From an uncultured Pseudomonadales bacterium (lineage in GTDB: Bacteria; Pseudomonadota; Gammaproteobacteria; Pseudomonadales; Azotimanducaceae), in NCBI GenBank assembly GCA_951813515.1, contig OX638346.1, forward strand, positions 186,001 to 250,000: a stretch of 64,000 nt of DNA, given 5' to 3'. The translations under genes and the position numbers were made by a program. Positions 1-64,000 of this stretch are shown in pieces. Position 1 is the stretch's first letter; each line of letters starts with the position of its first letter. The notes beneath the pieces were generated by a model, which worked only from the letters and a program-made list of their open reading frames with translations, searched no databases and was not told the origin of the DNA.

Positions 1-704
1 GTGGCACGCAGCTCCGGGTCGCGGCGCAGGTAGTTGATGTTCCGTGCTGTTGCGAAACCGTGGGCACGTAGCGTCACGTCGATGAGATGGTCGGCATGCT
101 CCCGCGCGCTCGGCTCGCTCACATCGACCGTCGACGGCAGGAATCGCTCGGCAAGCTCGTAGCGCTTCTGAAAGCCTCGTCGTTCGATGCTGAGCAGTAC
201 GCCCTCCATGAACAACTGCTCGAGCGCCCGCTTGGCGGGCTTGCGGTCCCACCAGCCCGAGCGGCGCCGGCGCGTGTCTTCGAAATCCCTGGCGAAAAGC
301 GGGCCCTCGGCGCGAATCCGATCCAGCACCCACGCGCGCAGGCGCGGGTCCCTGTCGCGGTGCCACCAACCCCACTCCCCGTGGGCGACGCCGCGCATCA
401 TGGGCAGGGCGAAGCGATAGTCGCGCATCGGCAGGTAGCAGGCCGCGTGGCACCAGTACTCGAAGGCGCGATGCGCCCCGACGAGACGGTTGAGCAGCGA
501 TTCGTCGTAGCTGGCGACGCGGTTGTAGAGGATGTGGTGATGCGCCCGCGCGACCACGGATATGGTGTCGATCTGGACGTGGGCGATCTGGCAAAGGACC
601 TTCTCCGCTCCGGCCATCCCCGACCCGAGCTTGCGCTTTCGGGCGAGGCCCTGGTGTTCGAGCGCTACGCTGCGCAACATGCGGGGGCTGGGCGAAGGGT
701 TCAT
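1..704 (-). CDS. YcaQ/AlkX-like winged-helix DNA glycosylase family protein (C-terminus beyond window)
   Basis: The gene reads leftward off the window edge, giving 234 codons from an ATG at 704 with no stop. The N-terminal third contains QIDTISVVARAHHHILYNR, close to the diagnostic block of the YcaQ (HTH_42) family. It is followed by an FEYWCHAACYLPM stretch, also typical of that family. Known members such as E. coli YcaQ/AlkX are monofunctional glycosylases acting on crosslinked or alkylated DNA; substrate here is inferred only. It starts 18 bp after the lolB stop in the same direction, so the two may be co-transcribed. The rightward ORFs over this interval are shadows without recognisable domains. 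Confidence 0.8.
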   Translation of the reverse strand, partial: MNPSPSPRMLRSVALEHQGLARKRKLGSGMAGAEKVLCQIAHVQIDTISVVARAHHHILYNRVASYDESLLNRLVGAHRAFEYWCHAACYLPMRDYRFALPMMRGVAHGEWGWWHRDRDPRLRAWVLDRIRAEGPLFARDFEDTRRRRSGWWDRKPAKRALEQLFMEGVLLSIERRGFQKRYELAERFLPSTVDVSEPSAREHADHLIDVTLRAHGFATARNINYLRRDPELRA

Positions 705-721
705 ATGGACTCCGGGCTGGG

Positions 722-1321
722 TCACCGGGCGCCGAAGGTCCATTGCCGGCAAACGATGGTGACACGATAGTCGCCCCGGGTCACGGTGAGCTTCCGCGGC
801 TGGCGCCTGCCGTCCCAATCGTCCCAGGCGCCGACCTCGACGTTCCAACCCAGTTGCGTGAACGTGTCGGCGTCCAGGCCGCTGACCGGCCACGCCGGTG
901 ACGGGCGGCCGGTGATCCAGCTCGACAACGCGCGAATCGGAATCTCCAGCCGAAGCTCGCGGCGAATCCAGTCACGCGCATCCGCATCGATGACGCGCTC
1001 ACCCCGGGATGTACGCAACGCCAGCGTGTCACCATTCGCGACGAGGTGTGTTCGGCCCTGGCCCAACGGCCCCCAGAACTCCACGTCGAAACCGGACTCG
1101 TACTGTCGCCAGAGAAATTCTGCGCTCGTGCCCGTCGTGCCGGCCACGGCTCCAACGCGTCCGGCAACGCTGAAATCCAACTCCCCGTGCATCGGCGGCA
1201 GCGTCGAGCAAGCGCTGGCAAAAAGCGCCGTCAACCAAAAAAAACCATTGACCAGTAGGGGGTTAGCGCTTCTCGGTCGCCCGATTCGCGGGGCCGAGCA
1301 GGCGCACTCATCTGGTACCAT
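722..1321 (-). CDS. lolB: Outer-membrane lipoprotein insertion protein LolB
   Basis: A 199-residue protein with an N-terminal hydrophobic stretch ending in a lipobox-like LFASAC near residue 38, then a LolB-type core (GELDFSVAGRVGAV, WRQYESGFDVEFWGPLG). LolB is the outer-membrane receptor that accepts lipoproteins from periplasmic LolA and inserts them. Family length is about 200 residues, so it is complete. Divergent pairing with hemA is the classical gammaproteobacterial arrangement and supports the call. The ATG at 1321 leaves a rather long n-region. An A8 homopolymer lies in the signal-peptide coding region around 1237–1244. Confidence 0.88.
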   Translation of the reverse strand: MVPDECACSAPRIGRPRSANPLLVNGFFWLTALFASACSTLPPMHGELDFSVAGRVGAVAGTTGTSAEFLWRQYESGFDVEFWGPLGQGRTHLVANGDTLALRTSRGERVIDADARDWIRRELRLEIPIRALSSWITGRPSPAWPVSGLDADTFTQLGWNVEVGAWDDWDGRRQPRKLTVTRGDYRVTIVCRQWTFGAR

Positions 1322-1346
1322 TACGGTTTTCCATCGTCGCGTTCAA

Positions 1347-2600
1347 ATGGCCCTTCTGGCTTACGGCGTCAGTTTCCGAACCGCGCCCATCGACATGCGG
1401 GAGCGCATCGCATTTGCGACGCGGGAGTTGCCGCGTGCGCTCTCTCGTCTTGGCGAAGTCCGGTCGCTGTCCGAGGCCGCGATTCTCTCGACCTGCAATC
1501 GTACCGAAATTTACTGCGCGCTAGATGCACCGAATCACAAGCCGGTCGCGGATTGGCTTGCGCGGGAGTGCGACATCCCGGTTGACGAACTCGATGGCAC
1601 CGCCTATTCGCTATGGAACGACGACGCGGTGGCACACGTCATGCGGGTCGCCGCCGGTCTCGAATCCCAGGTGCTCGGCGAGCCCCAGATCCTGGGCCAG
1701 GTCAAGTCCGCGTTCGATGCCGCGCGGCAAGCTGACGCCGTAGGGCCGGAACTCGACCTGCTGCTCCAGAGTTCGCTCAACGCCGCCAAGCGCGTGAGAA
1801 CCGAAACGGACATCGGCAAGAACCCGATCTCCATCGCCTACGCCGCCGTCACCATGGCGCAGCACATCTTCGCCGACCTGTCGATGATCGACGCGCTGCT
1901 CGTCGGCGCCGGAGAGATGATCAATCTCGTGGCGCGTCACCTGCGCCAGGCGCGCGTCCGCAACATCGGCATCGCCAATCGCACGTTCGATACCGCCGAC
2001 GCCCTGGCACGCGCGAACGGCACCGGCAGCGCAATCCGCCTGGATGAACTCGAGAAGCACCTTCCGCAGTACGACATCGTCATCAGTTCCACCGGCAGCG
2101 CGAGCCACGTCATCACGAGAGACATGATCGAAAGCGCGATCCGCCAGCGGCGCCACAGGCCGATGTTCCTGGTGGACATAGCCGTGCCGAGGGACATCGA
2201 ACCCGCCACGAGCGATCTCGAGGACGTGTTCCTGTACTCGATCGATGATCTCACCGAGGTCATCGAGGACAACGCGGCAATACGACGCGAGGCGGCCGAA
2301 CAAGCCGAGACGATGGTCTCGGAAGGCGTCGAGCGCTACGTCAGGGAGCGGCGCGTGCGGGACAACCAGGTACTGCTTCGCCAGTTTCGCCAGCGCGCCG
2401 AGGCGGCCCGCGACGAGGAACTCGCCCGCGCCCTGCAGCGCCTGGAGGCGGAGAACGATCCCGAGAAGGTGATCGAACGACTGGCGCGAGACCTGACCAA
2501 CAAGCTTGTCCACGGGCCCATTGCGGCGATCCGGGACGCCAGCGCCGACGGCAGATCCGACATTCTCAACTACCTGCGCTCGCGCTACGGATTGGATTGA
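1347..2600 (+). CDS. hemA: Glutamyl-tRNA reductase
   Basis: A 417-residue enzyme that reduces glutamyl-tRNA(Glu) to glutamate-1-semialdehyde, the first committed step of C5-pathway tetrapyrrole synthesis. The catalytic STCNRTEIY block is near residue 50, followed by the [20 protein letters not shown] block. An NADPH-binding region ([16 protein letters not shown]) and a C-terminal dimerisation helix complete the family pattern. The ATG at 1347 was chosen because [16 protein letters not shown] matches the family N-terminus; the reading frame is open much further upstream but that part overlaps lolB. It is followed 1 bp later by prfA, the E. coli order. Confidence 0.97.
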
Positions 2601-2601
2601 C

Positions 2602-3693
2602 ATGCTGTCCGCGACCCTCGTAGCCAAGCTGGACCAGTTGATCGACCGCCAGAACGAACTGTCGTCGCTGCTTTCCGATCCCGATGTCGTTGCCGACCGC
2701 AACCGCTACACCGCATTCATGAAGGAGTTCGCGGAACGCGAGCCCGTGCTGGTCGCCTACAACGCCCTGAAAGAGGCGACTCTCGCACTGGACGAATCCA
2801 GATCGCTGCTCGACGACGAGGATCCGGAAATGCGGGAACTCGCCCAGGAAGAGGTCGAGGTTCGCCAAGCCGAAGCGGAACAGGCCGAGCGGGAGTTGAA
2901 ACGCCTGCTTCTGCCCAAGGATCCCGACGACGCGCTCGACGTGTTCCTCGAAGTTCGCGCCGGCACCGGCGGCGATGAAGCCGCGCTGTTCTCGGGAGAC
3001 CTGTTCCGGATGTACGGCAGATACGCGGAGGAGCACGGCTGGCGCCTCACGAAGCTCTCGGAGCGCATCGCCGAGCACGGCGGCTACAAGGAAGTTGTCG
3101 CCCGCATCGCAGGCAAGAACGTATTCGAACGCCTGAAATTCGAGTCTGGCGTGCACCGGGTCCAGCGCGTGCCGGAGACGGAATCCCAGGGACGGACCCA
3201 TACCTCGGCCTGCACCGTCGCGGTCTTGCCGGAACAGCCGGAGATAGAGGCGGTGGAAGTCGACGCCAAGGATCTGCGACTCGACACGTTCCGCGCCTCG
3301 GGCGCCGGCGGTCAGCACGTCAACAAGACCGACTCCGCAGTGCGCCTGACGCACCTGCCGTCGGGCATCGTGGTCGAATGCCAGGACGAGCGGTCCCAGC
3401 ACCAGAACAGGATGCGGGCGATGTCGCTGCTGAACGCCAAACTGCTCGACCAGGCACGCGCAGAACAACGCAACGAGCGCGATCAGACGCGCCGCAACCT
3501 CGTCGGCACGGGTGACCGTTCGGAGCGCATCCGAACCTACAACTTTGCCCAACGCCGGGTGACCGACCACCGCATCGGCCTGGTGCTCTACAAGCTGGAA
3601 GAGATACTGGACGGAAACCTGGATGGTTTCATCGACCGACTGACCGAAGAACACCAGGCAGACCTGCTGGCTGGCATGGGCGAGGGCGAGTGA
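2602..3693 (+). CDS. prfA: Peptide chain release factor 1
   Basis: A 363-residue class I release factor recognising UAA and UAG. The GGQ motif that triggers peptidyl-tRNA hydrolysis is seen in [18 protein letters not shown]. The anticodon-like PxT tripeptide reads PET in the [17 protein letters not shown] segment, fitting RF1 rather than RF2. The length is normal. The stop overlaps the prmC GTG start by 4 bp, so translation is probably coupled. Because RF1 does not read UGA, UGA termination depends on a prfB outside this window, which matters for the UGA-containing arsC gene further on. Confidence 0.97.
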
Positions 3694-4499
3694 ACACGCT
3701 CGGCACCTGTTTCTCCCTCGCTTGCCGGGCGCTTCCGCGGGCGGAGGCCGAACTGTTGACGGCACACGCGTTGCAACAGCGGTCGAGCTTGCTCTACGCA
3801 TTTCCCGAACGCCGTGTTCCGGACAGGCTGGCCCTGCAACACGCGGCATGTATCGACCGCCGCCAACGCGGTGAGCCAGTGGCCTACATCACGGGAGAGC
3901 GCGGATTCTGGGACCTGACGCTGACCGCGGATCGTCGCGCGCTGATTCCCCGCCCGGAAACGGAGTGCCTGGTCGAAGCCGCCCTGGAGCGCATGTCCGG
4001 CGCACCACGCGTACTGGACCTCGGAACCGGTTCCGGCGCCATAGCGCTGGCCGTGGCGGCCAGTTGTCCGACGGCGCGCGTCGAGGGGGTCGACTGCGAT
4101 CCCGATTGCCTGGACCTCGCACGGCGCAACGCCGAACTCCTCCGCATCGGCACTACCTTTTACGAGTCCGATTGGTTCTCGGCGGTCGAAGGCAGGTACG
4201 ACGCGATCCTGTCCAATCCTCCCTACGTTGCCGAAGGCGATCCGCATCTCGACCGGGGTGACCTGCGCTTCGAACCGCGCGGAGCGCTGGTGGGCGGCAG
4301 CGACGGTCTGTCGCATATCCGTCGTATCGTGCGCGAAGCGCCGGACCACCTTGTTGAAGACGGAGTCCTGCTGGTCGAGCATGGCTACGACCAGGCCGAA
4401 CCCGTTCGCAATCTGTTCCGGGACGCGCAGTTCCACGGCGTTGAAACGCTGACCGACCTGGCTTCTCTCCCGCGCGTCACCCTGGGACAAAGGACGTGA
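3690..4499 (+). CDS. prmC: Release factor glutamine methyltransferase
   Basis: A 269-residue SAM-dependent methyltransferase that modifies the Gln of the GGQ motif in release factors. The SAM-binding motif [14 protein letters not shown] and the catalytic [10 protein letters not shown] motif are both present, and the N-terminal helical substrate domain ends in PRPETE. It starts with GTG overlapping the prfA stop (GTGA). Substrate prfA is immediately upstream, so the pair forms a functional operon. Complete at family length. Confidence 0.96.
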
Positions 4500-5257
4500 A
4501 CGACGAGCAACTCCTTCGCTATAGCCGGCAGATCATGCTGCCGGAGTTCGACGTCGCCGGACAGGAGCGACTCCTGTCCGCCCGCGTGCTGATCGCCGGC
4601 GTCGGCGGACTCGGCTCGCCGGCTGCGCTGTACCTCGCCGCAGCCGGCGTCGGCCACCTTACCCTCGCCGACGACGACGCCGTCGACCTGTCCAACCTGC
4701 AGCGCCAGATCGCCCACGGTGAAGCGACCCTGGGCCAGTCCAAGGCCACCTCCGCAGCCTCGGCGATCTCCCGCATCAACTCCACGGTCAGCACGGTCCC
4801 CCTGTGCCGCAGGCTCGAGGGCAACGTCCTGGCGGCGGCGGTGGCCGATGCGGATCTCGTGCTCGATGCCACCGACAACATGGCGAGCCGCGTCGCCATC
4901 AATCGTCTGTGCGTGGACACCCGGACACCGCTGGTCTCCGGAGCCGCGATTCGCATGGAAGGGCAAGTTGCCGTATTCGATGCCAGGGAGGCGGACTCCC
5001 CCTGCTACCAGTGCCTGTATCCCGACGGGGAAGGCGAAGAACTGAACTGCGCCGACAACGGCGTCATCGCCCCCCTGGTCGGCATCGTCGGCACGGTGCA
5101 GGCCATGGAAGCCGTGAAGCTGATCGCCCGGGTCGGCGATACGCTCGTGGGGCATGTGCTCTATCTCGACGCCAAGCGCATGGAGTGGCGGAAGTTCACG
5201 CTGCCGAAGAACCCGAACTGCGCCGTTTGCGGCACGCGCGCGGAACCGGCGAACTGA
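4496..5257 (+). CDS. moeB: MoeB/ThiF-family sulfur-carrier adenylyltransferase
   Basis: A 253-residue E1-like enzyme that adenylates the C-terminal glycine of a small sulfur carrier (MoaD for molybdopterin, or ThiS). The ATP-binding loop is LIAGVGGLGSPAALYLAAAG. Two CxxC pairs (CYQC and CAVC) form the structural zinc site, and the loop cysteine is in LNCADNGVIAPLVG. GTG start, overlapping prmC by 4 bp. No rhodanese domain is fused, which fits MoeB or ThiF rather than MoeZ. Without moaD or thiS nearby the carrier cannot be decided. Confidence 0.9.
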   Translation: MNDEQLLRYSRQIMLPEFDVAGQERLLSARVLIAGVGGLGSPAALYLAAAGVGHLTLADDDAVDLSNLQRQIAHGEATLGQSKATSAASAISRINSTVSTVPLCRRLEGNVLAAAVADADLVLDATDNMASRVAINRLCVDTRTPLVSGAAIRMEGQVAVFDAREADSPCYQCLYPDGEGEELNCADNGVIAPLVGIVGTVQAMEAVKLIARVGDTLVGHVLYLDAKRMEWRKFTLPKNPNCAVCGTRAEPAN

Positions 5258-5288
5258 CCTTGGCCGACGATTGACCTTGGCCGACGAT
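5255..5288 (+). repeat. Perfect 17-bp tandem duplication over the moeB stop and next gene start
   Basis: TGACCTTGGCCGACGAT occurs twice back to back (5255–5271 and 5272–5288). The first copy supplies the moeB TGA stop; the second supplies the TTG start of the following GMC oxidoreductase. The 17-bp offset puts the first TTG out of frame with the oxidoreductase, where it reaches a TGA after four codons. This looks like a recent microduplication. Confidence 0.9.
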
Positions 5289-6881
5289 ATAGTCGATGTC
5301 CTGATCATTGGCGCCGGCGCATCCGGCGCCGCCGTCGCGTGGAGCCTCGCCGAAACCCGAATGCGCATCATGTGCATGGAACAGGGCGACTGGATGAATC
5401 CCGCCGAGTACCCGAGCACCCGGCGCGACTGGGAAGTGCTGCAGGGACGGGACTACTCGATCAGCCCCAACTTCCGCCACCGCGCCGCGGACTATCCGAT
5501 CAACGACGACGACTCGCCGATCGCGGTCGCCAACTTCAATGCCGTCGGCGGCAGCACGATTCTGTATTCAGCGCATTTCCCGCGCTTTCACCCGTCAGAC
5601 TTTCGCGTCAGGTCTCTCGACGGCGTCGCCGACGACTGGCCGATCAACTACGCCGTCCTCGACCCCTATTTCGCCGAAAACGACCGCAACATCGGCGTAG
5701 CCGGCCTGGCCGGCGATCCGGCCTATCCGCCGCACGATCCGCCCCTGCCCCATGTGCCGATGGGTCGCATGGGTGAAAAGATGGCAAGCGGTTTCAACAA
5801 GCTCGGCTGGCATTGGTGGCCGTCGGACAGCGCCATCGCGACCCGCCAGTACGAAGGCCGCGAGCAATGCGCCAACCTCGGCCCGTGCAACGCCGGCTGC
5901 GCCACGGGCGCCAAGAGCAGCGCCGACGTCACCTATTGGCCCATGGCGCAACGCGCGGGCGTCGAACTGGCGACCAACTGCAGGGTGCGGGAAGTCACCG
6001 TGGACGCGCGGGACATGGCCACCGGCGTCGTCTACTACGACGAAAACGGCGTCGAACGTCGCCAGCGCGCAGAAGTGGTGATCATGGCATGCAACGGTGT
6101 CGGCACTCCGCGCCTGCTGCTCAATTCCGTTTCCTCGCGCTTTCCCGAAGGATTGGCGAATCGGTCGGGGCTGGTCGGCAAGAACCTGATGTTCCACCCC
6201 TGGGGCAACGTCAATGGAGTGTTTGACGAGCCGCTCGAATCACACTACGGCCCGCAGGGGTGCTGCATCCTCAGCCAACAGTTCTACGAAACCGATCGGA
6301 TGCGCGACTTCGTGCGTGGCTACAACATGCAGATCGTACGCGGCAGCGGACCCGTCGGCACGGCGCGCGAGGGCATGCACAGTGGAACGATTCCCTGGGG
6401 CGCGGGACACCACGAGGCGTTCGAGAAGTACTACGACCGGACCATCAGGTTGGGAATCTGCTGTGAAGACCTGCCCGAGGAGTGCAATCGCGTCACCCTG
6501 GACCCCGAACTCAAGGACTCGAACGGCATCCCCGCGCCGAAGATCACCTATCGACTGAGCGAGAACAGCGAGCGCATGCTGCAACACGGGCTTGAGAAAG
6601 GCAGCGAAGTCATGCGCGCGGCCGGAGCATGGGAAATCACGAAACATGGACCGCTCCGCATGGCCGGCTGGCACCTGCTCGGAACGGCCAGAATGGGCAT
6701 GGATCCGGAACGGTCCGTGGTGAACGCCTGGGGACGGAGCCACGACGTCCGCAACCTGTTCATCGTCGATGGCAGCGTCTTTGTCACATCGGGGGGCGTC
6801 AACCCCACCACCACCCTCCAGGCGGTGGCGCTCTACATCGCCGATTCGATGAAGAAGAACCTCGCCAACCTGTTCGACTAG
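5277..6881 (+). CDS. GMC-family FAD-dependent oxidoreductase
   Basis: A 534-residue flavoprotein. The FAD dinucleotide-binding motif is VDVLIIGAGASGAAVAW at the N-terminus. The GMC C-terminal signature follows in LLGTARMG, then NLFIVDGSVFVTSGGVNPT. The NxGPCNxGC-like cysteine segment and overall length resemble membrane-associated gluconate or sugar dehydrogenase large subunits more than choline oxidases. The likely start is the TTG at 5277; ATG alternatives would remove the Rossmann motif. A gluconate-2-dehydrogenase-type small subunit lies 4 kb downstream at 10886, a possible partner. Substrate unknown. Confidence 0.85.
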   Translation: MADDIVDVLIIGAGASGAAVAWSLAETRMRIMCMEQGDWMNPAEYPSTRRDWEVLQGRDYSISPNFRHRAADYPINDDDSPIAVANFNAVGGSTILYSAHFPRFHPSDFRVRSLDGVADDWPINYAVLDPYFAENDRNIGVAGLAGDPAYPPHDPPLPHVPMGRMGEKMASGFNKLGWHWWPSDSAIATRQYEGREQCANLGPCNAGCATGAKSSADVTYWPMAQRAGVELATNCRVREVTVDARDMATGVVYYDENGVERRQRAEVVIMACNGVGTPRLLLNSVSSRFPEGLANRSGLVGKNLMFHPWGNVNGVFDEPLESHYGPQGCCILSQQFYETDRMRDFVRGYNMQIVRGSGPVGTAREGMHSGTIPWGAGHHEAFEKYYDRTIRLGICCEDLPEECNRVTLDPELKDSNGIPAPKITYRLSENSERMLQHGLEKGSEVMRAAGAWEITKHGPLRMAGWHLLGTARMGMDPERSVVNAWGRSHDVRNLFIVDGSVFVTSGGVNPTTTLQAVALYIADSMKKNLANLFD

Positions 6882-6887
6882 CAGAGG

Positions 6888-7469
6888 TTAGACCAGGTCC
6901 CTGACGCGTTCCGCGACGGCTTCGACGCCTTCGGCAAAGGACAGGTAGTCGACGATGCGGCCAAAGGGATCGACCACGTAGACCGTCGATGCGTGAGACA
7001 CCTGGTAGTCGTCCGCTTCGCGCGGCGGGGCGTCCTGGAGGAAGGTCTTGAAAGACGCCGCCACGCCCTCAAGGGCTGCGCGGGAGCCGGTCAACCCTAC
7101 GAAACGATGATCGAAGCGCTCGACGTACGCAGCGACTCTCGCCGGGACGTCGCGCTCCGGGTCCACCGATATGAACACCGGCGTGACGCCGCGCCCGTGC
7201 CCGGTGGCGTCAAGTTGCGCCATCACGCGGGTCAGGTTGCTCATGTGCGTGGGGCAGATGCCGTGGCAGTTCGTAAACCCGAAGAAGACCAGCAGGTGAC
7301 GACCGCCGAAGTCCTTTTGCGTGACCGTATCGCCGTGCTGGTTCGTCAGCGAAAAGGTCACCCTTCCATCGGCTTCGTAATTCCTGGCCACCAAGGCAAA
7401 AGACGTGGCGACAGCGGCGAGAACCAGGACAAAGAAACCGATGCTCTTCATTCGCGGCGACATGTTCAT
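6888..7469 (-). CDS. Sco1/SenC/PrrC-family copper chaperone (second copy of the cluster)
   Basis: A 193-residue protein with one N-terminal membrane anchor and a thioredoxin-fold domain. The copper site is visible as CHGIC (CxxxC) in FFGFTNCHGICPTHMSN, with the distal histidine in VSHASTVYVVD. Sco proteins deliver copper to the CuA centre of heme-copper oxidases or reduce its cysteines. It is the last gene of a five-gene leftward cluster and overlaps the preceding membrane-protein gene by 4 bp. Two Sco paralogues in one cluster could divide metallation and thiol reduction; that is inference. Confidence 0.92.
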   Translation of the reverse strand: MNMSPRMKSIGFFVLVLAAVATSFALVARNYEADGRVTFSLTNQHGDTVTQKDFGGRHLLVFFGFTNCHGICPTHMSNLTRVMAQLDATGHGRGVTPVFISVDPERDVPARVAAYVERFDHRFVGLTGSRAALEGVAASFKTFLQDAPPREADDYQVSHASTVYVVDPFGRIVDYLSFAEGVEAVAERVRDLV

Positions 7470-8101
7470 GCTGCTTCACCTTTCTCGCGCGGCGAAGACG
7501 CCGACCACGCGCCAAAGAACACGGGATACAACCACGTCACCGACAGCGTGATCCCGACCACCAGGAAACCCTGACCCAAAAGTACTTGATCGTCGATCAG
7601 ATAACTATTGCATAGCCGGTCCGGAGAGATGAGATACAGCCAGCCGAGACGAAAACACATCGCCAGAAACTCTATCTTCACGAGGCCCCGCGCAATGGGG
7701 TGCAGCCGGCGCCAACTCCAGGCGAGGGGCATGCCCGCCAACACCACCAGGGAGATGTACTTGGCAGCGGCGACCTCGGACGCCTGCAGCGACGCGTCCA
7801 GCCACCGTGGGATCATCCAGAAAGCGAGGGCGAAACTGACCATCAGGATGCCGGGGATACCGCCTCCATTGAGCGGTTCCAGCACCTTGCGCCAATGCGG
7901 TTCGACGCTTCGCCCCAGGACGAACCCCACGGCGACCAACAGGGGAATCTCCACCAGCACATGCGTTGCGAGGCTGGCCTCCAACCATGTTCCGGGCGGA
8001 CCAAGGGCAATGGCCGCCCACCCGGCCAGGACGACCACTATCCAGGTACGAGGTCCGAAAGGGACGCGTGGAATCCGGGCTATCCGCCCTGCAAACGCCA
8101 C
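7466..8101 (-). CDS. Polytopic membrane protein of the NO-reductase-like cluster (orf1 type)
   Basis: A 211-residue protein with about six hydrophobic segments and no catalytic motif that I recognise. It begins with GTG, overlaps the upstream Sco gene by 22 bp and the downstream Sco gene by 4 bp, so it is embedded in the operon. Its position after senC is that of the small membrane ORF called orf1 in norSY-senC-orf1 clusters of ammonia-oxidising bacteria. A role in assembling the heme-copper enzyme is likely by context only. Confidence 0.65.
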   Translation of the reverse strand: MAFAGRIARIPRVPFGPRTWIVVVLAGWAAIALGPPGTWLEASLATHVLVEIPLLVAVGFVLGRSVEPHWRKVLEPLNGGGIPGILMVSFALAFWMIPRWLDASLQASEVAAAKYISLVVLAGMPLAWSWRRLHPIARGLVKIEFLAMCFRLGWLYLISPDRLCNSYLIDDQVLLGQGFLVVGITLSVTWLYPVFFGAWSASSPREKGEAA

Positions 8102-8697
8102 TCGATGGCCTGCAAGAGTCCGGATCGGTCGGCGAAGTCGTAAATGCCGACCACGCGCCCCCGATCCACGAGATAAATCGCCGTGTTGTGCACGAATCCC
8201 AGGTTCGGTTCTTCAATGACGATGACACCCAGATCGCGCAATACGGCGTCGAGATCATCTTCATTTTCGAAGCGCGCCGCGTTCCAGAGATCCGGCGCCG
8301 CCCCGAAACGCTCAAGGTAGCCCGCAAGCTCGGCGGACCCGTCATGGGCGTGATCGAATGTCAGACTGAGCAGCCCCACCCGGTCCTGCCAGCCGCGCGA
8401 AACCAGTTCGCCCTGCAGGTCGCGAAAGGTCGACCCCAATGCCACGCAGACCGTTGGGCACCTGGTGTAGATGAAGTCGACGACCGCTAGCGGCCGCTCC
8501 AGGGCCGCCAGTCCGATGGATCTGTCTTCGACGTCGCGCAGCGTCGCATTCGGCAGGTCGTGCGGCCTCTCGGCGACGTCGAGGCGGCGCGCGCTTTCGG
8601 CCGTCCAGGCGGCACCCCCGTCCGTGGCCGCCCAGAGGGCCAAAGACCCTCCGAGCAGCACGGCTGCGGTGGCTGTCGCCGACAGCCACCGGCTCAT
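8080..8697 (-). CDS. senC: Sco1/SenC-family copper chaperone (first copy)
   Basis: A 205-residue membrane-anchored thioredoxin-fold protein. The N-terminal hydrophobic segment is followed by a periplasmic domain with copper ligands CPTVC in VDFIYTRCPTVCVALGS and the distal histidine in GFVHNTAIYLVD. It lies directly after the subunit I gene with a 4-bp overlap, so it most likely loads copper into the CuA subunit encoded two genes upstream. It is clearly divergent from the second Sco protein of the cluster. Confidence 0.92.
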   Translation of the reverse strand: MSRWLSATATAAVLLGGSLALWAATDGGAAWTAESARRLDVAERPHDLPNATLRDVEDRSIGLAALERPLAVVDFIYTRCPTVCVALGSTFRDLQGELVSRGWQDRVGLLSLTFDHAHDGSAELAGYLERFGAAPDLWNAARFENEDDLDAVLRDLGVIVIEEPNLGFVHNTAIYLVDRGRVVGIYDFADRSGLLQAIEWRLQGG

Positions 8698-10136
8698 GTC
8701 GTCCTGGCGGTCTTCAGGCTAGTCAGGAACCGCACGGCAAACACGACCGCCGCGAGCAACACCAGCGCCCCGAATACCGACGAACTTGCGCTGTACTCCA
8801 CCCACTCGGGCAAGTGCTCGGCGAAGCGCCGGGGAACGGATGCGTAGCCGCTCAAGAGGAACATGAACGAGAACGCCATGCCCGCCGCTGCGTATACCCA
8901 GAACGCCACCTTGTCGATCGTCTTCGTCGCCCCGTTCTGGCCCGCGACGTGGTACATGAAACCGAACAGCATGGCCACCAGTCCCACGATCAGATACGTA
9001 TGCACATGGCCAGGCACCCACATGGTGTTGTGCATGACGTTGTTGACCGCGATGGTGCCGTCGATGATCGCCGGGACGATGCCTACGCCCCAACCGAATA
9101 TGGACAGGAAGAGCAGTCCGGAGACGATGTCCCAGCGCATTCCCGAACGGTACACATTCGTCAGCGCGTTGTAGGCGGTCACGATCAGGATCGGGATTCC
9201 GCTCAGGTAGGAAACCACCTGGCCAATGATCAATGCCCAGGTCGGCATGACGAAGTCCATCAGCAGGTGATGCGGGTAAACCGACATCACCATGATCGTC
9301 GATGCCGTCCACGCGGCCAGGAATACCCGGCTCGATGGCCACGGCCGCTTCGTGTATGTCGGCAGGATCTCATACACCGCGATAACCGCTTGGTAAATCG
9401 TCGCATTGATGAATACGTGACCGAAGAAGTAGATCAGGTTCTTGGTCAGTAACGGGTCCACCGCGAACGTCGGCACGAACAGGTTGACCAGAATGAGAAC
9501 CAGGACCACGGCACCCGCCGTGATGCCGGCGGTGTTGATGATCAGGACCATGGTCGACGCAACAACCGTCGGCGGGGGCGGCTCCCCCTCGCCTCGACCG
9601 AACAAATGAGGCCAGCCAAGGCCCTTCGCGAGGGAACCGAACCGGGAAATGATCGCCCGCGCCGCATCCAGGTAAAGCAGGAGGAAGCCGACGCCGATGG
9701 ACATCAGGCCCAACAGGTAGCAGGCCGCGCCGACGTTGCCCCAGGCACCCATTCCATGGGAGGGCAGCGGAAACAGAAAAGTCCAGCCGCCAGCAAAACC
9801 GCCGACAAATATGCCTCCGAGGATCAACACCACGCCCAACAGGAACAACGCCAGGTTGGTCCAGAGGATGCCGACGGTCAGGTCGACGTAGCGCCGCAGG
9901 AAATACCACATGACAGCGCTTCCGGCGAGGCCGGAAATGCCAACCATGCCGGCCCCGTGGGCCGTCATGACCTGGTAGAAGATATCGGGCGGCATCCAGA
10001 GCCAGTCCGCCTGGCCGACCCGCATCAGCACGCCAAGCGCCATCATGAGCACGAACACCAGGGCGGAAATAGCCAGGTAAGTCAGAACACCCGCGCGGGC
10101 GGATGTCGGTAGCGGTGAAATTGTCGCTTCACTCAT
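8694..10136 (-). CDS. norS: Heme-copper oxidase superfamily subunit I, probable sNOR-type nitric oxide reductase
   Basis: A 480-residue protein with about twelve membrane segments. All six metal-binding histidines can be placed: low-spin heme His in TAHGAGM, CuB His in FFGHVFIN, the CuB pair in SVYPHHLLMD, and the heme pair in VPGHVHTY. The HPEVY-type crosslinked tyrosine of A- and B-type oxidases is absent: the sequence is HVFIN, with Asn at the +4 position. The set CuA subunit II, subunit I, senC and a membrane ORF matches the norSY-senC-orf1 cluster of Nitrosomonas and Nitrosococcus, so NO reduction is more likely than O2 reduction. That is inference; an unusual oxidase is the alternative. 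Confidence 0.75.
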   Translation of the reverse strand: MSEATISPLPTSARAGVLTYLAISALVFVLMMALGVLMRVGQADWLWMPPDIFYQVMTAHGAGMVGISGLAGSAVMWYFLRRYVDLTVGILWTNLALFLLGVVLILGGIFVGGFAGGWTFLFPLPSHGMGAWGNVGAACYLLGLMSIGVGFLLLYLDAARAIISRFGSLAKGLGWPHLFGRGEGEPPPPTVVASTMVLIINTAGITAGAVVLVLILVNLFVPTFAVDPLLTKNLIYFFGHVFINATIYQAVIAVYEILPTYTKRPWPSSRVFLAAWTASTIMVMSVYPHHLLMDFVMPTWALIIGQVVSYLSGIPILIVTAYNALTNVYRSGMRWDIVSGLLFLSIFGWGVGIVPAIIDGTIAVNNVMHNTMWVPGHVHTYLIVGLVAMLFGFMYHVAGQNGATKTIDKVAFWVYAAAGMAFSFMFLLSGYASVPRRFAEHLPEWVEYSASSSVFGALVLLAAVVFAVRFLTSLKTARTT

Positions 10137-10708
10137 GCGCCGTCCCTCCCTTGCGTGATTGTCGCGGAAGCATGATCAGGATGTGCCGTAACCTCGAAAT
10201 TGCTCATCATGGCGTGATGCGCAGTTCCGCAGTACTCCAGGCACAGAAGCTTGTACGTACCAGGCTCGCGCAACGTGAGCTGCAGCGAGTTGACATACCC
10301 CGGCATCGCCTGGGTCTGTCCCAACAGCCGCATATTCGGATCGTAGACGCCCAGTCCGTGATTGACGTCGCCGGCGGTAACCTCGAACACCACCGTGTCA
10401 TCGGCCGTCGCCGAATCCTGGCTCAGGGTCCAAAGCCACTGCCGACCGTCTACCTGGACCTTGACCGCGCCTTCGGCGACATCTCCGCGCGTGGCCGCAT
10501 ACGGCAGGTCCAACGTCGTGATAACCGTGATGAGCACTCCCGCCACCACGATCACCCAGAACAGGCCGGTTCGAATACCGAACGCCTTGGCCTGCACCGG
10601 ACCATAGTCGACGCTCTCCTTGCCCGCGTTGATCGCAATGAAGACAAAGACGCCTACGACGACCGCCATCAGGACGATGGTCACAAGAAAAATCGTGCCT
10701 TGAATCAT
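10133..10708 (-). CDS. norY: CuA-containing subunit II of the heme-copper enzyme
   Basis: A 191-residue protein with two N-terminal membrane helices and a cupredoxin domain. The complete CuA ligand set is present: CLEYCGTAHHAM (Cys, Glu, Cys, His, Met at the expected spacing) plus the first His in DVNHGLGVYD. A full CuA centre implies electrons come from cytochrome c or a cupredoxin rather than directly from quinol. The ATG at 10708 was chosen because GGGGAGGG lies just upstream and the protein then starts at the first membrane helix; the frame is open further but with no helix. It overlaps the subunit I gene by 4 bp. Confidence 0.88.
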   Translation of the reverse strand: MIQGTIFLVTIVLMAVVVGVFVFIAINAGKESVDYGPVQAKAFGIRTGLFWVIVVAGVLITVITTLDLPYAATRGDVAEGAVKVQVDGRQWLWTLSQDSATADDTVVFEVTAGDVNHGLGVYDPNMRLLGQTQAMPGYVNSLQLTLREPGTYKLLCLEYCGTAHHAMMSNFEVTAHPDHASATITQGRDGA

Positions 10709-10885
10709 TCGACTGCCCTCCCCGATTGCCTTGCGGCAATCCATTCTTGGGAAGTTACTCCTGTCGCCTGGTCCGGGCAACGCCAACGGCATCCAGTCGA
10801 ACGGACCCATGACTTTGAGGTCGCAAGGCGCAACGTCCTGCGGGCCGGCGATTGATAGACTTGGGGAGCACGGTTCGGAGACAGC

Positions 10886-11365
10886 GTGACGAGCGACAGA
10901 ATCATCGGTTCCGACGGCGCCCTCGCGGCAGCGCAACGCGAGACGCTGCGGGCGGTGCTGGACATGATCATTCCCGCAAGCGGCGACGGCCGCTTCCCAA
11001 GCGCGGCCGATGTCTATGTGCTCGACCATATTCGCGAGTCGGCAAGCCACCTCCTTCCAGCCTTGCGGGAAGATCTCGGCCGCCTCGACAGGCTCGCCGT
11101 CGAACGTTCGGGCTCAGCGTTCGCGCGGCTCACGGACTCCGACCGGGCTCGCGTGGTGGAAGAGATCAGGCGTGCCGAACCCGGTTTCCTGAAGTACCTC
11201 GCGCTGCAGGCCGCGACCTGCTACTACCAGGATGACCGAGTCCTTCACGCGCTCGGCGTGGAGCCGCGTCCACCTTTCCCAAAGGGTTACGAGGTTGCGT
11301 CCGGAGACCTGTCCCTGCTCGATCCTGTCCGCAAACGGGGCAAGCTGTACCGCGACACGCCCTGA
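10886..11365 (+). CDS. Gluconate 2-dehydrogenase subunit 3 family protein
   Basis: A 159-residue protein beginning with GTG. The segment LRAVLDMIIPASGDGRFPSA near the N-terminus is the family hallmark (IPxxxDGxPSA type). Such small subunits are secreted or membrane-associated partners of GMC-type flavoprotein dehydrogenases. No Tat signal is visible, so export would have to be with the partner. The nearest GMC large subunit is at 5277–6881, separated by the leftward heme-copper cluster. No cytochrome subunit gene is adjacent. Confidence 0.72.
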   Translation: MTSDRIIGSDGALAAAQRETLRAVLDMIIPASGDGRFPSAADVYVLDHIRESASHLLPALREDLGRLDRLAVERSGSAFARLTDSDRARVVEEIRRAEPGFLKYLALQAATCYYQDDRVLHALGVEPRPPFPKGYEVASGDLSLLDPVRKRGKLYRDTP

Positions 11366-11372
11366 GGCATCG

Positions 11373-12206
11373 TCACCCCGGATCTTCCGCCGACGAGGGC
11401 TCGTCGTCCGCTATCTCGTGGATTCGCGGACGTCCGGCGACGAGCCAATAGCCGAGTCCCATCAGCACGGCGCCGGCCACGGCGTTGCCCAGCGTTACCC
11501 AGACCAGGTTATGCGCGGCACCCGCAACCGAGACGCCTTCCGGATGCTCCGAGAACAACGAGACGGCGAAGACGGTCATATTGGCGACGGAGTGCTCGAA
11601 TCCTGCAGCGATGAAAGCGAACAGGCACCAGAAGATGATGATGCACTTCGCGGCGTCGTTGTCGGTCCTCGCCGAACCCCAGATCGCGAGGCAGACCAGC
11701 CAGTTGCACAGGATGGCCCGGACGAACAACTCCGTGGCAGGTGCCGTCATCTTTTTTTCGGCAACGGCATGGATCAGATCCTGACCGCCCTCCTGCAGGA
11801 CCAGGCCGCCTCCGCCCACGACGAACAACGCCCCCAGCAGCCCCGACCCCAGCAGGTTGCCGGCCCAGGTCGTTCCCCAGGCACGCAGGAGGTCCAGGGT
11901 TCGAATCGTGCCGGTGAGCCGGCCCATGGTCATGTGCATCGCATGACCGGTGAACAGCTCCGAACCGGCAAAGATGACGAGCGTCAGGGCAATACCGAAA
12001 CTCGTGCCCATGACCAGGGCGCGCCACGACGGGTCGGCTGTCTGCCCCACCGAGAAGATCAGCAGGATGCCCATGCCGACATAGGCCCCCGCCATCATCG
12101 ACGCGACCCAGAAACCGGTCGGGTTGTCGCCGAGGTTGCGTGTCTTTTCCCGGGCGAGCGCGGCCAGTTCGTGGATCGTGTCGTCGCCCTTCACATCATC
12201 AACCAC
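11373..12206 (-). CDS. FNT-family formate/nitrite channel (NirC-like)
   Basis: A 277-residue membrane protein with six expected helices. FNT signatures are visible: an N-terminal GAYVGMGILL, a loop with NLLGSGLLG, the NWLVCLA segment, and the GFEHSVANM signature carrying the central-pore histidine. FNT pentamers conduct formate, nitrite or hydrosulfide. Next to an NO-reductase-like cluster, nitrite is the most sensible cargo, but selectivity cannot be read from the motifs. The GTG start overlaps the metallophosphoesterase gene by 16 bp, indicating co-transcription with it. Confidence 0.85.
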   Translation of the reverse strand: MVDDVKGDDTIHELAALAREKTRNLGDNPTGFWVASMMAGAYVGMGILLIFSVGQTADPSWRALVMGTSFGIALTLVIFAGSELFTGHAMHMTMGRLTGTIRTLDLLRAWGTTWAGNLLGSGLLGALFVVGGGGLVLQEGGQDLIHAVAEKKMTAPATELFVRAILCNWLVCLAIWGSARTDNDAAKCIIIFWCLFAFIAAGFEHSVANMTVFAVSLFSEHPEGVSVAGAAHNLVWVTLGNAVAGAVLMGLGYWLVAGRPRIHEIADDEPSSAEDPG

Positions 12207-12988
12207 CCGTCCGGTTTCTGCTCCCTCGGCGCCTCGGCCTCGTCAACCTGACAACGCAGGATCTCGACGCCGCGCTCCGGGCACAATGTCGCGATCGCGA
12301 CGTGGCCGCCGCCATCGCTCGCATAGGCGGCAACCGGCGAGCCGGGGTAGCACGCCCTGGTCGAGCCCTGGCTGTGATCGCGCCATACATGCACATGGCC
12401 CAGGGCGAGATAGTCGAAGCCGGAATCCCGGATCTCCTCATGGGTGATCTGCGAAGACGCCATGCCGACCCGCTCCTCCACCACCTGGCCGTGGGCGAGA
12501 CCGATATTCCACAACTCGCGATGACGGGGCGGAACGTCCTTGAGCGGCACATTCTCGGGCGCATGCTCCTGCATCGCCCTGCCCCAGATGCGCACGCCGA
12601 TGTCTTCGAACTCCAGGCAATCGCCGTCCGTCTCCAGCAGGAGATGGACATGACCGCCGTTGTGGCTGCTATGGGCATCGAATTCAATCCGATGCCAGAC
12701 GGACCTTTCGTCATGCACATCGTGATTGCCGGGAAGCAGGACAACCGGACACGCAAGGCGAGCGAGTTGTTCGCGCACGAAGTCGAAGTCGTCGTCGAGG
12801 ACGCGACCGTGATCGAACAGGTCTCCGACGATGAGGAGGAGATCGGCTTCCTCTGCGAGCGCGACATCGATAACCCGAGAGAACGCGCGCTCGGCAGAGT
12901 TGCGGAAACCGCCCGACGACGCGCTGCGGAAGCGGCCATCGAGATGGACATCGGAGGTATGGACGAGTTTGACCCGACGCGTCGTCAT
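12191..12988 (-). CDS. Calcineurin-like metallophosphoesterase (SbcD/DNA-exonuclease-like)
   Basis: A 265-residue protein with the full metallophosphoesterase set: SDVHLDG (DxH), LIVGDLFDHG (GDxxD), LLPGNHDVH (GNHD), and late GLAHGQ and LGHVHVW histidine motifs. The arrangement resembles the SbcD/Mre11 nuclease-type phosphoesterase core, but no SbcC partner is adjacent. The ATG at 12988 gives a start just before VKLVHTSDVHLD. It overlaps the downstream channel gene by 16 bp. Nuclease or phosphodiesterase; substrate unknown. Confidence 0.82.
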   Translation of the reverse strand: MTTRRVKLVHTSDVHLDGRFRSASSGGFRNSAERAFSRVIDVALAEEADLLLIVGDLFDHGRVLDDDFDFVREQLARLACPVVLLPGNHDVHDERSVWHRIEFDAHSSHNGGHVHLLLETDGDCLEFEDIGVRIWGRAMQEHAPENVPLKDVPPRHRELWNIGLAHGQVVEERVGMASSQITHEEIRDSGFDYLALGHVHVWRDHSQGSTRACYPGSPVAAYASDGGGHVAIATLCPERGVEILRCQVDEAEAPREQKPDGWLMM

Positions 12989-13102
12989 GCGGTTATCGTA
13001 TCGCGACAAGCGGTCTCAAAGTAGGTTTGATCTACATGGTGTAGTTCGCTAGTCTCCCTCCTCCAAGTGGTGCAAACGCACGCTCACGATGGAGGTTCGA
13101 AG

Positions 13103-13735
13103 ATGGAAAGCGTGGTCGCCAATCTGGATGAGACGGTAGACAACATCGACCGATACCAGATCGAAGTACGAAAGGAACCTAGACTAGCCAAACTGATGAA
13201 ACAGGTGCATGCATGGTACGCCATCAGGTCGAACGACGGAACTTGGCGCTTTGCACCATCGAAATTTATCGGCTACGCGGGAAACAACGCTAGGGCCTAC
13301 TTGATGGAAGCGCATCACCGGGACGGCCGGTCAACAGAGGCCGTGCTCAAGAACTGGTTTGTCGTTGTCCCGCCTGAGACCCGTCGAGGGGCCGAACTCA
13401 ACGATGCCCTGCGCAGCTTCCTGAAGTCCCACGGACACTCGGGCCCGCGCAAGGAGGCCCGCATTTGCGTGCTCAAGGAGGTTTCCGCGACCGACGCGGA
13501 AATCATGGCCGTCGAGGTCCGGGATCGAATAAGTATCGATACCGGAATCTGCGGCGGCCGACCTCATATCCGGGGCACCCGAGTTCGCGTATCGGACATA
13601 CTGGACCTTTTCGCCCATGGCGTTTCGAGATCGGAAATCCTCGCCGACTATCCCTATCTGTGCGAGGAGGACATGCGTGCGGCCCTGGCGTTCGGCGCGG
13701 CCGCAAGCAAGCACCGCGTAATTCTGGTCAGTTGA
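13103..13735 (+). CDS. DUF433 antitoxin with an unrecognised N-terminal domain
   Basis: A 210-residue protein of two parts. The C-terminal ~65 residues are a DUF433 domain (GICGGRPHIRGTRVRVSDIL, then GVSRSEILADYPYL), a VapB-type DNA-binding antitoxin module usually found alone at about 75 residues. The N-terminal ~130 residues, including HAWYAIRSNDGTWRF and FIGYAGNNARAYL, are not part of DUF433. The start at 13103 is set by GGAGG seven bases upstream. The stop is 3 bp before the DUF5615 gene, so the two form a toxin–antitoxin operon. Confidence 0.75.
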   Translation: MESVVANLDETVDNIDRYQIEVRKEPRLAKLMKQVHAWYAIRSNDGTWRFAPSKFIGYAGNNARAYLMEAHHRDGRSTEAVLKNWFVVVPPETRRGAELNDALRSFLKSHGHSGPRKEARICVLKEVSATDAEIMAVEVRDRISIDTGICGGRPHIRGTRVRVSDILDLFAHGVSRSEILADYPYLCEEDMRAALAFGAAASKHRVILVS

Positions 13736-13738
13736 CCT

Positions 13739-14065
13739 GTGGGTTTTCTGATCGATGCACAGTTGCCGCCGGGGCTGGCGAGATGGTTGACCGACAATGG
13801 CTACCCTTCGAAACATGTCTCGGACTTCGACCTTGGCGAAGCGTCGGACAACCAAATAGAGACCAAAGCAAGAGAAACGAATGCCGTCATTTGGTCCAAG
13901 GACAGCGATTTCGCAGACCGTGCGCGCCGGCACGGGGGGCTTCAGGTGGTCTGGGTGCGACTCGGAAACACGACCAATATCGCGCTGCAAAACAAGCTGG
14001 CACCGCACCTTCCCCGTATCCGAACTGCCTTACGGGATGGGGAGTCGTTGATCGAGATTCGATGA
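13739..14065 (+). CDS. DUF5615 PIN-like toxin
   Basis: A 108-residue protein of the DUF5615 (Mut7-C/PIN-like) family. It opens with FLIDAQLPPGLARWL, carrying the first acidic residue, and has VIWSKDSDFADRARRHG with the second acidic cluster. These small proteins are routinely encoded next to DUF433 genes and are predicted RNases of VapC-like toxin–antitoxin systems. GTG start, 3 bp after the DUF433 stop. Normal family length. Confidence 0.82.
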   Translation: MGFLIDAQLPPGLARWLTDNGYPSKHVSDFDLGEASDNQIETKARETNAVIWSKDSDFADRARRHGGLQVVWVRLGNTTNIALQNKLAPHLPRIRTALRDGESLIEIR

Positions 14066-14147
14066 CGCCGCACAAAGGGGCTCGTCGCCAGATCGCTGGT
14101 GGGCTCGCATCCGGGGCAACATACACCACCATATCAATCAGTCTTGA

Positions 14148-15068
14148 ATGATCTTCGACACCCACATCATCGTCGACTGGTCTGCCCGCTCCAGGCCGAG
14201 CCCGGTACGTCCCGCGAGGGACTCCATCTGGTGGTGCGCGGCCAGGAACGGCGCCGCGTGTGACCCGGAATACGCGAGGACGCGCCATGAAGCCATCGAT
14301 CGTCTCGCCGGGACCCTCGCCGCAGAAGTGGATGCCAACCGCCGCACCCTCGTCGGTTTCGACTTTCCATTCGGATACCCGGCCGGCGTTGCATTGCATT
14401 TGACGGGCCGAACATCCGCTTTTGCGCTCTGGGACTGGCTGGATGAACAAATCCAGGATGCCCGGGACAACGCAAACAACCGCTACGACGTGGCCCAGAC
14501 GATCAACCGCGCCTATCCCGGCGTCGGGCCCTGCTGGGGTCGTCCCGCAAGCTGGCAGCATCCCGATGTGCCGACGCGCAAATCCACTTGTACCCGGCAG
14601 GACACCCATCCACCGGATCGTCGCATCGCCGATCGTCGGGCCCAGGGCGCAAAAACCGTCTGGCAACTGGCCTACGCCGGGTCCGTCGGCTCGCAGGTAT
14701 TGTTGGGATTGCCAGCTCTCAAGCGACTGACGAACGACCCGCGGATCCATTGCCAAACCGCCATCTGGCCATTTGAGACGGGGTTGTCGGCACCCGACGC
14801 GCCGGTCGTGATCGCGGAAATCTACCCTTCTCTCCTCAGGCACGAGATTCGCCAGCGCAGGAAACGGGACGAAATCCTCGATGCTGCCCAAATCCGCGTG
14901 AACGCGGAGGCCTTCGCCCGTCTCGACAGACAGGGCCGGCTGGCCCCGTTGTTCGAGGGCCATCCGAGCCTTACCGCGGAAGAACGCCAGATTGTTGAAA
15001 CCGAGGAGGCCTGGATCCTCGGCCTCGGCCACGAAGACGCGCTGCGGGGTGCGCTCAACCCGCTTTAG
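14148..15068 (+). CDS. Conserved protein with DUF429/RNase H-like features
   Basis: A 306-residue protein. It begins with an IVDWSARS segment and has VGFDFPFGYP near residue 67, a pattern of acidic residues on beta strands seen in DUF429-type predicted nucleases with an RNase H-like fold. A third conserved-looking segment is VIAEIYPSLLR near residue 223. I cannot name a function. It stands between a toxin–antitoxin pair and xylulokinase with 82-bp gaps, so it may be a separate transcription unit. Confidence 0.55.
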   Translation: MIFDTHIIVDWSARSRPSPVRPARDSIWWCAARNGAACDPEYARTRHEAIDRLAGTLAAEVDANRRTLVGFDFPFGYPAGVALHLTGRTSAFALWDWLDEQIQDARDNANNRYDVAQTINRAYPGVGPCWGRPASWQHPDVPTRKSTCTRQDTHPPDRRIADRRAQGAKTVWQLAYAGSVGSQVLLGLPALKRLTNDPRIHCQTAIWPFETGLSAPDAPVVIAEIYPSLLRHEIRQRRKRDEILDAAQIRVNAEAFARLDRQGRLAPLFEGHPSLTAEERQIVETEEAWILGLGHEDALRGALNPL

Positions 15069-15149
15069 CTACACTTGAGCGCGCAGGTCACGAGTCTTCA
15101 CTGGCTAAAGTTGTTCCGATCGGAGCGGAGTTGGGGAAATCGGCGCGTC

Positions 15150-16634
15150 ATGACCACGGTTCTGGGCATCGACATTGGTACGCAAAGCGTCAAGGTTGTC
15201 TTCTACGACTTCGAGGCACGTCAGATTGCGTCCATCGGCAGCGCGCCCCTGGACCTGTATCAAACTGATGACGGCGTTGCCGAACAGCGGGCTGAATGGT
15301 GGATCGAAGCGCTGCGAAAGGCCACGGCAAGCGTCGAGAAGAGCGTGCGGGAGAGCGTCGTCGCCATCGGTGTTTCGGGTCAGCAGCATGGCTTTGTTCC
15401 GATCAACAGATCGGGCGAGGTACCGATACCGGTGAAGCTCTGGTGCGATACGTCCACAGGCGCTGAATGCGATCGCATCGTCGAGGCATTCGGAGGCGGC
15501 GAAGCCTGCATCGCAGAAGTCGGCAATCTCATACTGCCGGGTTATACGGCATCGAAAGTTCGCTGGTTTCGAGACGCGCACCCGGACCTATACGCCAGGA
15601 TGGATACGATCCTCCTGCCCCACGACTACCTGAACTTCTATCTCACCGGTGAGCGCTGCATGGAGGCCGGAGATGCGTCGGGCACGGGGTTTCTCGACAT
15701 TCGCACTCGCGACTGGTCGGGGAAGATGCTGCGGGCGATCGATCCGGACAGGGACCTGCGCGAATGCCTGCCCGAAGTGCGGTTGGACAACGGTCCTATC
15801 GGAACACTGTCGGCACACGCAGCACAGGAGATCGGGTTGACCGCCGGGATTCCGGTGTCGACCGGTGGCGGCGACAACATGATGGGTGCCGTTGGTACCG
15901 GCAACGTGACGCCCGGTGTCGTCACCATCAGCCTGGGTACGTCGGGTACCGTGTACGCATACACCCATCAGCCCGTCATCGACCACGAGGGTGCTGTTGC
16001 CGCTTTTTGCTCATCCACCGGCGGCTGGCTGCCGCTGCTGTGCACGATGAACTGCACGGTCGGAACCGAGCTTGTGCGCCAGGTCCTCGGCGTCGACATC
16101 GCGGGATTGGAGACGCAACTCGCCGCGGCGGAGCGCGGCGCCGGAGGCGTCATCACCGTGCCGTTTTTCAATGGCGAGCGAACGCCGAACCTGCCGCAAG
16201 CCAAAGCCTGTATCACGGGACTGGATGCCCGCAATACTCGCCCGGAAAACCTCCTGCGGTCCGTCGTCGAAGGCGCCACGTTCGCGCTGCGCCATGGTCT
16301 TGAAAGACTGATTGCGCTGGGTATCGATGCAAAGGAGGTCGTACTCACCGGTGGCGGCGCGAAAAGCAGCACCTGGAGACAGATCGTTGCCGACGTTTGC
16401 AATACGCCGGTAACGGTTCTGAAGAACGAGGAGGGCGCCGCGTTTGGAGCCGCGCTGCAAGCGCTTGCAATGCTTGAAGGTGACGGTGCCGACATTCGCG
16501 ATCTGACGAAACAGCATCTGCAGCGCGACCCGGAGCAGTGCTGCGACCCTGATCCATCCGGTAGCAGTTTCTACAGCGCAGCCTATGGCAACTACCAGCG
16601 TGCGGTGCTGCAAGTCGCCGCTCTATACGGCTGA
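15150..16634 (+). CDS. xylB: Xylulokinase (FGGY-family carbohydrate kinase)
   Basis: A 494-residue kinase that would phosphorylate D-xylulose to xylulose 5-phosphate. The N-terminal phosphate-1 motif is VLGIDIGTQSVKVVFYD. The substrate-side GVSGQQHGFV and the catalytic aspartate region (LWCDTSTG) match XylB, as do the late ISLGTSGTVYAY and VLTGGGAKSSTWRQI ATP-site motifs. The ATG at 15150 precedes the first beta strand. No xylose isomerase or pentose transporter is nearby, so the sugar is inferred from the family only. Confidence 0.85.
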   Translation: MTTVLGIDIGTQSVKVVFYDFEARQIASIGSAPLDLYQTDDGVAEQRAEWWIEALRKATASVEKSVRESVVAIGVSGQQHGFVPINRSGEVPIPVKLWCDTSTGAECDRIVEAFGGGEACIAEVGNLILPGYTASKVRWFRDAHPDLYARMDTILLPHDYLNFYLTGERCMEAGDASGTGFLDIRTRDWSGKMLRAIDPDRDLRECLPEVRLDNGPIGTLSAHAAQEIGLTAGIPVSTGGGDNMMGAVGTGNVTPGVVTISLGTSGTVYAYTHQPVIDHEGAVAAFCSSTGGWLPLLCTMNCTVGTELVRQVLGVDIAGLETQLAAAERGAGGVITVPFFNGERTPNLPQAKACITGLDARNTRPENLLRSVVEGATFALRHGLERLIALGIDAKEVVLTGGGAKSSTWRQIVADVCNTPVTVLKNEEGAAFGAALQALAMLEGDGADIRDLTKQHLQRDPEQCCDPDPSGSSFYSAAYGNYQRAVLQVAALYG

Positions 16635-16672
16635 TCGGGTCGGGAAGAAAAGGAAGAAAACAGCCTTTTCGC

Positions 16673-16714
16673 TTGGAACGATGCATGTCACCTATATAAT
16701 GTTGATTATATAGG
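16673..16714 (+). promoter_or_regulatory. Promoter with embedded perfect palindrome, predicted autoregulatory operator
   Basis: A −35-like TTGGAA (16673–16678) and a consensus −10 TATAAT (16695–16700) are separated by 16 bp. The −10 lies inside a perfect 10-bp inverted repeat, CCTATATAAT (16691–16700) and ATTATATAGG (16705–16714), with a 4-bp spacer. The site is 13 bp upstream of the AbrB-type antitoxin ATG. The antitoxin–toxin complex probably binds here to repress its own operon. Confidence 0.75.
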
Positions 16715-16726
16715 TGGAGAAACGGA

Positions 16727-16957
16727 ATGCTCTCCTTCAAGATCACCACCGTCGGCTCATCGTCAGGCATCATCCTCACCAAGGAGGCCATGGCAAGACT
16801 TCGCGTCAAGAAGGGCGACACGCTTTTCCTGACGGAGGCACCGGACGGTGGGTACCGGCTGACCCCCTACGATCCCGAGTTCGCACGGCAGATGGCGCTC
16901 GCTGAAGATATCATGCACGGCGATCGCGAGATGTTGCGGTTGCTGGCGAAGAAGTGA
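16727..16957 (+). CDS. AbrB/MazE-type antitoxin (partner of Doc)
   Basis: A 76-residue swapped-hairpin AbrB-type DNA-binding protein. It starts LSFKITTVGSSSGIILTKEA, the usual opening of this antitoxin group, and has a C-terminal tail expected to neutralise the toxin. It is preceded by a strong palindromic promoter. The toxin GTG overlaps its stop by 4 bp, which fits translational coupling and stoichiometric control. The start is supported by a purine-rich GTGGAGAAACGG upstream. Confidence 0.88.
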   Translation: MLSFKITTVGSSSGIILTKEAMARLRVKKGDTLFLTEAPDGGYRLTPYDPEFARQMALAEDIMHGDREMLRLLAKK

Positions 16958-17352
16958 ATGACGGGGCCAGCCGTCCCTGGCGCTGGGTCGGCCTTCAGGT
17001 CGTGCTCGCAATACACGACCGTCAACTCGCCGAGCACGGCGGGGCAGACGGGATACGCGACATCGGCGCAGTAGAGTCCGCTCTGGCTCGTCCCGCGAAC
17101 CTTGCCGCATACGGAGACCCCGACGCTGCCGAGTTGGCGGCAGCATACATGTTCGGACTGGCGGCGAATCACGGGTTCGTCGACAGCAACAAACGTACCG
17201 CCTGGGTCACCGGACGCGTCTTCCTGGCCGACAACGGATTCGTTCTGGACTTCGACTCCGTGGAGGCGGTCCAGGTCATGCAAGGTGTTGCAGCGAAACG
17301 CATGATCGAGACCGAACTCGCCCTCTGGCTCCGGTCGCGACTGCATAACTGA
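16954..17352 (+). CDS. doc: Doc toxin (Fic/DOC death-on-curing family)
   Basis: A 132-residue protein with the Doc signature HGFVDSNKRTAW (HxFxxxNKR) at about residues 70–81, and a LAEHGGADGIRDIGAVESAL N-terminal block typical of Doc. Doc phosphorylates EF-Tu and stops translation. The length and the coupled upstream antitoxin show an intact phd/doc-like addiction module. GTG start. Confidence 0.92.
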   Translation: MNDGASRPWRWVGLQVVLAIHDRQLAEHGGADGIRDIGAVESALARPANLAAYGDPDAAELAAAYMFGLAANHGFVDSNKRTAWVTGRVFLADNGFVLDFDSVEAVQVMQGVAAKRMIETELALWLRSRLHN

Positions 17353-17463
17353 TCGAGAACGGGTAGCGGAACGCGCTCCGCGAGCGGTGCCTTCTCCCGG
17401 CTTGACCGACGGCCCAGGGGAAATGTGATAGCGTTCTGTTAGCAATCCCCTCCGGAGGACTTT

Positions 17464-17967
17464 ATGGGAAAATACGAGCCCCTGGGAAAGTACCTGGCCG
17501 ACCAGTCGGCCGACTCGTGCACGATCGCCCTCTCCGATGTGGAAGCAATTATCGGGAGGCCTCTCCCCCCAAGCGCCCGGGCGCACCAGGGCTGGTGGGC
17601 GAATGACAAGACGCACGTACAAGCGCGGAGCTGGATGCACGCGGGCTGGAAGGTTACGCAGCATCATCTATTGCGCCGGGAGCACGTCCACTTCACGCGA
17701 ATCGTTCACGACACCCTCCACGATGAGAGCCCTCAAGTTTCTCAGGTCATCGTACGCAACCTTGACACCAGGGTAGTCGCCGAATTGAAGCGGAGAGCAA
17801 AGCAGAGGGGACGTTCGCTCGAAGGCGAACTGAGAATGATCCTGAGCGAAGCCGCGCGCCCGCAAAGGACGGAACTCATCGCCCAGGCCGACCGCGTCCG
17901 GGCCATGACGCCCGGTCCCCTGGAAGACAGCGTCACTCTGCTGCGCCGGGACCGCGACAGCCGATGA
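17464..17967 (+). CDS. DUF7662-like domain fused to a FitA-type ribbon-helix-helix antitoxin
   Basis: A 167-residue two-domain protein. Residues 1–70 (MGKYEPLGKYL, IIGRPLPPSA, GWWAND, then ARSWMHAGWKV) resemble the small DUF7662 domain often found alone in defence-rich loci. Residues ~92–125 are a ribbon-helix-helix module (VIVRNLDTRVVAELKRRAKQ, then SLEGELRMIL) as in FitA/VapB antitoxins. The ATG follows CCGGAGGA by 4 bp. The stop overlaps the PIN toxin ATG (ATGA). The fusion may couple toxin control to whatever the N-terminal domain senses. Confidence 0.75.
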   Translation: MGKYEPLGKYLADQSADSCTIALSDVEAIIGRPLPPSARAHQGWWANDKTHVQARSWMHAGWKVTQHHLLRREHVHFTRIVHDTLHDESPQVSQVIVRNLDTRVVAELKRRAKQRGRSLEGELRMILSEAARPQRTELIAQADRVRAMTPGPLEDSVTLLRRDRDSR

Positions 17968-18386
17968 ACCTGATCATCGATGCAAGCGTCGCGTGCAAGT
18001 GGTTCTTCGAGGAGAACCTCTCCTCCGAGGCGCGCGCCCTGGCCGAGTCGGATGCCACGTTTTCGGCGCCCGACATGATCCTCGTGGAATGCGCAAACGC
18101 GGCCTGGCGGAGGGTGCGGGGCAAGACCGTTCCCGAAGCCCAGGCGAGAGCCTTCCTGAAGGCCCTGCCTCAATGGTTCGAGTCACTGATTCCGTCAGGA
18201 CGACTGCTCGAGGCGGCTTTCGAAATGGCCTGCGTCCTGGATCATCCCGTCTACGATTGCCAGTACCTTGCGCTTGCCGAGGACAAGGAGACGCGCCTGG
18301 TCACCGCAGACCTTGCATTCGTGGACCGAGTCGGTCGCTCTCGGTGGAAGGACCGGATCGAGAGCTTAAACGACCAAACTACCTGA
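17964..18386 (+). CDS. PIN-domain toxin (VapC/FitB family)
   Basis: A 140-residue PIN RNase. Acidic active-site residues are visible in LIIDASVACKWF (first Asp), LVECANAAWR (Glu), HPVYDCQYLALA and LVTADLAFVDRV (later Asp residues). This DASVAxKW type is typical of VapC toxins that cleave tRNA or rRNA. It is translationally coupled to the upstream antitoxin by a 4-bp overlap. Confidence 0.9.
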   Translation: MNLIIDASVACKWFFEENLSSEARALAESDATFSAPDMILVECANAAWRRVRGKTVPEAQARAFLKALPQWFESLIPSGRLLEAAFEMACVLDHPVYDCQYLALAEDKETRLVTADLAFVDRVGRSRWKDRIESLNDQTT

Positions 18387-18634
18387 AATCAGTTCCCCAG
18401 CGCTCGTCGTCGGGATTGTGTTCCTTGCGGCTCAAGTCGGAACGACGGCGCCTTGGATCAGGACCTGGGCGCTGCGATACAGCGAGCCCTCGCGGTTCCT
18501 CGCGCAGGGTGCCGCCGATTCGCGCTGGCCGACGACTGGGACGTCGTCGCCAAGCGCATGGAGGAGTCGCTGCAGTCCATCAGACTGCGTCCGATAACCG
18601 TTCCAGTCTGAGACTCCGAGGCCCGCCTGCGGCG
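18387..18634. other. Non-coding gap with possible gene remnant
   Basis: No confident gene. On the plus strand, a frame stays open from the toxin stop to a TGA at 18609–18611 and ends in coding-like sequence (CRRFALADDWDVVAKRM) reminiscent of glycosyltransferase C-termini, but it has no good start or full domain. It may be a decayed gene end. The next gene comes from the other strand. Confidence 0.35.
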
Positions 18635-20851
18635 TCAATCGTTCGGGGCAGCCTCGTCTGCCGACGACTCCTGCTCGACGACCCGCTTCGTACACGCCGT
18701 GCCGAAGAGTTCCGGGTAGACGTCGGGATACTCGGACTCGCAGAACGCTATGGCAATACGGGTCTGGTTCACGACGTACGCTTGCACCGCCGCCGAGTCC
18801 GCCTCGCTCAACACGTGGTCGAAACCCGGCATGCCAAGGGATGCATAGACGCCAGCGCGCACGATCGACTCCCAGCGTGCGTGAGCGTCGGTGGACATGT
18901 ACTTGAGGTCCGGCAGGGCACTACCAGACGTCACGCCGGCGCCATGGCACGAGGAGCACCACGTGTGATAGAGGAGTTCGCCGCTCGCGATCACTTCCGG
19001 TGTGGCGTCGATTGCGGGAGGTTCCGGAATGTTCACATGCGTGACGGCAGGTTGCGGCAACTCGGCAGTGCCACCCAGCTTGAATGCCAGGATGCGCCCT
19101 TCGGTCAGCACGTTGCCCTTGTGCCGGGGCACACCGGAAAACACGGTGAAGGAGCCACCCCATCCCGCGACCACCGCGATGTACTGTTCGCCATCTATGG
19201 CGTAAGCGACCGGCGCGGCGATGATCCCCATGTGCACCGGCGTTTCCCACAACAGTGCGCCCGAGTCGGCAGCGTAGGCGGCGAAGTAGCCGTCGGACCG
19301 GCCCTGGAAGACGAGGTTCCCAGCGGTGGACAACAACCCGCCATTCCATGTGGTGGGATGCTGTACCCGCCAGACCTCCCGCTGTTCAACCGGGTCCCAC
19401 GCGGCCAAATGGCCCTTCATGCTCCGCAACACCTCCACCTGGCCGTCGACCGTCTTCGGCGGCAGCAGCGGCACGATGTCGATACCGGTGTTGAACGCCC
19501 CCGGTCTGTATTCGAAGTCCGGGGCCTGTCCATAGGGGAAGGCGGTCTCCAGCGCCGGAATGTAGACGTATCCCGTCTCCGGGTTGTAGGCCATCGGATG
19601 CCAGTTGTGGCCGCCGTGTGCTGACGGGGTGATGAGTTGGACCGCTTCGGAGTAGCGGGCACCGGGTATTTCCACCGGCCTGCCCGTTGCCGGATCAACG
19701 TGGCTCGCCCAGTTCACCGGCACGTAGGCCTCGGCCGAGATGAACGTGCCGTCGGTGCGGTCCAGCACATAGAAGAAGCCGTTCTTCGGCGCCTGCATGA
19801 TGACCTTGCGCAACGTGCCGTCGATCTCGATGTCGGCCAGGATCATGTGCTGGGTGGCGGTGTAGTCCCAGGTTTCGCCGGGCGTGGTCTGGTAGTGCCA
19901 CGCCATGGTGCCGTCATCCGGGTTGAGCGCGGCGATGGAGGCGAGGTAGAGGTTGTCTCCCCCGCCGGGACTTCGGATTTCCCGGTTCCAGGGCGTGCCG
20001 TTGCCGACACCTATGTAGAGCAGGTTGAGTTCGGGGTCGAACGCCATCGAGTCCCAGACCGTGCCGCCGCCGCCGATTTCCCACCACTCGCCGTGCCACG
20101 TGGCCGCAGCAGTCTCCATGGCCTCGTTCTCGAACGGCTCGGATGGATCGCCGGGCACCGTCCAGAACCGCCACCGCTGCTCTCCTGTCTCCCAGTCATA
20201 GGCGGTGACGTAGCCCCGCACCCCGTATTCGCCTCCTCCGTTTCCGATGACGACGAGGTCCTTCACGACCCTGGGTGCGCCGGTGATCGTGTACGGCCTC
20301 TCCCGATCGATGGTCAGGACTTCCCAGACCACCTCCCCCGTGCCTGCATCAAGTGCAACCAGCCGCCCATCGAGCGTCCCGACAAAGACACGCCCCTTCC
20401 ACACGGCAACGCCCCGGTTCACGACATCGCAACAGGCGAACTTGCCCCACTCCTTCGGCACCTCGGGGTCGTATCGCCAGATGAGTTCTCCAGTGCGGCC
20501 GTCGTTGGCGTACACCCTGCTCCAGGTGCCCGTGGAGAACAGGACGCCGTCGACGACGATCGGAGTCGCTTCCAGGCCTCGCGAATCCCCGGTGTTCCAG
20601 TACCAGGCGAGGCCCAGATCGCCGACGTTCTCGTCGTTGATACCCGCAAGGGGACTGTGCCGCTGCTCGTCATACGTGCGGCCATGCGCGAGCCAGTTGC
20701 CGGGCTCAGAGTCCGCGGCCAGAATCCGGTCTGTCGCCACCGTGGCTGTCGCCACGCGGATGACATCCGCACGCGAGAGTTCGGGCTCCGGGGTGCATCC
20801 CCAAAGCAACGCCACCGCGCCTGCAAAGAAAACCGCCTTCAAATGCCACAT
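18635..20851 (-). CDS. PQQ-dependent quinohemoprotein alcohol dehydrogenase (lipoprotein)
   Basis: A 738-residue protein. It has a lipobox-type signal (ALLWGC near residue 19), then an eight-bladed PQQ propeller with repeated tryptophan-docking motifs (LDAGTGEVVWE, YDWETGEQRWRF). The vicinal disulfide FACCDVVNRG over PQQ is present. The catalytic-base region reads GETWDYTATQ. A C-terminal cytochrome c domain carries CSSCHGAG (CxxCH). This architecture is type II quinohemoprotein ADH, oxidising alcohols in the periplasm and passing electrons to cytochromes. DYT rather than DYD suggests calcium rather than lanthanide. The ATG at 20851 was chosen because the signal peptide starts there. Confidence 0.9.
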   Translation of the reverse strand: MWHLKAVFFAGAVALLWGCTPEPELSRADVIRVATATVATDRILAADSEPGNWLAHGRTYDEQRHSPLAGINDENVGDLGLAWYWNTGDSRGLEATPIVVDGVLFSTGTWSRVYANDGRTGELIWRYDPEVPKEWGKFACCDVVNRGVAVWKGRVFVGTLDGRLVALDAGTGEVVWEVLTIDRERPYTITGAPRVVKDLVVIGNGGGEYGVRGYVTAYDWETGEQRWRFWTVPGDPSEPFENEAMETAAATWHGEWWEIGGGGTVWDSMAFDPELNLLYIGVGNGTPWNREIRSPGGGDNLYLASIAALNPDDGTMAWHYQTTPGETWDYTATQHMILADIEIDGTLRKVIMQAPKNGFFYVLDRTDGTFISAEAYVPVNWASHVDPATGRPVEIPGARYSEAVQLITPSAHGGHNWHPMAYNPETGYVYIPALETAFPYGQAPDFEYRPGAFNTGIDIVPLLPPKTVDGQVEVLRSMKGHLAAWDPVEQREVWRVQHPTTWNGGLLSTAGNLVFQGRSDGYFAAYAADSGALLWETPVHMGIIAAPVAYAIDGEQYIAVVAGWGGSFTVFSGVPRHKGNVLTEGRILAFKLGGTAELPQPAVTHVNIPEPPAIDATPEVIASGELLYHTWCSSCHGAGVTSGSALPDLKYMSTDAHARWESIVRAGVYASLGMPGFDHVLSEADSAAVQAYVVNQTRIAIAFCESEYPDVYPELFGTACTKRVVEQESSADEAAPND

Positions 20852-21223
20852 CGCACGACCCAACTCTCGACACCGGAACCAGATTACACCGTACCGGGAC
20901 TCGCCCGGCAAAGCAGGCGACTGGCCGATCCGGACCTGGTCCCGATCACCCGGGCAAGCTCAGCATCCTTGAACTCGACCCGCATTGGCACATCAAGCGC
21001 ACCTACACGAACAGGGGCGCATTCTCACATCGATCCACGTCATTCGCTGTCATTGCGGCATCGATGGATCGGGGACAATCGTGGACATCCTGCACGGTGC
21101 CAAGGGAGGCGAACATGCTCTGCGACAGCCGCGAAACGAACGGGTTTGGGACGGCTGGAAAGGCTATGTTACCTTTCATCGGCACCGCGCGAGGGGCCGG
21201 TCGGACGAGATGGAGGAACCCAC
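20852..21223. other. Divergent intergenic region, 372 bp, no supported gene
   Basis: Separates the leftward alcohol dehydrogenase from the rightward Uma2 gene, so it should hold two promoters. Short ORFs across it have no recognisable domain. The only clear signal is the TGGAGGA ribosome-binding site at 21211–21217 in front of the Uma2 TTG start. Confidence 0.5.
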
Positions 21224-22102
21224 TTGAGCGAAACGCTTGCCATCGAACCGAACGCCGTTGAATACCCCACGTCGGACGGCAAGCCGTTGGCCGAATCCGA
21301 ACGCCACTATATGTGCCTCACCAGCGCGGCATACGGCATAAGAAAACACCTTGCCGGACGCGACGATGTCTACGTGGGTTCCAACCTGATGGTGTTCGAC
21401 GAGCCAGGCAATCCGCGCAGGCATCTATCGCCGGACATTTTCGTGGCGTTCGGTGTCAGGCGCGGCGTGCGCGACCTGTACAAGATATGGGAAGAGAAGC
21501 CGCCGGCATTCGTGCTGGAGATCACCTCGGCGTCTACTCGACGTGAAGACGAGCGCACAAAGCGGCAACGCTATGCCCGGTGGAGCGTGCGTGAGTACTT
21601 CCTGTACGACCCTCGCGGCGAGTGGCTGACGCCGCCGCTGCAGGGCTTCGAACTGCACGGCAAGCGCTATCGAAAGATGCGCGATGCCGCGCTGCCCAAC
21701 GGCCAACCGGGTTTGCGCAGCGACGCGCTGGCTCTCTTCCTATGGCTCAAGGGTTCCGAACTCAGGCTTTTCGATCCGGCCACGGGGCGTGACCTGCCGA
21801 CGCCGGAGGAAGAAGGCGCGGGTCGCCGCGCTGCGGAGCAACGGGCCGAGGGGGCAGAGCGGCGAGCCCAGGCGGCGGAGCAACGGGCGACCCGGTCGCT
21901 GTTGAGCCGTCAAGCGGCGTTGAAGTTCGATACCGCGACGGGCAGTTCTCTGGCCGCATTGCTGGACGGGGTGACCGAGGCCGAGGACTTCGCCAGGGTA
22001 AGCGAGTGGTTGTTGCTTGCACGGCCTCAGGCGGGCGACGAGCTACTTGCCCGCGTAGAGACCATGCTGGCCACGCAACGTTCCTCCGCGGACGACACCT
22101 GA
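21224..22102 (+). CDS. Uma2-family (DUF820) restriction-endonuclease-fold protein with C-terminal coiled coil
   Basis: A 292-residue protein. Its PD-(D/E)xK-type core is visible as LSPDIFVAFGV followed by AFVLEITSAST, the usual Uma2 pattern. After residue ~195 comes an Ala/Arg/Glu-rich segment (RRAAEQRAEGAERRAQAAEQ) predicted to form a coiled coil, seen in some Uma2 proteins. Function is unknown; the family is expanded in cyanobacteria and other large genomes and has been linked to mobile elements. The TTG start is supported by GGAGGA 7 bp upstream. Confidence 0.82.
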   Translation: MSETLAIEPNAVEYPTSDGKPLAESERHYMCLTSAAYGIRKHLAGRDDVYVGSNLMVFDEPGNPRRHLSPDIFVAFGVRRGVRDLYKIWEEKPPAFVLEITSASTRREDERTKRQRYARWSVREYFLYDPRGEWLTPPLQGFELHGKRYRKMRDAALPNGQPGLRSDALALFLWLKGSELRLFDPATGRDLPTPEEEGAGRRAAEQRAEGAERRAQAAEQRATRSLLSRQAALKFDTATGSSLAALLDGVTEAEDFARVSEWLLLARPQAGDELLARVETMLATQRSSADDT

Positions 22103-22203
22103 AGCAGCGAACGAACCGCAGGGCGGTCTCTGCTCGCGTCTTGAGCGTCGCCGCCTGTCGGAGCGCGGTATGATTGGCCTGTCGTTCAGCCGCTGTGTGA
22201 TCG

Positions 22204-22809
22204 ATGCCATATTCGTCTTCGCTCATCAGGGCCATACGCAGTCCGACCGACGCGTTTGAGACGCTTGCGCGGACGGACCCCGACCCGCTTGCCGTGTTCT
22301 TCCGGCAGATTGTCTGGCTGGCCCTGCTGCCACCGGTGTTCGCATTCATCGGCGCGTCGACCTTCGGCTGGAGACTCGGTGCGGCACAACCCCTCTACCT
22401 GCCCAGCGATGCGCTGACGTTGGTCAGCATCGGGTACTTCTTCACCCTGCTCTTCGGTCTTGTCAGCACCGCGTTTGTCGGGCGTTGGATGGCGCCCACC
22501 TATGGCGCCGACGGCAGGTTCGGCATCCACCTGGCGCTGGTCGGCATAGTCGCGGCGCCGATGGTCGCCGGCAGCGCCTTCCACCTGTTTCCGCACGTGT
22601 TCATCAATCTGCTTGCGCTCATCCCGGCACTCATATGGAGCATGTACCTGCTGTACAAGGGGCTCCCCATCGTCCTCGGCACCGGTCCGGAGCGAGGCAT
22701 GCTGATGGCGTCCGCGCTCATCGCCTACCTGCTGGTTGGCGCGGTGACCGTGCTCGGCCTGACCGTCGCCCTATGGGCGAGCGGCATCGGCCCCTCCATA
22801 GGCGTCTGA
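22204..22809 (+). CDS. Yip1-family membrane protein
   Basis: A 201-residue protein with about five membrane helices. The opening SLIRAIRSPTDAFETLAR is the short amphipathic segment typical of bacterial Yip1 (PF04893) proteins. The body carries LLYKGLPIVLGT before the last helices, another family mark. It ends 2 bp before ccoN, so it is probably transcribed with the cbb3 operon. Its role there is unknown. Confidence 0.75.
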   Translation: MPYSSSLIRAIRSPTDAFETLARTDPDPLAVFFRQIVWLALLPPVFAFIGASTFGWRLGAAQPLYLPSDALTLVSIGYFFTLLFGLVSTAFVGRWMAPTYGADGRFGIHLALVGIVAAPMVAGSAFHLFPHVFINLLALIPALIWSMYLLYKGLPIVLGTGPERGMLMASALIAYLLVGAVTVLGLTVALWASGIGPSIGV

Positions 22810-22811
22810 TC

Positions 22812-24281
22812 ATGGCGAATGCACCGGACGCAGCTGCTGCTGAACCCATTCGGGGACCCATCCGGGAAACCTATCGCGACCGCGTTGTCACGGCGCTGGT
22901 CGCGTTCTCCATCATCTGGTCGCTCCTCGGCATGGCCGCGGGCGTATACATCGCGGCGGAACTGGTGTGGCCGAGCCTCGACTTCGGCTGGGAGTGGCTG
23001 TCATTCGGCCGACTGCGTTCGCTGCACACCAACGCCGTGATCTTCGGATTCGGCGTGTCCGCGTTGATGGGCACCGCGTTCTATAGCGTCCAACGGACCT
23101 GCCACGTGCCGCTGTTCGCGCCTGGACTCGCCTGGTTCTGCTGCTTCGCATGGCAGATCGGCGTGCTTTGTGGCGGGATTTCACTGCTGGCGGGATGGAG
23201 CGGCGGCAAGGAATACGCCGAACTGGAGTGGCCGTTCGACATCGCCATCGCCGTCGTCTGGGTGTGCTTCGCCGTGGTCTTCTTCGGCACCATCGCGAAA
23301 CGCCGGATCAAGCCGATCTACGTGTCCAACTGGTTCTATGGCGCGCTCATCATCGTCATCGCCATGCTGCACATCGTCAACAGCCTCGCCATACCCGTGT
23401 CGATATCGAAGTCCTATTCGCTGTTCGCCGGTGCCCAGGACGCCATCGTGCAGTGGTGGTACGGACACAACGCCGTCGGCTTCCTGTTGACCGGCGGATT
23501 CCTCGGCATGCTGTATTACTTCCTGCCCAAGCATGCCGGCCGGCCCATCTGGAGCTATCGGCTGTCCATCATCGCCTTCTGGGCGTTCACGTATAGCTAT
23601 ATCTGGGCCGGGCCGCACCACCTGCACTACAGCGCGATTCCCGAGTGGGTGCAGTCCCTCGGCATGGTGATGAGCCTCATCCTCCTGGCGCCATCCTGGG
23701 CGACGATGGTCAACGGCATCATGACCGTGGCGGGGGCCTGGCAAAAACTCCGCGTCGACCCGGCGCTCAAGTTCATCGTGCTGTCCCTCGCGTTCTACGG
23801 GCTCGCGACGTTCGAAGGTCCCATGATGGCCATCAAGAGCGTCAACGTGGTCAGTCATTTCACAGACTGGACCGTGGGTCATGTGCACTCCGGTGCGCTC
23901 GGCTGGAACGCCATGATCACCTTCGGCACGTTCTACTTCCTTGTGCCGCGCCTCATGGGTACGGCGCTCTACAGCGTCAGACTCGCCAACATCCACTTCT
24001 GGCTCGCGCTGGCCGGGACGATGCTCTATGTCCTGGCGATGTGGGGCGCCGGCGTCTCCCAGGGCCTGTTGTGGCTCAGCCTCGACGAGATCGGCGAACC
24101 GAGTTTCAGCTTCAAGGACATCATGGCCAGCATGGCCCCCTACTATGCCTTGCGGCTCGTCGCCGGGATCGTTTTCCTCGCCGGGGCAGGGTTGCTCGCG
24201 TACAACCTGTTCATGACCATGAGGGGACGGCGCACCGTGTCGGCATCGCCTCCCGCGTCCGATTCGGAGTCGCAACCATGA
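22812..24281 (+). CDS. ccoN: Cytochrome cbb3 oxidase subunit I
   Basis: A 489-residue C-type heme-copper oxidase catalytic subunit with about twelve helices. Metal ligands are visible in LHTNAVIFGFG (low-spin heme), WWYGHNAVGF (CuB), AGPHHLHYS (CuB pair) and VGHVHSGALGWN (hemes). CcoN reduces O2 with high affinity and is used under microaerobic conditions. The ATG at 22812 follows the Yip1 gene; the stop overlaps the ccoO ATG (ATGA). Confidence 0.95.
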   Translation: MANAPDAAAAEPIRGPIRETYRDRVVTALVAFSIIWSLLGMAAGVYIAAELVWPSLDFGWEWLSFGRLRSLHTNAVIFGFGVSALMGTAFYSVQRTCHVPLFAPGLAWFCCFAWQIGVLCGGISLLAGWSGGKEYAELEWPFDIAIAVVWVCFAVVFFGTIAKRRIKPIYVSNWFYGALIIVIAMLHIVNSLAIPVSISKSYSLFAGAQDAIVQWWYGHNAVGFLLTGGFLGMLYYFLPKHAGRPIWSYRLSIIAFWAFTYSYIWAGPHHLHYSAIPEWVQSLGMVMSLILLAPSWATMVNGIMTVAGAWQKLRVDPALKFIVLSLAFYGLATFEGPMMAIKSVNVVSHFTDWTVGHVHSGALGWNAMITFGTFYFLVPRLMGTALYSVRLANIHFWLALAGTMLYVLAMWGAGVSQGLLWLSLDEIGEPSFSFKDIMASMAPYYALRLVAGIVFLAGAGLLAYNLFMTMRGRRTVSASPPASDSESQP

Positions 24282-24904
24282 ACGCGGTCGGTCTGCACAG
24301 AAAGTTGGAAGAGAACGCCGGACTGCTGATTTTCGGCATCCTGTTCGTCTCGGCCATCGGCGGCCTGGTGCAGGTGCTGCCGAGCGTCATGCAGGAGTCG
24401 CTGGTCGCGCCGGAGGCCGGCGCGCGACCCTACGGCCCGGCAGAGTTGGCGGGTCGGGACATCTACATCCGGGAGGGCTGCGGCACCTGTCATTCGCAAC
24501 AGGTCCGGCCCCTGCTGGCGGAGATTAAACGCTACGGGCCGTATTCCCGGGCCGGCGAATCGGCTTACGACCGGCCGTTCCTGTGGGGATCGAAGCGTAC
24601 CGGACCCGACCTGCACCGCGTGGGTGGACGCTATACCGACCTGTGGCATCGGCTGCACCTCCTCGACCCGCGAAGCGTGGTTCCCAACTCGATCATGCCG
24701 GCTTATCCGTGGCTGGGCGAACGGCCCGCAAACGTCGGCGATACGATCCAGAGGAAGATGCGAGCACTCAGGATGGTGGGTCATCCCTACACAGAAGCCC
24801 AGATCGAGGGCGCGCCCCAGGCCCTGGAAGGAATGATGGAGGTTGACGCGCTTGTCGCCTACCTGCAGGGTCTCGGCGTCTCAAGTGATGGAGCGGCGCC
24901 ATGA
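24278..24904 (+). CDS. ccoO: Cytochrome cbb3 oxidase monoheme subunit II
   Basis: A 208-residue membrane-anchored cytochrome c. One N-terminal helix (LLIFGILFVSAIGGLVQVLP) precedes the heme site CGTCHSQQVRP, with the typical YGPYSRAGE and the methionine-containing SIMPAYPWL segment. It transfers electrons from CcoP to the CcoN active site. It overlaps ccoN by 4 bp and the ccoQ-like gene by 4 bp. Confidence 0.95.
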   Translation: MNAVGLHRKLEENAGLLIFGILFVSAIGGLVQVLPSVMQESLVAPEAGARPYGPAELAGRDIYIREGCGTCHSQQVRPLLAEIKRYGPYSRAGESAYDRPFLWGSKRTGPDLHRVGGRYTDLWHRLHLLDPRSVVPNSIMPAYPWLGERPANVGDTIQRKMRALRMVGHPYTEAQIEGAPQALEGMMEVDALVAYLQGLGVSSDGAAP

Positions 24905-25083
24905 CCTGGTTCATCTTCATCGGCGACATGGTCGTGATGCTGTTCATGGTCGTCCTGGCCGCCTGGGTCTTCTACCGGGGGTCGGACGAGGTCATCGACC
25001 ACTCGGCGCGGATTCCGCTGGAGGATGAGCAACCCGCGACCGGGACCAGCGCAGATCCCCACGAAGGAGACGCCCGTGGCTGA
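24901..25083 (+). CDS. ccoQ: Small membrane subunit, CcoQ-like
   Basis: A 60-residue protein with one hydrophobic helix (DMVVMLFMVVLAAWVFYRG) and a polar tail. CcoQ/FixQ proteins of this size stabilise the cbb3 complex and always sit between ccoO and ccoP, as here. Sequence conservation is low in this family, so the call rests on size, topology and position. The ccoP start lies within its last codons. Confidence 0.75.
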   Translation: MTWFIFIGDMVVMLFMVVLAAWVFYRGSDEVIDHSARIPLEDEQPATGTSADPHEGDARG

Positions 25084-25963
25084 ATTGCCAAGCGATTTCT
25101 GGACAGGGTGGATCGCCACGATCACGGTCGCCAGCCTGGCCGGCCTCGGCTGGCTGATCTACAGCGTCTATTTTGCCGCCGACACGCATACCGAACAGGA
25201 TTCGCCGGTCTGGGACGGCGAACTGCGGGAAGGCGCGCATCCCGCGCCCCTATGGTGGTTCTGGCTGATCTTCGTGTCGCTCGTCATCTCCGTGCTCTAC
25301 CTCATGCTGTATCCCGGCCTGGGCAGTCACGCGGGCGCGCTGAGATGGTCCCAGGGGGGCGAACTCGAGAGCAGCATCGCGGACTTCGAGAGCGAATTCG
25401 GCGTGGCGCGACGACTGGCGGCGGAGGCAGACATCCAGGAACTCTCGCAAGACCACGCGCTGATGGCATCCGCCCAACGCGTCTACGACCGCAACTGCGC
25501 CGTCTGCCACGGTTACGACGCGAAAGGACTGACCCCTTACTTCCCGGACCTCACGGACGACGCATGGCAATGGGGCGGCGGCGCCGAGCAGATCGAACAG
25601 TCGATTCGGGACGGACGCCACGCCGTCATGGTCGGCTGGCTGCAGGTGCTCGGGGAAGACGGCGTCGACCAACTCACCGACTACACCTTGGCGTTGTCGC
25701 GGGGAGCAGCGGAGAATCATGCCGGCCAGACTGCCTGGATGCAGTTCTGCGCGGCGTGCCACGGTCCCGACGGCGCCGGCAACCCACTTCTCGGCGCGCC
25801 GAACCTCGCCGACGGCGTCTATCTCTATGGAGACGATATCGACGCCATACGGCACTCCATCGCCATGGGAAGAAACGGCCAGATGCCGGCGTTCGGCGAA
25901 CGGCTCGACGACACGCAGATCCGGCTTCTCGTGGCACTCCTCACCCCGCCGACGGGCCGATAG
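25076..25963 (+). CDS. ccoP: Cytochrome cbb3 oxidase diheme subunit III
   Basis: A 295-residue protein with two N-terminal helices and two cytochrome c domains carrying CAVCHGYDAKG and CAACHGPDGAG. The conserved LPSDFWTGW opening and PLWWFWLI second helix are typical CcoP features. The GTG at 25076 is preferred to the ATG at 25025 because GAAGGAGA lies just upstream and the protein then begins at the conserved region. No ccoGHIS assembly genes follow, so they must be elsewhere. Confidence 0.93.
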   Translation: MAELPSDFWTGWIATITVASLAGLGWLIYSVYFAADTHTEQDSPVWDGELREGAHPAPLWWFWLIFVSLVISVLYLMLYPGLGSHAGALRWSQGGELESSIADFESEFGVARRLAAEADIQELSQDHALMASAQRVYDRNCAVCHGYDAKGLTPYFPDLTDDAWQWGGGAEQIEQSIRDGRHAVMVGWLQVLGEDGVDQLTDYTLALSRGAAENHAGQTAWMQFCAACHGPDGAGNPLLGAPNLADGVYLYGDDIDAIRHSIAMGRNGQMPAFGERLDDTQIRLLVALLTPPTGR

Positions 25964-26031
25964 CGGCAGCGTCAACCCACAAGAGATACACTTCGCGACT
26001 TCCGATCACCCGGCGCCGACCACGCAACCTG

Positions 26032-26967
26032 ATGTACCAGAACGAATTCGCGGCGGACCTTTCGCCCCACGAAATGACCGAAACCGACGAGTTCCGCAGC
26101 CTGTGCCAGAGCGCGGCAGACCTAGGGATCGCGCACAGCAGGGACATCGCCTATCGCTCCCGGCAGACCGTCGTGCGCCGGCTTCGATTCCACTTCACGG
26201 AATGGGGAAGCCCCGGTGCGCCACCCGTCCTGCTGCTGCACGGGACGAACCAATCCTCCCACTCGTGGGATCTCGTCAGTCTTGCCCTCGCATCGTCCTA
26301 CCACGTATTCGCGCTTGATCAACGCGGCCACGGTGACTCGGAGTGGAGCCGCGAACTCGACTACTCGACGGTCGCGATGGCAGACGACGCGATCGCCTTC
26401 GCTAGCGATCGCGAACTGACGCGGCCGATCGTCATCGGCCATTCGATGGGGGGACGCGTCGCCCTTCTCGCAGCGCTCCGGGAGACCGACTTCGCCCGCG
26501 CGCTCGTCCTGGTCGATTCAGGCCCCGAAATGAATGCGCCGGGCGGCAGGACAATCCGCAATTTTATTCGCAACAACCGCGAGTTCGACAATCTCGAACA
26601 GTTCGTCGACAACGTCGTCGCCTACGATCCCTACCGCAAGCGAGAGCACGTCGAGCGGACGGTCAAATACAACATGTTCCAGCGCGCCGACGGCAAGTTC
26701 GTCAGCAAGAACGACCATCGCCGGACGGCGAATTCCCGTACCGCGATCAGTCTCGAGGATGTGAGCGCCCTGACACGCCCGACCCTGGTGGTGCGCGGCG
26801 AAAACTCCAACGTGTTCACACCCGAGGCGGGCGAACGACTGACAGGCACGCTGCCCGACGCGCGCCTGGTGACCGTTCAAGATTGCGGGCACAACGTGCA
26901 TTCGCAGAACACCCCAGGCTTCCTTGCGGCGGTGGAGCCGTTCCTGGATGAAGTAGCGGGCGCGTGA
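26032..26967 (+). CDS. Alpha/beta-fold hydrolase
   Basis: A 311-residue hydrolase. The oxyanion region is VLLLHGTNQSSHSW, the nucleophile elbow is VIGHSMGGRVAL (Ser in GHSMGG), and the catalytic histidine is in DCGHNVHSQN. An N-terminal extension of about 55 residues precedes the fold. It starts 68 bp after ccoP on the same strand, but nothing links it to respiration. Substrate unknown. Confidence 0.85.
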   Translation: MYQNEFAADLSPHEMTETDEFRSLCQSAADLGIAHSRDIAYRSRQTVVRRLRFHFTEWGSPGAPPVLLLHGTNQSSHSWDLVSLALASSYHVFALDQRGHGDSEWSRELDYSTVAMADDAIAFASDRELTRPIVIGHSMGGRVALLAALRETDFARALVLVDSGPEMNAPGGRTIRNFIRNNREFDNLEQFVDNVVAYDPYRKREHVERTVKYNMFQRADGKFVSKNDHRRTANSRTAISLEDVSALTRPTLVVRGENSNVFTPEAGERLTGTLPDARLVTVQDCGHNVHSQNTPGFLAAVEPFLDEVAGA

Positions 26968-27082
26968 ACCTCGATCAAGAGCATTAGCGCCCTCCATGCG
27001 GACGAATGAAGGTCGGAATGGTGTTTGCCGATCAATGACCTGTGATACAGTCGTAAAACGTTTTCCTGATCGATAAAACAGC

Positions 27083-27292
27083 ATGGAACAAGTGAAAGTG
27101 TCCTCGAAATTCCAAGTCGTCATACCCAAACTGGTGCGCGAATCCCTTGGCATACGACCCGGCCATCGCTTGCAGGTTGTTCCCTACGGCGATCGTATAG
27201 AACTCGTCCCGCTGCGCAAAGTCAGCGAGATGAGAGGATTCCTCGCCGGGATGGATCCGCATTTCGAGCGCGAACCTGACCGCGACCTCTGA
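27083..27292 (+). CDS. AbrB/VapB-type antitoxin
   Basis: A 69-residue SpoVT/AbrB DNA-binding protein (VSSKFQVVIPKLVRESLGIR, then LQVVPYGDRIELVPL). It is followed 2 bp later by a PIN toxin, forming a VapBC pair. A symmetric AAAACGTTTT at 27055–27064, just upstream of the ATG, is a reasonable operator half-site but is short. Confidence 0.88.
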   Translation: MEQVKVSSKFQVVIPKLVRESLGIRPGHRLQVVPYGDRIELVPLRKVSEMRGFLAGMDPHFEREPDRDL

Positions 27293-27294
27293 CG

Positions 27295-27684
27295 ATGGCT
27301 ACGGCCAATCTGGTCGATTCCTCGGGTTGGATCGAATACTTCACCGACGGCCCCAACGGCGGAATCTTCGCCGATCCACTGTCCGACGAAAGCCGGCTCG
27401 TCGTCCCCACCGTGAGCATGTACGAGGTATTCCGGGTCGTGCTACGCGAGCGCGGTGAGGACGATGCGCTTCGCGTCGCCGCGCTGATGGGTCGCGGTCG
27501 GGAAATCCCCCTGTCATCCGCCCTAGCGCTGGAGGCCGCGCGGCTTGCGCACGAAGGGCAACTAGCGATGGCGGATGGCATCATTCTCGCGACAGCGCGC
27601 GTCACCGGAGCAACACTGTGGACCCAGGATAGCGACTTCGCAGGAATACCGAACGTCCGCTACGTCCCAAAATCTCCAGGCTGA
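27295..27684 (+). CDS. VapC-family PIN toxin
   Basis: A 129-residue PIN-domain RNase. Active-site acidic residues are seen in NLVDSSGWIEYF (Asp), the MYEVFR glutamate, LAMADGIILATA (Asp) and LWTQDSDFAGI (Asp). This is a standard VapC arrangement at the usual length, with the AbrB-type antitoxin gene directly upstream. ATG start. Confidence 0.9.
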   Translation: MATANLVDSSGWIEYFTDGPNGGIFADPLSDESRLVVPTVSMYEVFRVVLRERGEDDALRVAALMGRGREIPLSSALALEAARLAHEGQLAMADGIILATARVTGATLWTQDSDFAGIPNVRYVPKSPG

Positions 27685-27702
27685 CGCTACGACCCGCTGG
27701 CT

Positions 27703-28419
27703 TCAATGCGGCGGTGTTGGCTCCACCGCAACGTCCCGGACCCAGCGATCAGGATAGGCCGCAGATGGGTCGAAGCCGAAACGCAGGGCCAGTTCGCGCA
27801 CCAGCGCCGCCCGAGCCACGGTCAGATCCGAAGGACCGCCGAGATCGGAGCCTTGCGTGACATCCATCCCCACCAGGCCACACGGGTTGATGCGAGAAAA
27901 TGGTTCCAGGTCCATCGCCACGTTGAGCGCGAGGCCGTGGTATGCGCATCCGCGTCGAACACGTAAACCGAGGGCGCCGATCTTTCGGCCCTGGACGTAC
28001 ACGCCTCGGGCGTCGCCGCGTGCTTCGGCCTCGATGTCCCAGCCGCGCAATACCGCGATGATGGCACCCTCGATGCCGCCTACCAGGGACCGAACGCCGA
28101 TACCCATGCGGCCGACGTCGAACATCGTGTACGCGACGATCTGTCCCGGTCCGTGATAGGTGACTTGTCCGCCCCGGTCCGTGGCCACGACCGGAATGTC
28201 GCCGGGCGCCAGCACGTGTTCCGACTTGCCGGCCTGGCCCTGTGTAAAGACGGCCTCGTGCTCCGTCAGCCAAATCTCGTCGGTTGAGTTCGCATCCCGT
28301 GCATCGGTGAACGCGCGCATCGCGTCGAACACCGTTCGATAGTCGGTGCGTCCGAGGTCGCGCACGCGAAGCGCGATACCGCCGACCTCCCCAATACTCG
28401 ATTCCGTCCGTTCCACCAT
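27703..28419 (-). CDS. lipB: Octanoyl-ACP:protein transferase
   Basis: A 238-residue enzyme that moves octanoate from ACP to lipoyl domains of dehydrogenase complexes, the first step of lipoate synthesis. Signature [16 protein letters not shown] is present, as are the catalytic lysine segment GRKIGALG and the catalytic cysteine in [11 protein letters not shown]. The ATG at 28419 gives a typical length. In many gammaproteobacteria lipB sits beside dacA; here it is about 15 kb away, and lipA is not in the window. Confidence 0.95.
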
Positions 28420-28517
28420 TGTCACGACACCCGGATTCCGCGAATTATAGTGGCCGGCCTCTTGCGACCGGCAGGCCAAACTTGCGTTAAGCTATCTGCG
28501 GCAGGAAAGGAGAGTAG

Positions 28518-29189
28518 ATGGCCACCACCAAAGATAAAGTCGACAGACCGAAAGCCCGCAACCTCCCCAGTCGACGATTCGAGATCTTCGCCAATCCCGA
28601 GATGAACGAGCGCTACACATGGCAACGCGCCGACTGGTCGCAGGCTACGGCAAATTGGGAAATGAGCGATCTCATCGAAAAGTATGGCGATGAAGAAGTT
28701 CGCGACAAAATGACCGAGGTGCTCAAATCCTATGCCGGGGGCATGGTGATAACGGGACTTTTCGCCGAAGGCGGCATGGAAAACCGCGGCAAGCGCCCGC
28801 GAAGAGGCTGCAGCCTGACGCACATCTGGGTCGGACCCGGTTTCCCGCTATTCCGACACAGCCATCCGGGCAGCGGCGACTGTCTCTATTACGTCACCAA
28901 TGGCGAACTCATCGTCGGCAGGCGCAGCCTCGGACCCGGATCGGGGTTCTTCATACCCGCCGGCATGCCGTACAAGTACACCGGCGGCCCGAACGGGGCC
29001 GAACTGCTGGAGTTCCACCCGGGAGGCGGCGACCCTGACCAGCCGGGCTTGAAGGTCGACGAGCGGACAATGGATTCGATGCAGCGGCTCATCGACGATG
29101 CCAACGAGAACCGGCACAGGTGGAAGCGGCCCAGGAGAATTGGCGACACCACCAGGGCCGAAGCCGAAGAAGAAACGTCTGACGGTTGA
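28518..29189 (+). CDS. Cupin-domain protein
   Basis: A 223-residue protein with a single cupin barrel: metal-ligand-type histidines in FPLFRHSHPGSGDCLYYV, then the second motif PGSGFFIPAGMPYKYTGG. A glutamate/histidine pair follows in LLEFHPGG. It has a strong AGGAAAGGAGAG ribosome-binding site. It is followed by an HpaI-type aldolase and an esterase on the same strand, suggesting a small catabolic operon. Enzyme or sensor function cannot be decided. Confidence 0.75.
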   Translation: MATTKDKVDRPKARNLPSRRFEIFANPEMNERYTWQRADWSQATANWEMSDLIEKYGDEEVRDKMTEVLKSYAGGMVITGLFAEGGMENRGKRPRRGCSLTHIWVGPGFPLFRHSHPGSGDCLYYVTNGELIVGRRSLGPGSGFFIPAGMPYKYTGGPNGAELLEFHPGGGDPDQPGLKVDERTMDSMQRLIDDANENRHRWKRPRRIGDTTRAEAEEETSDG

Positions 29190-29215
29190 TAGAAGGCCCA
29201 CCCAAGGAGGGCCGA

Positions 29216-30040
29216 GTGTCCTCACGCATCAACGGCACCATTGCCCGGCTGGCCAACGACCAACCGGTCTTCTATACCGGTAGCCACACCGGCGCCGAAC
29301 TCACCTTCGAAGCCGGGATGGCGATGGCAGAGACCTGGGCCGACTACATCAACATCGGCATGGAGCACGGCCCGCTGGACATCCCGGGCCTCAACCGGTT
29401 CATGCAGGGCATGGCGTCGGTGCGCACCCCGACGCCCATTGTGCTCGTGGAACTTCCCTTCGAAGGCCGGAACCCGGATCTGGTGAGGGCCAACGCCTGG
29501 CAAGTGCGCCAGTTGCTTGCCACCGGCGTGCACGGCTTCCTGCTCTGCCACGCCGAGCGACCCGAGGCGGTAGCCGCGGTGGTCGAGGCCATGCGTTATA
29601 CCTTCCGCGATGGCACGCGGGGATCAGGCGGCCAGGCGGCCGCCGCGGCCGTCTGGGGCACGACGCCCGGGCAATACCTGGAATGCGCGGACCCGTGGCC
29701 GCTCAATCCGGACGGGGAACTGTTGCTTGGCCTCAAGATCGAGAATCGGCAGGCACTGGAGAATGCCTTTGAAACCGCGCAAGTCCCTGGCGTGGCGTTC
29801 GCCGAGTGGGGGCCTGCGGACATGGCCATGTCGTACGGCTTTCGGGAGGTGCCCTCCGACCTCGGGCGGCCCGAACTGGTAGCTGCCCGGCAGCGCGTGC
29901 TGGACGCCTGCAAGGCCGCAGGCATCTTCTTCCTCGACAGTTGCACCGAGGAAACCCTGGCGGGGAAGCTGGCCGAGGGTGTGCGCATCAGTCATGGCAC
30001 CGAACGGCTGAAAGCCCTGGCCAAGAAATTGATGGCCTGA
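29216..30040 (+). CDS. HpcH/HpaI-type aldolase/citrate lyase family protein
   Basis: A 274-residue class II-type pyruvate aldolase-like protein. It has an FEAGMAMAETWADYINIGMEH active-site-strand pattern, LVRANAWQVRQLLATGVHGF, and a late LLGLKIENRQALENA metal-site glutamate segment typical of the HpaI barrel. Known members cleave 2-keto-3-deoxy acids or 4-hydroxy-2-oxo acids. The start at GTG 29216 is decided by AAGGAGG 7 bp upstream, in preference to the TTG at 29186. Tandem with the cupin gene. Confidence 0.75.
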   Translation: MSSRINGTIARLANDQPVFYTGSHTGAELTFEAGMAMAETWADYINIGMEHGPLDIPGLNRFMQGMASVRTPTPIVLVELPFEGRNPDLVRANAWQVRQLLATGVHGFLLCHAERPEAVAAVVEAMRYTFRDGTRGSGGQAAAAAVWGTTPGQYLECADPWPLNPDGELLLGLKIENRQALENAFETAQVPGVAFAEWGPADMAMSYGFREVPSDLGRPELVAARQRVLDACKAAGIFFLDSCTEETLAGKLAEGVRISHGTERLKALAKKLMA

Positions 30041-30134
30041 TTCCCGGCCATCTCCAGGCGCGCGTGGCCAATGTTGTGACCCTCGAAGAGCGCCCCGAAC
30101 TTGCAACCCAATTCACCAGATGACGGAGGAATCC

Positions 30135-30998
30135 ATGGCCAGTGAACAGATGCGCGCCCACCTCGAAAAGATGCGAACAGCCCCAAGGCGGGAGCAGCGA
30201 ACAATTCAGGAATGCCGCGCCAGTGTCGAGGACGGGCTATCCGATCAGCCGGTTCCTTCCAACGTCGATATTGGCGACCTCGAAGTCGCGGGTCGACCAG
30301 CGAGAAAGTACGTCGCCGACGGCGCGCGCACGGACCGGGCGATCCTGTATCTCCACGGCGGCGGCTATGTCATGGGGTCGCTCGACACCCACAATTCCCT
30401 GATGGCGCGTATGTCGGTCGCGTGCAATGCGGTGGTCCTTGGACTGGACTACCGGCTGGCACCCGAGCACCCCTACCCTGCCGCGGTCGAAGACGCCGTC
30501 GCCGCATTCGAGGTCCTTGCCCAGGGAACCGACCCGGATCACATCATGATTGCCGGCGACTCCGCGGGCGGCGGCCTGACCCTGGCGTGCATGCTGGCGC
30601 TGAAGGACACGGGGATGCCGATGCCCGGCTGCGCCGCGCTTTTGTCGCCGTGGACCGACCTCACGGCCAGCGGCGACAGCATGCGAACCGAAGCCAGGAG
30701 CTTTTTCCTCGATACAGCGGCGAAGTATGCCGGGGAACAGCCACTCGATACGCCGGGAATCTCGCCGCTGTTCGGTGATCTCAGCGGGCTGCCGCCGATG
30801 CTGATCCAGGTTGACGCGACGGAAGACCTGTTCGATGACGCATCCCGTCTCGAGCAACGTGCCCGCAGGGTCGGGATACCGGTGGACCTCGTCACCTTCG
30901 ATGGCGCATTTCACGTGTTCCAGGTCTACGCCCATTTGCCCGAGTCCGAGGAAGCGCTATCCGGCATCGGCAAGTTCTTTTCCCGGAACATCGGCTGA
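30135..30998 (+). CDS. HSL-family alpha/beta hydrolase (esterase)
   Basis: A 287-residue hormone-sensitive-lipase-type esterase. The oxyanion HGGG is in LYLHGGGYVMG and the nucleophile is in IAGDSAGGG. The family DYRLAPEHPYPAA block is intact, as are the catalytic aspartate region (LIQVDATEDLFDD) and histidine (GAFHVFQ). The ATG at 30135 has GGAGGA 5 bp upstream, so it is preferred to the ATG at 30120. Soluble enzyme; probably processes ester intermediates made by the neighbouring operon. Confidence 0.88.
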   Translation: MASEQMRAHLEKMRTAPRREQRTIQECRASVEDGLSDQPVPSNVDIGDLEVAGRPARKYVADGARTDRAILYLHGGGYVMGSLDTHNSLMARMSVACNAVVLGLDYRLAPEHPYPAAVEDAVAAFEVLAQGTDPDHIMIAGDSAGGGLTLACMLALKDTGMPMPGCAALLSPWTDLTASGDSMRTEARSFFLDTAAKYAGEQPLDTPGISPLFGDLSGLPPMLIQVDATEDLFDDASRLEQRARRVGIPVDLVTFDGAFHVFQVYAHLPESEEALSGIGKFFSRNIG

Positions 30999-31045
30999 GG
31001 TCGAAACGCGCATCGCACAGAGACGCCCCAGGTCTTCGCAGGTGT

Positions 31046-31306
31046 TCAGTCCCGCGCGCCCGCTTCCCTGACAAGCGTGACGATGCGTGCCAGATCCGGC
31101 GATGGCACGGAGTCCCGCCGCAGCCAGTCGAGAATCTCCCAGTCCCCGTGCTCCAGGAGTTTCCGGTATGCCGCCCTATCGGCGCGCGTCAAGCCGGCGT
31201 ACCGATGCGCGGCGAACGGGACCAGGTAGAGGTCGAGTTCAAGCATGCCGCGTCGGCTGCGCCACTGTATTCGTCGCAAGTCTTCGCTGTCACCGCCGCT
31301 GTTCAC
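31046..31306 (-). CDS. sdhE: Succinate dehydrogenase FAD assembly factor
   Basis: An 86-residue all-helical protein. The diagnostic RRGMLELDLYL motif (RGxxE type) is present near residue 20, and the length is typical. SdhE helps attach FAD covalently to SdhA and is also used by fumarate reductase. GTG start at 31306 chosen because it gives the normal family length; the frame upstream is low-quality. The sdh operon itself is not in this window. Confidence 0.88.
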   Translation of the reverse strand: MNSGGDSEDLRRIQWRSRRGMLELDLYLVPFAAHRYAGLTRADRAAYRKLLEHGDWEILDWLRRDSVPSPDLARIVTLVREAGARD

Positions 31307-31468
31307 GCAAACGCACCCACCTCCCGCAGGACGCGCGAAGTGTCCGCCGCACGCCGCGCAAGCGGCTACACTAAACCAATGTACCGGTTCCGCGTAATGT
31401 ACAGACCATCCGACGACCAACGGGCAGGAGCCTGATGCGGCGATAGCCGCCACCCTGAGGGCACGATC

Positions 31469-33091
31469 ATGGCCACGCCCGATGATGACCGCAACGTAGT
31501 GATTCTTGGCGGTGGTTTCGCCGGCGCCTTCAGTGCCAGGTATCTGCACCGCGCCTTGCCCCACGACGTTTCCGTGGAACTCATCTGCGATCGCAACTAC
31601 TTCGTCTTTCAGCCGCTATTGCCGGAAGTCGCCGCGGGAACCATCAACGCCCTCGACGCCGTAACGCCGCTGCGGCTCATGCTGCCGAAGACGGCGGTTC
31701 GGCTGGGATCGGTGCGCGAAGTCGACTTTCAGGCGAAGACGGTCGAACTGCTCCAGGGCGCCAAGCGGCAGCCGGTAATCCGGCATTACGACCAACTCGT
31801 GGTTGCGCTGGGGCAGACAACGGACCTCTCGCGCACCCCCGGATTCGCGGAACACAGCATGACCATGCGGGACCTGGCGGATGCGTTCCGTCTGCGCAAC
31901 CACGTGGTGCAGTGCCTCGAGAATGCCGACATTACCGACGATGAGGACTTGAAACGCCGGCTGCTCACCTTCGTCGTGGCCGGCGGCGGGTTTTCCGGCG
32001 TCGAGGTGGTGGGAGAACTCGCCGACATGATCGCCGGCGCGTTGCGTTTCTATCCGAATGTTGGGAAACACGAGATCCGCGTGATCGTGATCCAGCGAGG
32101 TCCGCGCCTGTTGCCTGAACTGCCGGACAAGCTTGGAGACTACGCCGGAGCGAGACTCTCTGCACGCGGGATCGACGTGATGACGGGGACGAGCTTGAGG
32201 GAGGCAACCGCCAGCGCCGTTGTCACCGTCGACGGCGAGAAGATTCCCACCCAGACGGTGGTGACGACTGTCGGCAACGCGCCGACGCCGTTGATGCGTT
32301 CACTGGGACTCCCGTTTGATCGGGGCAAGGTGGAGACGGCAGCGACTCTGGCGGTCCCTGGGTACGACGGCGTATGGGCACTCGGGGACTGCGCCCTGGT
32401 GCCCCTCGGAGACGACGGCTATGCACCTCCAACCGCGCAGTTCGCCCTGCGCGAAGCGAAATGCGTTGCCCGCAACATCGCCGCCGTGCTGAAAGGACAG
32501 GCACCCGAACCGTTCGACCACTCGACCAGAGGCGCGATGGCGTCTCTCGGACACTACCAGGGCGTCGCGGAAGTATTTGGCGTCCGCATGTCCGGGCTGA
32601 TCGCCTGGCTGCTGTGGCGGAGTTTTTACATATCCATGCTGCCCGGTTTATCCACCAAGCTGCGGGTCGCCTTGAACTGGGCCTTCGACTACGTGTTGCC
32701 GCGCAACCTGGTCCAGCTCGACACGCGGGAAGAGCGCGGTTCGTACTTCGTCCACCTCGCCAAGGGCGACGTGCTGTTCGATACCGGCAACATCGTCGAT
32801 GGCCTCTACGTCGTTGTCTCCGGCTGTCTCGAATCGCGTGTTCCCGGCGGCTACGAGGACTTCGTTCGCATCGTCGGCGAAGGCGATCACTGGGGCGAAC
32901 GCAGCCTGGTGGAAGACTTCAAGACCCAGGGCACGCTCACCGCCGTCGAGGACACGCGTGTGCTGGTGATTCCGCGGCACGACTTCCTCAAGATACGCGA
33001 CAGTCTCGACGTCGTGGACAACTACTTCAAACGCATCCCGGACAAGATCTATCCGCCGGCAATCAGGGCCCGCCGGGCGGACGGCGAATAG
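31469..33091 (+). CDS. Type II NADH:quinone oxidoreductase with C-terminal cyclic-nucleotide-binding-like domain
   Basis: A 540-residue fusion. Residues 1–~420 are NDH-2: the FAD motif VVILGGGFAGAFSARYLHR, the second dinucleotide motif FVVAGGGFSGVEVVGEL, the VWALGDCALVP FAD segment, and AWLLWRSFYISML, a membrane-binding-type helix. Residues ~425–530 form a CNB-type beta roll (KGDVLFDTGNIVDGLYVVVSG, then GEGDHWGERSLVED). The Arg that contacts cAMP phosphate (RxA in canonical sites) is not evident in FKTQGTLTA, so ligand binding may differ. NDH-2 feeds NADH electrons to quinone without proton pumping. Confidence 0.85.
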   Translation: MATPDDDRNVVILGGGFAGAFSARYLHRALPHDVSVELICDRNYFVFQPLLPEVAAGTINALDAVTPLRLMLPKTAVRLGSVREVDFQAKTVELLQGAKRQPVIRHYDQLVVALGQTTDLSRTPGFAEHSMTMRDLADAFRLRNHVVQCLENADITDDEDLKRRLLTFVVAGGGFSGVEVVGELADMIAGALRFYPNVGKHEIRVIVIQRGPRLLPELPDKLGDYAGARLSARGIDVMTGTSLREATASAVVTVDGEKIPTQTVVTTVGNAPTPLMRSLGLPFDRGKVETAATLAVPGYDGVWALGDCALVPLGDDGYAPPTAQFALREAKCVARNIAAVLKGQAPEPFDHSTRGAMASLGHYQGVAEVFGVRMSGLIAWLLWRSFYISMLPGLSTKLRVALNWAFDYVLPRNLVQLDTREERGSYFVHLAKGDVLFDTGNIVDGLYVVVSGCLESRVPGGYEDFVRIVGEGDHWGERSLVEDFKTQGTLTAVEDTRVLVIPRHDFLKIRDSLDVVDNYFKRIPDKIYPPAIRARRADGE

Positions 33092-33097
33092 CAGCGA

Positions 33098-33532
33098 GTG
33101 CGCTACGTCAGTCAATATCTGGCCGACGCAGTTTTGATGGCACACGTGCTGTTCGTCGCCTTTGTCGTGGGCGGGCTCCTGTTAACGGTTTGCGGCGGCC
33201 ATCTCGGGTGGGCCTGGATAAGGAACACCTGGTTTCGAGGGGTACACCTGGCCGCCATCGGTTTTGTCGTGGCGCAAACGTGGCTTGGCATGGTCTGTCC
33301 CCTGACCACGCTCGAGATGTGGCTTCGAATCCAGGTTGGCCAACCCACCTACGAAGGCAGCTTCATCCAGTACTGGCTGCATCGGATGCTGTACTACGAC
33401 CTTCCCGCCTGGGCTTTCATCGTGGCCTATACCGTCTTTGCGCTGCTGGTCGTGTGGGCATGGGTGCGTTTCCCGCCCGGGCGTTCGCGATTGGGCGGCC
33501 GGGATTGCGCCCCTTCACCCCGGCACCGATAG
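33098..33532 (+). CDS. DUF2784 membrane protein
   Basis: A 144-residue protein with four hydrophobic segments. Conserved-looking elements include HVLFVAFVVGGLLL, CPLTTLEMWLR and SFIQYWLHRMLYYDLP, the DUF2784 pattern. GTG start, 6 bp after the NDH-2 stop, so probably co-transcribed. Function unknown; a small membrane partner of NDH-2 is possible by position only. Confidence 0.8.
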   Translation: MRYVSQYLADAVLMAHVLFVAFVVGGLLLTVCGGHLGWAWIRNTWFRGVHLAAIGFVVAQTWLGMVCPLTTLEMWLRIQVGQPTYEGSFIQYWLHRMLYYDLPAWAFIVAYTVFALLVVWAWVRFPPGRSRLGGRDCAPSPRHR

Positions 33533-33655
33533 GACGACCGCGGCAGGATCAACGGGATGACGGGCGCTCGGTTGGGGCGAACCATCAGGCTCGGGCAAGT
33601 CCGCGCAAATGCGGCGAGCGGCGCTATACTCGAAACCGGATGCAAGGAGAACCCC

Positions 33656-34006
33656 ATGGAACGCATCATCCTTTACCACAACCCTGGCTGAGGCCAGTCA
33701 CGCGGCGCGCTGGGAATCCTGCGCGAGCGAGACGTCGAGTTCGATGTCATCAACTATCTCAAGGAGCCCCTGAGCGAGGAAACGCTACGCGAGTTCATCG
33801 GCATGATCGACGATCCGCCGGCGGACCTCGTGCGCAAGGACAAGAACTTCAAGGACCTCGGGCTGAACGCCGGCGACTACACCACCGAAGATGGCGTCGT
33901 CGCCCTGCTCCTGGAGCACCCGAGGTTGATGCAGCGGCCGGTCGTGGTCCGCGGCGACCGCGCCGTCATCGCGCGGCCGTCTGACAAGGTGGAAGCGCTG
34001 CTCTAG
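33656..34006 (+). CDS. arsC: Candidate selenocysteine-containing arsenate reductase (in-frame TGA at codon 12)
   Basis: A glutaredoxin-type ArsC of 116 residues if TGA 33689–33691 is read as selenocysteine. The frame starts MERIILYHNPG, then TGA, then GQSRGALGILRERDVEF. ArsC enzymes have HNPxCxxSR with the catalytic cysteine exactly where TGA falls. Downstream sequence is uninterrupted and family-like to the stop (YLKEPLSEETLREFI, then RPVVVRGDRAVIARP). A hairpin starts 9 nt after the TGA (see the SECIS entry). It has an AGGAGA ribosome-binding site and a TATACT −10-like box at 33625–33630. Selenoprotein ArsC has been reported from marine metagenomes. The alternative is a nonsense mutation (TGC to TGA). 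Confidence 0.8.
33701..33729 (+). promoter_or_regulatory. Putative bacterial SECIS hairpin of arsC
   Basis: Directly downstream of the in-frame TGA the transcript can fold into one hairpin. Base stem 33701–33703/33727–33729, small internal loop, main stem CGCGC (33706–33710) with GCGCG (33721–33725), a U·U mismatch, two G–C pairs, then the GAAU loop at 33714–33717. The loop G is 23 nt after the TGA, inside the known 16–37 nt bacterial range, and it is the first loop base as the consensus model requires. GC-rich sequence makes chance stems fairly easy. Confidence 0.6.
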
Positions 34007-34031
34007 CAACGCCGAGGCGCGCGTCCTGCCG

Positions 34032-34979
34032 TCAACGAAAGTTCGGCATCACTTCTTCCGCGAAGAGCTGGGCGGGCTCCTGGGTGTCCCTGCCGAAAAA
34101 CTCGATGATGAACATCGTGCAGCCGAGCGCGATGTGCTTGTCGATCTGCTCCGAGCAGCGCTCCGGCGTGCCGGTTATCGCCAGCGGACCCTTCGGATCG
34201 CCCAGGTGTCCACCAAAAATGCGCGCCGCCGTGTCCGCCATCGGCTTGGCTGCGGCTTCGTTGGGCGCGATGGTGACCAGGCACTGCTGGCTGCCGATGA
34301 TCTCGGAGGGATTGCGCCCCAGTTCGTCGCAATGCCGTCGCAACACATCCATCTTGCGGCCAAGATCGGCCTGATGGCTCGCCAGGTTGTTCCAGATATC
34401 AGCCTCCCGGGCGACGATCCGCAGCGTGACCTGTTCACCCGCTCCGCCAACAAGGATGGGTACCCGTCGGGGTGGCTTCGGCTGGCAGACCACGTTTTCC
34501 GCTCTCACGAACTCGCCCGTGTAGGTCACGGATTCTTCTTCGCCCCACATTCGCTTCAACAGTTCGATGGTCTCTCCCAACTGGCGAAGGCGCTCCGGGA
34601 CAGACAGGAACGGCACACCGAAATCCGTGAACTCCCTCGGCATCCAGCCACCGCCCAGCCCTGCGATAACGCGCCCGCCCGCGATGTTGTCGACCGTCGC
34701 GATCACCTTGCCGAGTTGCGCGGGATTGCGCATTCCCGCAGGGGTGACGAGCGTGCCAATCTCGATGCGCTGCGTGATGGCGGCGATGGCGGCGATCATC
34801 GACCAGGCCTCCAGGATCGGTATCTGTGGCGACTGTGGACCGTAGAGGTGGTCGCAGACCCACAGCGAGTCATAGCCCATCGCCTCAAAACTCCGGGATG
34901 CTTCCGCCGCAGCCACCCAGGGGCGCTTGATCTGCGGGACGGTAACGCCGAAGTGGGGCCTGTGTCGGGCAGCCGTCAT
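34032..34979 (-). CDS. LLM-class (luciferase-like) F420- or FMN-dependent oxidoreductase
   Basis: A 315-residue TIM-barrel flavoprotein of the bacterial-luciferase superfamily. The FGVTVPQIKRPW opening, GYDSLWVCDHLYGP, the IEIGTLVTPAGMRNPAQLGK block and GRVIAGLGGGWMPREF are typical of F420-type LLM enzymes. The ATG at 34979 is chosen because it opens on the first beta strand. It is convergent with arsC and divergent from the NHL-repeat gene. Substrate unknown. Confidence 0.85.
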   Translation of the reverse strand: MTAARHRPHFGVTVPQIKRPWVAAAEASRSFEAMGYDSLWVCDHLYGPQSPQIPILEAWSMIAAIAAITQRIEIGTLVTPAGMRNPAQLGKVIATVDNIAGGRVIAGLGGGWMPREFTDFGVPFLSVPERLRQLGETIELLKRMWGEEESVTYTGEFVRAENVVCQPKPPRRVPILVGGAGEQVTLRIVAREADIWNNLASHQADLGRKMDVLRRHCDELGRNPSEIIGSQQCLVTIAPNEAAAKPMADTAARIFGGHLGDPKGPLAITGTPERCSEQIDKHIALGCTMFIIEFFGRDTQEPAQLFAEEVMPNFR

Positions 34980-35128
34980 GACCGATCTCCAATCAACGTG
35001 GTACGCTGATCGAGCATACCAGCAGCGCCCCACAGTCGGCGCCTTCGGCCCCGCTCGCCGTCCATGGAGAACTCCGGTCCGGCAGAAGGAGCGTCCGGCC
35101 GGAAGGCGCATCCACCAGGTGATCAGCC

Positions 35129-36097
35129 ATGAAGGAAAACGTCGCGTTCGAGGTCATCGAGGGTTGGGAGAAGCTGCCGGAAGGCTGGAGCTTCGTCGAA
35201 GTCGCCGGCGTGGCCACGGATTCGAAAGACCGCGTCTACGCCTTCAATCGCGGCGAACATCCCATGATCGTATTCGATGCCGACGGGAATTTCCTCGACG
35301 CCTGGGGCGAGGGACTGTTTACCAATGCGCACGGCATCCATATCGGTCCCGATGACCGCATCTATGCTGCGGACAACTTCGATCATACGGTTCGCATCTT
35401 CTCTCCCGACGGCACCCTGCTAAGAACCCTCGGCGAAAAGGACCAACCCTCCGATACCGGGTACGTTCAGGGTCGGATTCCCGTACAGCACGGTGGTGAT
35501 CCGTTCAATCGCGTGACCGACGTGGCGCTGGACGGCGTCGGGGATCTGTATGTCGCCGATGGCTATGGCAACGCGCGCGTGCACAAATTCTCCGCCGACG
35601 GCGAACATCTTTTTTCATGGGGCGAACCCGGTTCCGGTCCGGGAGAGTTTCGCCTACCCCACGGTATCGCCATCGATGAGGATGATCGTGTGCTCGTCGC
35701 CGACAGGGAGAACTCCAGGATCCAGGTGTTCTCGCCCAGGGGCGAGTACCTGACAGAGTGGGCCGGTATCAGCCGACCCGACGATCTGTTCATCGATCAC
35801 CGCGCCGGCTTGATGTACGTTGCCGAACTCGGCGGATGGGCCGCAGACGCCGAAATGCCGCCCCACGCGCCGCCTGCAAGCGTCTGTACGGTCGACCTCG
35901 ACGGCAGCCTGGTTTCACGCTTCGGCAGCGGGGATCCGGTGCGCGCGGGCAACTTTTTCGCACCCCACGGAATCTGGGCCGACTCGAAAGGCGATCTCTA
36001 CGTCGCCGAAGTGATCGTCAGCGTTGCGCGCAATCGCGGCTTGGTGCCGCTCGACTGCGCAACGCTGCAGAAATTCGCGCGAGTCAAATCCGACTAG
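35129..36097 (+). CDS. NHL-repeat beta-propeller protein (PAL-like)
   Basis: A 322-residue protein made of about six NHL blades with repeated motifs such as GDLYVADGYGNARVHKF, LPHGIAIDEDDRVLVADREN and HGIWADSKGDLYVAEV. It has no signal peptide, so it appears cytoplasmic. The blade pattern is like bacterial homologues of peptidyl-alpha-hydroxyglycine alpha-amidating lyase, often found near LLM flavoproteins in catabolic loci. Enzymatic activity is not established from sequence. Confidence 0.8.
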   Translation: MKENVAFEVIEGWEKLPEGWSFVEVAGVATDSKDRVYAFNRGEHPMIVFDADGNFLDAWGEGLFTNAHGIHIGPDDRIYAADNFDHTVRIFSPDGTLLRTLGEKDQPSDTGYVQGRIPVQHGGDPFNRVTDVALDGVGDLYVADGYGNARVHKFSADGEHLFSWGEPGSGPGEFRLPHGIAIDEDDRVLVADRENSRIQVFSPRGEYLTEWAGISRPDDLFIDHRAGLMYVAELGGWAADAEMPPHAPPASVCTVDLDGSLVSRFGSGDPVRAGNFFAPHGIWADSKGDLYVAEVIVSVARNRGLVPLDCATLQKFARVKSD

Positions 36098-36208
36098 CGC
36101 CATAAAATCCGTCGCCCTGACGGGCACCGCATTTTACCCCCGCCCAAGCCCACCTACGATCCTGCGCCTTGATCGGCACTGGCGTTCCGTTCTAAGGCGC
36201 AGGCCCCT

Positions 36209-36239
36209 AGCCGGTGACCCTGGATACAGGGCACCGGCT
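36209..36239. terminator. Strong hairpin between convergent genes
   Basis: AGCCGGTG (36209–36216) pairs perfectly with CACCGGCT (36232–36239), and CCCTG (36218–36222) with CAGGG (36227–36231), around a GATA loop, with one bulged A. It sits between the rightward NHL gene and the leftward TonB receptor, where a bidirectional terminator is expected. There is no T-tract on either side, so a repeat-type hairpin is also possible. Confidence 0.5.
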
Positions 36240-36293
36240 ACATCGGACCGTCGCGCTCGCCAAACGCCGTATCTTTTGCGACCTGACGGGCCT

Positions 36294-39542
<3,249 letters not shown>

Positions 39543-39710
39543 GCTTCTGACTCCCTATCGGGGCCACCACCCCGGCCGAATGAATATTCCACAAAATCGA
39601 CTGTCGGACGAACACATATCACTTTTTTCAATGGGTCCGTCCGCCTTGAGAATCATCCCCGGCCCCGCCCGGCAGACTGGGCCGACGAGTTGCGTTCGTT
39701 GGGTCGTTCC

Positions 39711-42700
39711 CTAGCCGCCGAAGACGTATCTCAAGGACAGGCCGTACACCTGGGGCTCCGTAACAAAATAGTTGCGGAAGAACCCCGAAGTATCCGATGT
39801 CAGGTACTTGCCTGTCACGTTCTCATCGTCCAACAGGTTCCGCACCCAGGCCCTGGCGGACCAGGCACCGCCGCTCTCATACACCAGCATGAGGTTGTGC
39901 TGGCTCCAGCTATCGATCTCGTCGCCGACCGCATTGAACTCGCGGGCGTACGACTTGCTCTGCCAGTAATAGTCCCAGCGTAGCGTCAGCAATCCGGTGC
40001 CCACTTCCCACGTATGTGCCAGACCGAGTCTCGCCGTGTTGCGAGGTGCGTTGGGGAGCTCATTGCCGTCGAGATTGACCGGGATGCCTTCCAGCGTCTC
40101 AACGCCGACAGCCTCCAGGAAGTTCCGAGAGAAATACGCCGGAATTGCCACGCCTGCAGCATTGGGTGGGTAGAAAATGTTCACACCGAGATTGCCGCCG
40201 ATGAGCGCCTGGGTGGCCTGTGGCAGCGATGCAAAGAATGCCGACAGAAGCTGTGGCGTAATCTGCGACTCACGCGCAACAAAGTTGATCCCGGTGAGAG
40301 AGCCCGGATCGACGTTGTTGAGCAGGATATAGTCGGGGTTGCCACCTGTTCGATTGACCGGATCGATGGATAGCGTGTCCTTGGCTTTGGCGGACAGGAG
40401 GCTGTACGCAAAATCGACTGCTAACCCCGACATTCCTGCCGGCCGCCATTGTCCCTCGAGTTCCAGACCGCTGATGGCCGCATCAACGTTCTCGTTGATC
40501 GAACTGTTGTTCCTGATGCGGGTGATCTGAAGGCCCGAATAGTCATAGGTGAACGCCGAGGTGTAAAGGGTAAGCGCTCCGTCGAGCAACGTGCTCTTGA
40601 CCCCAACTTCGAAGGCGCTGACCTGTTCCGGTTCAAAGGTAAACGCCGATACGTCCTGAAATGCTGGGGGAATGGCTGGATTGAACCCTCCGGGCTTGTA
40701 CCCTCGGCTGAAAAAGCCATACAACAAGGTGTTGTCGCCCAACTGGTAGTCGAGGCCGATTCGGCCACTGACCTTCCGCCAACTCGCCTGACTCGGACTG
40801 CGAGTGACGAATCGCGTCTCACCGAATGCGGGTGCGGGGCCTAGCGCATTGGCAATCGCGGCGAACGCCTGCGCGCCCGCAGCCAGGCCCGCGTCCTGGG
40901 CGATGACCGCCGGATTCTGGGACAGCAACGCACCGACGGTACCCTGGAAGATCGGCGGCAGCGGCAGGCCCGCAATGGCCTGGGGAACGAACTGAATCGG
41001 CAGCAGACCCGCCGCAATCTGCTGCCCGATGACCTGGGCAGCGCCTATTGCCACCAGGGAACCGATAGCCGCCGGCGCACTGGCCTCGTAGACACCGCCG
41101 GCGTTGTGGAACTCCAGAATCCTGAGCGATGTTTCGCTCAAGGAAGCGGCCGGGCTGGCCGCCATCGCAGCCATTTCGCCGAACAGGCCGCTGCGCAACC
41201 AGATGGGATTCGGCCCGAACAGACCGCCTACCGCTGCAGTGACGTTGGCCGAGTTGAACAGCACGCTCGAATCGCTGACTACCTTGTTGTCCTCGTTGAA
41301 ACGCAGTCCAGCGGTCAACTTGAGACGCTCCGTCGCATCAAAGTAGACCTCTCCGAATATCGCCTCCCCGTCCTGCGGCGGACCACCGTCCTCCGGATTA
41401 TTCGTGTTGTAGAAGAATCCGGGATAGAGCGGCGGCGCACCGAGGGCAGCGGAACCGTAGCGGCTCACGAGATCCAGCGTGTTGGCGAGCACGTAGTAGC
41501 CGCCGTAGTTGGTGTCCTCCTGGCGACTGGCGCCCAGAAGGAAATTGAAACGTCCGTCAAAGTCGGAGCGCGCCTTTGCCTCCAACGTGTAGTACACGCC
41601 ATTCGCGTCGGCCTGGTCGAAAGCGAACTGAAGATTCTGCAGCGTCGGCAGAATACAGCCACCGAACGTGCCCGACGTTCCTTCCGCCACGTTGCAGGTC
41701 TCCGAGAGCCACTCAGCGCCCGCACCGCCCGCCGGCTCGGATGTCGGCCAGATCCCCGCAGGGTTCTGCGGCGTCGGGTTCAAGCGTGGCCCCACATCCA
41801 TGAGGTAGTCCTGGCGCGACAGGTGTTCGTAGTCGCGCACCGCGCCAGTGACACTCACGCTCAGCTTTTCGAAGTCATAGTTGAAACCGAACGCCCAGAG
41901 GTCTTCCTTCTGGTGGAAAGTCGGTTCCAAATCCGTATGCATCTTCCGGAAGCTCTCGATCGCCGGTCGCGGAAAGTCGTATAGCGCGGGATTGGCACCG
42001 TCCGCGCCCGGCGGCAGCGCGCCGGCCGCACCACCAAAGATCCCTGCCGTCGTTGCACCAAGGTGCGGCGTCTCCCATCCGAACTCGTTCGGCAGGCACC
42101 CGGTGGTCGGCAGCGGATTGCGCTTGCAGACCTGGTTCGTGATACGGACTCGATCATCATCCTCGCGGAACACGCTGTACTGCACCCACGCATCAGCCCG
42201 GTCCGATATGTCCCAGGCGAGCGTTGTCCGCGCAGCCCAAATGTCTCGGCCATCGATGTCGTCGTCTATCCCGGGAATGGTCTGACCCGCCGCGTTTCTC
42301 TGGCCATATGCCAGATTCTCGATGAAGCCGTCGCGCTCCAGGTTGAATCCGGCGATGCGCAGGGCAATGTTGGAGGTCAACGGCAGGTTGAGCGCCCCTT
42401 TCAGGCGGTTGTGGCTGAAGCTGCCGGCTTCGACGTCGGCGAAACCTCCGACGCTTTCGAACGAGGGCATTTTCGTCACAACGTTCAGAGCACCGCCGGT
42501 GGCATTGCGGCCGAATAACGTGCCCTGCGGACCGCGCAGAATCTCGACGCGTTCGATGTCGAAGAACTCTATCGCGTTCAGATTGGTGGCAACCGCTATC
42601 TCGTTCACGTGCGACGAGACTCCGGCCTCGCCGCTACGAGAGATGACCAGCTGTCCGACGCCGCGAATGCTGAAGTTTGAACCACCGAAGTTTGTCGCGC

Positions 42701-42980
42701 TGAAGGACACGTTCGGCGTGTTCAACTGCAAATCCGAGGGATTCACGATCTGACGGTCCGCGATCATGTCGTCGGTCAACGCGGTCACCGCGATTGGGAC
42801 ATCCTGGATGCTCTCCGCCACGCGCTGCGCCGTAACGATCAACTCCTCGACGGTCGGAACCTGCGTCTCGACCCCCGCCTCGGCGGCTTCCTCCTCCGCT
42901 GCCTGTGCCGAGCCGCTAACCGCAACCCCCCCAACAACCAAAGCAGCGCCGCACAGCCCAATCATGTTTTGACGTGTCAT
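39711..42980 (-). CDS. TonB-dependent receptor, tandem copy 2
   Basis: A 1089-residue paralogue of the downstream receptor, with the same layout: signal peptide, TonB-box-like VEELIVTAQRV, plug (SIQDVPIAVTALTDDM, RVEILRGPQGTLFGRNATGG), barrel, and terminal QVYGLSLRYVF followed by GG. The Ala/Gly-rich insert (about residues 630–720) is almost identical to that of copy 1. The 168-bp gap to copy 1 suggests a separate or attenuated transcript. Tandem duplication with diverged loops suggests two related ligands. Confidence 0.92.
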   Translation of the reverse strand: MTRQNMIGLCGAALVVGGVAVSGSAQAAEEEAAEAGVETQVPTVEELIVTAQRVAESIQDVPIAVTALTDDMIADRQIVNPSDLQLNTPNVSFSATNFGGSNFSIRGVGQLVISRSGEAGVSSHVNEIAVATNLNAIEFFDIERVEILRGPQGTLFGRNATGGALNVVTKMPSFESVGGFADVEAGSFSHNRLKGALNLPLTSNIALRIAGFNLERDGFIENLAYGQRNAAGQTIPGIDDDIDGRDIWAARTTLAWDISDRADAWVQYSVFREDDDRVRITNQVCKRNPLPTTGCLPNEFGWETPHLGATTAGIFGGAAGALPPGADGANPALYDFPRPAIESFRKMHTDLEPTFHQKEDLWAFGFNYDFEKLSVSVTGAVRDYEHLSRQDYLMDVGPRLNPTPQNPAGIWPTSEPAGGAGAEWLSETCNVAEGTSGTFGGCILPTLQNLQFAFDQADANGVYYTLEAKARSDFDGRFNFLLGASRQEDTNYGGYYVLANTLDLVSRYGSAALGAPPLYPGFFYNTNNPEDGGPPQDGEAIFGEVYFDATERLKLTAGLRFNEDNKVVSDSSVLFNSANVTAAVGGLFGPNPIWLRSGLFGEMAAMAASPAASLSETSLRILEFHNAGGVYEASAPAAIGSLVAIGAAQVIGQQIAAGLLPIQFVPQAIAGLPLPPIFQGTVGALLSQNPAVIAQDAGLAAGAQAFAAIANALGPAPAFGETRFVTRSPSQASWRKVSGRIGLDYQLGDNTLLYGFFSRGYKPGGFNPAIPPAFQDVSAFTFEPEQVSAFEVGVKSTLLDGALTLYTSAFTYDYSGLQITRIRNNSSINENVDAAISGLELEGQWRPAGMSGLAVDFAYSLLSAKAKDTLSIDPVNRTGGNPDYILLNNVDPGSLTGINFVARESQITPQLLSAFFASLPQATQALIGGNLGVNIFYPPNAAGVAIPAYFSRNFLEAVGVETLEGIPVNLDGNELPNAPRNTARLGLAHTWEVGTGLLTLRWDYYWQSKSYAREFNAVGDEIDSWSQHNLMLVYESGGAWSARAWVRNLLDDENVTGKYLTSDTSGFFRNYFVTEPQVYGLSLRYVFGG

Positions 42981-43096
42981 ACCTTCATCTCCCCCGAGGT
43001 TCTGGCGCGAATCCTGCCACTAAACTCCTTTTTCCCGGACGCGTCAATTTGCACGGGACCAATGTGGAACACTGCGAAGCAGGTTGTTCCGTAGAC

Positions 43097-43409
43097 TGCC
43101 CCATAGCCGGGGCCTGCGGAGCCCCGTCCATGGCCCGGCCCCCCTCGTCGACCATGCCACAACCGCTCACGGTCGCCGACGCTCCCGGAAGCGCTTGTCC
43201 CATGGAAGTGCCCCATAGCCGGGGCCTGCGGAGCCCCGTCCATGGCCCGGCCCCCCTCGTCGACCATGCCACAACCGCTCACGGTCGCCGACGCTCCCGG
43301 AAGCGCTTGTCCCATGGAAGTGCCCCATAGCCGGGGCCTGCGGGCCCCGCCCATGGCCCGGCCCAGCGCGTCGCCCATAGCCGGGGCCTGCAGCCCGGCC
43401 CCCTCGTCG
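43097..43409. repeat. 112-bp tandem repeat, two perfect copies plus two decayed ends
   Basis: Two identical 112-bp units occupy 43097–43208 and 43209–43320, each starting TGCCCCATAGCCGGGGCCTG. A third unit begins at 43321 and matches for about 45 bp with small changes; a fourth fragment beginning near 43373 again carries CCCATAGCCGGGGCCTG. The unit start contains GCCCC…GGGGC-type inverted repeats. It lies between the TonB receptor promoter region and the end of dacA. I see no gene in 42981–43424; ORFs across it are repeat artefacts. Confidence 0.92.
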
Positions 43410-43424
43410 TCCAGATCGCGTTTC

Positions 43425-44642
43425 TCAGTTCACGAGATCGCTAAAAAAGAAGTAGATTCCCTCGAAAAACCGGGCCAGAGACTCCAACTCCGTGACCGCC
43501 TCTCTGGCGATGAGCGGCGACGCCGCGAGAGTCTCGCCATCGAGGGTCACGCGCAATTCACCGACCTCATCGCCCTCGTTGATCGGCGCCTCGAGCACCC
43601 CTGGAATGTCCAGCGATGCCTCAATGTCGTCGTAGCGCCCACGCGGAATGGTGACGTATATGGTCTCCGGGACGCCCATCGACACCTCGTCCACGCTGCC
43701 GTAACGCACTTCTGACGTTTTCAGCGGCGCCTCGGTATCGTATAAACGATGCGTTTCAAAGTAGCGGAAACCGTAGGAAAGGAGCTTCTGGCTCTCCCGA
43801 ACCCTGACCGCATCGCTCTGGGTACCCATCACCGCCGAGATCAGGCGCATCCCATCGCGTTCGGCCGAAGCCACCAGGCAATAGCCCGCATCCTTGGTGT
43901 AACCGGTCTTGACACCGTCAACCGTGCGGTCTCGCCAGAGAAGGCGGTTGCGGTTTGGCTGTTCAATGCCGTTGTACTGGAATGACCGTTCCGAGTACAA
44001 CGCGTAGTGGTCGGGGAATCGGCCAATGAGTTCCCGCGTCAGGATCGCCATGTCGAACGCAGTGGTGTACTGGTCGCCGTGGGGCAACCCCGTCGCGTTC
44101 GCGAAATTGGACCCCGACATCCCGAGCAGCGCCGCGTGCTGGTTCATCATGTCGGCGAAGGCATCCTCTCCTCCCGCGACGAACTCCGCCAGCGCGACGC
44201 TCGCATCGTTGCCGGACTGTATGACCACGCCCCGGACAAGATCTTCGAGAACTACCGTCGTACCTTCGCGAACGAACATCCGCGACCCCGGCGTCTGCCA
44301 GGCGTTGACACTGACGGGCACGTCGTCGGCTGCATCGATGCGACCCGCCTCCAGCTCGCTTGCCACGACGTAGCCCGTCATGATCTTCGCGAGGCTCGCT
44401 GGCGGCAATGGTTCCCGGCTGTTCTCTTCCGCAAGAATCTTCGACGTGTCGGCATCCATCAGGATGTAGCCCTCGGCCGCTATGGCCGGGTGATCCGGCA
44501 ACACTCGCGGCGCTGTCGGCTGCCCCCAGAAAGGCGCTCCCAGCACGACGACAGCGAATCCGAACGCCGTCTTCACCACGGATTGGGCAAAACGCGGCGT
44601 ACACGAACGGGGCGACGGATCCTGTGACACTAGCATCTTCAC
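43425..44642 (-). CDS. dacA: D-alanyl-D-alanine carboxypeptidase (PBP5/6 family)
   Basis: A 405-residue serine DD-carboxypeptidase trimming peptidoglycan pentapeptides. Active-site motifs are SLAK (SxxK) in LPPASLAKIMTGYV, SGN in VIQSGNDASVAL, and KTG in VDGVKTGYTKDAGY. The C-terminal PBP5 beta domain and an amphipathic membrane-anchoring end (RFFEGIYFFFSDLVN) are present. It starts at GTG 44642 (ATG 44636 is an alternative) and overlaps rlpA by 4 bp, ending the cell-shape operon. Confidence 0.95.
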   Translation of the reverse strand: MKMLVSQDPSPRSCTPRFAQSVVKTAFGFAVVVLGAPFWGQPTAPRVLPDHPAIAAEGYILMDADTSKILAEENSREPLPPASLAKIMTGYVVASELEAGRIDAADDVPVSVNAWQTPGSRMFVREGTTVVLEDLVRGVVIQSGNDASVALAEFVAGGEDAFADMMNQHAALLGMSGSNFANATGLPHGDQYTTAFDMAILTRELIGRFPDHYALYSERSFQYNGIEQPNRNRLLWRDRTVDGVKTGYTKDAGYCLVASAERDGMRLISAVMGTQSDAVRVRESQKLLSYGFRYFETHRLYDTEAPLKTSEVRYGSVDEVSMGVPETIYVTIPRGRYDDIEASLDIPGVLEAPINEGDEVGELRVTLDGETLAASPLIAREAVTELESLARFFEGIYFFFSDLVN

Positions 44643-45514
44643 TCCTTGACGATTTGCGGCACAGCACCGTGGTGGAAGGTCAACAACGCTTGCAGGCGTG
44701 CTGCTTTCGTCCGATCCGAAAACGGGCCAATGCGAACGCGGTAGAGCGGATCGTCGGGGACCTGCACGATATGGACCTCGCCAACGATGTCCGCGTCGAT
44801 ATTCCGCCGGAGGTCATCGGAGAGGGAATGGGCGAGGTCTCTGTGCGCGAACGCACCCGCTTCGAGAAAGTACCGATCCACCGACGCTCGTTCTTCATGT
44901 TCACGGGAACCGGGACTCGCTTCTGACTTGTCAACGACGGTGACGCGGACCCGCGCCGTGCCCCGTTTCACCATGTCGAGCTTGACCGCGGCCGCATACG
45001 ACAGATCGATGAAGCGCCCGCCGTGAAACGGTCCCCGATCGTTGATCCGAACGATGGAGGAACGACCATTCTCAAGGTTCTTCACCCTCGCATACACCGG
45101 AATCGGTAGCGTGGGATGCGCCGCTGTAAGCTTGTACATGTCGTACGTCTCTCCGCTCGAAGTCCGGCGACCATGGAACTTGGCGCCATACCACGAGGCC
45201 GTACCGATCCGGTCGTAGCCCTCGGCCGTGGGCAATATGTGGAACGTGCGGCCAGCTTCGGTGTAGGTGTTGTTCCCGGTGGGACTACGCGGTTCTTGCC
45301 TCACCACAGGGTCCGGGAGCCGCTTGAGATCCGGCGGCGGAGATGCCGGAGCGCGATCGGTCTCCTCCGGAACCGGCGGCGGGCGAGAAACCGTGCCGAG
45401 ACATCCGGACAAGGCGATGCAGAACACAATTGTCGCTGATACGACCGGCGCGCCACGATCACGCGCAGTCCGGTCACCAATGCGGCGCCTGATGCTAGCC
45501 AGCACCTTCCGCAA
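44639..45514 (-). CDS. rlpA: Septal ring lytic transglycosylase RlpA
   Basis: A 291-residue lipoprotein (lipobox ALSGC near residue 38). It has a double-psi beta-barrel domain with GTASWYGAKFHGRRTSSGE and the catalytic-aspartate segment VRINDRGPFHGGRFIDLS, then a C-terminal SPOR domain (residues ~215–290) that binds denuded septal glycan. The start is uncertain: TTG 45514 or GTG 45505. It overlaps mltB by about 20 bp. Acts in daughter-cell separation. Confidence 0.93.
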   Translation of the reverse strand: MRKVLASIRRRIGDRTARDRGAPVVSATIVFCIALSGCLGTVSRPPPVPEETDRAPASPPPDLKRLPDPVVRQEPRSPTGNNTYTEAGRTFHILPTAEGYDRIGTASWYGAKFHGRRTSSGETYDMYKLTAAHPTLPIPVYARVKNLENGRSSIVRINDRGPFHGGRFIDLSYAAAVKLDMVKRGTARVRVTVVDKSEASPGSREHEERASVDRYFLEAGAFAHRDLAHSLSDDLRRNIDADIVGEVHIVQVPDDPLYRVRIGPFSDRTKAARLQALLTFHHGAVPQIVKE

Positions 45515-46508
45515 CCGCTACCGCCACGCGCTCGAGACGCTCCCTCTCCGACCGTATCTCCTGCCCCAACTGCCATACGGCAAGGGCGTACAAGCGGCTA
45601 TGGTTGTATCGCGTGATGACATAGAAATCGTGCAGGCCAAGCCAGTATTCCGCGCCTTCGTCACCCTCCATCCGGAACAGGGCCGCCTTGGCACCCGGCG
45701 GAACGCTGTCGCCTATCACGCCCAGCCGCCTCAACTGCTCGGCATCATAGTCCGGCTTCAGGCTCCGGTTCACGGCTTCGTCGGCGACGGGTTCCTTCAC
45801 TTCAACGCGCACCGCCGCCGGGCCATTTCCGCGCCAACCGTGCTGGGCAAAATAATTGCCAATGCTGCCAAGGGCGTCCGTGATATTCGTCCAGATATCG
45901 CGCGTCCCGTCACCGTCGAAGTCCACGGCAAAACTTCGATAGCTCGACGGTATGAACTGGCCGTACCCCATCGCTCCCGCGTAGGAGCCTTTCATGGCCA
46001 GCGGGTCGATGCCTTCTTCGCGGGCCAGCAGCAGGAACTCGGTCAGTTGGCCACGAAAGAACGTCGCCCGCGGGGGGTAGTCGAAAGCCAGGGTGGTCAG
46101 CGAGTCGAGAACCCGAAACGAACCAAGATTGCGACCGTATCGCGTTTCCACGCCGACAACGGCAACGGTGATTTCCGGCGGCAGCTTGTAGACGCGCTCC
46201 ACGCGACGCAGCACGTCGTCATTCGCGCGCCAGAACTCGATCCCTTCGCGAATCCGCGTTCGCGTGACGAAGATCCTGCGGTACTCATGCCATTGTTTGC
46301 GTTCGGCCGGGCGCGAAATCGCCTCCAGGATGGATTCCTTGCGCTCCGCAGCCCCCATCAGGGTCAGCAGCGAGGTCGAGTCAAAGCCGTGCTGCACGGC
46401 AACTTGCTCGACGTAGTTGCGGACCTCCGGTCGTTCGTCAAAATCGGCCCATGCCATGGCCGAACACACGACGCCAACCGCAACGGCCAAACCGCGTTTC
46501 AGCAACAT
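45495..46508 (-). CDS. mltB: Membrane-bound lytic murein transglycosylase B
   Basis: A 337-residue family-103 lytic transglycosylase. A signal peptide (ends near AMAWA) precedes the catalytic domain with VAVVGVETRYGRNLG (catalytic Glu) and SYAGAMGYGQFIPSSYR, followed by DFDGDGTRDIW. The ATG at 46508 has GGCAGGAGG just upstream and overlaps the rodA stop (TAATG). No lipobox is visible, so it may be soluble periplasmic. Same placement as in Pseudomonas. Confidence 0.95.
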   Translation of the reverse strand: MLLKRGLAVAVGVVCSAMAWADFDERPEVRNYVEQVAVQHGFDSTSLLTLMGAAERKESILEAISRPAERKQWHEYRRIFVTRTRIREGIEFWRANDDVLRRVERVYKLPPEITVAVVGVETRYGRNLGSFRVLDSLTTLAFDYPPRATFFRGQLTEFLLLAREEGIDPLAMKGSYAGAMGYGQFIPSSYRSFAVDFDGDGTRDIWTNITDALGSIGNYFAQHGWRGNGPAAVRVEVKEPVADEAVNRSLKPDYDAEQLRRLGVIGDSVPPGAKAALFRMEGDEGAEYWLGLHDFYVITRYNHSRLYALAVWQLGQEIRSERERLERVAVAVAEGAG

Positions 46509-47623
46509 TACCTCCTGCCAGCTCGGTGGGTGTGAATGGACATGACGATACCGCATCCGATCAATACCGAAAGCGCCGAAGTCCCGCCGTAGCTCACCAG
46601 CGGCAACGGTACGCCGACGACCGGAACCAACCCACAGACCATCGCAATATTAACAAAGACGTGGGCGAAGAACGTCAACATTAGTCCACCCGCAAGCAGG
46701 CGCCCGAACCTGTTCGGCGCCAACGTCGCGAGATGCAGTCCGCGCGCCAGGATTACGAGATAGAGGAACAGAAGAAACAGAATTCCGACGAAGCCCCACT
46801 CTTCACCGATGACGGCGATGATGAAGTCGGTACTGCTCTCCGGCAGGAAATCGAGGCGGCTCTGAGTGCTTTCACGGAGGCCCTTGCCAAACAGGCCGCC
46901 CGAGCCTATCGCGGTCGTAGACTGGATGATGCTCCACCCCGCGCCCAGGGGATCGTTCTCGGGGTTGAAGAGGGTCCGAATGCGTTCCTGCTGATAGTCG
47001 CGCAAGGACATCCACAGAACGGGGGTCGCGGCAACACCCAATGCCAAGGCTCCGAACAGCCAACGCCAGGACACACCCGCCAGGAAGACGACGGCCAATC
47101 CGCTCGCAGCCACCAACACACCCGTCCCCAGGTCCGGTTGCTGGACGACGAGCAACACCGGAGCGGCGGTAATCGCGAATGCCACCAGCAAATCCCTGAA
47201 CCGCGGAGGAATTCGCCGGTCATGGAAGTACCAGGCCAGCATCAGCGGCAGCGCGATCTTTGTGAGTTCCGAGGGCTGGAATCGTGGCAATCCGGGAAGA
47301 TCGATCCAGCGCTGCGATCCCTTGGCCGTGGTACCAAAAAGGAGCACGACCAGCAGGAGCACCAGTGCCGCCCCATAGATCGTCGGAGCCCAGGAAAGGT
47401 ACCGGCGTGGTTCGATCCGTGCGACTACAACAAGCACTACGAATCCCAGGACCATGCGCACCAACTGACCCTGGAAGGTCGCCGGGTCCCGGTAGTGCAC
47501 CACGAGGCCCAGAAGGATGACGGCGAGAATCGAAATGCACAACACTGCATCGAGCCGCAAGGCGGGCACGCGCGCCCGAGACGTGCCCGGGAGGGACATT
47601 TGCCGTACGAAGTCGTTCGCCAC
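46508..47623 (-). CDS. rodA: Rod-shape SEDS peptidoglycan glycosyltransferase RodA
   Basis: A 371-residue SEDS protein with about ten helices. The signature WIDLPGLPRFQPSELTKIAL is present, along with the catalytic-region VVQQPDLGTGVLV and the late GVPLPLVSYGGTSAL. RodA polymerises glycan strands with PBP2 during elongation. GTG start at 47623, sharing one base with the mrdA stop, as expected for an obligate pair. Confidence 0.97.
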   Translation of the reverse strand: MANDFVRQMSLPGTSRARVPALRLDAVLCISILAVILLGLVVHYRDPATFQGQLVRMVLGFVVLVVVARIEPRRYLSWAPTIYGAALVLLLVVLLFGTTAKGSQRWIDLPGLPRFQPSELTKIALPLMLAWYFHDRRIPPRFRDLLVAFAITAAPVLLVVQQPDLGTGVLVAASGLAVVFLAGVSWRWLFGALALGVAATPVLWMSLRDYQQERIRTLFNPENDPLGAGWSIIQSTTAIGSGGLFGKGLRESTQSRLDFLPESSTDFIIAVIGEEWGFVGILFLLFLYLVILARGLHLATLAPNRFGRLLAGGLMLTFFAHVFVNIAMVCGLVPVVGVPLPLVSYGGTSALSVLIGCGIVMSIHTHRAGRR

Positions 47624-49497
47624 TAGAGCCTTGCGTACTGCGGCAGCAGGTAGGCGTCAATCACTTTCCTTGCGACGGGTGCCGCGACCGAGCTGCCGCC
47701 GCCGCCATTCTCCACCAGCACGCTCAACGCGATCCTTGGATCGTCCGCTGGCGCGAAGGCGATGAACCACGCGTGCTTGCGTTCACGCTCGTCGAGGGCT
47801 TCCTCGTCGTACTCCTCGCCCTGCCGAATCTCGACCACTTGCGCCGACCCGGACTTTCCCGCCATGCGGTAGCCGATGTCCTGACCGATGTAGAACCACG
47901 CCGTGCCGTTTTCCCGAAATCCCTGGTTCCCCCGATGCACGACGTCCTCCATGGCATCGATCAGCATCTCCCAATCCTGCTCTGTCGGACCTCGAACCGG
48001 CTGCGGCGGCGATGGTGCGTCGAAGCCCGAAAGCCCTGTGTCGCTCGACAACAGCAGGCGGGGCTGCACCCATCGACCGCGATTGGCGATCACCATCGCA
48101 GAGGTGGCAAGTTGCAGCGGGGTAACCAGCAGGTGGCCCTGGCCGATACTCATGTTCACGGTGTCGCCCAGGTACCAATCCTCGCCCCGAGCGCCCTTTT
48201 TCCATACGCGCGTCGGAAGAACGCCTTCCACCGCATCCACATCCAGGGCAGTCGCCGACCCAAAGCCGAACTGGGAGGCGAACTCACCCAGCGAATCGAT
48301 ACCGACTCGCGTACCGAGTTGATAGAAGTAGACATTCGATGATCGAAAGATGGCCTTGCGCAGGTCCACGATGCCCTGCCCCCCCGAGTTGGTGGTCGTC
48401 CAACTCCAGTCCCGATACACGCGCGACTGACCCGGTAGCCGAAACTCGCCCGTATCGATGATCGTCCGTTCCCAATCCGTGACGCCGGTGGTCAACCCCG
48501 CGAGCGCCACGATCGGTTTGAACGTGGACCCCGGCGCATAGGTTCCCCGGGTCGCACGATTGAACAGGGGTGTGTCCGGCGATCCCTCAAGCAGGCGATA
48601 CTCTTCCTGCGGTATTCCGGTAATAAACGGATTCGGGTCATAGCCGGGACTACTGACCAGCGCCAGGATACCGCCGCTACGCGGATCCAGGGCGACGATG
48701 GCCCCGCGGCGTTCGCCCAGGGCAGCGTACGCGGCTGTCTGCAACCTGCTGTCCAGGTGCAATGTGAGATTCTGTCCCGCAACCGCAGGCTCTTCGCCCA
48801 GTTCCTCCAGCTTGCGGAGGACCCGCCCACGAACATCGATTTCGACGTGACGATACCCAACTTCTCCGTGTAGCAACCGTTCGTAGAACTGCTCCACGCC
48901 GAAACGGCCAACGAACTTCGTTCCGCTGTAGCGGACCGCGTCCAGCGTATCGAGGTCGTCTTCGCTGATCCGGCGGACCGAGCCCACCGCATGCACCATG
49001 AGACTTCCCAACGGGTAGTACCGCAGGTTCTCGTCGTCAACCTCCACACCCGCCCATCGGTGACCGTTCACCCTGATTCGAGCGACCTCCTCGTCAGTGA
49101 GATTCACCTTCAGCGCGACGGGTTCATACGGCCGGCGTGGTTGTTCAATCCGACGCCTGAACCCGGCTATCTCGTCATCGGAGATATCTACGAGCGATGC
49201 GAGTTCGCCAATGGCGGTGTCCAGATCAGCTATTCGCTCGGTCACCACCGCCAGCGTACGAATTGGCCTGTTGTCTGCCAGTAGTACGCCACGCCGGTCG
49301 TAAATCAATCCCCGGTCCGACGCGATAGGCTGAACCTGGATGCGGTTCTCGTCGGCGCGCGTGCTGAAGATGCCGTGTTTGAGAATCTGGAGATCGACGA
49401 AACGCGCCAGCAGGCCCAGCATCAGGACCGCGGCCACCAGGAAGATAAAGATAGCGCGCGTAACGAAGCCCCGCGTTTCAATTTCATGGTCTTCCAT
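47623..49497 (-). CDS. mrdA: Penicillin-binding protein 2
   Basis: A 624-residue class B PBP, the transpeptidase partner of RodA. One N-terminal helix (IFIFLVAAVLMLGLLARF) precedes the pedestal domain. Active-site motifs are STFK in YAPGSTFKPIVA, SSN in AIFRSSNVYFYQLG, and KSG in YRMAGKSGSAQVVE. The ATG at 49497 is chosen because it gives a normal short cytoplasmic tail. rlmH, normally just upstream, is missing; 125 bp without a gene separate it from rsfS. Confidence 0.97.
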   Translation of the reverse strand: MEDHEIETRGFVTRAIFIFLVAAVLMLGLLARFVDLQILKHGIFSTRADENRIQVQPIASDRGLIYDRRGVLLADNRPIRTLAVVTERIADLDTAIGELASLVDISDDEIAGFRRRIEQPRRPYEPVALKVNLTDEEVARIRVNGHRWAGVEVDDENLRYYPLGSLMVHAVGSVRRISEDDLDTLDAVRYSGTKFVGRFGVEQFYERLLHGEVGYRHVEIDVRGRVLRKLEELGEEPAVAGQNLTLHLDSRLQTAAYAALGERRGAIVALDPRSGGILALVSSPGYDPNPFITGIPQEEYRLLEGSPDTPLFNRATRGTYAPGSTFKPIVALAGLTTGVTDWERTIIDTGEFRLPGQSRVYRDWSWTTTNSGGQGIVDLRKAIFRSSNVYFYQLGTRVGIDSLGEFASQFGFGSATALDVDAVEGVLPTRVWKKGARGEDWYLGDTVNMSIGQGHLLVTPLQLATSAMVIANRGRWVQPRLLLSSDTGLSGFDAPSPPQPVRGPTEQDWEMLIDAMEDVVHRGNQGFRENGTAWFYIGQDIGYRMAGKSGSAQVVEIRQGEEYDEEALDERERKHAWFIAFAPADDPRIALSVLVENGGGGSSVAAPVARKVIDAYLLPQYARL

Positions 49498-49622
49498 GGA
49501 GGCCCCCGGTACGTGACCGGAAGACCGGAGCCAACTCCACCTCGCCACGGAGCGCAAGGGTCTCGGACTGCGCCCCGGAAGGCCCGGGTTGCGTGATATC
49601 AGGCATTCGTACACGACGCGCA

Positions 49623-49967
49623 TTACATTTCAGCCAACGGCGAGGCCAAGTCGCTCCACAACCGCTCCAGGTCATAGAAAGCGCGCGTATCGGTCTGCAT
49701 TACGTGCACGACCACGTCCGCCAGGTCGATCAGAACCCACTCGCCCGTCGCGGTGCCTTCCATGCCCAGAATCTGCGCCGAACGGCGCTTTGCCGCATCG
49801 TGCACAGCGTCGACCAGGGCCCGGACATGACGCCTGGAAGTACCGGTCACCAGGACCATGTAGTCAGTCACGTCGGTCAATTCAGCCACCTCGAGGACGA
49901 CGACATCCCGTCCCCTGCGATCCGCGATCGCCTCGATGACCAGATCGCGCAGTTCCCCCGGCCGCAT
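49623..49967 (-). CDS. rsfS: Ribosome silencing factor RsfS
   Basis: A 114-residue protein binding uL14 on the 50S subunit to prevent joining under starvation. The pattern VVVLEVAELTDVTDYMVLVTG, VHDAAKRRSAQILGMEG and GEWVLIDLADVVVHVM is diagnostic. The ATG at 49967 is preferred to the TTG at 49970. It follows nadD after 10 bp, the usual order. Confidence 0.95.
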   Translation of the reverse strand: MRPGELRDLVIEAIADRRGRDVVVLEVAELTDVTDYMVLVTGTSRRHVRALVDAVHDAAKRRSAQILGMEGTATGEWVLIDLADVVVHVMQTDTRAFYDLERLWSDLASPLAEM

Positions 49968-49977
49968 CAAACGCGAT

Positions 49978-50583
49978 TCAGCGATGGTAGAGGCCCCGCC
50001 TTTTGATGTAGGTCAATACGGGCGACGGTAGCAAAGCAGACACGTCTCCGCCACGGGCGAGCGTGTGCCTGATTTGCGATGCCGAGACGTCGAGCATGGC
50101 GTGCGATATTACGAACAGGCATCCGCGTCGGCGCCGAGCCAGGCACGCCGCGTCGTCGACCCGGCTGAATCCCGGCAGTGGCGTCACTTCCGTCCCCGGT
50201 CTCACCACGACTGCGATATGGCAACTCTTGGCAAACGACCGGAATCGGTGCCAGGTCGCAAAGGCATCCAGGCCATCGCTTCCCACTATCCAGACAATGG
50301 GATCACCTTCACCGAGCGATTCGATCGTATCGATGGAATATGAAGGCCCGTCGCGCCGCAACTCGATATCGGAGGCCTTCAGTGCGGCATCTCCGGAAAC
50401 GGCGAGACGCAACATTTCCCATCGATCCGCCGCGCTGGCGCGGGTCGCGCGATGGGGAGGGCGGGCGGCAAGAACCAGCGTCACCAACCCCACGCCGAGG
50501 GCGTTCCCCACAGAGCGGGCTGCGTGAAGGTGGCCCACGTGTACCGGATCGAAAGTACCCCCAAGATAAGCTCGCACCTTCAA
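49978..50583 (-). CDS. nadD: Nicotinate-nucleotide adenylyltransferase
   Basis: An approximately 200-residue nucleotidyltransferase converting nicotinate mononucleotide to deamido-NAD. GGTFDPVHVGHLHAA is the HxGH-type nucleotide-binding motif, and ISHAMLDVSASQIRHTLA contains the C-terminal ISxSxIR motif. The start is not certain: TTG 50583 has GGAGAAG at a reasonable distance; GTG 50577 is the next choice. Sits between a ProA-like gene and rsfS. Confidence 0.93.
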   Translation of the reverse strand: MKVRAYLGGTFDPVHVGHLHAARSVGNALGVGLVTLVLAARPPHRATRASAADRWEMLRLAVSGDAALKASDIELRRDGPSYSIDTIESLGEGDPIVWIVGSDGLDAFATWHRFRSFAKSCHIAVVVRPGTEVTPLPGFSRVDDAACLARRRRGCLFVISHAMLDVSASQIRHTLARGGDVSALLPSPVLTYIKRRGLYHR

Positions 50584-50726
50584 CGCCGGGGATCTTCTCC
50601 GCCTGCAACGTACCCGTCCATTGCGCGGATAATACGCCCCGCCCATGATCGCGTCACGCGACCAATCCGGCACCCATGCAAGTGCCCCGCTCCGCGGGCG
50701 CGTCAGGCCGCAAACGTGTCGTGCCG

Positions 50727-52208
50727 TCACTCTTCGACGTAGCGCGTTCGCACCGTATACACACTGTCTCCGGTGAGAACCGCGCCACGGGCGAACAATC
50801 GTCCATGCTCCCAATTGGAAAGGCCCAGTTCCGGCTTGTTGAGGGCGAACTGACCGTCCACCCAACGCGTGTGTCCATCGCCGACGAAGGGCGCATTCAA
50901 TGTCTCGAAGAACCTTCGGTGCTCGTCTGGATCTTCCGAGATGAGAGCACCCACAAGGCGCGGACTCTGGGCATTGAACAAGGCAACCGCTTGGTCGAGG
51001 GAATCAGCCCGGACTAGTGTGATTTCCGGTGCTTCCTCCCACTCCCATTCGATGCCGAGGTCTTCCCGGGAAATCACCTCCGCCTGTCTTTCGACGACTT
51101 TGCCCCGGGCGCGCCCGATTCGAACCTCGCGTTCGAAAAGCGCCGGCGGGACAAGATCTTCATCGCCGGCCGCAACGTGCAGCTTGAACGGCTGGCCGCG
51201 GGCGTCACCTGCTTCGCGAAGGCCTTCCAGAACAAGCCGCGCATGGTCCCGCGCCCCGGGCCCGACAAGGCAGCACGTATTCAACGTATTGCAGACCTTT
51301 CTGTCGAGCGACCTCACCACCGCCCGTTTCAGGCGGTCGCCCTGGGCCATCTGCGACGCGACGACCCATGCCCCGCCCGTGCCGTGCAGGCTCACCGGCG
51401 TACCGGCACCGCGAGCCAGGGCGCCGAGCAACTCCACGGTTTGTCCCGATCCTCGCGCTACCGCCAGCGACAGTCGCTGATCGAGAAAGACCGCCCACCC
51501 CGCTGCGTGGGCTGCGCTGTCCACCAGCGAAACCGTCCCTTGCGGCAATCCCGACGTGCGAAGCGCAGGGTCAATCACCAGCCGCATGATGCTGCGGGCT
51601 GTTTCCAGTGCGTCGCTGCCAATGCGAAATACCACCGTATTCCCCCCACGCAACACCCCGCAGGCGTCCGCGAGCACGTTGGGACGGCCTTCGAAGACGA
51701 ACGCCACAACCCCGAGCGCCGCGCCCACCATCTCAACCCGGAATCCGTCATGGCGGATGGTCTCCAGCAATGCCCCGCGGCGCGACGGAGTGTTCGCCCA
51801 GCCGCGCATGCCCTCGATCATCTTCGCGCGCATGTCGTCAGATACCGCAAGGCGCGTTGTCGATCTGCCGCGCGCGCGGGCACCCTCGACATCTGTCACG
51901 TTGACGGCAGCGATTTCTTGCCATACGGGGTCGTCGGCAAGCGCTTCGGCCGCGTGCTCGTAGAACGTCCCGATGGCGTGATCATCCACCGATCCCATGC
52001 GCTCGAACGCCTCGGCGGCGCGGCCGACCGCCGTACGAGCCGCAGCGGCCTCTTCCTGGGGGATGCGCAGCAGTCCCGCCGCCGAATCCGCGATCACACG
52101 ATCTCCGGGCCGGAATTCGGACGCGAATGCCTCATCGACGTCGAACGCCGTACCATCCGGTGCAAGCACTGTCGACCCGGCCCGCAGCGCTTTCATTGCC
52201 CTGGTCAT
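50727..52208 (-). CDS. proA: Divergent ProA-like aldehyde dehydrogenase (glutamate-5-semialdehyde dehydrogenase family)
   Basis: A 493-residue ALDH-superfamily protein, longer than ordinary ProA (about 420). The ProA-type core is visible in VVAFVFEGRPNVLADACGV, the LVDSAAHAA region and the catalytic cysteine in VCNTLNTCCLVG. The proline-pathway position next to nadD is conserved in many proteobacteria. However, the C-terminal block reads GHTRWVDGQFALNKPELGLS instead of the usual STRFTDGGQFGLGAEVAVS, and there is an N-terminal extension of about 50 residues. Either a divergent ProA or a paralogue with another semialdehyde substrate. Confidence 0.72.
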   Translation of the reverse strand: MTRAMKALRAGSTVLAPDGTAFDVDEAFASEFRPGDRVIADSAAGLLRIPQEEAAAARTAVGRAAEAFERMGSVDDHAIGTFYEHAAEALADDPVWQEIAAVNVTDVEGARARGRSTTRLAVSDDMRAKMIEGMRGWANTPSRRGALLETIRHDGFRVEMVGAALGVVAFVFEGRPNVLADACGVLRGGNTVVFRIGSDALETARSIMRLVIDPALRTSGLPQGTVSLVDSAAHAAGWAVFLDQRLSLAVARGSGQTVELLGALARGAGTPVSLHGTGGAWVVASQMAQGDRLKRAVVRSLDRKVCNTLNTCCLVGPGARDHARLVLEGLREAGDARGQPFKLHVAAGDEDLVPPALFEREVRIGRARGKVVERQAEVISREDLGIEWEWEEAPEITLVRADSLDQAVALFNAQSPRLVGALISEDPDEHRRFFETLNAPFVGDGHTRWVDGQFALNKPELGLSNWEHGRLFARGAVLTGDSVYTVRTRYVEE

Positions 52209-52281
52209 CGACAAGTCCCGGGACTGCGATAGCGGAATGCCATCAAATCCGGCGGCACGATGCAATCGAGGGTCACGCCCT

Positions 52282-52908
52282 TCAGGTCCTGTCGCGGGTC
52301 GCGGCCTCGACCAGGCGCCGAATCTCCGTCAGGCGATCCAGCGCAGACGGCATCTGCAACAGGGTTTGCCTGGTCTGCGGCGGGAACGGCAGCACTTCGG
52401 CCAGTCGCCAACCCAGCGTCCGCGCATCTTCCAGGTCTACATCCTTCCCTTCGCTCCCTGACCAGCCTGATGCGGCCGGATGCTGCATGATCTCCTTCAG
52501 GAGTGCGGTCAGTTCTTCAAATCCCCGAGTCACGGGACAGGCGCCTTCTTCAGGCAGAAACTCGACATCGCCTATAAGGAGGTGGTCAGGCTGTTCCCGG
52601 GTCGCCGAAATGCGGAACTTGTCCCCACCGCTGATCCTGATGGCGAGTTGACCCGCGTCCGCCTGGTCGAAATCGACAATGCGCGCCAGGGTGCCGACAT
52701 CGTGGATTTCCGGTTGTCCCATGCCGCCGCCATAGGTATCGGCGCCACTGCTGATGAGCACGACACCGAATCCAGAGTCTTCCCGCATGCAGCGACGCAC
52801 CAGGTCCAGGTATCTTGCTTCGAAGATTCGCAGGTCCATGTGGCCGCCGGGCAAGAGGACCTGACCGAGGGGAAACAGCGGCAGTTCGCTTGAGGAAGGC
52901 TTCGCCAT
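52282..52908 (-). CDS. Lon N-terminal (substrate-binding) domain protein
   Basis: A 208-residue stand-alone LON N-terminal domain. It begins ELPLFPLGQVLLPGGHMDL and RIFEARYLDLVRRCM, the classic opening, and has GTLARIVDFDQADAG further on. No AAA or protease domain is attached. Such proteins are widespread in proteobacteria with unresolved roles. Divergent from uppP with only 32 bp between starts. Confidence 0.9.
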   Translation of the reverse strand: MAKPSSSELPLFPLGQVLLPGGHMDLRIFEARYLDLVRRCMREDSGFGVVLISSGADTYGGGMGQPEIHDVGTLARIVDFDQADAGQLAIRISGGDKFRISATREQPDHLLIGDVEFLPEEGACPVTRGFEELTALLKEIMQHPAASGWSGSEGKDVDLEDARTLGWRLAEVLPFPPQTRQTLLQMPSALDRLTEIRRLVEAATRDRT

Positions 52909-52940
52909 CGCCGCACCTTAACACGTACACTTGGCTCGGC

Positions 52941-53726
52941 GTGGACCTCACCCAAGTCATTGTCCTGGCCCTGATTCAGGGTATTACGGAGTTTCTTCCG
53001 ATCTCCAGTTCCGCGCACCTCATCCTGCCAGCGCAACTGACCGATTGGCCGGACCAGGGCCTCCTGTTCGATGTCGCGGTGCATCTCGGTTCGCTCACCG
53101 CAGTCGTCGTCTACTTTCGCAGCGAATTGACACGGTTCGCCGCCGACGCATCTCGACTGCGCGCCGGCGCATCGACGGCGCTCCTGTCCAGGGTCGCGAT
53201 CGCGACGATCCCCGCCGCGATCGCCGGCCTGCTGTTCAAACCGTTCATCGAGTCGGAGTTGCGCACCGTCGGCGTGATCGCCGTCACAACCATCGCTTTC
53301 GCCATCCCGCTGTGGTGGGCGGACCGCGGCGTCACGTCCACAAGGGACGAGCACGCGCTGTCCTACCCGCAGGCAGCCATCATCGGCCTCGCCCAGGCGC
53401 TGGCCCTGGTTCCGGGCGTCTCCCGTTCGGGAATCACGATCACAGCAGCACTACTTGTCGGTCTGGGAAGGGAAGGCGCAGCACGTTTTTCCTTTTTGCT
53501 GGCGATTCCCACCATCGCCGGAGCAGCGCTGCTGGCCGCCGTCGACGCCCGGAACGCTCCCGAGGTAGTGGCCTGGACGGACCTGGGGCTGGGCTTCACC
53601 GTGTCGGCGGTCGTGGCATACGCTTGCATCGCGGTCTTTGTCGCGCTCGTGAACCGGACGGGCATGACGCCCTACGTTGTCTACCGACTGGTTCTCGGCG
53701 TGGTGCTGCTAGGGTTTCTTGTCTGA
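52941..53726 (+). CDS. uppP: Undecaprenyl-diphosphatase (BacA/UppP)
   Basis: A 261-residue membrane phosphatase that recycles undecaprenyl diphosphate for peptidoglycan and O-antigen synthesis. Both hallmark motifs are present: QGITEFLPISSSAHLIL and ALVPGVSRSGITI. About eight helices. GTG start at 52941, giving the usual N-terminus. The gap to the neighbouring Lon-N gene is only 32 bp. Confidence 0.95.
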   Translation: MDLTQVIVLALIQGITEFLPISSSAHLILPAQLTDWPDQGLLFDVAVHLGSLTAVVVYFRSELTRFAADASRLRAGASTALLSRVAIATIPAAIAGLLFKPFIESELRTVGVIAVTTIAFAIPLWWADRGVTSTRDEHALSYPQAAIIGLAQALALVPGVSRSGITITAALLVGLGREGAARFSFLLAIPTIAGAALLAAVDARNAPEVVAWTDLGLGFTVSAVVAYACIAVFVALVNRTGMTPYVVYRLVLGVVLLGFLV

Positions 53727-54106
53727 AATGGTGGCGCCCTTCGCGGCGTCCAAGCGCCAGGTCCTGGCGCCTTTGGCCGGGATCAACGCGCCCGTCGGAG
53801 CCTTCAGCCGGGGGTGCTTCCCCGACCGCTAACGCGTAAGGAAGTGCCGGCGTTTCCCCCGTCGCCGGAGGCGTACTTCCATGCAAGGCCTGCCTGGCGG
53901 AAGTCGCGGGAATCGAGGTCGTTTCCGAACTGGTAATCCGCCCAAGTCAGTACAGTGCTCTTGCCAGCGCATCTGACCCTGGCTTCCTGGCGGGCGGACC
54001 ATCCATAGGCGAGCGCGACTGCGCTTTCGCCAGTGTGCGGACACTATGGCGGGGAACCACTCTCGTCGTGAGTCAGCCCGAAATGGAATCGAGCCAACGG
54101 ACATGC
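53727..54106. other. Intergenic region, 380 bp, no supported gene
   Basis: Lies between convergent uppP and ssb ends. On the minus strand 53804–54043 a frame without any start codon stays open for 79 residues (DYQFGNDLDSRDFRQ in the middle) and may be a decayed gene. Near 53800–53830, GCCTTCAGCCGGGGG faintly resembles the 45-bp uvrA repeat. Nothing else is convincing. Confidence 0.45.
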
Positions 54107-54589
54107 CTAGAACGGAATGTCGTCGTCCAGGTCGTCGAGATCATCCGGGGCACCCGCTGCGGGCGCTGCGGGCGCCGCGCTCCGCCCGGGCTGGGCTCGC
54201 TCCTGCTCGGCACCGCCACGAGGAGGCGGGGCATAGCCTCCCGGTGCATCACCCCGGCTATCGAGCATCTGCATGTCACGGGCGACGATTTCCGTCGTAT
54301 AGCGAGTCTGCCCCTCCCGGTCCTCCCAGGAACGGGTTTGCAGGCGACCCTCGATGTAGCACTTTGAACCACGGCGGAGATACTGCCCGGCGATTTCCGC
54401 CAACCGCGCAAAGCACACGACCCTGTGCCACTCCGTCCGCTCCTGCTGCTCATTCGTTTCGCGATCGCGCCACTGGTCCGAGGTGGCGATGCTGAAGGTC
54501 GTCACTGCGCTGCCGCCCTGCGAATAGCGCGTCTCCGGATCGCGGCCCAGGTTGCCTATGAGGATGACCTTGTTGATGCCCCGCGCCAT
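54107..54589 (-). CDS. ssb: Single-stranded DNA-binding protein
   Basis: A 160-residue SSB. The OB-fold N-terminus ([18 protein letters not shown], then [19 protein letters not shown]) is followed by a Pro/Gly/Ala-rich linker and the acidic C-terminal tip [12 protein letters not shown] that recruits repair proteins. ATG at 54589. It diverges from uvrA, the arrangement of E. coli, where both are SOS-linked. Confidence 0.96.
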
Positions 54590-54744
54590 GGCTCGTCTTC
54601 GTTCGTGGAGAGGTGGTTCAATATAGCGCAAGGCACATCCCGAAACTACAGACATTGCCGCTTCGCCATGTGGGACAATGGCACTGTTGCGGCAGCGTTT
54701 TCGACCGCGTATTTTCGCGGGTTTGACTGGACGACAAGGCGGGA

Positions 54745-57809
<3,065 letters not shown>

Positions 57810-57813
<4 letters not shown>

Positions 57814-59012
57814 TCCTGATCGTGGGCGGCGGCCATGCCGCTGGCCAGGCGGCAGCCAGTCTCCGCCAGGGCGGGTACGACGGGGAACTCCTCATCGTCT
57901 GCGACGAACCACACATTCCCTATCAGAGGCCGCCACTATCGAAGCAGTACCTCGCCGGAGAACAGGGATTGGACCGCGTCTACCTGCGTCCCGAAGCCTT
58001 CTACCAGAGCAGGGACATCGAACTGCGCAGCGGTACGCGTGCCACGGGAATCGATGCAAACGCCAAGGTCCTCGTACTCGAGGACGAGTCGACCATCGCC
58101 TACGACAGGCTGCTGCTGGCCACAGGTGCTCGGGCGCGAAGGCTCAACATCCCGGGCGCCAGGCTCCCCGGCATCCACTACCTGCGTAACATCGCCGACG
58201 CCGACAGCATAAAGGCGGACATGGTTGCCGGGCGTCACGCCACCATCGTGGGCGGCGGGTACATTGGTCTCGAAGTCGCCGCCGTGGCTGTGCAGGCCGG
58301 ACTGACCGTGACGGTCCTTGAAATGGAGGACCGCATACTCAAGCGGGTCGCTACGTCCGAGATGTCCGCCTTCTACCATGCGCTGCACATGGACGCTGGA
58401 GTAGACATACGAACCGACTCATCCGCGTCCCGGTTCGCCGGCACCTCCCGGGTGGAAGAGGTCGTCTGCGCCGATGGCACGCGAATCCAATCCGACCTGG
58501 TTGTCGTCGGCATCGGCATCGAGCCGGACATCGAACTGGCGCAGTCGGCCGGACTCGTCTGCGAAAACGGCATCCGGGTCGATGAACACTGTGCCACGTC
58601 CATTCCCGACATCTACGCGGCCGGAGACTGCACCAACCATCCGAACCCGATCCTCGGGCGCCGACTGCGCCTCGAGTCCGTACCAAACGCGATGGAGCAA
58701 TCCCGCATTGCGGCGACAAACATGACCGGAAAGGACGAAGTCTATGCGAGCGTGCCCTGGTTCTGGTCGGACCAATACGACCTCAAGCTGCAGATGGTCG
58801 GATTCTCGACCGAGGCCGATTCGCATGTCGTTCGCGGCGATCCGGCTGCCCGCCAGTTCATCATGTTCTACTTCAAGGAGGGTGTCCTTACGGCGGCCGA
58901 CGCAGTGAATTCGCCACGAGAGTTCCTGGCGTGCCGGCAGCTCGTTGGTCGCAGAGTGGACCCGGCGAAGCTCGCCGATCCCGATGTCAATCTCAGGCAA
59001 TTGATTGGGTAG
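57810..59012 (+). CDS. FAD-dependent ferredoxin/rubredoxin reductase-type oxidoreductase
   Basis: A 400-residue flavoprotein of the putidaredoxin/rhodocoxin reductase group. It has the FAD motif [18 protein letters not shown], the [11 protein letters not shown] segment, the NAD motif [17 protein letters not shown], and [12 protein letters not shown] near the C-terminus. It normally passes NADH electrons to a small ferredoxin feeding an oxygenase or P450; no such partner is nearby. GTG start overlapping uvrA by 4 bp. The gene is bracketed by inverted arrays of a 45-bp repeat. Confidence 0.88.
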
Positions 59013-59030
59013 TGCCCCTCCGCTGGCTCT

Positions 59031-59210
59031 CTTCGTGCGAGGGGACACCCCTCGCGCTCCCCGGCTGAGGGCTCTCTTCCTGCGAGGGGACACCCCTCGC
59101 GCTCCCCGGCTGAGGGCTCTTCTCTTGCGAGGGGACGCCCCTCGCGCTCCCCGGCTGAGGGCTCTTCTCTTGCGAGGGGACGCCCCTCGCGCTCCCCGGC
59201 TGAGGGCTCT
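59031..59210 (-). repeat. 45-bp tandem repeat array, four copies, inverted relative to the uvrA copies
   Basis: Four units of exactly 45 bp (59031–59075, 59076–59120, 59121–59165, 59166–59210), each containing GCGAGGGG-AC(A/G)-CCCCTCGC followed by GCTCCCCGGCTGAGGGCTCT. The last two units are identical. They are the reverse complement of the uvrA units. The array begins 18 bp after the reductase stop and could act as strong terminator or mRNA-stabilising hairpins. The remaining gap to 59383 holds no recognisable gene. Confidence 0.93.
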
Positions 59211-59383
59211 CATCGTCGATGGAAGTTCCATGGCAACGGGGCTATGGTTTAATTCCGATTGCACGCCTCATGGACGGCCTGCGGATGCGCCAGCGCGGCC
59301 CGCTGCTGCCGCTCAAGGGACAACGACCATGGGGCGTTCGAGGGGGGCACAGCCGCAAAGCGAGAATCCTGAGGACATTCGGC

Positions 59384-59773
59384 ATGAGCGACGTACTGGA
59401 CGACACTCGATCGAAGACACTCGATCCAGACCTGAAGGATCTCATCGAGACCAATGACCGGTCGAAGAAGGGTTACATCTTCTGCATCGCGTGCGAGCAC
59501 GTCATCGGCCACGTCAATGATCGCGTTGACATCATGGGCGCACACGAACACAGCATGACGAATCCCTACGGCGTCACGCACACGTTCGGCTGCTACTCCG
59601 AAGCCCCCGGAGTAGACCTGTTTGGCGAGCCGACAGCGGCGGATACCTGGTTTCCTGGTTTCAGTTGGCGCCTCGCCTGCTGCGAAGGATGCGGACAGCA
59701 CATGGGCTGGATGTTCGAGCGCAACAATGAGTCGTTTTGCGGCTTGATCGTTTCCCAGATTCGGGCCGGGTAG
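59384..59773 (+). CDS. Bacterial CULT-domain (cereblon-like) protein
   Basis: A 129-residue protein. Two zinc CxxC pairs, CIAC in GYIFCIACEHVIGH and CEGC in WRLACCEGCGQHMGWMF, frame a beta-tent fold. The pattern WFPGFSW … GW, with THTFGC before and FCGLIVSQI after, matches the CULT domain known from human cereblon and a Magnetospirillum homologue. In those, three tryptophans form a cage for cyclic imide or uridine-like ligands. The ATG at 59384 was chosen; the frame upstream is not conserved-looking. Biological role in bacteria is unknown. Confidence 0.8.
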   Translation: MSDVLDDTRSKTLDPDLKDLIETNDRSKKGYIFCIACEHVIGHVNDRVDIMGAHEHSMTNPYGVTHTFGCYSEAPGVDLFGEPTAADTWFPGFSWRLACCEGCGQHMGWMFERNNESFCGLIVSQIRAG

Positions 59774-59785
59774 TCGCGGGTAATC

Positions 59786-60487
59786 GTGGATCAAGGGGCC
59801 GTGTTCGACCCGGAGGCATTCGATGTCATTACATTGGACTGCTACGGTACGCTGATCGACTGGCAAGGCGGGATCGTCGACTATCTCCAGCCCGTGCTGG
59901 AACGCCACGACGCGCACGTCACCGATGACTTCATCCTCGAATTCTTCGCCGCCACCGAACCCGTCCTGCAGCGGGAAGGCGGCAAGTACGAGGACGTCCT
60001 GCGCGGCATCCTGGATCGCTTCGGCACGCGCCTGGCTTTCGTGCCCACCCCCGCCGAACGCGATGGCTTCCCGGCGAGCCTCGGCGAGTGGAAGCCATTC
60101 CCCGATACCGTCGATGCGCTAACGCGTCTCGGCGAACGATTTAAGCTCGCCGTGATCTCCAATGTCGACGATGCTCTCTTTTCGCAAACGAAGTCGACAC
60201 TCACCGTCGAGTTTGCCCACGTCATGACTGCGGAGCGGGCCGGCGCGTATAAACCCGATAACCGCATCTTCGAGGCCGCGCTGACGGCTATCGGCTGCGG
60301 TCGAGACAGGATTCTGCACGTTGCCCAGAGCCTGTTCCACGACATCGCCCCCGCCAACGCGCTAGGACTCGCCACGGTCTGGATCGACCGAAACCAGGGG
60401 TCGCAGGGTGCGGCGCGGGAGACCCAGGCGCAGCCGACCTGGACCTATCCGACACTCGGCGAATTCGCCGACGCCGCCGTCGGCTGA
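59786..60487 (+). CDS. HAD-superfamily hydrolase, haloacid-dehalogenase type II-like
   Basis: A 233-residue HAD protein. Motif I is ITLDCYGTLIDWQGG (nucleophile Asp), motif II is LAVISNVDDALF, motif III is the lysine in AGAYKPDNRIFEAAL, and motif IV lies in AQSLFHDIAPANALG. The DCYGTLIDW form is shared with L-2-haloacid dehalogenases, but most such homologues act as phosphatases. GTG start 12 bp after the CULT gene, so likely one transcript. Confidence 0.85.
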   Translation: MDQGAVFDPEAFDVITLDCYGTLIDWQGGIVDYLQPVLERHDAHVTDDFILEFFAATEPVLQREGGKYEDVLRGILDRFGTRLAFVPTPAERDGFPASLGEWKPFPDTVDALTRLGERFKLAVISNVDDALFSQTKSTLTVEFAHVMTAERAGAYKPDNRIFEAALTAIGCGRDRILHVAQSLFHDIAPANALGLATVWIDRNQGSQGAARETQAQPTWTYPTLGEFADAAVG

Positions 60488-60495
60488 CAGGCGCA

Positions 60496-60984
60496 ATGTC
60501 TCGCGACATCAGCATCGACATCGCCAAGGAGTACCTGCACTTCTCGGCAGCCCATTTCACCGTGTTTTCGGCAACCGAGCGGGAGAACCTCCACGGCCAC
60601 AACTTCCAGGTTGAAGCGACCTTCCGTGGCCACGTCGGTGACGACGGCCTGTGCTTCGACTACAACGTGGTCAAGACCAGGCTCAAGACGCTTTGCGACG
60701 CACTGGACGAGATCATGCTTTTGCCGGGCCGGTGTCCCCACCTCGAGATCAGCGTGCAGCAGAACCACACCGTCGTCGCGTTCCATGACGAACGGCTGCC
60801 ATTCCTGCACCGGGACGTCAAGGTGCTGCCGGTGCGCAACGTCACCGTGGAGGAGCTTGCTCACTGGCTGATCGGAGAGTTGACCGGCGAACCCGAGATC
60901 GCCGCGCTACCGGTCACGGAGATCGAATTGCGCGTCTCTTCCGGGGCCGGGCAATGGGCACGCGCCACCTGGACATCGCCGTGA
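60496..60984 (+). CDS. 6-pyruvoyl-tetrahydropterin synthase/QueD-family protein, PTPS-III-like
   Basis: A 162-residue T-fold enzyme acting on dihydroneopterin triphosphate. Zinc histidines are in FSAAHF and LHGHNF. The catalytic cysteine of QueD (CxxxHGH) is not present; the sequence reads ERENLHGHN, with Glu three residues before the HGH. An ExxHGH motif defines the PTPS-III subgroup, which makes 6-hydroxymethyl-dihydropterin for folate and can bypass FolB. The next gene is an SDR overlapping by 4 bp, and a YhhQ-type transporter follows, so a queuosine link is also possible. Confidence 0.82.
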   Translation: MSRDISIDIAKEYLHFSAAHFTVFSATERENLHGHNFQVEATFRGHVGDDGLCFDYNVVKTRLKTLCDALDEIMLLPGRCPHLEISVQQNHTVVAFHDERLPFLHRDVKVLPVRNVTVEELAHWLIGELTGEPEIAALPVTEIELRVSSGAGQWARATWTSP

Positions 60985-61676
60985 AGCTCCTCGTCATCAC
61001 CGGCGCTTCCGCGGGTATCGGTGCCGCGGCGGCCGCCGCCTTCCTCGCGGACGGATATGCCGTGGTCAACATGTCACGGCGACCCTGTCCGGTAAGCGGC
61101 GTCGTCCACGTTCCCTGTGATCTGGCGAATCCCGACTTCCTGGACGCCGTGGCGGATGTGATCGGACCATTGGCGAGGGACGCAGAGCAAACCGTGCTGG
61201 TCCACAACGCGTCGCGGCTGGAACATGACACGGCGACCACCACGCCAAGCGATGCATTGCGCCAGGTCATCGAACTCAACGTCATCGCCGCCAATACGCT
61301 GAACCAGCACCTCATACCGACCATGGCCGCAGGGTCCAGCGTTCTCCTCGTCGGTTCGACTCTGTCAGAAAAGGCCGTGCCAGGCAGCTTTTCCTATGTC
61401 ATCTCGAAACATGCCGTCATCGGCATGATGCGGGCGCTCTGTCAGGACCTCGCCGGATCCGGTATTCACACCGCGTGCATCTGTCCGGGATTCACCGATA
61501 CGGAAATGCTGCGCGAACACGTTCCGGCGGATGCGATGGCCGCCGTGGCCGAAATGTCCGCCTTCGATCGTCTCATCGAACCAGCCGAAATCGCCGAGAC
61601 GCTTCTGTTCGCCGCAGCCCATCCAGTGGTGAACGGGGCGGTCATCCACGCCAACCTCGGTCAACGCGAGCGCTAG
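60981..61676 (+). CDS. Short-chain dehydrogenase/reductase
   Basis: A 231-residue classical SDR with cofactor motif LVITGASAGIGAAAAAAF, the VLVHNASRLE NAG-type motif and the catalytic YVISK (Tyr–Lys). The GTG at 60981 overlaps the PTPS stop (GTGA); an ATG at 60954 is an alternative with a longer overlap. Coupling to a pterin enzyme suggests a pteridine reductase (sepiapterin- or FolM-like), but substrate is inference. Confidence 0.85.
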   Translation: MKLLVITGASAGIGAAAAAAFLADGYAVVNMSRRPCPVSGVVHVPCDLANPDFLDAVADVIGPLARDAEQTVLVHNASRLEHDTATTTPSDALRQVIELNVIAANTLNQHLIPTMAAGSSVLLVGSTLSEKAVPGSFSYVISKHAVIGMMRALCQDLAGSGIHTACICPGFTDTEMLREHVPADAMAAVAEMSAFDRLIEPAEIAETLLFAAAHPVVNGAVIHANLGQRER

Positions 61677-61680
61677 GCTA

Positions 61681-62487
61681 GTGGACTCCGCCGGAACAGA
61701 ACGCCGCATGCTCGAGGGCGCGACGGAACCGCGCAAGCCCGAGAGGATTGACCTGAGGGAACGCCGCGAGCGGGTGTTCCTTGTGCTCGCGGGCTTTTTC
61801 CTCTGTGCGATGACCCTGCTGAACGTCATCGGCATCACGCGTTTCATCGAACTCGGACCGATGACCCTGGCGGTGGGCGTGTTGCCCTACCCCCTCACCT
61901 TCCTCTGCACCGACCTCATCAGCGAACTGTACGGACGCAGGCGGGCGAACTTTCTCGTCGGCGTCGGTTTCGTTCTCAACTTCTTCATCCTGGGGTGCCT
62001 GTGGTTGGGTAACGCAATTCCCGCCGCAGATGTCGACAAGCAACCGCCCTGGCAAGTGCTGGAACTGGCGGAACAGGTCGCGCTCCCCAACGGTGATGTG
62101 CTCTCCGGCGGCGTCGAGCTATTCGGGCTGATTTTCGCCTGCACGTCGGGCGCCGTATTCGCCTCCATGATGGCCTACCTGGCCGCGCAATTCTGTGACG
62201 TGCAGGTGTTCCACTTCCTGAAGCGCCTCACCAGGGGCAAGCATCTCTGGGTACGCAACAATTTCTCGACGTTGACCAGCCAGTTCGTCGACTCTGTCAC
62301 GGTGATCTCGGTCACCTTCGGGGCGGCATTCCTCGCCGGGCAGTACACCATCAAGGCGATGCTGATCCTGATCGGCAGCAACTACGTCTTCAAGGTCTCG
62401 GTCGCGCTGATCGATACCGTGCCGTTCTATATCGGCACGCACTATCTCAAGCGCTACCTCGGGATAGACAACCTCGCGACCTACTGA
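61681..62487 (+). CDS. YhhQ/queuosine-precursor-transporter family (VUT) membrane protein
   Basis: A 268-residue protein with about six or seven helices. The family block PYPLTFLCTDLISELYGRRR and the later NNFSTLTSQFVDSVTV are diagnostic of YhhQ-type transporters that import preQ0 and preQ1. GTG start at 61681 or ATG at 61708. It follows the SDR by 4 bp. The pairing with a pterin-family enzyme fits tRNA queuosine salvage or deazapurine metabolism. Confidence 0.88.
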   Translation: MDSAGTERRMLEGATEPRKPERIDLRERRERVFLVLAGFFLCAMTLLNVIGITRFIELGPMTLAVGVLPYPLTFLCTDLISELYGRRRANFLVGVGFVLNFFILGCLWLGNAIPAADVDKQPPWQVLELAEQVALPNGDVLSGGVELFGLIFACTSGAVFASMMAYLAAQFCDVQVFHFLKRLTRGKHLWVRNNFSTLTSQFVDSVTVISVTFGAAFLAGQYTIKAMLILIGSNYVFKVSVALIDTVPFYIGTHYLKRYLGIDNLATY

Positions 62488-62490
62488 GTT

Positions 62491-63429
62491 TCAGTCAAGA
62501 ATCGAGGCGACGGTCTCCACGGAACGTTCCAGGTGAACGGCCTCGACGCCGCCGATGCGCAGTCGCGTAACGATGAGGTGTGTCATGCCCAGGTCGCCTC
62601 GATATTGCTCGATCTGGTCACGAACCGCGGCAGGTTCACCGACGATGGCCCAATCGTCGACACTGCCCCCCGCTCGCCGCGACGCGCTGGCGGAATCCGC
62701 CCACCTGTCAAGCCTGTCGCGCACTCGCGCAACGAGTCTCGCATCCGAGGACACGAACACCGTGCGCATGACCGGGACTTCCGGGGGCACCTGCCGGTCG
62801 GCGGCTTGACACGCTTCGGCATGGAGCCGGTAGTTCTTCTTCAGTCGATGCCTCGATTCCATCGGCGACGCCAGGTAGGGCGCTCCGAGCGTCCCCGCCT
62901 GGGCAAGCGCCTTGGGCCCGAAGGCCGCGATCCAGATCGGAGGATGCGGTCTCTGGAACGGTCGCGGCGCGACGACTACCGGCTCGGCCCCTTCCGCCAA
63001 GACGACCGGTTCGCCCCGCCAAGCCCGGATCATGTGTTCCAGGCACCACTCGAACCTGCGCCGCTTTTCCCGGGCGGAGACCGAAAATGCGGAAAGCAGG
63101 GATGCCGAGTATCCCCGACCGACGCCAAGGACGACGCGACCATTGGACAGGCGGTCGAGCACGGCCACCTGTTCCGCAGCCTGCAGCGGATTGCGCAGCG
63201 TCAGCAGAAAGGAAGTCGTGCCGAGCAGTATTGTCTCTGTCCGGGCGGCCACCGCCGCCAGGAGCAGGAGCGGCTCCGGCACTGCGCCGCCGCGTGAAAA
63301 GTGGTGCTCAGGGAGCCAGAATGACCGGTATCCCCACGACTCCGCGAGTTCTGCCTGGCGAGCCAGCACTGCCGCGTCCACAGCGTCCGAGATTCGCCAC
63401 GGCGTGAGTCCAATATGCAACGCGCCCAT
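62491..63429 (-). CDS. LLM-class flavin-dependent oxidoreductase
   Basis: A 312-residue luciferase-like monooxygenase. YRSFWLPEHHFSRGG, the LLGTTSFLLTLRNPLQAAEQ block and NGRVVLGVGRGYSASLL fit the LuxA-like MsnO8-type subgroup more than F420 enzymes. The ATG at 63429 begins at ALHIGLTPWR; the open frame further upstream overlaps the next gene and is not conserved-looking. Convergent with the YhhQ gene 3 bp away. Confidence 0.85.
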   Translation of the reverse strand: MGALHIGLTPWRISDAVDAAVLARQAELAESWGYRSFWLPEHHFSRGGAVPEPLLLLAAVAARTETILLGTTSFLLTLRNPLQAAEQVAVLDRLSNGRVVLGVGRGYSASLLSAFSVSAREKRRRFEWCLEHMIRAWRGEPVVLAEGAEPVVVAPRPFQRPHPPIWIAAFGPKALAQAGTLGAPYLASPMESRHRLKKNYRLHAEACQAADRQVPPEVPVMRTVFVSSDARLVARVRDRLDRWADSASASRRAGGSVDDWAIVGEPAAVRDQIEQYRGDLGMTHLIVTRLRIGGVEAVHLERSVETVASILD

Positions 63430-63461
63430 CGCGCTTACCGAAGAAACCCGACGCCTGCCAG

Positions 63462-64000
63462 CTACCCGTCCGGCCGCTGGGCCAGGAGCATCGCCGCCAT
63501 CGTCGCGCGCACCGCCGCGAGATGACGTTCGAGGGCGAATGCCGCGTACAGCGGATCGTCCTTCAGCAGCACGCAGCGCTCGTCCTCCCCGCAATCGAAT
63601 CGCGTCGGACGACCAAAAGTGTTCCCCGCGTCGCCGTACTCGCCGAACTCGCCCGGGTCTCCAAGCGTCCAGATTGCTTCCCAGGTGCCAGGCAAGCCGA
63701 GCATGGGCGCCTGCACCGCTGCCCGCGTATCTTCAGCCGTGCGGTGCAGCACGTCCGCAAAGGTCTCGCTGCCGCCATCGAGCGGCATGCAGTAGTCGCC
63801 GATAGCCTCCTCGACGGCGCGTTCATCGACGTCATAGGTGTTGAAGCGGTCAGCGAAACTGAATCGCCACCAACGCGTCGTGAAGACGGGCACAGCATGG
63901 GCAGGGGACGTCATATCCTGGATAAGGTTGACGATGACGCCGAGATTGGCGTACTTGCGACTCAGGTCGTCTGCGGCGGTAAGCTTGGTTACCGCCGAGT
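63462..64000 (-). CDS. Partial zinc-dependent phospholipase C-like protein (5' end beyond window)
   Basis: The frame is open from the window edge to a stop at 63462, giving about 179 residues of the C-terminal part. It contains VIVNLIQDMTSPAHAVPVF, resembling the HxxQDxxxPxH zinc-binding helix of phospholipase C/S1–P1 nuclease-like proteins, although the first position is Asn. The rest (CMPLDGG, LPGTWEAIWTLGDPGEFG) is not recognised. An internal ATG at 63914 is unlikely to be the start because the motif extends upstream of it. Confidence 0.5.
   Translation of the reverse strand, partial: SAVTKLTAADDLSRKYANLGVIVNLIQDMTSPAHAVPVFTTRWWRFSFADRFNTYDVDERAVEEAIGDYCMPLDGGSETFADVLHRTAEDTRAAVQAPMLGLPGTWEAIWTLGDPGEFGEYGDAGNTFGRPTRFDCGEDERCVLLKDDPLYAAFALERHLAAVRATMAAMLLAQRPDG

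Follow-up and report, generated by a model that had tools for sequence, protein, structure and literature searches.

The window analyzed here (the whole stretch of 64,000 nucleotides, corresponding to bases 186001-250000 of a 4.31 Mb genome that is assembled in a single contig and 97.8% complete) carries on its plus strand a frame of 116 codons at 33656-34006 that contains an in-frame TGA as codon 12 (33689-33691) and ends in a TAG stop. Its ATG is preceded by a Shine-Dalgarno-like AAGGAG (33644-33649, plus strand) ending six bases 5' of it, and a loosely defined motif of this kind lies upstream of 20 of the 29 TGA-bearing relatives compared below (this gene included). Translation gives MERIILYHNPG, then the TGA, then GQSRGALGILRERDVEF...KVEALL, with H8 N9 P10 G11 before the TGA and G13 Q14 S15 R16 behind it, which is the HNPG-TGA-GQSR arrangement at codons 8-16 of a 116-residue product that the initial annotation had described. 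As claimed there, the TGA aligns with Cys12, the catalytic cysteine of glutaredoxin-type ArsC, within the motif HNPxUxxSR; it is predicted to encode selenocysteine (Sec), and Ser15, three positions past the UGA, makes this a protein of the UxxS type. The ordinary list of open reading frames also starts this gene at 33803, just as had been foreseen, leaving a shortened ORF of 67 aa (33803-34006, plus strand). Members of Sec-ArsC are lost by gene callers in this way: the best 33 matches to the C-terminal tail in a collection of 5.8 billion proteins are all shortened to 67, 73 or 98 aa. Elsewhere in the window, two long minus-strand frames in tandem (36294-39542 and 39711-42980; 1082 and 1089 aa) look alike by eye, and the first of them is a TonB-dependent receptor according to Pfam.

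Both flanks of the TGA had been called intact and family-like, and profile matches spanning the readthrough product agree: PF03960 (Pfam ArsC) is matched over residues 7-114 with 50.1 bits against a cut-off of 24 (3.6e-13), and TIGR00014, with Cys put at the UGA, over residues 5-116 with 98.9 bits (2.4e-28). No other ArsC-type match was found in the genome. The product also aligns to the solved arsenate reductases 2mu0 (2.7e-17) and 1i9d (2e-15), and 18 aligned proteins show no variation at H8, N9, P10, U/C12, S15, R16, R60, R94 and R107. Among these, C12, R60, R94 and R107 correspond to the arsenate site of R773 ArsC, the plasmid-encoded enzyme of structures 1i9d and 1jzw. ArsC of the R773 type (1i9d/1jzw, 2mu0) thus shares with our protein the sequence family, the HNPxCxxSR motif and arginines aligned with Arg60, Arg94 and Arg107, and differs by Cys12 in place of UGA12 and, for 1i9d, by a length of 141 instead of 116 residues. 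On this model, the selenolate at position 12 would attack arsenate held by the three arginines, and glutaredoxin and glutathione would resolve the arsenate adduct.

Arsenate reduction is put forward as the likely cellular role. A rather less probable alternative, itself compatible with Sec decoding, is an ArsC-fold selenoprotein that serves general thiol/selenol redox or a Spx/YfgD-like function. It draws on a TIGR00014 score slightly below the curated cut-off of 106.05 bits, which 8 of the 10 relatives scanned miss as well, Cys and UGA forms alike (the two that pass are the UGA form L100 with 113.8 bits and the Cys form L021 with 150), and on the genomic setting, given that the arsenite pump ACR3 was not found in the genome and no ars genes were recognized among the eight neighboring proteins scanned. 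The invariance of the three arginines argues against this alternative, as does the Spx-type model TIGR01617, which scores 50.4 bits or about half of what TIGR00014 reaches.

The initial annotation had tied its proposal to the presence of Sec machinery in the genome, and all four components that it named are there. The genes selA (3877324-3878655, 545.4 bits), selB (3878679-3880511, 408.7 bits, model positions 1-578 of 581) and selC, encoding tRNA-Sec (3880550-3880639, 71.7 bits, above the cut-off, anticodon tca according to ARAGORN), adjoin in a row, and selD lies at 3949049-3949951 (275.6 bits). The selD match is part of a roughly 730-aa frame (L170:6933-9122, minus strand) with a long N-terminal extension that by eye resembles a flavin/pyridine-nucleotide oxidoreductase. 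The genome also holds a SelW-like gene (PF10262, L202, at 1973355-1973561) whose frame contains a single TGA, and thereby a second UGA gene, this one from a classical selenoprotein family. Among single-TGA frames in 34 kb around selA-selB-selC and selD, no further selenoprotein was recognized by eye. A crude scan of the window for other UGA candidates returned eight, none convincing by eye, and proves little because arsC itself escaped that scan.

Homologs with TGA or with Cys at the site, which the initial annotation had proposed to look for, both occur among the relatives of this gene. The family comprises 206 searched genomes, of which 176 have an ArsC match, and at least 29 of these 176 carry exactly one TGA in ArsC among the matches listed, including all 9 genomes of the genus. 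Among the matches listed for samples of the order (349 of 390 genomes matched) and of the class (244 of 369), no TGA lay outside the family. A scan of named genomes yielded 12 loci with TGA at six of them (L107-L110, L112 and L113) and Cys at the other six; its same-genus and same-family records are Gammaproteobacteria metagenome-assembled genomes (MAGs). Neighboring genes are shared among the same-genus loci and one Cys locus, L111, with most loci spanning about 1.5 kb on each side. After removal of duplicates, the comparison set consisted of 29 distinct TGA genes, the one at 33656-34006 included, and 34 Cys genes.

A selA match is present in 28 of the 29 TGA genomes (weak in G921, none in the 81% complete G829), and likewise in 176 of the 206 family genomes (166 above the cut-off), whether or not their ArsC carries the TGA. 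Because selA is near-universal in the family, its occurrence beside the TGA is no independent test; the family is a selenocysteine-using lineage in which ArsC varies. G829, without detected selA, has two TGA copies (L119 and L120), while in G934 (L082, L128) and G936 (L091, L127) TGA and Cys copies of ArsC occur together. One TGA-ArsC with the AGUU hairpin described below, L113:4001-4348, comes from a MAG recorded under Candidatus Poriferisocius (Actinomycetota), which may reflect gene transfer across phyla or mis-binning of the contig. Finally, P0050, a database protein of 118 aa, has Cys at the site within flanks that resemble the Sec form (HNPGCGQSRGALDILRERGVEFDVI) and is a candidate Sec-to-Cys reversion.

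Selection for protein coding extends to both sides of the TGA. Single-base codon differences were counted over all pairs of the 29 TGA genes, which share ancestry and are not independent, and gave 1163 synonymous versus 362 non-synonymous differences in codons 2-11 (5' of the TGA), 1745 versus 558 in codons 13-26, 1740 versus 877 in codons 32-48 and 8145 versus 2358 in codons 50-110; four of the 29 genes (L100, L102, L121 and L122) seem to begin at codon 3. The ratio in codons 2-11 is about that of codons 50-110, so the stretch 5' of the TGA is subject to selection of the kind seen in the rest of the frame.

Further downstream in the TGA genes, a hairpin of the sequence GACGUCG-AGUU-CGAUGUC (33731-33748, plus strand; stem of 7 bp, -8.1 kcal/mol) is conserved and probably represents the SECIS element. 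Its loop (33738-33741) begins 46 nt past the UGA, and both this spacing and the loop sequence AGUU are found in 29 of 29 TGA genes. RNAalifold recovered the hairpin from the 29 TGA genes without being given a structure, and found no structure in 19 of the 34 Cys genes (this set excludes 15 others, namely three actinobacterial genes and those of at most 50% identity). Correspondingly, 99.5% of 189 hairpin cells are paired in the TGA genes versus 71.4% of 133 in the Cys genes. The 29 TGA genes and 20 Cys genes were also screened for perfect hairpins that have G within the first two loop bases. This retrieved the far hairpin in 29/29 TGA and 2/20 Cys genes at E <= -5, and in 27/29 and 1/20, respectively, at E <= -7.5; some weaker far hairpin is possible in about half of the Cys genes. 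The covariation signal of the hairpin (its score is reached by 77 of 500 shuffles) is thin because the sequence hardly varies. The genome was also searched for the ArsC hairpin sequence with up to 2 mismatches, giving 273 matches (control 17), and among the 30 of these that were examined a TGA exactly 46 nt upstream occurred only at the ArsC gene itself.

A further mark of this element is the lack of any synonymous change across codons 27-31 (GTC GAG TTC GAT GTC, 33734-33748, plus strand), which are positions 15-19 past the TGA. Synonymous identity averages 0.53 over 106 codons (beyond codon +28 from the 22 TGA genes of equal length) and reaches 1.0 in five neighboring codons only, which are precisely these. 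At codons 27-31, all 1974 of 1974 same-amino-acid pairs of TGA genes share the codon versus 334 of 487 pairs from 20 Cys relatives (the 14 Cys genes at 53% identity or less were dropped; one of them, the distant L022, likewise has GAG TTC GAT there). Over all pairs of TGA genes, these codons show 0 synonymous and 56 non-synonymous single-base differences, and the latter stem from just two genes, L113 with ATC and L124 with GCC. Both departures alter the amino acid and keep the RNA pairing, with G-U replaced by A-U in L113 and A-U by G-C in L124. An RNA-level constraint thus evidently acts on codons 27-31. On a protein tree built from 62 rows, with the 42-residue stub L135 dropped, the distribution of the TGA requires 9 changes between TGA and Cys labels, at least 3 of them forced, but the data are compatible with a single TGA clade (p-AU 0.318). 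That the hairpin is identical in all 29 TGA genes favors one origin of the element.

The SelW-like genes of the same lineage provide a comparison within the genome. PF10262 has 114 matches in 111 of the 206 family genomes, 110 of them with one TGA, and we examined the loops of 47 of these 110. A motif AGU[U/C]U lies about 21 nt past the UGA in 46 of the 47 and GGUCU in the remaining one. Folded alone, 43 of the 47 place GU[U/C] at 22 nt in an apical loop of three bases and one places GGUCU at 21 nt, while L190, L206 and L207 adopt other folds. The 42 distinct rows of the SelW hairpin have 98.0% of 294 cells paired, and none of 500 shuffles reaches its covariation score, a result that related rows can mimic without structure. 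The SelW hairpin therefore resembles that of ArsC in its loop top A-G-U-[U/C], in belonging to a UGA gene and in presumably being read by the same SelB, but its loop lies about 21-22 nt past the UGA instead of 46 and it serves a protein family of the CxxU type. Taken together, the synonymous lock, the association with TGA and the SelW-like AGU loop make it quite probable that the displaced hairpin is the SECIS. One SelB of a genome should read one loop kind; SelB would bind the AGUU loop, and tRNA-Sec (UCA) would deliver Sec.

A possible stem-loop between the UGA and the far hairpin (33701-33723, plus strand), formed by CGCGG (33701-33705) and CUGCG (33719-33723), could account for the unusual distance. 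If folded out, it would remove 23 nt and leave an effective UGA-hairpin distance of 23 nt, close to the SelW spacing of 21-22 nt. This stem is weaker than the far hairpin: 94.1% of 135 cells are paired in the TGA genes versus 57.9% of 95 in 19 Cys genes, and the amino acids R-G...L-R might alone account for its letters. We lean towards the view that, in the family and in an actinobacterial relative, one SelB reads an AGU-topped hairpin at two placements, about 21 nt past the UGA in SelW and 46 nt past it in ArsC, where the folded-out stem-loop in between would restore the working distance. Folding energies of single sequences were set aside as evidence (z between -0.09 and -1.29), being uninformative because the gene is GC-rich.

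The principal competing explanation for the hairpin is that a conventional SECIS at 16-37 nt past the UGA does the work and that the far element has another task such as mRNA pausing or aid to the SECIS. The published model indeed places the loop at 16-37 nt (PMC13188914), and the ArsC gene does have, at 22 nt, an imperfect near hairpin (GCGC-U-GG-GAAU-CC-U-GCGC) whose loop begins with G. Perfect near hairpins (16-37 nt) of E <= -7.5 occur in 7/29 TGA versus 1/20 Cys genes. However, when uninterrupted stems are counted, a near hairpin with G at either of the first two loop bases is missing from 12 of the 29 TGA genes, among them the one at 33656-34006. Synonymous sites do vary across the near region, and it is the far hairpin alone that is free of synonymous change and has a loop resembling that of SelW. 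As a conserved SECIS the near hairpin was rejected, having neither a fixed loop nor synonymous conservation, and we regard the conventional arrangement as improbable.

The remaining explanations dispense with Sec altogether. Reading of the UGA by a near-cognate tRNA (Trp or Cys), which would yield small amounts of a Cys or Trp enzyme, is very hard to reconcile with a genome that holds complete Sec machinery and a SelW-like UGA gene, with Cys codons that replace the UGA at the reactive residue in relatives and with a hairpin that accompanies the UGA. A pseudogene, nonsense mutation or sequencing error might be suspected from a stop so close to the start of a conserved gene and from nearest database proteins that are shortened. 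The TGA is, however, common to 29 distinct genes from separate genomes and so is no isolated mutation or sequencing error, the possibility that the initial annotation had itself raised against its proposal; outside the hairpin, moreover, synonymous changes outnumber non-synonymous ones by a factor of two to three on either side of the TGA, and five codons are under RNA-level constraint, which leaves a broken gene with a negligible probability. The frame 33656-34006 is thus very probably a selenoprotein gene and a well-supported addition to a published family. For the whole reading, an ArsC gene whose UGA12 would be decoded as Sec via a predicted SECIS with an AGUU loop 46 nt downstream, we estimate a probability of about 0.8; this joint confidence is tempered by the near-universal selA, the missing bulged U and the deviating folds of three SelW genes.

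If the far hairpin is the SECIS, the spacing rule for finding bacterial selenoproteins is too narrow and genes have possibly been missed; searches confined to 16-37 nt would miss genes such as this one. SECIS spacing would then be a three-dimensional path and not a nucleotide count. These genomes offer a clean natural experiment on this question: a single SelB presumably serves two selenoprotein genes whose similar loops lie at unequal distances, and in close relatives with Cys the element is either weak or missing.

Published SECIS rules fit the ArsC hairpin in several respects but not in its placement. The bacterial consensus has G within the first two bases of the loop, commonly with G or U after it, an upper stem of 4-16 bp with an energy of <= -7.5 kcal/mol, and a distance of 16-37 nt between UGA and apical loop "for most", with some elements that do not fit (PMC13188914). 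The loop G, the stem of 7 bp and the energy of -8.1 kcal/mol all agree with this description, but the spacing of 46 nt falls outside of it. The upper stem-loop of E. coli lies 11 nt from the UGA, with U17, G23 and U24 being important (PMC8659212), and the bulged U17 is absent from the ArsC and SelW hairpins described here. The text available from PMC4513850 gave no information on SECIS spacing, and no mention of a far SECIS in ArsC was found in the literature text within reach (figures and most subscription papers lie beyond it).

Several lines of previous work have linked Sec to ArsC. The ArsC of Bacillus subtilis is a different type of enzyme. A Sec form of it has been made (PMC4150793), and an ArsC-like selenoprotein in Desulfotalea as well as a distant ArsC homolog in Desulfuromonas have been described (PMC1794560). 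"Arsenate reductase-like" NF041106 is also ArsC-related and contains Sec, but has a UxxC motif and its own line in the review table, and "Arsenate reductase 2" of the GOS data is likewise UxxC and listed separately (PMC2398784). Sec-ArsC of the UxxS type (COG1393/TIGR00014) was reported from the Sargasso Sea in 2005 with 14 sequences (PMC1088965) and again from GOS in 2008 as "ArsC 1" with 77 sequences (PMC2398784), and reviews on selenoproteins bear on it as well (PMC9312934, PMC13188914). These proteins are the same as ours in belonging to the ArsC family, in having Sec for the catalytic Cys and in their widespread Cys homologs (PMC1088965, PMC2398784). The new families of 2005 are described in the text as having stem-loops with features of bacterial SECIS elements (PMC1088965); the conserved hairpin found here lies 46 nt away from the UGA. 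Sec-ArsC of the UxxS type has been published since 2005, and it is the displaced signal that appears to be new.
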